A stretch of 23,091 nt of DNA, taken from positions 1 to 23,091 of the IMG/VR virus record IMGVR_UViG_3300028548_001845. The stretch is one strand, 5' to 3'. This DNA is from a virus. Below, piece by piece: positions 1-23,091 of the stretch; position 1 is the stretch's first letter; every line of letters begins with the position of its first letter. The position numbers were made by a program, and so were the translations under genes. The notes under the pieces are model-generated. The model made no database searches. It was not told where the DNA came from and was given only the letters and a program-made list of their open reading frames with translations.

Positions 1-1
1 T

Positions 2-1162
2 ACTGGTTCATTAGTAGGAATAGAAGGCGACAGTACACCAGATGGTGTTACTCATACTTCTACGCAAATAAAACTTAATGGTGGAATTAATTTAAGCAGC
101 TCTATATCTGTACAAAACTGTGAATGGAGTGGATCAGCTTACCAATGTGGTAATTCTGCAGGTGTTGTTGATTCTTATACTGTTATTATGAAAGTTTTAG
201 ATGCAGACGAAAATGTATTAGCTTCATCTACTCAAATAAGAACAACAGATTCTGGTTACAATCTTAATGCAGGATCATTTGATGATAGCTTACATTACAA
301 TGGAGTTCATGCTAATAAATACGAATGGTCTTGGACAGGAGTTGATGGATCACAAAGTACAACATCAGCTTTACGTGGACCGAATTTGTTAGGAGCTGAA
401 ATGATTTTAGACTTTCCTATAGAAGATTACGAACCTTTATCTGCACAAGAAATTAAAGATATGAACGAAGGTTTAGGAACAGCAAACCTTAATGAATCTG
501 AAATATGGAATGTTATATCTGGACTTGAAGAAAGTATTAGTGAAAAATTAAACGTAGAAACAGGTGGTGCAGTAACAAGTGTAGAGCTTACAGAAAATTT
601 TGAAATTGTAGTTACAACAACTAAAAAAGCATCTCCAGAAATAGTAGCTAAAGTTCAGGAAGTTGTGCAAACAATGAATAAAACTAAAACTGTTGAAACA
701 CTAAAGAAAGAAGTTATTGCAGAAGTAATTAAAGAATCTAAACAAACACCTACCAAAACAGAAGTAATTAAGAATAATTCTAAACAAAAAACAGTTAAGA
801 ATAGTTCTAAAGAAGAAGTAAAAGAAAAAGTTGTTAAATCTAAACTAGCATTAGTTATGGATAAAATAGATGCTAAAGTTAAAAATCCTGTAAAGAATTT
901 AAAGCTTAAAAATTTAGTTAAAATAGATGCTATGACAGAAGCTCAAGGATCTTTAGCTAGTTACAACATAGTTTTTTATGCACCAAAAGATATATATTTA
1001 GATCAAATTAATATAACTGATAATAGATTAATATACAATGGTGTACAATTAGTGTCTTACATAAATAATGATACTATAGGAATTAAACAAAGAACATTAC
1101 AAGAACTAAACATAAACAAACAAAGAATATTAATAGAACTTAAGGAGTTAAAGAATGGTTAA
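2..1162 (+). CDS. Structural-type phage protein, N-terminus cut by left edge
   Basis: The reading frame is open from base 2, well upstream of the first ATG at 188, so this is the 3' part of a longer gene that starts outside the window. The visible 386 residues begin with a Gly/Ser/Thr-rich, probably beta-rich part holding a Cys pair (about residues 37 and 44), then a Lys/Glu-rich, probably coiled-coil or extended stretch (about residues 200-300), and a C-terminal helical tail ending in KELKNG. I infer a virion or tail-associated protein from the low-complexity composition, the plus strand and the position at the end of what looks like the late operon. I do not recognise a named family or a catalytic motif. 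The last 8 bases overlap the next gene, suggesting coupled translation. Confidence 0.7.
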   Translation, partial: TGSLVGIEGDSTPDGVTHTSTQIKLNGGINLSSSISVQNCEWSGSAYQCGNSAGVVDSYTVIMKVLDADENVLASSTQIRTTDSGYNLNAGSFDDSLHYNGVHANKYEWSWTGVDGSQSTTSALRGPNLLGAEMILDFPIEDYEPLSAQEIKDMNEGLGTANLNESEIWNVISGLEESISEKLNVETGGAVTSVELTENFEIVVTTTKKASPEIVAKVQEVVQTMNKTKTVETLKKEVIAEVIKESKQTPTKTEVIKNNSKQKTVKNSSKEEVKEKVVKSKLALVMDKIDAKVKNPVKNLKLKNLVKIDAMTEAQGSLASYNIVFYAPKDIYLDQINITDNRLIYNGVQLVSYINNDTIGIKQRTLQELNINKQRILIELKELKNG

Positions 1163-1460
1163 GAATATTAAGAATAACCTAACAAACATTGTAGTTATAA
1201 TTGGGCTTATAGGAAGTATAGGTGCAGGATTTATAAAGTATGGTGAGGTTATGACTAAGATAGATGTATTAACTAACGCATCTAAAACAGTTGATTTATC
1301 TATAGTAGCTGTACTTGAAGAAAAAATTAAAGTATTAGAAAATAATCAAAGTCATTCTCATGATAATACAGGTGTTAAAATTATTGCAAAAGAAATAGAA
1401 TTGTTGAAAGTACAATTACAAGAACTAAAAACAGCATCGTCAAATCCATTATCTCAATAA
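1155..1460 (+). CDS. Small membrane protein with coiled coil (holin- or spanin-like candidate)
   Basis: This 101-residue protein has one clear hydrophobic segment at about residues 11-28 (NIVVIIGLIGSIGAGFIK), preceded by basic residues, followed by a charged, heptad-like region (about 40-95) that looks like a coiled coil. The topology would be N-in with the helical part outside, as in single-pass holins or inner-membrane spanin subunits. That role is only an inference from topology and from the position at the end of the structural operon; no lysis enzyme is visible nearby. It overlaps the upstream gene by 8 bases, and AAGGAG sits 9-10 bases before its ATG, inside the upstream gene. Its stop region overlaps the convergent DUF3310 gene by 7 bases, leaving no room for a terminator between them. 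Confidence 0.7.
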   Translation: MVKNIKNNLTNIVVIIGLIGSIGAGFIKYGEVMTKIDVLTNASKTVDLSIVAVLEEKIKVLENNQSHSHDNTGVKIIAKEIELLKVQLQELKTASSNPLSQ

Positions 1461-1660
1461 TCTCTTTCTATAATCATTTCTATAAAGTGTATTGCTTTAA
1501 GTAAATCATCTTTACCACCTTTGTCCTGGTGCCTTATGATGTATTTAATTGCACAACCTTCTGGAAATAATAGTTTGTTTTCTACTACAAATTTACTTGG
1601 TTGAATTTTATATTTTTGGTAGTGATTACCACCTATTTGTTTATTGTAAGTTTTACTCAT
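1454..1660 (-). CDS. DUF3310 family protein
   Basis: The 68-residue protein shows the DUF3310 layout known from many phages: a GGNHYQ motif at residues 10-15 and the helical signature GCAIKYIIRHQDKGGKDDLL at about 35-54. The family is sometimes annotated as a nucleotide kinase-like protein, but its biochemical role is not established. It is the last gene of the minus-strand DNA-metabolism block and overlaps the preceding gene by 8 bases. It is about as short as the family gets, carrying little beyond the core domain. A weak AGG lies about 10 bases before the ATG, so coupling to the upstream gene is likely. Confidence 0.85.
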   Translation of the reverse strand: MSKTYNKQIGGNHYQKYKIQPSKFVVENKLLFPEGCAIKYIIRHQDKGGKDDLLKAIHFIEMIIERDY

Positions 1661-1967
1661 TGAATGTTAACCTAAATTTTCCTGAATGTTTTTGATATTT
1701 TTTACGTGGTTTATCTAATACTTTGTGTTGATCTTTTCGTATAGCATACAAATCTAATTTCATAGCTTCAGTAAATTTACGAGTAGCTTGAGAAGAATCA
1801 ATTTCAGCATAAGAACATATAGTTTTAAAATCTATAGAGTTACTGGTGAGCCAATTAATAGCTTCACGCTTATCTATAATGTGATACTTATATACACCAT
1901 CATACATAGCATCATGTATAGCTTGGTTTATAATAGCTCTAAACAATTTAATCTGATGATCGTTCAT
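1653..1967 (-). CDS. Phage protein of unknown function, helical
   Basis: This 104-residue, mostly helical protein contains a segment at about residues 34-65 (KREAINWLTSNSIDFKTICS followed by an Ile/Ser/Arg-rich helix). That arrangement, an AINWL helix followed by DFxxxC, recurs in small phage proteins, but no function is known to me. The C-terminus is basic (KPRKKYQKHSGK), which would suit nucleic-acid contact; that is inference. ATG at 1967 is preferred over the TTG just before it at 1970. The start overlaps the upstream gene by 20 bases and the end overlaps DUF3310 by 8 bases, so it belongs to the same operon. Confidence 0.7.
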   Translation of the reverse strand: MNDHQIKLFRAIINQAIHDAMYDGVYKYHIIDKREAINWLTSNSIDFKTICSYAEIDSSQATRKFTEAMKLDLYAIRKDQHKVLDKPRKKYQKHSGKFRLTFNE

Positions 1968-2136
1968 CAATAACTTCGTAAGTAGTACGTTGTTCTACAG
2001 TCTCGGCTTCTTGCCAAGTCAAACTATTACTATCTAAATTATTAATTATTTTTAAGGCTTCTTCATCTGTGTCTGCTTTAATAACAACTTCAGCATACGC
2101 AGGAAGAATAACCCATTTCTTAAACTTATAAATCAT
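1948..2136 (-). CDS. Small hypothetical protein
   Basis: A 62-residue protein starting with MIYKFKKWVILPAYAEVVIK. The pattern, a short beta strand, an AxTDEEALKII-like helix (about 22-33) and an acidic C-terminus, resembles small beta-alpha proteins common in phage early regions. I do not recognise the family. It is joined to the upstream gene by an ATGA overlap (stop and start share bases), typical of translational coupling, and has no clear ribosome-binding site of its own. The acidic tail (about 45-62) contains two negatively charged clusters. Confidence 0.65.
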   Translation of the reverse strand: MIYKFKKWVILPAYAEVVIKADTDEEALKIINNLDSNSLTWQEAETVEQRTTYEVIDERSSD

Positions 2137-2459
2137 ATATTGTTTTTACGTCTACTTGCTTCTAAAGTTCTAAATAAATCTATAATTAAACCTTCTTTAT
2201 CACGTTTGTTTTCCAAAGTAGATGCTTTAACTTCTGCATCAAATAATTCTTTAACAGCATTGTTGTAAGTATCAGAAGCATAAAAAGATTGTTCTTTAGC
2301 AGATATACTTTTATCTCCTAAATTACCTGTGATGTGTAATGCTTTCTTTCTTTTTAATAATCTATCTAAATATTTTACATTAGCATTTGATTCAGCGTTA
2401 CTTTCATCTGTGTCTGAAAGAAATGTTAGTGCATCTTCTAATCGTTTTTCAGTTATCAT
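2133..2459 (-). CDS. Phage protein of widespread unknown family next to recombination genes
   Basis: The 108 residues match in layout a phage family I recall: an N-terminal helix with TDE (about 17-19), a middle segment with SAKEQSFYASDTYNNAVKEL (about 52-71), and a C-terminal IDLFRTLEASRRKNNI in the place where relatives end in WR(S/T)xxAxRRxxNI. Relatives are often encoded beside exonucleases and single-strand-binding or annealing proteins, as here, but no function has been demonstrated to my knowledge. The protein is predicted to be almost wholly helical. AAAGGAG lies 4 bases before the ATG, which is strong. It overlaps the upstream gene by 11 bases and the downstream gene by 4. Confidence 0.75.
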   Translation of the reverse strand: MITEKRLEDALTFLSDTDESNAESNANVKYLDRLLKRKKALHITGNLGDKSISAKEQSFYASDTYNNAVKELFDAEVKASTLENKRDKEGLIIDLFRTLEASRRKNNI

Positions 2460-2676
2460 TTTTCTCCTTTACTGGTTTGCAATATGTTAACATAATTTTG
2501 TATTCTTTGTCATCTATTTTATAATAAATTCCATCTTCTTTTTCATAAGAATTATTAACAAGATATTCATCACAAGATTTATAATCTATAAATTTTTCTT
2601 TAAGAGTATATTTAATACCAAGTCTAACAGGATCTATTTCTTGTGGTATTATTAATAACATAAGTAATTCTATCAT
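2449..2676 (-). CDS. Small hypothetical protein with hydrophobic N-terminus
   Basis: A 75-residue protein whose first ten residues (MIELLMLLII) are strongly hydrophobic, followed by an acidic, tyrosine-rich body. The hydrophobic stretch is short for a membrane helix and lacks a basic n-region, so either a signal-anchor-like tip or a buried strand is possible. The family is not recognised. The start is supported by AAGGAG 3 bases before the ATG. It is the first gene after the minus-strand terminator at 2690-2739, so it and the genes after it depend on read-through or on a promoter I could not identify. Confidence 0.65.
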   Translation of the reverse strand: MIELLMLLIIPQEIDPVRLGIKYTLKEKFIDYKSCDEYLVNNSYEKEDGIYYKIDDKEYKIMLTYCKPVKEKNDN

Positions 2677-2689
2677 AAGCTCCTTAATT

Positions 2690-2739
2690 AAAAAGGCACT
2701 ACTACAATAACAACTGATTTGAAAAATGTAGTAATGCCT
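2690..2739 (-). terminator. Rho-independent terminator, minus strand
   Basis: Two 13-base arms (2694-2706 and 2727-2739) form an inverted repeat around a 20-base loop. In minus-strand RNA all 13 positions can pair, one as a G-U wobble; in plus-strand RNA the same position is a C-A mismatch. The minus-strand stem is followed at once by a run of five U (2694-2690). Direction, pairing and U-tract therefore all point to termination of minus-strand transcripts coming from the exonuclease/SSB genes. Confidence 0.85.
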
Positions 2740-2770
2740 AGTTTTCTAACTCGAGGGAGATAAGAAATTG

Positions 2771-3268
2771 TTAAAATGGTACATCGTCTTTAAGTATTTC
2801 ATCAACGCTTTCAGCTTTAGCATCTAATACTTTTCTGACTAAGTTATCTATTTGTTGAAACTCTGAATCAGTTGGTACTTTGCCACCTGACATATACGAA
2901 GCTATAAGATTACTCATAGTCAATCTATACTTTTCAGAAAATTGATCTGGAGTACTTCTAACTGCGTAATTAGTATTAGCTGTGTTGGCAGAATAAGTTG
3001 CAGTAACAGGAGCTGATCCTGAATTATCAGACAACTCACTTAAGCATTCTATTCTAGAAGCAGTTTGATATTGTTTGCCAGTCTTACTTGTTCTAACTGG
3101 TTGTGCATCAATTTTTAGTCTTGCTCCCTTCGGCCATCTTGATGAGCCTAAAGCTTCACCATACACAGTCATGTCTGTTCCATCATCTTTAGTGATGTAA
3201 ACAGTAACTTGACCATCATCTTTCTCGAATGCTTTTTTAAATGCACATTCAAATGTTTCGTGTTCCAT
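2771..3268 (-). CDS. Predicted single-stranded DNA-binding protein with SSB-type C-terminal tip
   Basis: This 165-residue protein has a compact N-terminal part (about 1-95) rich in beta-type segments (QVTVYITKDDGTDMTVYGEA, then a GxRLKIDAQPVRTSKTGKQY stretch), a Ser/Ala/Asn/Thr-rich linker (about 95-115), a helical segment, and the C-terminus ILKDDVPF. The end closely matches the acidic, Phe-terminated tip of bacterial SSB proteins (DDDIPF), which recruits partner enzymes. I infer an SSB-like role during replication or recombination; the fold itself is not certain. The start at 3268 is chosen because AGGAGA lies 6-7 bases before it; an in-frame ATG at 3316 lacks such a site. It lies between the exonuclease gene and a strand-specific terminator. 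Confidence 0.7.
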   Translation of the reverse strand: MEHETFECAFKKAFEKDDGQVTVYITKDDGTDMTVYGEALGSSRWPKGARLKIDAQPVRTSKTGKQYQTASRIECLSELSDNSGSAPVTATYSANTANTNYAVRSTPDQFSEKYRLTMSNLIASYMSGGKVPTDSEFQQIDNLVRKVLDAKAESVDEILKDDVPF

Positions 3269-3328
3269 GTTGGTTCTCCTATTTATTTGTTTTATTATTT
3301 TTCCAAATTTCTGCATTCATTCTTATAC

Positions 3329-4090
3329 TTAATTATGAGCTTCTTGCCAAATCATTTTTGCAAAATCTGCAGCATCTGGAGATCCTTTCCATCTAAAGTT
3401 ATCCATAGTTAATGGAAACATTTTGACAACATCTTCTCTTGTTTTAGCTAACTTGATACAATGTTCTATAGATCTCATACCATTGATGATAGTATCTAAA
3501 TGTCCCTCTCTGCCTTCCATATCTACGCTGTGAACGTCTTTGTAAGAACAATACAGTAGAGCTGTCGGTTTATTAAAAAGGTCTTTGTACAGGGCTTGTT
3601 GACGCAAATCAGCATCTTTTGGGTACCATCTGCTATCTACAGCACCAGATTTAAGTCTTTTAATGTAAGCAGTAGCTTTAGTATCTATGATTACATCTTC
3701 AAACTCAAAGTCAGTAACACCTTTTACATCATACTTTAAGCCATATTTATCACCAGGAATTGTAATTTCTCTTTGATAAGAAATAACTTCTCCAAATTGA
3801 GGAAGTTCTTTTACAAATTGATTTGCAATTATACCAGACCAAAGACATTCGTCATCAGACGCATCACCTTTTAGTTCTATATATTTGGATTTTGCATAAT
3901 CTATGATAACTTCTTCATCAGTGATTTTATTTTTTAAAGCATGTTCAGCAGATTGTTCTGCAACACTACCCATTTTCATACGTGCGTTTGCTTCAGACTT
4001 AAAGTCATATAAATTATTAATTATCCAGTAAGGTGGAGAATCAATAAAACTATTAGTTCTTGAAGCACTATGTCTATATTCAATTTTCAT
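3329..4090 (-). CDS. PD-(D/E)XK exonuclease, RecB/Cas4-like
   Basis: The 253-residue protein carries the RecB-family nuclease signatures in order: a GSVAEQSAEHAL helix (about 41-52, with a His at 50), GVTDFEF with Asp127, the VIIDTKAT strand with Asp136 and Lys138 (the DxK metal-binding core), and RQQALY (163-168), fitting the QxxxY motif. Such enzymes degrade DNA ends and in phages usually act in recombination or host-DNA turnover. Directly downstream lies the SSB-like gene, the pairing seen in many phage recombination modules, although no annealing protein of a known family is visible. ATG at 4090 has AGGAAAA about 7 bases upstream and is preferred over an in-frame ATG at 4120. It is divergent from the plus-strand island, with only 42 bases between starts. 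Confidence 0.85.
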   Translation of the reverse strand: MKIEYRHSASRTNSFIDSPPYWIINNLYDFKSEANARMKMGSVAEQSAEHALKNKITDEEVIIDYAKSKYIELKGDASDDECLWSGIIANQFVKELPQFGEVISYQREITIPGDKYGLKYDVKGVTDFEFEDVIIDTKATAYIKRLKSGAVDSRWYPKDADLRQQALYKDLFNKPTALLYCSYKDVHSVDMEGREGHLDTIINGMRSIEHCIKLAKTREDVVKMFPLTMDNFRWKGSPDAADFAKMIWQEAHN

Positions 4091-4132
4091 ATTTATTTTC
4101 CTATGGTTATTAATGTTCAACGTTATTGTAGT

Positions 4133-4402
4133 ATGTCTTATAGTGTATCACTTGATACATTAAAAGGTAAAAAAACAGTTAAGAATACTAAAGAATATAA
4201 GATATATAATCTAAGTATTTTAATGTCTTGGCTTTTGCACCCTACACAGGTGTACGGGTGTAAGAGCACTATTGCTCGTCTCCATGATTGTAATAAAAAC
4301 AGAGTGTATAGATTAAATAAATTATATAATAATAACGAAAAATTTAGATCTTTCGTTGATAAAGCATTAATTCATTATAAAATATCTTATGCGTCACATT
4401 GA
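4133..4402 (+). CDS. Small basic hypothetical protein, first gene of plus-strand island
   Basis: An 89-residue basic protein. The C-terminal half (about 42-80) has the look of a small helical DNA-binding unit: a KSTIARLHDCNKNRVYRLNK stretch, where an STIARLHD helix is followed by a basic helix. This is a shape-based suggestion only; I do not recognise the family. The start at 4133 was chosen over in-frame ATG codons at 4070 and 4103 because those would run into or against the divergent exonuclease start. No good ribosome-binding site precedes it. A 16-base inverted repeat lies within its first codons. It overlaps the next gene by 14 bases. Confidence 0.55.
   Translation: MSYSVSLDTLKGKKTVKNTKEYKIYNLSILMSWLLHPTQVYGCKSTIARLHDCNKNRVYRLNKLYNNNEKFRSFVDKALIHYKISYASH
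4144..4159. promoter_or_regulatory. Operator-like inverted repeat in divergent region
   Basis: TGTATCA-CT-TGATACA is a perfect 7-base-arm inverted repeat with a 2-base centre, the geometry of a site for a homodimeric helix-turn-helix protein. It lies about 50-70 bases from the exonuclease start and just inside the first plus-strand gene, so binding there could control both directions. A role as operator is inferred. Confidence 0.45.
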
Positions 4403-4889
4403 AAAACCAGAGCTCATTTCAACTATATTAGATAAACGTAAAGTATGGTTAAATATTAGAGAATCTCGTTTAATGTATATGTATCATCGTAAGCTTATAT
4501 CTATTGAAGAATATGAAGCTGGATCTCGTTATCGCCTTATGTGCGAACTTCAAGGTGGTGGAACTGGCAATGTTCTAAAAGAACGAATTGACAATTCTAA
4601 CACAGACTTTATAACATCTTCTCTTGGTGCTGCCTTAGCAGTTAAAGAAGTTGATGACGAACTTGGTAAAAGAGTATCTACAATTATGAAGTTGTTTTGT
4701 CATTTTAATTTTGGTATCATTGAGATAGCTTATCATTTAAGTTTAACAGAACGCAGAGCATCTAACCAAGTACATGAAGGGCTATCAGACTTAGCAGTAT
4801 ATTATGGCTACAAAAAAGTGCACAATACTATCAGAGGACAAGGTACAAAGAATCAAAGACAAAGAGTACCTAAAGTGGGTATCATCTAA
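4389..4889 (+). CDS. Possible helix-turn-helix regulator, unknown family
   Basis: This 166-residue protein has a charged N-terminal half and, at about residues 95-137, a helical region (FGIIEIAYHLSLTERRASNQ followed by VHEGLSDLA) that reads like a sigma-region-4 or Q/ArpU-type helix-turn-helix. In such proteins a helix with an Ala-X-X-Leu core is followed by a turn and a recognition helix. A role as a late-transcription activator or antiterminator would fit its place in a separate plus-strand island between early modules, but this is inference without a confirmed family. The C-terminal 29 residues are encoded in the same DNA as the start of the HNH gene, in another frame. ATG 4389 is the first start; no strong ribosome-binding site is seen, but it overlaps the upstream gene by 14 bases. 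Confidence 0.6.
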   Translation: MRHIEKPELISTILDKRKVWLNIRESRLMYMYHRKLISIEEYEAGSRYRLMCELQGGGTGNVLKERIDNSNTDFITSSLGAALAVKEVDDELGKRVSTIMKLFCHFNFGIIEIAYHLSLTERRASNQVHEGLSDLAVYYGYKKVHNTIRGQGTKNQRQRVPKVGII

Positions 4890-5226
4890 TCCATGTATTC
4901 TTTGCCAGAACACACAGTCTCAAGCTCACCACGTTACTTTTGCTATGCCTAGAGGTTTCTCACAGAAAGTTGGAGATCAATTTACTGTACCTCTTTGTTA
5001 CAAGCATCATCACCAATTACATACTAATGGTATGAGTGAAAAAGATTTTTGGATTAAATTAGATATAGATCCTGTAGATATTTGTGGTAAATTCTATCAA
5101 CATTACCATGATATGTGGAAGAATAAGAACTTTTTTTATGACGATTCTATGCTTTGGCGTACTGTTTATGATGATCTTGTACCTAAGATACAAAACAATA
5201 TTGACTTTTTGCTGCAACCCAAATAA
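4804..5226 (+). CDS. HNH-type nuclease, DUF968/Ref-like
   Basis: The 140-residue protein has the DUF968/Ref arrangement: a helix with KDKEYLKWV (18-26), the zinc pair C31-x2-C34 (NPCILCQ), the AHHVTF core with H42 and H43, a G-D segment, then VPLC at 62-65 with H68-H70 and H73 (CYKHHHQLH), and an FW near residue 82. These are the residues expected for a zinc-stabilised HNH nuclease; P1 phage Ref is a RecA-dependent example. The role here could be DNA nicking in recombination, packaging or host-DNA breakdown. ATG 4804 is the only ordinary start before the conserved core, so the gene must overlap the upstream gene by 86 bases, an unusually long out-of-frame overlap. No clear ribosome-binding site is seen. 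Confidence 0.8.
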   Translation: MATKKCTILSEDKVQRIKDKEYLKWVSSNPCILCQNTQSQAHHVTFAMPRGFSQKVGDQFTVPLCYKHHHQLHTNGMSEKDFWIKLDIDPVDICGKFYQHYHDMWKNKNFFYDDSMLWRTVYDDLVPKIQNNIDFLLQPK

Positions 5227-5231
5227 CTATC

Positions 5232-5243
5232 AAGGATATCCTT
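5232..5243. repeat. Perfect 12-base palindrome
   Basis: AAGGATATCCTT is perfectly self-complementary and lies in the 26-base gap between the HNH gene and the next gene, 9 bases before its start. It could be a binding site, or it could hide the AAGG that might serve as a ribosome-binding site. Only one copy was noticed. Confidence 0.35.
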
Positions 5244-5252
5244 ACCAGAAGT

Positions 5253-5537
5253 ATGAGCAAATTAATAAAATTTCCAAAGGGTAAGAAGAATTACTCAGAA
5301 CATTTCTTAGATAATATCAAACCAGAAGCTATTGGTGATTTTCTTAAACGTGAAAATCCTTCTATGTCTATGAGAGCTGCAGACGCAATGGCCCTAGCTA
5401 TTATTTATAAAACTTATTTACAATTAGTATTTGACGAAGAAGGTCATACTGTGCCTGACAACATACTAGATGCTTTAGACGAAGATGACAATTCAACATT
5501 TATATGGAATCAAAATGGCAAACAAACCTTTCATTAA
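5253..5537 (+). CDS. Small hypothetical protein, acidic C-terminus
   Basis: This 94-residue protein has a basic N-terminus (MSKLIKFPKGKKN), a central helix rich in Ala and Met (about 38-60) and an acidic stretch LDALDEDD (about 72-79). I do not recognise the family; charge segregation and helix content are all that can be seen. It is the fourth gene of the plus-strand island. Translation probably starts at ATG 5253, with AGAAG a few bases upstream. Its last 23 bases overlap the following gene. Confidence 0.6.
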   Translation: MSKLIKFPKGKKNYSEHFLDNIKPEAIGDFLKRENPSMSMRAADAMALAIIYKTYLQLVFDEEGHTVPDNILDALDEDDNSTFIWNQNGKQTFH

Positions 5538-5784
5538 AAGCTTCCCTTACGACAAATATAGAGTTGAGTGGCTTGACTGTATAAGCGATTCAGGGTGGGC
5601 AGATAAAAAAGAATTTACTAATATGAAACTAGCTACTCCAGTTAACGAGGGTTGGTTGTTTTCTAAAGACAAACATTACGTTAAACTGTTTGCTGCATAT
5701 ATACCTGAAGATGATGGTACATATACTTATGGTGATCGTACTAATATTCCTACTTCTTGGGTTGTAAAAATTACTAAAATTTAA
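5515..5784 (+). CDS. Small hypothetical protein, aromatic-rich
   Basis: An 89-residue protein starting MANKPFIKSFPYDKYRVEWL, with many aromatic residues and alternating hydrophobic residues that suggest a small beta-rich fold (segments around 55-66 and 80-88). The family is not recognised. ATG 5515 is preferred over in-frame ATG 5485 because it shortens the overlap with the upstream gene from 53 to 23 bases and gives an N-terminus starting MANK. It is the last gene of the plus-strand island; the convergent intergenic stretch with several inverted repeats follows. Confidence 0.6.
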   Translation: MANKPFIKSFPYDKYRVEWLDCISDSGWADKKEFTNMKLATPVNEGWLFSKDKHYVKLFAAYIPEDDGTYTYGDRTNIPTSWVVKITKI

Positions 5785-5969
5785 GTGAGTTAACGTTTGC
5801 TCACCACAAACAACAACATAATTTTATACTCTGGAAGTTATAGAGTTTACTAAAATCTAACAAGCCAGACAGTCTCCCATCTGGCTCTATCTATGGTAGC
5901 ATGATCTTAAGTGAAGCCTGACTGTAATTGTTTACCGAGATCTCAAGGCTTAACCTACACACAGAATTC
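5785..5969. other. Convergent intergenic stretch rich in inverted repeats
   Basis: No gene was found in these 185 bases. Visible inverted repeats are GTGAG/CTCAC (5785-5789 and 5800-5804), ACTCT/AGAGT (5828-5832 and 5842-5846), AGCCAGA/TCTGGCT (5863-5869 and 5880-5886) and AAGCCT/AGGCTT (5914-5919 and 5946-5951, enclosing the palindrome GAGATCTC). The loop of the third contains CAGTC, complementary to GACTG at the start of the loop of the fourth. No stem is followed by a convincing U-tract, though the third is moderately U-rich downstream on the minus strand. It may act as a two-way terminator or a structured RNA; no tRNA signature was found. Confidence 0.5.
5863..5886. terminator. Hairpin, possible weak terminator between convergent genes
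   Basis: A 7-base-pair stem (AGCCAGA/TCTGGCT) with a 10-base loop lies midway between convergent operons. Read on the minus strand, the stem is followed by TGTTAGATTTT, which is only moderately U-rich. On the plus strand there is no U-tract. Position favours termination, but the sequence is not a strong intrinsic terminator. Confidence 0.35.
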
Positions 5970-6269
5970 TTAAATACCTTTTTCAGTATACATATCATTA
6001 ACTTTATCAGCTTCTATTTGAGCTTCAGTCTTTAATGGATCTGTATATACTTCTTCTATTACAAGTTCTGATTTTTCTACCATACGTTTTTTAGTAGCTA
6101 GAATTTCAGACTTAATATGATCTTTAGCGTGTTCTAATACTTGAATTAACTTTGGAAAATTTGTACTATATATTCCATAGATAGTTAAATCATTAATCGC
6201 TGTCGCTACTCTTTGTAGTCCTCTTTGACGTTTTTCTAGTCTCAAGGTCTCGCTGTCTGGTATTATCAT
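5970..6269 (-). CDS. Hypothetical helical protein, last gene of the long early operon
   Basis: This 99-residue protein is predicted to be largely helical, with a charged region (about 48-90, HIKSEILATKKRMVEKSELV and onward) that could form a coiled coil. I do not recognise the family. ATG 6269 is preceded by GGAGATGGAAGAAG, giving a usable ribosome-binding site. The first 26 codons overlap the 55-residue reading frame at 6193-6360 in another frame. It is the last gene before the inverted-repeat-rich convergent stretch. Confidence 0.6.
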   Translation of the reverse strand: MIIPDSETLRLEKRQRGLQRVATAINDLTIYGIYSTNFPKLIQVLEHAKDHIKSEILATKKRMVEKSELVIEEVYTDPLKTEAQIEADKVNDMYTEKGI

Positions 6270-6360
6270 CTTCTTCCATCTCCGTTATTTTACGTTTTAG
6301 TTTATCAATTTCTAATTGCTTTCCAGCAAGTAGCATTCGCATAGCTCTTTCATTTGACAT
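6193..6360 (-). CDS. Tiny coiled-coil protein, 55 aa
   Basis: An unbroken 55-codon frame from ATG 6360 to TAA at 6193. The product begins MSNERAMRMLLAGKQLEIDK, has a Leu/Ile/Met heptad-like pattern to about residue 30, then a very polar tail rich in Arg, Lys, Thr, Ser and Asp. GGAG lies 12 bases before the start, inside the upstream gene with which it overlaps by 11 bases. Without it there would be an 80-base gap between two operon genes that are otherwise tightly packed. It overlaps the next gene by 77 bases in a different frame. Function unknown; it may be a short oligomeric protein. Confidence 0.5.
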   Translation of the reverse strand: MSNERAMRMLLAGKQLEIDKLKRKITEMEEDDNTRQRDLETRKTSKRTTKSSDSD

Positions 6361-6598
6361 GGTCTTGCATCTCCGTTAAGTGTGTTTCCATTTGATCTTG
6401 GTTATGTTGGTATTCTACTATCCATCCTTCTAAAATCAAGGAATGATCTTCGGCTAAAAAGCCACATTTTACAGCATTACTTAGTACTGATATAGATTCT
6501 TTAGTATCATCTATACGTCCTTGTAGCTTTTTCATTTGATAGTTTCTATCTTTGTTTCCGTCTATAACTTCTTTAATATTACTTCTTATTTGAGTCAT
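6350..6598 (-). CDS. Coiled-coil hypothetical protein
   Basis: An 82-residue, almost wholly helical and charged protein with a likely coiled coil at about 18-42 and a second helix ending LTEMQDHVK. Only one Cys and one Trp are present. A strong ribosome-binding site (GGAGGT, 5 bases before the ATG) supports the start at 6598. It overlaps the upstream gene by 20 bases. It is one of three neighbouring short coiled-coil proteins (6193-6833) that could assemble together; that is speculation from adjacency. The family is not recognised. Confidence 0.65.
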   Translation of the reverse strand: MTQIRSNIKEVIDGNKDRNYQMKKLQGRIDDTKESISVLSNAVKCGFLAEDHSLILEGWIVEYQHNQDQMETHLTEMQDHVK

Positions 6599-6833
6599 TA
6601 ACTACCTCCTGTATTGCACCTCTGGCTGCATCTATTTTGTCATCTAATTTATTAGAAACCATATCTTTTAGAGCTTGATATTTAAGTTCTATTAATTGAT
6701 TTTCTTCACGTGATAAATCTAAATCTTTACGAAGTTGTAATACTTCATTTAATGATTTACGTAGTTTCTCTCTTAGATTAATTATTAAACTATTAAGTTC
6801 AAACAATGAATCAGTTAAGCTTTCTTTAGTCAT
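6579..6833 (-). CDS. Coiled-coil hypothetical protein
   Basis: This 84-residue protein has a long heptad pattern through most of its length (about 10-60, with LIINLREKLRKSLNEVLQLR as the clearest stretch), so it is very likely a coiled coil. AGGAGA lies 6 bases before the ATG. It overlaps the upstream gene by 8 bases and the downstream one by 20. The family is not recognised. A scaffolding or oligomeric partner role with the adjacent coiled-coil genes is conceivable, but the sequence alone does not show it. Confidence 0.65.
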   Translation of the reverse strand: MTKESLTDSLFELNSLIINLREKLRKSLNEVLQLRKDLDLSREENQLIELKYQALKDMVSNKLDDKIDAARGAIQEVVNDSNKK

Positions 6834-7155
6834 TTTCTTTCTCCTTTTGTATTACGCATACTGTACCATGTAACACAGATCCTGGCAATGCCATATGACC
6901 TGTCTTATCTTGCCATGCTTTCCAAGCAACAGTAGCTCCTATATTTGGTTGAGCATCTTCTTGCATAAGAAATTCCTCATCAAAGTATATATCTACGTAC
7001 CCATCTTTTCTATTAGAATACTCAGGGTAGTAAGCTTTAGACATTTCTATCATACTACAACCTATTTTTTTATACATATCATCAAATGTAGGTTTATGAG
7101 TAGATTCTAAAGTTTCTATTGTGCCGTCTGCTTTAATTACGTGTAGTTTATACAT
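6826..7155 (-). CDS. DUF3846-like phage protein
   Basis: The 109 residues start MYKLHVIKADGTIETLES and continue with a GCSMIEMSKAYY segment (about 32-43), a DIYFDEEFL strand (about 55-63), a PNIGATVAW segment (70-78) and a final beta hairpin ending VLHGTVCVIQK. This order, an opening strand pair, an acidic DEE strand, PNxxAT and a closing G-T-V strand, resembles the DUF3846 family of phage and plasmid proteins, whose function is unknown. The match is by eye and moderate. AGGAGAACA precedes the ATG. It overlaps the next gene by 8 bases. Confidence 0.55.
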   Translation of the reverse strand: MYKLHVIKADGTIETLESTHKPTFDDMYKKIGCSMIEMSKAYYPEYSNRKDGYVDIYFDEEFLMQEDAQPNIGATVAWKAWQDKTGHMALPGSVLHGTVCVIQKEKEND

Positions 7156-7162
7156 TGTTCTC

Positions 7163-7363
7163 CTATGATGGTTGGTTTTCTAATTCTAACATAATTACCC
7201 ATTCTGATCTGTTAGCAAATTCACATTCGTCAAATATTTGGTATGCTTCATCAGCACCCCATGCATCAATATATAAATTTGTATTATATTTTTTATTACG
7301 AAATACATAAACACTACTGTGTTCAGCTTTTGGTGCTAAAGTTAATACTTTTTGTTTCTTCAT
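7163..7363 (-). CDS. Small hypothetical protein
   Basis: A 66-residue protein from ATG 7363, or 70 residues if the in-frame ATG at 7375 is used. The later start is joined to the upstream stop as TAATG, a junction used repeatedly in this genome. The sequence alternates basic beta-type segments (SSVYVFRNKKYNTNLYIDAW) with an acidic helix and ends WVIMLELENQPS. This could be a small alpha/beta protein with a DEAYQIFDE helix, similar in style to the gene at 7511-7801. No family is recognised. Confidence 0.6.
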   Translation of the reverse strand: MKKQKVLTLAPKAEHSSVYVFRNKKYNTNLYIDAWGADEAYQIFDECEFANRSEWVIMLELENQPS

Positions 7364-7524
7364 TAGTTCATCCATTTAGTTAATTGTTTACTTACTAATT
7401 CTACGTATCTAAACCATTCTAATATAAAGTTACGTTTTTTGCCTTGACGTTCTTTAGTTATTTGTTTGATAGCTTTGTTAGTTGCTTTGTCGAGTAGTTT
7501 TGTTTGTTCATCAAGTTTCATCAT
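7363..7524 (-). CDS. Tiny basic hypothetical protein, 53 aa
   Basis: A 53-residue, Lys-rich protein (MMKLDEQTKLLDKATNKAIK followed by QITKERQGKKRN), probably one or two helices with a Trp/Tyr-rich end. The start at 7524 is chosen because GAGG lies 6 bases upstream; an in-frame start at 7566 would extend far into the upstream gene. It overlaps the preceding gene by 14 bases and ends in TAA one base short of the next ATG (TAATG). Basic composition suggests nucleic-acid contact, but this is not demonstrated. Confidence 0.55.
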   Translation of the reverse strand: MMKLDEQTKLLDKATNKAIKQITKERQGKKRNFILEWFRYVELVSKQLTKWMN

Positions 7525-7801
7525 AACTAACCTCATCGTCTTTCTTGTTGTAAGTAATTGTTGCAATCTTTGTGCATTTCCCTATTTGAGTATAATCTTT
7601 AGCATAAGAACAAACTGTATCTTTGCCATCTTCTGTAGACATATCTATCTTATGTTCTTCTAACCAGATTTTAAATGCTTCGTCATAATCTTTGGCTAAT
7701 ACTTGCCATTTAGTTACATATGTTACATCGTATTCTATCTCGTATACTTTTTTACCATCATCTGTATCAAAATATACTAATGCTTCGTCTACTTTTGTCA
7801 T
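7511..7801 (-). CDS. Small hypothetical alpha/beta protein
   Basis: This 96-residue protein begins MTKVDEALVYFDTDDGKKVY and contains a motif-like stretch VLAKDYDEAFKIWLEEHKID (about 34-53), a beta strand followed by a helix with DEAFKIW. The same sort of strand-DEAxxI arrangement occurs in the protein at 1948-2136, suggesting two distantly similar small folds. Family unknown. ATG 7801 has AAGG 6 bases upstream; an in-frame ATG at 7855 would cover the intergenic hairpin and is rejected. A 60-base gap with a hairpin separates it from the upstream gene. Confidence 0.65.
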   Translation of the reverse strand: MTKVDEALVYFDTDDGKKVYEIEYDVTYVTKWQVLAKDYDEAFKIWLEEHKIDMSTEDGKDTVCSYAKDYTQIGKCTKIATITYNKKDDEVSYDET

Positions 7802-7823
7802 AACTACCTTTCTATAGTGGGAT

Positions 7824-7848
7824 AAGCCCCACAAAATGTGTAGGGCTT
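7824..7848. promoter_or_regulatory. Intergenic hairpin
   Basis: AAGCCC (7824-7829) pairs with GGGCTT (7843-7848), and CACA (7830-7833) pairs with TGTG (7837-7840) around an AAA/TTT loop with a 2-base bulge. It sits in the only gene-free gap of the middle operon, before the 7801 start. No U-tract follows on either strand, so mRNA processing, stabilisation or pausing is more likely than full termination. Confidence 0.45.
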
Positions 7849-7861
7849 TGACCATATTTAA

Positions 7862-8461
7862 TTACTTAGTAATTGCTAAGAATTCTTGTTTAGGAATTGT
7901 AGATGTATTTATCTTTTCCTTAGACATTTCTGTATCAATTACTTTCCAAACTGTAGCAAGAGATTGACCTGCATTAAGTAAATTTCTACAATATTCTTTA
8001 GACATATCTAACATTTGTAGAGATGCACCTCTTGGGCCAGAGTAGAAGTCACGAGAAGTTTCTTCATGACATAGCTTTTTAAGCAATCTATCTAACTCAT
8101 CTGGATGTTTTATTAGAGATCTTTCTATCTCTGTAGTCCATTTTCTAACTTTCTTCCAGTTTTCTAACTTGACTTCTAAGTCATTGATTGAATTATCTAA
8201 TTTACCCTTTTTTAAGAGTAACGTAGAATCCATTTCGTTAGCAAACTTTTCATGATCTTGAAAGTTTTGTTTAACTTCTTGATGTAGTTTAGTTAATTTT
8301 AACTTTTCTTTAAAAGCATCAAAATTACCTTCTGATTCAAGATCTATAGTATCTTGCATTTCTGTTTTTAAAGTATCTTTTCTACTGTCATACTTTACAT
8401 CAATGAAGTTATCTATATAATCTTTCTCATCTTGTCTTATAGGGGTTCTAGTACTACTCAT
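7862..8461 (-). CDS. Large coiled-coil early protein, unknown family
   Basis: At 199 residues this is the longest product of the middle operon. It is highly charged and helical, with likely coiled coil at about 55-120 (KLHQEVKQNFQDHEKFANEM, then a LDNSINDLEVKLENWKKV stretch), followed by a helical C-terminal part with SGPRGASLQMLDM (about 141-153). No catalytic motif or known domain was recognised. It starts at ATG 8461 within a TAATG junction with the upstream gene, so coupling is likely; AAAGGAG lies 13 bases upstream, farther than usual. The hairpin at 7824-7848 follows its stop. Confidence 0.7.
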   Translation of the reverse strand: MSSTRTPIRQDEKDYIDNFIDVKYDSRKDTLKTEMQDTIDLESEGNFDAFKEKLKLTKLHQEVKQNFQDHEKFANEMDSTLLLKKGKLDNSINDLEVKLENWKKVRKWTTEIERSLIKHPDELDRLLKKLCHEETSRDFYSGPRGASLQMLDMSKEYCRNLLNAGQSLATVWKVIDTEMSKEKINTSTIPKQEFLAITK

Positions 8462-8730
8462 TATGCTACTTTGCTCCTTTGTTCATTAGTTTTAGTTATA
8501 GTTTCTAACTTGTCTGCAACTTCTTTAGCATCTATTGATTTGTCCATTCTTTGACAAACTCTAATAAATAATGATGTTGCTGTAGTTTTCTTACCCATAG
8601 GGTCTAGCATTCTTAATGATTCTGTTTCTGCAACAGTCTCATGGCATAGTCCTATAAGTTCTGCATAATAAGTAAGCATAGGCTTATACTTATCTGCTAC
8701 TCTTGATTTAACTGGTAGTTTCGTCTGCAT
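8461..8730 (-). CDS. Hypothetical helical protein
   Basis: An 89-residue, basic, mostly helical protein (YYAELIGLCHETVAETESLR at about 21-40, then KKTTATSLFIRVCQRMD). Two Cys residues (29 and 59) are present without a metal-site pattern. Family not recognised. AAGGA lies within 12 bases of the ATG (AAGGAAGGATAAAA), a good site. The upstream 55-residue gene overlaps it by 23 bases, and its stop forms TAATG with the next start. The pair 8461-8730 and 7862-8461 may be functionally linked by coupling. Confidence 0.65.
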   Translation of the reverse strand: MQTKLPVKSRVADKYKPMLTYYAELIGLCHETVAETESLRMLDPMGKKTTATSLFIRVCQRMDKSIDAKEVADKLETITKTNEQRSKVA

Positions 8731-8875
8731 TTTTATCCTTCCTTTTTATTTCGATTGGCATTTCTAATTTTTCAGGCATATTGATTTCAATAGCCTTACA
8801 TATTCCTATCGCCATTCTTAATGGGAATGTTATTGATCTTACTATTACTTCACCTACTTTTTCTATACGTCTCAT
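8708..8875 (-). CDS. Tiny hypothetical protein, 55 aa
   Basis: An open frame of 55 codons from ATG 8875 to TAA at 8708. The product starts MRRIEKVGEVIVRSITFPLR, an amphipathic, possibly membrane-touching segment, and ends with a Lys/Asp-rich tail. A near-ideal ribosome-binding site (AAGGAG, 5 bases before the ATG) makes it a convincing gene despite its size. It overlaps the upstream membrane-protein gene by 26 bases and the downstream gene by 23. Function unknown. Confidence 0.65.
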   Translation of the reverse strand: MRRIEKVGEVIVRSITFPLRMAIGICKAIEINMPEKLEMPIEIKRKDKNADETTS

Positions 8876-9056
8876 GTTGCTCCTTCTTTTTGGTTAATCT
8901 ATTATATTTAATTGATGTTCTCATGTATTCTTCCTCGAACTCTTTACTTCCAGGAATTGGATCGACATCTTCGATGAGCCAATTCCAACCTTTCCTAATG
9001 GCTAAACCACCAACAGTAAAAGTAATAAATCGAATAACAGTAAAAATTCCATTCAT
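8850..9056 (-). CDS. Small single-pass membrane protein
   Basis: A 68-residue protein with a hydrophobic helix at about residues 3-19 (GIFTVIRFITFTVGGLA), followed by RKGWNWLIEDVD and a highly charged C-terminal tail. It would anchor in the inner membrane with the basic tail probably cytoplasmic. ATG 9056 overlaps the stop of the upstream regulator gene as TGATG and has GGGAG 4 bases upstream, so translation is strongly coupled. Close linkage to the HTH gene hints at a shared task, but no function can be assigned. Confidence 0.65.
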   Translation of the reverse strand: MNGIFTVIRFITFTVGGLAIRKGWNWLIEDVDPIPGSKEFEEEYMRTSIKYNRLTKKKEQHETYRKSR

Positions 9057-9475
9057 CAAACTCCCTTCATTTCGTTGATTATATTTTTATATCTTGGACT
9101 ATGTTCGTTATAATAGTTTTGTTCTCCTACTATATCTATCTTATCCCAAGATCTTTGTATTTGTCCTGCTCTCCTAGGGTATGGGCTATCTACTGCTGTA
9201 TTATCTACAGCTTTGCACCATTCTTCGAATATCACTTCTGGGTTATTACAACTAAATAGTTGCAAGTCCCATATTCTTACTTTGCATATAGCTATTAAGC
9301 TTTCTGCTGGTATTCTATTAATACATCTTTCGTATTTTTGAATTTGTTGAAAAGATACAGACAAGTTACTAGATAACTGTGCTTGTGTTATGCCATTCCA
9401 AACTCTATGTAATACTAATACTTTAGCTATATTTTTATTTATAACATAGTTATTAAACGCTTTTTTACGCTTCAT
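9056..9475 (-). CDS. XRE-family helix-turn-helix regulator
   Basis: The 139-residue protein has an XRE/Cro-like DNA-binding domain: a first helix IAKVLVLHRVW (16-26), then ITQAQLSSNLSV (29-40), the recognition helix SFQQIQKYERC (41-51) and NRIPAESLIAIC. This follows the family pattern (R..G.TQ.eLA..lgvs...i.kyErG...i....L..ia). A longer C-terminal part with two Trp and PYPRRAGQIQRSW is not recognised. It would be a DNA-binding repressor or activator; candidate operators are the inverted repeats at 4144-4159 and 10652-10671. ATG 9475 is chosen over 9487 because GGAGGTGA lies 2-3 bases before it, one of the strongest sites in the window. Confidence 0.8.
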   Translation of the reverse strand: MKRKKAFNNYVINKNIAKVLVLHRVWNGITQAQLSSNLSVSFQQIQKYERCINRIPAESLIAICKVRIWDLQLFSCNNPEVIFEEWCKAVDNTAVDSPYPRRAGQIQRSWDKIDIVGEQNYYNEHSPRYKNIINEMKGV

Positions 9476-9770
9476 TATCACCTCCATATATTTTATTTAA
9501 AACCAATAGCTCACGCTTGTCGGAGCTAGTGGGTACTGTCACTACCCTTACTGATGGTATTTTATCTCTATACACTTTAACTATCTGTATATATCCCATC
9601 TTTGGGTAAAGAATACGTAGGTGGATTACTTTAAGAAAGTATTTCTTCCACCATAGTATATTCTCTTTTCTTATCGAGCCAGTAAACTGTTGGTTATACA
9701 GTAGCTTGACTGCTCTTGCGAGATTTATTGGATTTTCTCGGAACTTTCCTTCTATTATTACTCTGTACAT
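9465..9770 (-). CDS. Basic hypothetical protein
   Basis: A 101-residue, strongly basic protein with aromatic and aliphatic beta-type segments (YFLKVIHLRILYPKMGYIQI at about 44-63, then VRVVTVPTSSDKRELL). The charge pattern suggests nucleic-acid or membrane-surface binding, but no family is recognised. GAGG lies 6 bases before the ATG. Its first 26 codons overlap the upstream gene by 77 bases in another frame, and its last 11 bases contain the ribosome-binding site of the HTH gene, implying translational coupling to the regulator. Confidence 0.65.
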   Translation of the reverse strand: MYRVIIEGKFRENPINLARAVKLLYNQQFTGSIRKENILWWKKYFLKVIHLRILYPKMGYIQIVKVYRDKIPSVRVVTVPTSSDKRELLVLNKIYGGDNEA

Positions 9771-9873
9771 AGTTAACCTCTTTGTTATCTGTGAATGATG
9801 ATAGCCATAATAGGTGTTCTGCCCATCCTTTAGCAGTCCAATTTTTAGGTGTTCCTAATTTAGTTTTAGTCAT
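9694..9873 (-). CDS. Tiny basic hypothetical protein, 59 aa
   Basis: A 59-residue protein from ATG 9873, starting MTKTKLGTPKNWTAKGWAEH. It has a short Trp-rich N-terminal half and a Lys/Arg/Ser-rich tail (NNRRKVPRKSNKSRKSS) that could bind nucleic acid. The start is set by the ATGA junction with the upstream stop and by GAGG 8 bases ahead; an ATG at 9879 is too close to that site. The last 77 bases overlap the next gene in another frame. Function unknown. Confidence 0.55.
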   Translation of the reverse strand: MTKTKLGTPKNWTAKGWAEHLLWLSSFTDNKEVNYVQSNNRRKVPRKSNKSRKSSQATV

Positions 9874-10118
9874 TTCCATTTCCTCACTCTTGTTATTAAA
9901 TATCTATCACTAGAGTATTGATTATCTTCTAAACCTTCGTATTGTTTAAAAAATTTTCTTTCTACTTGTCCATGTACCCATGAATAGCCATGATGTCCTT
10001 CTATTTCTTCTTTACGCATCACAATTCTAGCTATTTTAGTACTTTTAGTTGCATCAGGATAATGCCATCGGTCTGATCTTTTTCGATATTCTACTTTATA
10101 AGGTATTAAATTATTCAT
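9870..10118 (-). CDS. Basic hypothetical protein
   Basis: An 82-residue basic protein starting MNNLIPYKVEYRKRSDRWHY with several aromatic and His residues (EGHHGYSWVHGQVERKFF at about 39-56). The pattern of alternating aromatic and basic residues suggests a small beta-rich fold. No family recognised. AAAGGAGG lies 3 bases before the ATG. It overlaps the upstream gene by 8 bases and the downstream one by 4 (ATGA), part of a tightly coupled chain leading to the HTH gene. Confidence 0.65.
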   Translation of the reverse strand: MNNLIPYKVEYRKRSDRWHYPDATKSTKIARIVMRKEEIEGHHGYSWVHGQVERKFFKQYEGLEDNQYSSDRYLITRVRKWK

Positions 10119-10386
10119 CTTCCTCCTTTGGTATTGCTATATTGCCTAATTTCTGAGCCATTAGCATTATTGCTGACTTACAGTCACTAGACGTTAATAA
10201 ATCGAAAGCAGCAAGTCTATATAATATATTGCACTCTCTTTCATTGAAGTTAAAATGTATTGAATCCATTAACTTCCATTTAATTTCTTCTATCTCTTTA
10301 GTAGTAGCATTTACATAATGTGCTGTACTCATATTCTGTGCTTGTTCAGAGTCCATAGGGTCTCTCATTATTGGTTTATCAGTCAT
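10111..10386 (-). CDS. Hypothetical helical protein downstream of a hairpin leader
   Basis: A 91-residue acidic protein starting MTDKPIMRDPMDSEQAQNMS, followed by helices (about 25-80, including FNERECNILYRLAAFDLL) and an acidic end KEEDE. Family not recognised. ATG 10386 is preceded by AGGAG 5-6 bases away. The in-frame ATG at 10434 is rejected because it would translate a G/C-run hairpin region (10401-10432). That hairpin sits just before the ribosome-binding site, so it may regulate this gene. Confidence 0.65.
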   Translation of the reverse strand: MTDKPIMRDPMDSEQAQNMSTAHYVNATTKEIEEIKWKLMDSIHFNFNERECNILYRLAAFDLLTSSDCKSAIMLMAQKLGNIAIPKEEDE

Positions 10387-10400
10387 ATATTCTCCTATTA

Positions 10401-10432
10401 GGGGTAACCCCTCATCACGAGGGGGTGTACCC
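10401..10432 (-). promoter_or_regulatory. Mutually exclusive G/C-run hairpins before a gene start
   Basis: The gap between two minus-strand genes alternates G and C runs. CCCCTC (10408-10413) pairs with GAGGGG (10419-10424, loop of 5). The same C run can instead pair with GGGG at 10401-10404 (loop of 3), and the G run can pair with ACCC at 10429-10432. Only one of these can form at a time. They lie just upstream of an AGGAG site, so an attenuator or translation switch is possible. No U-tract follows. Confidence 0.4.
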
Positions 10433-10438
10433 AATTAT

Positions 10439-10621
10439 CTACTTTTTAGCTAAGATCTCATTCATCTTGCTATCTAACGCATCAATTTTATTGTTTAACG
10501 ATGTAAACAAATCATATTGTGCTTTAGGCATATACTTGTGAGGATTAGCTTTAACATACTCAGCTCTTTCCTCTGCTGATTTAGACTCAGCGTACGGTAT
10601 AAACGTTTGTTGTTTAGTCAT
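10439..10621 (-). CDS. Tiny coiled-coil hypothetical protein, 60 aa
   Basis: A 60-residue protein starting MTKQQTFIPYAESKSAEERA, helical and charged, with a heptad-like C-terminus (LFTSLNNKIDALDSKMNEIL at about 37-56) that may form a short coiled coil. ATG 10621 has AAAGGAG 7 bases upstream; the in-frame ATG at 10657 lacks such support. Start overlaps the upstream gene by 8 bases. Family and function unknown. Confidence 0.65.
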   Translation of the reverse strand: MTKQQTFIPYAESKSAEERAEYVKANPHKYMPKAQYDLFTSLNNKIDALDSKMNEILAKK

Positions 10622-10820
10622 ATTTGTCTCCTTTAGGTTGACGATTATTACTATCACTAGCGATAGTGATAATTGGCTTACGTAATATTCTATCCATTTC
10701 TTTGCTACGCTCGGCTAGAACAGAATTTTCGCTTGAAGGAGATTGGTATACATTTACATAGTAATTAGCATACTTGTCTTTATCTCCCTCTACTTGTTGT
10801 AACATCTGATACGTTATCAT
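10614..10820 (-). CDS. Small hypothetical protein
   Basis: A 68-residue polar protein starting MITYQMLQQVEGDKDKYANY. It shows a short N-terminal helix and a polar tail; no family recognised. GGGGTAAG about 9 bases upstream may act as a weak ribosome-binding site. Its coding sequence contains an almost ideal 20-base inverted repeat (10652-10671). It follows two tiny membrane-protein frames at the head of the long minus-strand operon, two bases after the stop of the nearer one. Confidence 0.6.
   Translation of the reverse strand: MITYQMLQQVEGDKDKYANYYVNVYQSPSSENSVLAERSKEMDRILRKPIITIASDSNNRQPKGDKYD
10652..10671. promoter_or_regulatory. Operator-like inverted repeat inside a coding sequence
   Basis: TATCACTA-GCGA-TAGTGATA has perfect 8-base arms around a 4-base centre. 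The TATCAC half-site recalls the operators of lambda-type repressors, and the genome encodes an XRE-type regulator about 1.2 kb further along the same operon. A shared TATCACT string also occurs at 4146-4152 in the other divergent region. Binding is inferred, not shown. Confidence 0.4.
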
Positions 10821-10822
10821 TA

Positions 10823-10885
10823 TTACTTACCCCATATTAAAGTTATTATTATAGATAATATAAACGCTAGATACATCATCTCCAT
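10823..10885 (-). CDS. Possible membrane microprotein, 20 aa
   Basis: A 20-codon frame, MEMMYLAFILSIIITLIWGK, from ATG 10885 to TAA 10823. Nearly the whole peptide is hydrophobic and could span a membrane. Its start shares a base with the stop of the upstream 39-residue frame (TAATG), the junction type used throughout this genome, and only two bases separate its stop from the next gene. These features support translation, but so short a frame could arise by chance. Confidence 0.35.
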   Translation of the reverse strand: MEMMYLAFILSIIITLIWGK

Positions 10886-11004
10886 TATTTTTGAGCCTTG
10901 AAAGTATTGTATAGACCATAGGCTACTACACCACTTATCACTTGACCTATTATCATTATAGCTAACCATATACATAGTAGGCTTATCATTATAGTACTTA
11001 ACAT
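10885..11004 (-). CDS. Membrane microprotein, 39 aa, first gene of the long minus operon
   Basis: A 39-codon frame from ATG 11004 to TAA 10885, giving MLSTIMISLLCIWLAIMIIG followed by a second, less hydrophobic half (QVISGVVAYGLYNTFKAQK). It has one long membrane-spanning stretch at about 3-20, perhaps extending to 30, and a basic C-terminus. AGGAG lies 7 bases before the ATG, a strong site. As the first gene downstream of the divergent control region it would be made early and abundantly. Function unknown; early phage membrane peptides often alter host membrane enzymes, but nothing here shows that. Confidence 0.6.
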   Translation of the reverse strand: MLSTIMISLLCIWLAIMIIGQVISGVVAYGLYNTFKAQK

Positions 11005-11284
11005 ATCTTATCTCCTATTGGTTAAGCTAATTCTAATTGTGGCGAGTCTAACTAAGAATATGTAAAATACCGAAGTAACTCATTACATAAGCGTTTCTTC
11101 TTAATAGCATTGCATATGTACTATATATCTCATAAAGTAATTATTCTTTTATTACTCAAGACCACAACATACTGAATTAGCACTTATTTATGTTGCTATT
11201 GACTGGGGTAGATATCAATATATCTCATCATATCAATAGGTTAATTCATATTGGGTAATCAGTTAATCAATAGGCAAGCTAAGG

Positions 11285-11312
11285 TTAACTAACTACCACA
11301 TATATATATACA
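11285..11312 (+). promoter_or_regulatory. Candidate rightward promoter for the structural operon
   Basis: TTAACT (11285-11290) and TATACA (11307-11312), separated by 16 bases within a (TA)n tract, are a weak sigma-70-like pair. Transcription starting about 7 bases later would place the near-perfect hairpin at 11321-11341 at the very 5' end of the late mRNA. Another candidate, TTGACT at 11199, has no good -10 partner. Confidence 0.3.
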
Positions 11313-11320
11313 ACTTATGT

Positions 11321-11341
11321 CGTTGTCACGAGTGACCAACG
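11321..11341. promoter_or_regulatory. Near-palindromic hairpin in the leader
   Basis: CGTTGTCAC (11321-11329) pairs with GTGACCAACG (11332-11341) through CGTTG/CAACG and TCAC/GTGA, with a 2-base centre and one bulged C. As DNA it could be a dimer-binding site. As RNA it could cap and protect the 5' end of the late transcript. Confidence 0.4.
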
Positions 11342-11361
11342 AGCATCAGTTGAAGTACATT

Positions 11362-11415
11362 AACAACAGTAAAGAAGAACAGCGAACAACAGTGAGCTGA
11401 ATAACTAACAACAGT
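11362..11415 (+). repeat. Three AACAACAGT direct repeats, 22-23 base period
   Basis: Exact 9-base copies start at 11362, 11385 and 11407, spacing 23 and 22 bases, about two helical turns. The region between is purine/A-rich and has no gene. Regular spacing suggests a protein-binding array on DNA or an RNA leader element (antitermination-like). The units are too short and too close for a CRISPR. Confidence 0.55.
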
Positions 11416-11423
11416 AATAAAAA

Positions 11424-11471
11424 GGGTGGGTTTAAGAATCACCCCTTCGTCATGATAGTCGCAGAACTATC
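11424..11471 (+). promoter_or_regulatory. Two leader hairpins just before the first late gene
   Basis: GGGTG (11424-11428) pairs with CACCC (11440-11444) around an 11-base loop, and GATAGT (11454-11459) pairs with ACTATC (11466-11471) around 6 bases. They argue that the frame opening at ATG 11452 is leader rather than coding. No U-tract follows, so these do not look like terminators. Confidence 0.35.
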
Positions 11472-11520
11472 TGACAATAGGGGGGTTATGTACACCACTA
11501 TAACAGATCAAGGGAACATT

Positions 11521-11766
11521 ATGATACCAATAGGCTTAAGAATATTAAAAACGCTATATAAAGCGAAAAAGAAGATAGGAAAAGGATCTGCAGTAGTAGC
11601 AGACAAAGTAGGGAAAGCAGGGTTTACAGGAACGTCTCAGGCGATTACAGGGGCATCTAAAAAGGTACACCAAGGAACTAAATTCGTAGGAAAAAAAATT
11701 AAAAAATATCCTAAATCAGCGTCAGCTGTAGGTGGTGCATCATTACTAGCATTTCTTGACGATTAA
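11521..11766 (+). CDS. Small basic, Lys-rich protein, first gene of the structural operon
   Basis: An 81-residue, very basic protein starting MIPIGLRILKTLYKAKKKIG with a Gly/Ala/Lys-rich middle (KKVHQGTKFVGKKIKKYPKS) and a short hydrophobic end ASAVGGASLLAFLDD. The same architecture (basic body, YP-S, then a Gly/Ala segment) recurs in the protein at 12712-13044, so the two may be related virion or ejection peptides. ATG 11521 is preferred because AAGGGA lies 5 bases ahead; ATG 11452 and 11488 are alternatives. No family name is known to me. Its stop forms TAATG with the next gene. Confidence 0.6.
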   Translation: MIPIGLRILKTLYKAKKKIGKGSAVVADKVGKAGFTGTSQAITGASKKVHQGTKFVGKKIKKYPKSASAVGGASLLAFLDD

Positions 11767-11900
11767 TGGCTAAGCAAAACTTTAATAGTTTTATTCCTAG
11801 AGATAAACCTAAAAGTCGACCAGGAATCCACAAAAAATCGAAATCGAAGTCGGAAAAACTACAGCAAAGTCACAATAGATATAAGGGACAAGGAAGATAA
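11766..11900 (+). CDS. Tiny basic protein, 44 aa
   Basis: A 44-codon frame between two TAATG junctions. The product starts MAKQNFNSFIPRDKPKSRPG and ends HNRYKGQGR, with a repeated Ser/Lys centre (KKSKSKSEK). Similar short basic proteins ending in Y-x-G-Q-G-R occur in other podoviruses as I recall, always unnamed. The high positive charge suggests contact with packaged DNA or RNA. Exact head-to-tail packing with both neighbours makes it very likely to be real. Confidence 0.65.
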   Translation: MAKQNFNSFIPRDKPKSRPGIHKKSKSKSEKLQQSHNRYKGQGR

Positions 11901-12046
11901 TGGCTAAAAAAGGTTTATATGCTAATATTCACGCCAAGCGAAAGAGAATTGCTGCAGGTAGTAAAGAGAAAATGAAGAAGAAAGGGTCAAAAGGTAGACC
12001 TACTTCAGCTAACTTTAGGAGAGCAGCTACAACTGCTAAGAAATAA
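11900..12046 (+). CDS. Tiny basic phage protein, 48 aa, recognised type
   Basis: A 48-residue protein starting MAKKGLYANIHAKRKRIAAG and continuing with a SKEKMKKKGSKGRPTSANF stretch and an Arg/Ala/Lys helix. The opening (GLYANIHAKRKRIAAGS...EKMRKPGxKGxPT) is a recurrent small phage protein that I recall from cyanophages and other marine podoviruses; its function is unknown. It begins and ends in TAATG junctions. The positive charge and its place in the late operon suggest a DNA-associated virion peptide. Confidence 0.75.
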   Translation: MAKKGLYANIHAKRKRIAAGSKEKMKKKGSKGRPTSANFRRAATTAKK

Positions 12047-12297
12047 TGGCACAAACAGCAGCATGGCAAAGAAAAGCAGGTAAAAACCCAAAAGGTGGCT
12101 TAAATGCTAAAGGTAGAGCTAGTTATAAGAAGCAAACTGGGGGAACTTTAAAAGCTCCTAGTAAAAAAGTAGGGAATAAAAGACGTGCATCGTTCTGTGC
12201 TAGAATGACTGGCATGAAGAAGAAGCTTACCTCTGCTAAGACTGCAAGAGATCCTAATAGTAGGATTAATAAATCATTAAGAGCTTGGAACTGCTAA
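12046..12297 (+). CDS. Small basic phage protein (DUF6321-like)
   Basis: The 83 residues start MAQTAAWQRKAGKNPKGGLN, followed by AKGRASYKKQTGGTLKAPSK and RRASFCARMTGMKKKL. This matches by memory the DUF6321-type small phage proteins (TAAWQRKEGKNPxGGLNxKGRxSYxxxTGGxLKAP...RRxSFxARMxGM). Relatives are common in marine phages and metagenomes but have no assigned function; the motif-rich, basic sequence suggests DNA or RNA contact. Two Cys (51 and 83) are present. It is joined to both neighbours by TAATG. Confidence 0.75.
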   Translation: MAQTAAWQRKAGKNPKGGLNAKGRASYKKQTGGTLKAPSKKVGNKRRASFCARMTGMKKKLTSAKTARDPNSRINKSLRAWNC

Positions 12298-12461
12298 TGA
12301 GAGATACAAAATCAATACAAAATTACTTGAAAGAGAATTACAAAAGAATACAAGAAATGAGCCTATTCAGAAACCTTAAAAAAGAAGTCGTAATAGGAGC
12401 TAATGGGACTCAATCTTATATTATTAAAAAAGGCCCCAATAAAAACAAGGTAGCAAAATGA
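12297..12461 (+). CDS. Tiny basic hypothetical protein, 54 aa
   Basis: A 54-codon frame starting MRDTKSIQNYLKENYKRIQE, helical in its first half, then VVIGANGTQSYIIKKGPNKN. It begins in a TAATG junction and ends in an ATGA overlap with the next gene, filling exactly the space between two good genes. Family not recognised. The basic tail fits the trend of its neighbours. Confidence 0.65.
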   Translation: MRDTKSIQNYLKENYKRIQEMSLFRNLKKEVVIGANGTQSYIIKKGPNKNKVAK

Positions 12462-12715
12462 AAAATAAATTAGAAAAACTAGCGACACAAATGATGAGCT
12501 TAACTCCAGAAGAAGGAGAGCAATTAGCCTTAATTATTAAAGCTAAAGCTATGCCAGAGATAGCTAAACAACAACAACAACAGCAACAGCAACAAGGATT
12601 ATTACAGCAGAATCCTCAAGCTCAACAACAAATGGCTCAAATGGGTCAAAGACGTGGTGGTCAACAACCCATGCCTAACGCAAGAATGGCTGCTCAACAA
12701 GGTTTATTAAAATGA
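12458..12715 (+). CDS. Gln-rich small protein with a nine-Gln run
   Basis: An 85-residue protein: an N-terminal helix starting MKNKLEKLATQMMSLTPEEG, an Ile/Ala/Lys-rich helix (24-37), then nine consecutive Gln (38-46) encoded by alternating CAA/CAG codons, and a Gln/Met/Gly-rich, probably disordered tail ending AAQQGLLK. Gln runs of this kind are seen in small phage proteins near the terminase, without a known role. The codon repeat may vary in length between relatives. It is linked to both neighbours by ATGA overlaps. Confidence 0.7.
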   Translation: MKNKLEKLATQMMSLTPEEGEQLALIIKAKAMPEIAKQQQQQQQQQGLLQQNPQAQQQMAQMGQRRGGQQPMPNARMAAQQGLLK

Positions 12716-13044
12716 TAACAATAGGTAAAGGGTTTTTTAAGTCAGCACTTAATAGTGCAAAAGAATTAAAAGGCAAAAGTATATATAAAGCAAAAGGTTT
12801 AAAAAAAAAAGTAGCTACTAAACACGCTACAATAACAAAAGACTATGGAGTTTACAAAGGTAGTTTTACTAAAGACTTTGCAGCTGAAACACGTAGAGAA
12901 GGAAGATTATTAAGAAAAAATGTTAATTTTGGAAGTGTAGGTAAGAAACTTTATGATTACCCAATTACATCAGGAGTTGCACTTGGATTAACTGTTAGAG
13001 GTATACTTCCTAAAAAAGATAAAAAAGATAAAAAAAAAGGATAA
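12712..13044 (+). CDS. Basic Lys-rich hypothetical protein
   Basis: A 110-residue, very basic protein starting MITIGKGFFKSALNSAKELK. It has a central YGVYKGSFTKDFAAETRREG stretch (about 45-64), a YPITSGVALGL segment followed by VRGILPK that may touch a membrane (about 84-100), and a Lys/Asp repeat end (KKDKKDKKKG). It shares its opening and the YP-then-Gly/Ala end with the 81-residue product of 11521-11766, hinting at a duplicated family. Function unknown; a virion or ejection peptide is possible. ATGA overlap with the upstream gene. Confidence 0.65.
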   Translation: MITIGKGFFKSALNSAKELKGKSIYKAKGLKKKVATKHATITKDYGVYKGSFTKDFAAETRREGRLLRKNVNFGSVGKKLYDYPITSGVALGLTVRGILPKKDKKDKKKG

Positions 13045-13049
13045 TAATT

Positions 13050-13154
13050 ATGCCAATGGTAGGAAAAAAGAAATACCCATATTCAAAAGCTGGTAAAAAG
13101 AAAGCTAAGATAGCTGCTAAAAAAACTGGTAAGAAAGTTAAAAGAGGTTACTAA
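13050..13154 (+). CDS. Tiny Lys-rich protein, 34 aa, recurrent phage type
   Basis: A 34-codon frame: MPMVGKKKYPYSKAGKKKAK, then IAAKKTGKKVKRGY. The pattern MPMVGKKKxPYxxxGxxxAKxxAxKTGKK...GY is a recurring micro-protein beside phage packaging genes, as I recall. The extreme basic charge suggests DNA contact. It follows the previous stop by 5 bases and ends in TAATG. No strong ribosome-binding site is visible. Confidence 0.65.
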   Translation: MPMVGKKKYPYSKAGKKKAKIAAKKTGKKVKRGY

Positions 13155-13378
13155 TGAAAATATATAAAGGCGATCAAAACTTTATGAAGTCACCTCCAAA
13201 GAAACCTTCTATGGTAAAACAAATAATGAAGAAGGGTATCAAGTTTGGAGCTAAAGTTGCATTTAGTCCAATAACTCTTGCAATAGCAGCTACTCCACAA
13301 ATATATAAATTAGGTAAAGCTAAAAAATTTAAATATTCTAAAGTAAGACAGTTTGATAAAAGAGGAAGAAAATCATAA
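13154..13378 (+). CDS. Small basic protein with a hydrophobic segment
   Basis: A 74-residue basic protein with a central hydrophobic stretch (about 31-48, including GAKVAFSPITLAIAATPQIY) between two Lys-rich ends (MVKQIMKKGIKF and KLGKAKKFKYSK). It could insert into or lie on a membrane. Family not recognised. It sits between TAATG junctions and is the last of the nine small genes before the terminase small subunit. Confidence 0.65.
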   Translation: MKIYKGDQNFMKSPPKKPSMVKQIMKKGIKFGAKVAFSPITLAIAATPQIYKLGKAKKFKYSKVRQFDKRGRKS

Positions 13379-13692
13379 TGTCAGAAGAAATAAAAAAAGA
13401 AGATGTTAAGTCTACAAACTTAGGTGGTAAAAGACCTGGAGCTGGTAGACCTGTAGGTGCAGCCACTAAGAAGAAGTGGAAATCTATGGAAGATATGGCA
13501 GATAAATATCAACATTCTCCTTTGGATTATCTATTAGCTGTGTTAAACAATCCTATGAGCTCACCTGAGCGTAAAATGTATGCAGCAGAAAAGGCAGCTC
13601 CATTTGTTCACCCTAGGTTAGCATCATCAACGTCTAAAATAGGAACAGATGAACCAATCGCAATCAAAGTCTCTTGGCAAAAAGACGACTAA
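13378..13692 (+). CDS. terS: Terminase small subunit-like protein
   Basis: The 104 residues carry GGKRPGAGRPVGA (about 16-28), a signature common at the N-terminus of small terminases and related phage DNA-binding proteins, followed by PLDYLLAVLNNPMSSPERKM (about 53-72) and AAEKAAPFVHPRLAS. This is the usual layout of small terminase-like proteins that precede the large subunit. The role would be to recognise the packaging site and recruit the motor. It overlaps the large subunit gene by 44 bases, supporting joint function. It is short for a TerS, without an obvious extended oligomerisation domain. Confidence 0.75.
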   Translation: MSEEIKKEDVKSTNLGGKRPGAGRPVGAATKKKWKSMEDMADKYQHSPLDYLLAVLNNPMSSPERKMYAAEKAAPFVHPRLASSTSKIGTDEPIAIKVSWQKDD

Positions 13693-14962
13693 AGACAAAG
13701 TTGCTAACATAGAAATACCCTATAAGCCAAGACCTTATCAACTAGACGTACACAACTCATTAAAAAGATTTAGTGTTCTAGTATGTCACAGGAGATTCGG
13801 AAAATCAGTACTAGCTATAAACGAATTAATTAAGACAGCAGCAGATAAACCAAGATCCTTATGTGCATTTATTGCACCAACTTATCGTCAAGGTAAGAGT
13901 ATCGCTTGGGAATATTTGAAACAATACACAGCACCATTAATGAAATTTGGTGGTAGCAGAAACGAAACAGAATTAAGAATAGATCTATTCAACAACTCAC
14001 GTATACAAATCTTTGGAGCAGATAATCCTGATAGTATTCGTGGAATGGGATTTGATAGTGTTGTGATGGATGAATATGCTATCATGTCACCTAGAGTATG
14101 GACTGAGATTGTAAGACCAGCAGTATCTGATAAATTAGGAAAGGTTTTATTTATTGGTACTCCAATGGGACATAACCAGTTTTGGGAAGTATTTGACTTT
14201 GCACAACGTGGTCATAAAGATTGGTATGGGAAACTATACAGAGCTTCTGAAACAGGGGTAATCCCAGATGACGAGTTAAAACAAGCTAAGGATATAATGA
14301 GTCCTGAGCAGTACGAACAAGAATTTGAATGTTCATTTACTGCTGCAGTATCAGGAAGTTACTTTGGAAGATTAATAACTAAAGCAGATAAAGAAAAAAG
14401 AATTGGTGAAGTACCTGTAGACGAAGCTGTTGGTGTAGAAACTTGGTGGGACCTGGGTATTGGAGATTCTACTGCAATATGGTTTGCACAAAGAATTGGA
14501 GATGAAGTTCATTTAATAGATTATTACGAAACTTCAGGTGAATCATTAGCACACTATGCAAATATCTTAATGGAAAAAGATTATGCTTATAGTAGACATA
14601 TAGCACCTCACGATATAATGGCGAGAGAGTTAGGAACAGGTAAATCAAGATTAGAAGTTTCAAGAGAATTAGGTATTGACTTTGAAGTAGCACCTAAGTT
14701 AGAAGTAGATCATGGAATCGAATCTGTAAGAAATACATTACCTAATTGTTATTTTGACAGAGTTAAATGTAAAACAGGATTAGATGCTTTGAGACAGTAT
14801 CGAAAACAATGGGACGACAAGAATCAAGTTTTTAAAAATAAACCTCTACACGACTGGTGTTCACACGCAAGTGATGCATTTAGATATGGATGTGTACACG
14901 ACCCAATTGATACATCAGACTGGGATAAACCAATTAATATAGATACAAAATACGTAGTATGA
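13649..14962 (+). CDS. terL: Terminase large subunit (packaging ATPase/nuclease)
   Basis: The 437-residue protein has the complete packaging motor: a Q-like region near 25-33 (YKPRPYQLD), Walker A CHRRFGKS (46-53), Walker B VVMDE (138-142), a GTPMG coupling motif (170-174), and the RNase H-like nuclease domain starting WWDLGIGDST (266-275, with Asp268) and ending in HDWCSHASDAFRYG near 402-415. It pumps DNA into the prohead using ATP and cuts the concatemer. ATG 13649 has AGGA 5 bases upstream and lies inside the small subunit gene. Length is at the short end of the usual range. An ATGA overlap couples it to the portal gene. Confidence 0.95.
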   Translation: MNQSQSKSLGKKTTKDKVANIEIPYKPRPYQLDVHNSLKRFSVLVCHRRFGKSVLAINELIKTAADKPRSLCAFIAPTYRQGKSIAWEYLKQYTAPLMKFGGSRNETELRIDLFNNSRIQIFGADNPDSIRGMGFDSVVMDEYAIMSPRVWTEIVRPAVSDKLGKVLFIGTPMGHNQFWEVFDFAQRGHKDWYGKLYRASETGVIPDDELKQAKDIMSPEQYEQEFECSFTAAVSGSYFGRLITKADKEKRIGEVPVDEAVGVETWWDLGIGDSTAIWFAQRIGDEVHLIDYYETSGESLAHYANILMEKDYAYSRHIAPHDIMARELGTGKSRLEVSRELGIDFEVAPKLEVDHGIESVRNTLPNCYFDRVKCKTGLDALRQYRKQWDDKNQVFKNKPLHDWCSHASDAFRYGCVHDPIDTSDWDKPINIDTKYVV

Positions 14963-17112
14963 AAAACAAAAAATCAAATCAAGAAATATTATCAGTAGTA
15001 AGCAGAGAAATACATAACGCATCAGGTTACATTGGTGGAGAACTTGTATCTGCTAGAAAAAAATCATTAGAATATTATTTAGGCGAACCTCTTGGTAATG
15101 AACAAGAAGGTCGTTCTCAAGTTGTTTCTAACGATGTTTTAGATACAGTAGAAAGTTTAATGCCATCATTGATGAGAATTTTTACATCAGGTGATAATGT
15201 ATTTAACTGTGAAGGTATGGGGCCAGAAGATGAAGAAATGGCTAGACAATGTTCAGATTATTTAAACTATATTTTCTATAAAGAGAATGATGGTTTCCTT
15301 TGTTTATATACAGCATTCAAAGACGCACTAATTCAAAAGAACGGAATCTTAAAAGTATATTGGGATGATGCAGAAAAAATTGAAAGAGAAGAATACAAGA
15401 GATTAACTGAAGATGAGTTTAATGATTTAGTATCTCTTGATATGATTAAAGTATCAGCTCATACTGCTTACAAAGAACCTATTACAGATGAGTCTGGTAA
15501 AGAGATAGATAAAATTACACTACATGATGTAGTAATCCATAGAACAAAAATTTATGGTAAAGTAAGAATAGAACCAGTTCCACCAGAAGAATTTCTAATT
15601 GAACGTAGATGTAAGTCAATTGATACTGCAAACTTTGTTTGTCATAGAGTGAACAAAACAAGAACAGAATTAGTTGAGATGGGTTATGATAAAGATTTAG
15701 TTGACTCGTTACCTACTGGTGATGGAGATTTTTATAGTGAAGATAAATTTACTAGACATCAAAACGTAGACTTTTCTCATGGAGAATCTGATGGAGATAA
15801 AAGTACACAAGATATTTTAATTCATGAATGCTATGTTAGAATGGATGTAGATGGAGATGGTAAAGCAGAATTACTAAAAATTTGCGTAGCAGGTGATGGT
15901 AAAAAACTTCTTGATATGGAAGAAATAGATACTATGCCTTTTGTTTCTATGACTCCAGTTATCATGCCACACAGATTCTATGGTAGAAGTATAGCTGAAT
16001 TAGTAGAAGATATACAATTAATTAAATCAACTGTAATGCGACAGATGTTAGACAATATGTATCTAACAAATAATAATAGAGTTGCAGTACAAGATGGACA
16101 AGTTTCAATGGATGATCTTTTAACAAATCGTCCAGGAGGAATTGTAAGAACAAAACAACCTCCTCAAAATGTGATGATGCCTATTCAGGCTCAACCCATT
16201 ACAGAACAAGCAAGTGGTATGTTAGCATATTTAGATTCCGTTAAGGAAACTAGAACAGGTGTTAGCAGACAATCACAAGGGCTAGATTCAAATGCATTAA
16301 GTAGTACAGCAACTGGCCAAAACCAAAATCTAACACAATCACAAATGAGAATGGAGTTAATCGCCAGAATCTTTGCTGAAACTGGTGTAAAAGATTTAGC
16401 CTTAAAAATGTTTGAACTAACTTGTAAATATCAAAACAAGGAAAAAATTGTAAGAATCAGAGGTAAGTATATTCCTATGAGACCTTACGAATGGAAAGAC
16501 AGAGTTAATATCACAGTACAAGTAGGATTAGGTACTGGATCAAAAGAACAACAGTTAATATTGATGAATGCAATTCTAGAAAGACAAATGTCTGCAATCA
16601 ATTTACAACAGAATGTTCATGGCCCAATGGTCAATTTAAGAAATATTTACAACTCTTTGAAAAAATTAGTTGAAAATGCAGGTCTAAATAGTATAGAACC
16701 ATACTTCATGGATCCAGAAGTGGGAGCAGCACAAATGCCTAAACTTCCTCCTAAGCCACCTACTGAATTTGAGAAGGTGACATTAGCCCAAGTACAAGGT
16801 GAAAACCAACGTGCTCAGTTAAAAGCTGAAACAGAAGCTAAAGGATTGGAAGGCAAAATGCGAAGTTCACTTCTAGACTATGAACTAGCCATCAAAGAAA
16901 TGGAATTGAAATACAATACCAAAATTGATGAACTAGAACTTAAACGAAGATCCATGTTAGAACAAACTGATCTACAAAAATCAGGAGATCTAATGGGGCA
17001 AATAGTGAGAGGACAGAAGCAATTCTTTAATGATGGACAAGGAAATACTAATAAGGGAGGGCAAGAGAGCTCAGCAACTGCTGGACGATCCCCTTCTAAA
17101 GAAAGCATTTGA
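14959..17112 (+). CDS. Portal protein
   Basis: This 717-residue protein follows the large terminase directly, starting in an ATGA overlap. Family-like features are an N-terminal SLEYYLGEPLGNEQEGRSQV region (34-53), VVSNDVLDTVESLMPSLMRI (52-71), a central IHECYVRMDVDGDGKAELLK stretch (about 290-309), VIMPHRFYGRSIAELVEDIQ (about 333-352), and a TRTGVSRQSQGLD segment (about 432-444). These are typical of long podovirus portals. It forms the dodecameric ring through which DNA passes and to which the terminase and adaptor bind. The last 130 residues are charged and helical, probably the crown or barrel. Its 3' end overlaps the next gene by 83 bases in another frame. Confidence 0.92.
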   Translation: MKNKKSNQEILSVVSREIHNASGYIGGELVSARKKSLEYYLGEPLGNEQEGRSQVVSNDVLDTVESLMPSLMRIFTSGDNVFNCEGMGPEDEEMARQCSDYLNYIFYKENDGFLCLYTAFKDALIQKNGILKVYWDDAEKIEREEYKRLTEDEFNDLVSLDMIKVSAHTAYKEPITDESGKEIDKITLHDVVIHRTKIYGKVRIEPVPPEEFLIERRCKSIDTANFVCHRVNKTRTELVEMGYDKDLVDSLPTGDGDFYSEDKFTRHQNVDFSHGESDGDKSTQDILIHECYVRMDVDGDGKAELLKICVAGDGKKLLDMEEIDTMPFVSMTPVIMPHRFYGRSIAELVEDIQLIKSTVMRQMLDNMYLTNNNRVAVQDGQVSMDDLLTNRPGGIVRTKQPPQNVMMPIQAQPITEQASGMLAYLDSVKETRTGVSRQSQGLDSNALSSTATGQNQNLTQSQMRMELIARIFAETGVKDLALKMFELTCKYQNKEKIVRIRGKYIPMRPYEWKDRVNITVQVGLGTGSKEQQLILMNAILERQMSAINLQQNVHGPMVNLRNIYNSLKKLVENAGLNSIEPYFMDPEVGAAQMPKLPPKPPTEFEKVTLAQVQGENQRAQLKAETEAKGLEGKMRSSLLDYELAIKEMELKYNTKIDELELKRRSMLEQTDLQKSGDLMGQIVRGQKQFFNDGQGNTNKGGQESSATAGRSPSKESI

Positions 17113-17293
17113 AGATCTTTCTGATATTTACAGACTAGAGATCTTTAACACAAGTTTCGCAGACGATGATACTCGTAGAAACCTTTGGGTAGCCTTTAAT
17201 ATGGTGGATAAAATCAAAGGACATTTACTAAGTGTTATGTCAAGTGGAAGGTTAGCTCAAGCCGATATTGAGCAATTAAATAAACGAAGTTAA
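17030..17293 (+). CDS. Small head protein, podovirus gp7-like family
   Basis: An 87-residue helical protein (MMDKEILIREGKRAQQLLDD at the start, then DTRRNLWVAFNMVDKIKGHL at about 47-66). The pattern RExxRAQxLLxDPLLxxAF...RxxLW...xxxxxxxGHL is recurrent in a small phage protein encoded between portal and scaffold in many podoviruses. Its role is not established; a head-assembly or head-associated function is likely from position. ATG 17030 (or 17033) lies inside the portal gene, giving an 83-base overlap in another frame, and no later ATG precedes the conserved segment. Confidence 0.75.
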   Translation: MMDKEILIREGKRAQQLLDDPLLKKAFEDLSDIYRLEIFNTSFADDDTRRNLWVAFNMVDKIKGHLLSVMSSGRLAQADIEQLNKRS

Positions 17294-17334
17294 TCTAACG
17301 AAACTTCAAATTCGTCAACCCATAAGGAACGATC

Positions 17335-18309
17335 ATGTCAGACAACACAGAAGGTGCAGCAGATAAAATAGATGGATTACTGAATCCCCAAAAGGACAAT
17401 CAAGTACCAGCAACTAATGTTGAACCATCAGAGCCAATTCCTGAGAAACAGGAAGTACCAGAAAGTGAGGAATCGAAACCCACTCCTGAACAAGCTCCTG
17501 AAAATACTGAGACTGAAGAAGAAACTACAACAGAATTAGAGACACCAGAACTCCACCGAGTAAAAGTAAGTGGTCAAGAGTTAGAGGTGAGCCTCGATGA
17601 GCTGAAAGCAGGATATTCTAGAGACTCGGATTACAGACAAAAAACTCACACTTTAGGTATGGAAAAGAGAGATCTTGAAAACCAAAAGAGTAGTTTGAGT
17701 CAAAGTTACGATACTCGTTTATCAGAACTAAACGATTTAATTTCGACAGCAGATCAATATGTGAAACAGAAACAAGGTGGACAAGACCTTGCTAAACTTT
17801 ATCAAGAAGATCCCTCAGAAGCTTCTAGACTTGACTTTGAATTAAGACAAGAAAGTAGCAGAATAGAAGGATTAAAAAATAAAGCTAGACAGGTTCAATC
17901 TCAACAGTATGAATCTTATCTTAATACACAAAAGGAACTTGCTGCAACAAAAATACCAGAGTTTAGCGATCCAAATAAAATTGATACCTTTAAACTTAGT
18001 ATGCGTAATTCATTACGTGATTACGGTTTTAATGATCAAGAAATTGGTAGTCTTGCAGACCATAGGTTTTTAATGGTAGCAAAAGATGCTATGAGCTTTA
18101 AAACTCAAACAGACAAAAGACCTATTGTATCTAAGAAGATAGCAAATGCTCCAAGGGTTTTAAAAGCTGGTGTTGCAAAATCGAATAGTAGTTCAGGTAG
18201 AGAGAGCGTAAGAAATAAAATCAATACGCTAAGAAAGTCTGGTCATATAAAAGATGCCCAGTCTGCCATAGCCGATATGATTAATCTTAAATCTCAACAA
18301 AGGAAATAA
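17335..18309 (+). CDS. Scaffolding protein
   Basis: A 324-residue acidic protein with a Pro/Glu/Thr-rich disordered N-terminus (about 15-70), the segment VKVSGQELEVSLDELKAGYS followed by RDSDYRQKT (about 76-104) characteristic of phage scaffolds, a long coiled coil (about 105-205), and a basic helical C-terminus that would contact the capsid. It directs capsid assembly and leaves before or during DNA packaging. It lies just before the major capsid gene with a 4-base gap, as expected. The start has AAGGAA 5 bases upstream. Confidence 0.88.
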   Translation: MSDNTEGAADKIDGLLNPQKDNQVPATNVEPSEPIPEKQEVPESEESKPTPEQAPENTETEEETTTELETPELHRVKVSGQELEVSLDELKAGYSRDSDYRQKTHTLGMEKRDLENQKSSLSQSYDTRLSELNDLISTADQYVKQKQGGQDLAKLYQEDPSEASRLDFELRQESSRIEGLKNKARQVQSQQYESYLNTQKELAATKIPEFSDPNKIDTFKLSMRNSLRDYGFNDQEIGSLADHRFLMVAKDAMSFKTQTDKRPIVSKKIANAPRVLKAGVAKSNSSSGRESVRNKINTLRKSGHIKDAQSAIADMINLKSQQRK

Positions 18310-18313
18310 TACA

Positions 18314-19258
18314 ATGGCACAACCAACTAATACGTTCGATACGTATGATTCAGTAGGTGAAAGAGAAGATCTTTCAGACGTTATTTATTCAATAGCACCT
18401 ACAGATACTCCATTTTTAAGCTCAGCAGCTAAAACTAAAGCAACTGCTGTTCTTCACGAATGGCAAACAGACGCACTTGCAGCAGCAGCATCTAACAATG
18501 CAGTTATTGAAGGTGATGAAGCAGGTTTAGACGCTTCAGTAGCAACAGTTAGACTTTCTAACAGTTCGCAAATTATGGATAAAACTGTAGTTATTACTGG
18601 AACTCAAGAGTCTGTTGATAAAGCAGGTAGAGCATCAGAAGTTGCATACCAAATCGCTAAGAGAGCTAAAGAGCTTAAAAGAGATATGGAAGCATGTATC
18701 ACTGGCAATATTGCCGAAGTAGGTGGAAATGCAACAACTGCAAGAAAAATGGGAACTCTTGGAGCTTGGACTATCACTAATGATAACAAAGCTTCAGATG
18801 GTACAACAGGAGCTGGTATTGGAAACACTGCTAGAACTGATGGAACACAAAGAGCATTCACAGAAGCACAATTAAAAGATGTCATCAAATCAGTATGGAA
18901 TGCTGGTGGAGATCCATCTATGGTTATGTGTGGCCCTTTCAATAAGCAGAAATTATCAGGATTTACTGGTAACTCTACTAGATTTGATGCAGGTGCAGAT
19001 GCTACTTTATATACATCAGTTGACGTATACGCATCTGACTTTGGTCAATTGCAAGTAGTACCTAATAGATTCTCTAGAGATAGAGACGCTTATGTACTAG
19101 ACATGGAATATTGGGGCATTGCGTTCCTAAGAGACTTCTCTATGCATGAACTTGCTAAGACTGGTGATTCAGAAAAAAGACAGCTTTTAGTAGAAGCTAC
19201 TCTTGAATCAAGAAATGAAGGTGCAAGTGGCTTAGTAGCCGACTTAACTACTTCATAA
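18314..19258 (+). CDS. Major capsid protein, SU10/DUF5309-like
   Basis: The 314-residue protein starts MAQPTNTFDTYDSVGEREDL and continues SDVIYSIAPTDTPFLSSAAK, then a HEWQTDAL segment. This opening, and the later LSNSSQIMDKTVVITGTQES region (about 78-97), match the DUF5309 (SU10 major head protein) type of HK97-fold capsids. It builds the icosahedral or elongated shell. AAGGAAATAATACA precedes the ATG. A strong intrinsic terminator follows its stop, which would favour high capsid expression over distal genes. A 112-residue antisense frame inside it is a composition artefact. Confidence 0.92.
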   Translation: MAQPTNTFDTYDSVGEREDLSDVIYSIAPTDTPFLSSAAKTKATAVLHEWQTDALAAAASNNAVIEGDEAGLDASVATVRLSNSSQIMDKTVVITGTQESVDKAGRASEVAYQIAKRAKELKRDMEACITGNIAEVGGNATTARKMGTLGAWTITNDNKASDGTTGAGIGNTARTDGTQRAFTEAQLKDVIKSVWNAGGDPSMVMCGPFNKQKLSGFTGNSTRFDAGADATLYTSVDVYASDFGQLQVVPNRFSRDRDAYVLDMEYWGIAFLRDFSMHELAKTGDSEKRQLLVEATLESRNEGASGLVADLTTS

Positions 19259-19272
19259 TAAATTACGTATAT

Positions 19273-19309
19273 AGGGGAGTAACCTTAATACTACTCCCCT
19301 AGTACTTTT
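19273..19309 (+). terminator. Rho-independent terminator after the major capsid gene
   Basis: AGGGGAGTA (19273-19281) and TACTCCCCT (19292-19300) form a perfect 9-base stem with a 10-base loop, followed after five bases by TTTT (19306-19309). It lies 14 bases after the capsid stop. The short, offset U-tract suggests partial termination, so downstream genes could still be reached by read-through. Confidence 0.8.
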
Positions 19310-19361
19310 AAAAACATTGAAGATCAGAGATAGGTTATGATCGGAACAATAGGATAATACA

Positions 19362-19703
19362 ATGAGAACATTAAACGATTACTTTATAACATCAGCAATA
19401 CCTGACGTATCATCAGCATCTTCAACATTTGTTACTGTACCAGACGCTGGTAGAATAATTAAAATTTTTGCACAAAACAAAGCAACTACTACAGGAACAG
19501 CAGCTATTACTTTTGAAATAGATACTGTAGCTTGTACAAGTGCAGCTATTAGTCATGTAGCTGCAAGTTCTGCATTAAAAAAATACACAGTAGAACCAAC
19601 AGCTTTAAATGAAGTATTAGAAGGATCAATACTTGAAGTAATTACTAATGGTGGTTCTTCAAATGCATCTAAAATGGAAATCACTTACGTTATAAGAAGA
19701 TAG
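19362..19703 (+). CDS. Decoration-like or head-associated beta protein
   Basis: A 113-residue, Ala/Thr/Ser-rich protein with alternating beta-type segments (FVTVPDAGRIIKIFAQNKAT at about 23-42, AAITFEIDTVACTS, and a closing KMEITYVIRR). Such small beta proteins just after a major capsid gene often decorate or stabilise the shell; I infer that role from position and composition, as the family is not firmly recognised. AGGA lies 8 bases before the ATG. It is separated from the capsid gene by a terminator and from the next gene by a GNRA hairpin. Confidence 0.65.
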   Translation: MRTLNDYFITSAIPDVSSASSTFVTVPDAGRIIKIFAQNKATTTGTAAITFEIDTVACTSAAISHVAASSALKKYTVEPTALNEVLEGSILEVITNGGSSNASKMEITYVIRR

Positions 19704-19711
19704 TTAATTAT

Positions 19712-19729
19712 GGGGATGGCAACATCCCC
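19712..19729 (+). promoter_or_regulatory. GNRA tetraloop hairpin in the leader of the next gene
   Basis: GGGGATG (19712-19718), loop GCAA (19719-19722), CATCCCC (19723-19729): a perfect 7-base-pair stem with a GNRA tetraloop. No U-tract follows. It lies 17 bases before the start at 19747, so RNA stability, processing, or a protein-binding leader element are likelier than termination. Confidence 0.55.
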
Positions 19730-19746
19730 TAACAAAAGGAATAAAT

Positions 19747-20025
19747 ATGAATTACGGATTAAGACATGGAATTGTACAGAAATTAGTTTCAGCAGCTTCA
19801 AGTTCTTTAGGTGCAGCATTCACAGATGGAACAGAATATATTAGAGTAGTTAGCACTATTGCTTGTCATATACATATAGCAGTAGCACCTACAGCAGCAG
19901 TAGCCACAACATATCTACCTGCAAATGAAGTTGAAATTATTAAAGTATCAGCTGGAGAAAAAATAGCTGTGTTAAGAATTGGATCATCAGACGGACAATT
20001 ATACGTTACAGAACTAACTGAATAA
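19747..20025 (+). CDS. Small head protein, decoration-like family
   Basis: A 92-residue beta-rich protein: FTDGTEYIRVVSTIACHIHI (about 25-44), AVATTYLPANEVEIIKVSAG (about 51-70), then EKIAVLRIGSSDGQLYVTEL. The opening strand pair followed by a YLPANExExIKVxxGEKIAV...SxGxLYVTEL pattern is a recurring small structural family of phages, found near the capsid gene and probably a surface or stabilisation protein. Two hairpin-type elements separate it from the capsid gene. AAAAGGA precedes the ATG by about 7 bases. The next gene starts 3 bases after its stop. Confidence 0.7.
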   Translation: MNYGLRHGIVQKLVSAASSSLGAAFTDGTEYIRVVSTIACHIHIAVAPTAAVATTYLPANEVEIIKVSAGEKIAVLRIGSSDGQLYVTELTE

Positions 20026-20028
20026 TTT

Positions 20029-20367
20029 ATGGCTAAGATAAGATCAGTTGAATACGATGCAGGAGTAAAGACTAAATACATTCAAGAGTCTGATGGTAAA
20101 TTAACTATCAATAATTCTCAAGATGTAAATCCTTTGTTAAAGAGAAACAAGGAACTTTACAACCATGATAGTGGATATATATCTGGTGCTAAAGAAATGA
20201 AAAGAGTTGCTAGTATTCCTCCTTTAATTCTTGCTATATGGACTAAAGAATATAATGGAACTAACAACTGGTTTCAATTACCAAAACAAATTCAAAGAAA
20301 GATAATGAAAACTAAACTTAATAGTAATGAGTTTAGATATTTTAGAACAGCTGAGGGAAATTTATAA
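20029..20367 (+). CDS. Conserved podovirus head-region protein, unnamed
   Basis: A 112-residue protein with an N-terminal strand pair (VKTKYIQESDGKLTINNSQD at about 13-32), then NPLLKRNKELYNHDSGYISG, the helical RVASIPPLILAIWTKEYNG (about 58-76), and a C-terminal KLNSNEFRYFRTAEGNL. The pattern VEPILxxNKxLYNxxxGYxxxxxxxRVASIPxxxxxxWxxE...KLNDxExRxxRTxxGxx is recurrent in podoviruses between capsid and adaptor genes, as I recall. Its exact virion role is unknown to me. It has no clear ribosome-binding site, but lies 3 bases after the previous stop. It ends in TAATG. Confidence 0.75.
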   Translation: MAKIRSVEYDAGVKTKYIQESDGKLTINNSQDVNPLLKRNKELYNHDSGYISGAKEMKRVASIPPLILAIWTKEYNGTNNWFQLPKQIQRKIMKTKLNSNEFRYFRTAEGNL

Positions 20368-21029
20368 TGGCGTTAACAACATATGCAGGATTAAAAGCAT
20401 CTATAGCAGACTGGTTAAATAGATCTGATCTTACTAATCAAATAGATGATTTTATTGGGTTAGCTGAAGCTGACTTCAATGCTAAATTAAGAATAAGACA
20501 GATGGAACAGATTGATACTATTACAATAAACGCAGAAGCTGTAGCAGTACCAACAGGTTTTATTGGAGTTAGATCTCTTTACATACAGTTATCAAGTACT
20601 AAATTTGCATTAAAATATGTAACACCTAGTACAATGTTTGATATTAGAGCAGGATCTACAACATCTAGACCTAAAACATATACAATTCAAAGTGATAACG
20701 CTGCAGAAACATTAAGATTTGGGCCTTCACCTGATACAAGTTATACTGGTTATTTATCTTATTATAAAAGATTTGTAGCATTAAGTGATTCAGCAACTTC
20801 AAATTATATTTTAAACAGTCATCCTTCTATATATTTATATGGTTCTTTATATCATGCAGCAAACTTCTTAGGTGGTATAGATCCTAATCAAGTTCAGCAA
20901 TGGTTACAAATGTATGTAGCAGCTTTAGAAAGATGTGAAAATAATGACAAACAAGATTCATATGGTGGAGCACCAGTTCAACAAAGATCAGATATACAAA
21001 CTGACTTATCATTTTACAGGAGCAGATAA
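20367..21029 (+). CDS. Head-tail adaptor, SU10-like
   Basis: The 220-residue protein starts MALTTYAGLKASIADWLNRS, then DLTNQIDDFIGLAEADFNAK and LRIRQMEQ. This is the hallmark N-terminus of SU10-type adaptor proteins (YxxLxxxIxxWLNRxDLxxxIDDFIxLAExxxNxxLRxRxME). A beta-rich middle and a helical C-terminal part (NFLGGIDPNQVQQWLQMYVA at about 168-187) follow. It forms the ring that joins portal and nozzle and closes the head. Its stop is joined to the next start as TAATG. Confidence 0.85.
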   Translation: MALTTYAGLKASIADWLNRSDLTNQIDDFIGLAEADFNAKLRIRQMEQIDTITINAEAVAVPTGFIGVRSLYIQLSSTKFALKYVTPSTMFDIRAGSTTSRPKTYTIQSDNAAETLRFGPSPDTSYTGYLSYYKRFVALSDSATSNYILNSHPSIYLYGSLYHAANFLGGIDPNQVQQWLQMYVAALERCENNDKQDSYGGAPVQQRSDIQTDLSFYRSR

Positions 21030-21175
21030 TGATTGATAAAAAAGAAAAAAAAAAATTAAAAAAAGCATCAGCACATCACTCTAAGAAACACATGAGTATG
21101 ATGGTTTCAGATATGAAATCTGGAGTTAGTTTTACTAAGGCTCATAAAAAGGCTATTAAAAAAGTAGGTAAATAG
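21029..21175 (+). CDS. Tiny Lys/His/Met-rich protein, 48 aa
   Basis: A 48-codon frame from ATG 21029 to TAG 21175, joined to the previous gene by TAATG and to the next by a TAGTG junction (GTG start). The protein begins MIDKKEKKKLKKASAHHSKK and continues HMSMMVSDMKSGVSFTKAHK, ending KKVGK. The HSKKHMxxMxxxMxxGxSFxxAHxxAxKxVGK pattern looks familiar for small proteins between adaptor and nozzle genes. An 11-A run lies at 21045-21055, inside codons 6-10, a possible slippage site. Function unknown. Confidence 0.7.
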   Translation: MIDKKEKKKLKKASAHHSKKHMSMMVSDMKSGVSFTKAHKKAIKKVGK

Positions 21176-22983
21176 TGCAAGTACCTTTTGGAGAATGGTT
21201 ACCTGATCAACCAGCTCATGGTATGAAAGGTGCTAATGTAGCAACTAATGTTTATCACGCTTTAGGTTCTTATAAAAGATTTCCTTCATTAGTTTCATAT
21301 TCTGGTACATCAACAACTATTAAAGATGCTCATGGAGCAGGATCATTTAGAGATAATTCTAACGCTGTCTTTAATTTTGTAGCTACTGAAGATACTTTGT
21401 ATTCACTAACAGCAGGATCTTTTTCTGATTTAGGTGCAAATGGATTGTTATTAGCTAACGCTAAAGCTTCATGTACAATTACAGTTTCAGACTATGCAAA
21501 TATAGGTGCTGGTAAAACAGTTACTTTATCAAAAAATAATGGGTCAGTTATTGTATTTACTTCAACAGCATCTACAGCATCTGGACTTTTATTTAAAGTA
21601 GAAACAAATAATAATACAACAGCAGCAAATTTAAAAACTACTATCAATGCCCACGTTGATTTTACAGCAACAGTTTCAGGTGCAGTAGTAACAGTCATAA
21701 GAGCTGCTATTGGAAGAAATAGTTTAATTAATGTATCATCAGATACTGCAAGATTAACAACAACTAATTTTGTAGGTGGAACTCCCTTAAGTGGAGATGG
21801 AGCAGACTTTGTTACATTTACACAATTTGGTGAACACATCATTGCTAGTAATGGAGTAGACCCAGCTCAATTTTTTTTAATGGGAACATCAAGTGTATTC
21901 GCTAATTTATCTGGAATACAAACAGCAGGAACTTGTCCTTTGTTTAGAGTTTCAGGTGTCATAAGAGATTTTTTAGTAACAGGTAATATTTCTGGAGCTA
22001 CTAATAGAATACAATGGTCAGGTATTAATGACATTACTACATGGACTGGCAAACAATCAGACTTCCAAGATCTTCCAGGATCAGGTGGTCAAATAGTTGC
22101 AATTACTTCTGGTGAAGTAGGTTATGTATTTAGACAAAATCAAATAGTTCGTATGGATTATGTTGGTGGTGCAACTGTATTTAGGTTGTCAGTAATTTCT
22201 CCTAACAGAGGTGCAGTATATGGAAAAACAGTATGTCAAGATAATAGACGTGTATTCTTTCATGCTGATGATGGTTTTTATGAAATACAAGGTGATAGTG
22301 TAGTAGGTATTGGTGTAGAAAAAGTAAACAGATTTTTTGAAGCTGATTTAAACAAAGCATATTCAGATAGAATAGTAGCAGCTACTGATCCTTTTAATAC
22401 ATTAGCTATGTGGTTATATCCTTCTGTAAATGATGAAAATAATATTACAGGTATATGTGATCGTATGATTGTATATAATTATACTACTCAAAAATGGTCT
22501 TTAGTAAAAGTAAATGCTAGTCAAATATTTTCTCAATTTGTAGGAGCTTATACTGTAGAGTTAATGGATATTATATCTCAAAATTTAGATACTATTAATG
22601 CTGCATTAGATACAGACTTTTGGGAAGGTGGACAAATGTTTTTAGGTGGAATAGACAATCAATTTAAAGCTGCAATTTTTTCTGGTAATTCTAATGAATG
22701 TGAAATAGAAACAGCAGAGTTAGAAGGTTTTAAAGGAGCTAGAACTAACATTCAAGGAGTTAGACCAATTGTAGATGCAACTGCTACAGTAACTGTAAAA
22801 ACTAGAGAAAGATTAGCAGACAAAGAAGTAGAATCTACTTCATCTTCTATGGTAACAAGTGGTATCAATCCAGTTAGACAATCAGGTAGATACATAAGAG
22901 CTAATGTAAAAATAGCTTCAGGCACAACATTTAATCATGCACAAGGCGTAGACATTGTTGCATCAAAAGCAGGATATAGATAA
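21175..22983 (+). CDS. Tail nozzle-like protein with an inserted Ig-like domain
   Basis: The 602-residue product starts with GTG at 21175 (MQVPFGEWLPDQPAHGMKGA). After an N-terminal segment with VYHALGSYKRFPSL and a DTLYSLTAGSFSDLG blade (73-87), residues about 94-206 form a Thr/Val/Ala-rich domain of Ig-like type (KTVTLSKNNGSVIVFTSTAS, ANLKTTINAHVDFTATVSGA). The nozzle fold then resumes with DFVTFTQFGEHIIASNGVDP (211-230), a SGINDITTWTG segment, GGQIVAITSGEVGYVFRQNQ and HADDGFYEIQGDSVV. It forms the nozzle of the short tail, below the adaptor. The insertion is unusual and may be a surface module. Confidence 0.8.
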   Translation: MQVPFGEWLPDQPAHGMKGANVATNVYHALGSYKRFPSLVSYSGTSTTIKDAHGAGSFRDNSNAVFNFVATEDTLYSLTAGSFSDLGANGLLLANAKASCTITVSDYANIGAGKTVTLSKNNGSVIVFTSTASTASGLLFKVETNNNTTAANLKTTINAHVDFTATVSGAVVTVIRAAIGRNSLINVSSDTARLTTTNFVGGTPLSGDGADFVTFTQFGEHIIASNGVDPAQFFLMGTSSVFANLSGIQTAGTCPLFRVSGVIRDFLVTGNISGATNRIQWSGINDITTWTGKQSDFQDLPGSGGQIVAITSGEVGYVFRQNQIVRMDYVGGATVFRLSVISPNRGAVYGKTVCQDNRRVFFHADDGFYEIQGDSVVGIGVEKVNRFFEADLNKAYSDRIVAATDPFNTLAMWLYPSVNDENNITGICDRMIVYNYTTQKWSLVKVNASQIFSQFVGAYTVELMDIISQNLDTINAALDTDFWEGGQMFLGGIDNQFKAAIFSGNSNECEIETAELEGFKGARTNIQGVRPIVDATATVTVKTRERLADKEVESTSSSMVTSGINPVRQSGRYIRANVKIASGTTFNHAQGVDIVASKAGYR

Positions 22984-23091
22984 TGAGTGATACAACAGAT
23001 ATAGATAACGTAAGATATTCAATGGAGACACAAGAATTTTTTCAAAGACAAATTGAAGAAGCAATTAATACATTAGTTAACAAAAATAACA
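22983..23091 (+). CDS. Next tail-region gene, 3' end cut by right edge
   Basis: The frame opens at ATG 22983 in a TAATG junction with the nozzle gene and stays open to the end of the window (36 codons). The visible peptide is MSDTTDIDNVRYSMETQEFF, then QRQIEEAINTLVNKNN. It is helical and polar. Too little is present to assign a family; position suggests a small tail or chaperone-like protein of the structural operon. Confidence 0.6.
   Translation, partial: MSDTTDIDNVRYSMETQEFFQRQIEEAINTLVNKNN

Follow-up and report, generated by a model that had tools for sequence, protein, structure and literature searches.

The stretch of DNA analyzed here raises the question of whether two adjacent phage genes, one for a putative exonuclease and one for a small protein whose C-terminus resembles that of bacterial single-strand-binding (SSB) proteins, represent a minimal recombination system, and which partners such a C-terminus would serve. 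The window, i.e., the whole stretch of DNA analyzed, comprises a virus record of 23,091 bases that is classed as linear, features a GC content of 33%, and represents a fragment of an uncultured phage. Its right half encodes a terminase, an SU10-type portal protein (PF23899, E-value 1.9e-224), and an SU10-type major capsid protein. The nearest relatives of this capsid protein were found in Manatee Spring phage records and in Pelagibacter phage HTVC106P at just 54–55% identity, so that no sequenced isolate is closely related to the window phage.

The nuclease and SSB-like genes

Both open reading frames described in the earlier note were present on the minus strand as given there, the SSB-like frame lying directly downstream of the nuclease gene and ending in ILKDDVPF. 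The following features were assigned to the locus:

2771..3316, minus: gene of the SSB-like protein, 181 aa from the ATG at 3316 or 165 aa from the ATG at 3268
2774..2788, minus: SSB-type tip DDVPF, conserved in relatives and disordered in the AlphaFold (AF2) model
2786..2953, minus: two-helix C-terminal domain, residues 106–161, with the near-invariant motif EKYRLTMSNL (AF2, conservation)
3035..3268, minus: predicted OB-fold domain, residues 1–78 (AF2, Foldseek)
3269..3316, minus: conserved basic N-terminal leader MQKFGKIIKQINRRTN, in frame (pN/pS, conservation)
3276..3280, minus: Shine-Dalgarno-like site AGGAG, 7 nt upstream of the ATG at 3268
3329..4090, minus: predicted RecB/Cas4-type PD-(D/E)XK nuclease (exonuclease), 253 aa (motifs, AF2 model, Foldseek, PHROG match)
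3587..3601, minus: nuclease QxxxY motif, Q164-Y168, invariant in the alignment
3677..3712, minus: nuclease motif region from D127 to D136-T-K138, invariant in the alignment
4804..5226, plus: HNH nuclease, 140 aa, PF06147 (DUF968), E-value 2.3e-15, positions 81–146 of 171

The earlier designation of the first gene product as a RecB/Cas4-like nuclease was borne out by its invariant motifs and its predicted fold. In an alignment of 18 diverse relatives, the residues E45, D127, D136-x-K138, and Q164-x3-Y168 were invariant, and this set of E, D, DxK, and QxxxY is the motif set of RecB/Cas4-type PD-(D/E)XK nucleases. The AF2 model was confident (pLDDT 88.6, pTM 0.83), and its top PDB matches determined with Foldseek were Cas4 SSO0001, ACE1, Dna2, RecE, AdnAB, and AddAB. 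Furthermore, three of the 18 family members reached phrog_69, annotated as ‘exonuclease’ (best E-value 9.6e-5); the Pfam search with the ORF at 3329–4090 (minus) matched no family, and tblastn against isolated phages retrieved no relative. An invariant or near-invariant cysteine was absent from the alignment of the 18 sequences, and with it the four-cysteine signature of Cas4 and AddB, which makes an iron–sulfur cluster of this kind unlikely. Kinship to a DUF2800-like nuclease or to the nuclease of HTVC106P was also considered and discarded, as these comparisons yielded weak local alignments around the motifs and nothing more. The nuclease–SSB pair also occurs in the relative L194, whose contig (88,284 bases) exceeds twice the usual length of 39 kb; the nuclease of L194 features an altered WYPK segment.

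The reading frame of the SSB-like gene remains open upstream to the ATG at 3316, located 12 bases past the nuclease stop codon, which adds 16 codons. The leader MQKFGKIIKQINRRTN encoded by these codons is conserved across subfamilies, and its pN/pS value was 0.30 in frame as opposed to 3.16 and 0.88 when the two alternative frames are read, arguing that the leader is very probably translated. The true N-terminus of the protein is probably situated 16 codons upstream of 3268, or two starts are used; the position of AGGAG seven bases before the inner ATG makes two protein forms possible. A clear Shine-Dalgarno site was not recognized for the ATG at 3316, and initiation at the leader may require coupling to the stop codon of the nuclease gene.

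A predicted OB fold with an SSB-type tip

The earlier note had proposed a diverged or new SSB family and suggested looking for an OB fold by structure prediction. Such a fold was indeed predicted: the AF2 model features strands at residues 4–15, 21–27, 32–37, 50–55, and 66–77 with a short helix at 42–44 (local pLDDT 71–87), followed by a disordered linker (79–107), two helices (106–127 and 134–161), and a disordered tail. The model as a whole is of medium confidence (mean pLDDT 69.8, pTM 0.41). Almost all Foldseek matches in the PDB were OB-fold proteins, with TM-scores of approximately 0.35 normalized to the query, among them the AspRS/LysRS anticodon domains, ExoVII, RPA, the mtSSB Rim1, and RecO. 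The OB fold is to be regarded as a well-supported prediction, not as a fact.

As the earlier note had remarked, the body of the protein is not an obvious SSB, and the libraries searched did not connect its sequence with any known SSB. Searches against Pfam, PHROGs, NCBIfam, PADLOC, and PDB sequences returned only sub-threshold chance matches, including weak PDB profile matches located in the linker and helical region that were likewise treated as chance. No match to the bacterial-type SSB family PF00436 was obtained in the window (10 of 14 control genomes were positive), and the protein had no Pfam match to the gp2.5-type or DUF2815 families. Neither the protein nor its distant subfamily retrieved a relative from isolated phages (tblastn, E-values up to 1), a scan of one genome collection detected neither the SSB-like family nor the nuclease in bacterial or archaeal genomes, and a profile comparison of the family with the cassette SSBs of related phages found nothing. 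One viral protein in BFVD (48% identical) belongs to the family, and the carriers of the nuclease–SSB family are uncultured phages, mostly of marine origin. The proposal of a diverged or new SSB family is upheld by the predicted OB fold, the tip, and the libraries lacking a match, but the identity of the protein as an SSB stays a prediction.

Conservation of the C-terminus was pronounced. Among 79 distinct C-termini of the family, 77 end in PF and 63 in [DE][DE]xPF, compared to one PF and no [DE].PF among 1,123 distinct C-termini of unrelated ORFs from the same loci; the tip is thus not a product of chance, and its earlier description as SSB-like was confirmed. The expectation that the tip is conserved while the body diverges applied to the tip, but not to the body within the main clade, and was rejected in this wording: mean pairwise identity in that clade amounts to approximately 82% for the OB domain, 67% for the helical domain, and 94% for the last two residues, the linker being the least conserved part with 35%. 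Strong divergence of the OB domain appears between subfamilies only, with both the helical motif EKYRLTMSNL and the tip being maintained; in the distant subfamily (overall identity about 31%), the OB domain is hardly alignable, whereas QWKEKYRLTMSNLLSS and the tip are retained. A fold unrelated to OB folds together with an unconserved tip, named earlier as the outcome speaking against the proposal, was encountered on neither count.

Linkage, neighboring genes, and the search for an annealase

The nuclease and SSB-like genes were adjacent and on one strand in all 206 loci holding both, representing 115 distinct protein pairs; the distinct count is used here, since some loci overlap on the same contig. 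Wherever a locus held a single one of the two genes, this gene was located at or near the contig edge. In all 135 loci with sufficient flanking sequence, a DUF968-type HNH gene was found upstream of the pair in divergent orientation, and the term ‘pair’ may understate the module, the HNH nuclease being as constant a neighbor as the two genes are to each other. The HNH protein scored 57.5 bits against PF06147 (cut-off 27.8), identifying the HNH domain, and the match was restricted to positions 81–146 of 171, so that an Orf-like N-terminal DNA-binding domain was not recognized by sequence. DUF968 proteins are described as Orf-family proteins with an additional HNH domain, and YbcN, a member of the Orf family, binds to the C-terminus of SSB (PMC4118853). 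Two further small ORFs accompany the genes: a 108-aa protein of no known family (2133–2459, minus) lies downstream of the SSB-like gene on the same strand in 131 of 135 loci, and a 110-aa ORF (4070–4402, plus), antisense to the nuclease gene and overlapping its start, is present in 128 of 135.

In 13 long relatives, whose completeness is unproven and several of which are near 39 kb, profiles for Erf, RecT, Sak, Rad52, and AAA_24 (Sak4-type) remained without a hit above cut-off; many of the small genes of these relatives lack an assignment. The earlier statement that no standard annealing protein is encoded nearby was therefore extended to these relatives, as far as recognizable families are concerned; an annealase of an unfamiliar family may be hidden among the numerous small genes lacking an assignment. 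In three long relatives, scanning of early-region proteins revealed none of the known types of polymerase, helicase, primase, or annealase. Compared to Red/RecET-type recombinases, the dedicated exonuclease is present, as predicted from motifs and fold, and a RecT/Erf/Sak/Rad52 annealase was not found. An Erf match in the relative G003 (14.8 bits) was sub-threshold, contained a stop, and was rejected as chance. DUF932 proteins occur in two distant relatives only (L151:2383–3276, plus; G016:C1:17061–17723, minus), i.e., in 2 of the 13 long relatives, which is not general enough for the missing annealase. L151 also encodes a DnaA domain IV-like protein at 4180–4704.

Proposed function and comparison with known systems

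Taken together, the earlier interpretation was supported in part. The best reading of these results is, with good probability, that the locus encodes an end-resecting exonuclease and a diverged SSB of the phage, with a tip to which host and/or phage partners are recruited. The Cas4/RecE-type nuclease would resect the ends of the phage DNA and expose single strands, which the OB domain of the phage SSB would coat, the helical domain probably serving oligomerization or cooperativity. The acidic xPF tip on its flexible tail would then dock partner proteins, the likely clients being host proteins that bind SSB tips, e.g., RecO, replication restart, primase, or clamp-loader factors, and possibly also the co-encoded exonuclease and the HNH nuclease. 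The single-stranded DNA would be handed to host RecA, or the SSB might anneal strands itself as T7 gp2.5 does, leading to recombination-dependent replication, concatemer formation, or end repair. Regarding the individual parts, it appears very likely that the SSB-like protein binds single-stranded DNA and quite likely that its tip provides SSB-type partner docking, and the module probably acts in recombination or replication of phage DNA.

The tip might also serve host partners only, the protein acting in replication as an SSB by which the host replisome is directed to phage DNA, and its position beside the nuclease reflecting operon organization rather than a physical contact. This alternative is a credible one, although we lean somewhat against it. 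The tip is indistinguishable from those of bacterial SSBs and, being generic, would by its residues confer no specificity for the phage nuclease; moreover, host factors are needed, as no phage polymerase, helicase, or primase was recognized among the early proteins of the three long relatives. Given this lack, also of an annealase, and the generic bacterial tip, host SSB-tip clients represent the economical guess. However, the adjacency is invariant over the 115 distinct pairs, deep subfamilies included, which goes beyond the usual loose operon membership, and in related phages, too, a tipped SSB directly follows the nuclease. A direct contact between the tip and the co-encoded exonuclease, as suggested by the invariant linkage, is at present a tentative idea.

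A complete two-component recombinase, in which the OB protein is the annealase following the logic of T7 gp6 and gp2.5 and the helical domain forms the annealing oligomer, seems unlikely, as does the annealase activity of the SSB-like protein itself. Such an arrangement would fit the profile searches in the 13 long relatives, given that phages with related capsids encode an annealase within the cassette, and the extra helical domain is strongly conserved; but the protein does not match the gp2.5-type or DUF2815 families, sequence cannot judge annealing, and host RecA could do the job. We regard as improbable a self-sufficient pair, i.e., a new SSB family that recruits the exonuclease via its tip and anneals strands in place of a RecT/Erf/Rad52-type annealase. 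A role of the nuclease in host-genome degradation or counter-defense, with the OB protein shielding phage single-stranded DNA from it, is a possible pairing of nuclease and protective SSB to which no tool result points specifically; it is very unlikely, considering that equivalent cassettes in related phages sit with annealases and that no defense-system model matched above background. OB folds bind RNA and proteins too, and AspRS/LysRS OB domains were among the top fold matches, but the tip, the adjacency to a DNA nuclease, and the cassette context all favor single-stranded DNA, leaving an RNA- or protein-binding domain with a convergent tip highly improbable.

The proposed exonuclease–SSB module is of relevance, as its SSB-like family has been missed by Pfam, PHROGs, and NCBIfam, occurs in widely sampled uncultured phages, and is invariantly tied to the nuclease. 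It is probable that DNA repair or recombination in these phages proceeds in the absence of any usual annealing protein. If annealase-free, the small cassette would allow asking how recombination and concatemer formation take place in phages lacking polymerase and recombinase genes, and whether the partners drawn in by phage SSB tips come from the host or the phage. It might also be of use as a recombineering tool for AT-rich marine bacteria.

Among known systems, the RecE/Cas4/AddB-type nucleases (phrog_69) share the E...D...DxK...QxxxY motifs and the fold with the window nuclease, which differs from them by the lack of conserved Fe–S cysteines, of a helicase domain, and of a Pfam match. Phage Orf/DUF968 proteins are represented beside the pair by their HNH part only. 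T7 gp6 and gp2.5 form a known exonuclease-plus-SSB pair without a separate annealase. T7 gp2.5 and DUF2815 (Enc34 ORF6) resemble the window protein as phage OB-fold SSBs with an acidic C-terminus, in T7 also with an exonuclease alongside; the window protein differs in its bacterial-type DDxPF tip, in the plain five-strand OB fold followed by a helical domain, and in sequence. Enc34 ORF6 demonstrates that OB-type phage SSBs escaping recognition do exist (PMC5686142).

Phages with related capsid genes provide a further comparison. Three consecutive genes of Methylophilales phage Venkman encode a SAK-like protein, a nuclease of the YqaJ type, and a protein of 100 aa with the C-terminus EDVPF, and MW202462 encodes Erf, an exonuclease of YqaJ-like appearance, and a canonical SSB ending in SDIPFN. 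As in the window, the exonuclease is directly followed by a PF-tipped SSB-type protein, whereas in the window no Sak or Erf was recognized, and neither the nuclease nor the SSB falls into the sequence families of these cassettes. By analogy, the window module looks like an annealase–exonuclease–SSB cassette minus the recognizable annealase.

With bacterial and phage SSBs of PF00436, e.g., that of phage HK620, the window protein shares the predicted OB fold, the flexible linker, the acidic PF tip, and recombination-type neighbors. It differs from PF00436 members by undetectable sequence similarity and an extra conserved helical domain between OB fold and tip, as well as by its conserved basic leader; an annealase partner was not found. 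The last six residues of the HK620 SSB (NDYPPF) are needed to bind and stimulate the neighboring recombinase Sak4 (PMC5928155), and, by analogy, this SSB–Sak4 couple is the closest tested precedent for the window module. The locus encodes a member of a new SSB-like family within a known kind of module that lacks a recognizable form of the usual annealase.
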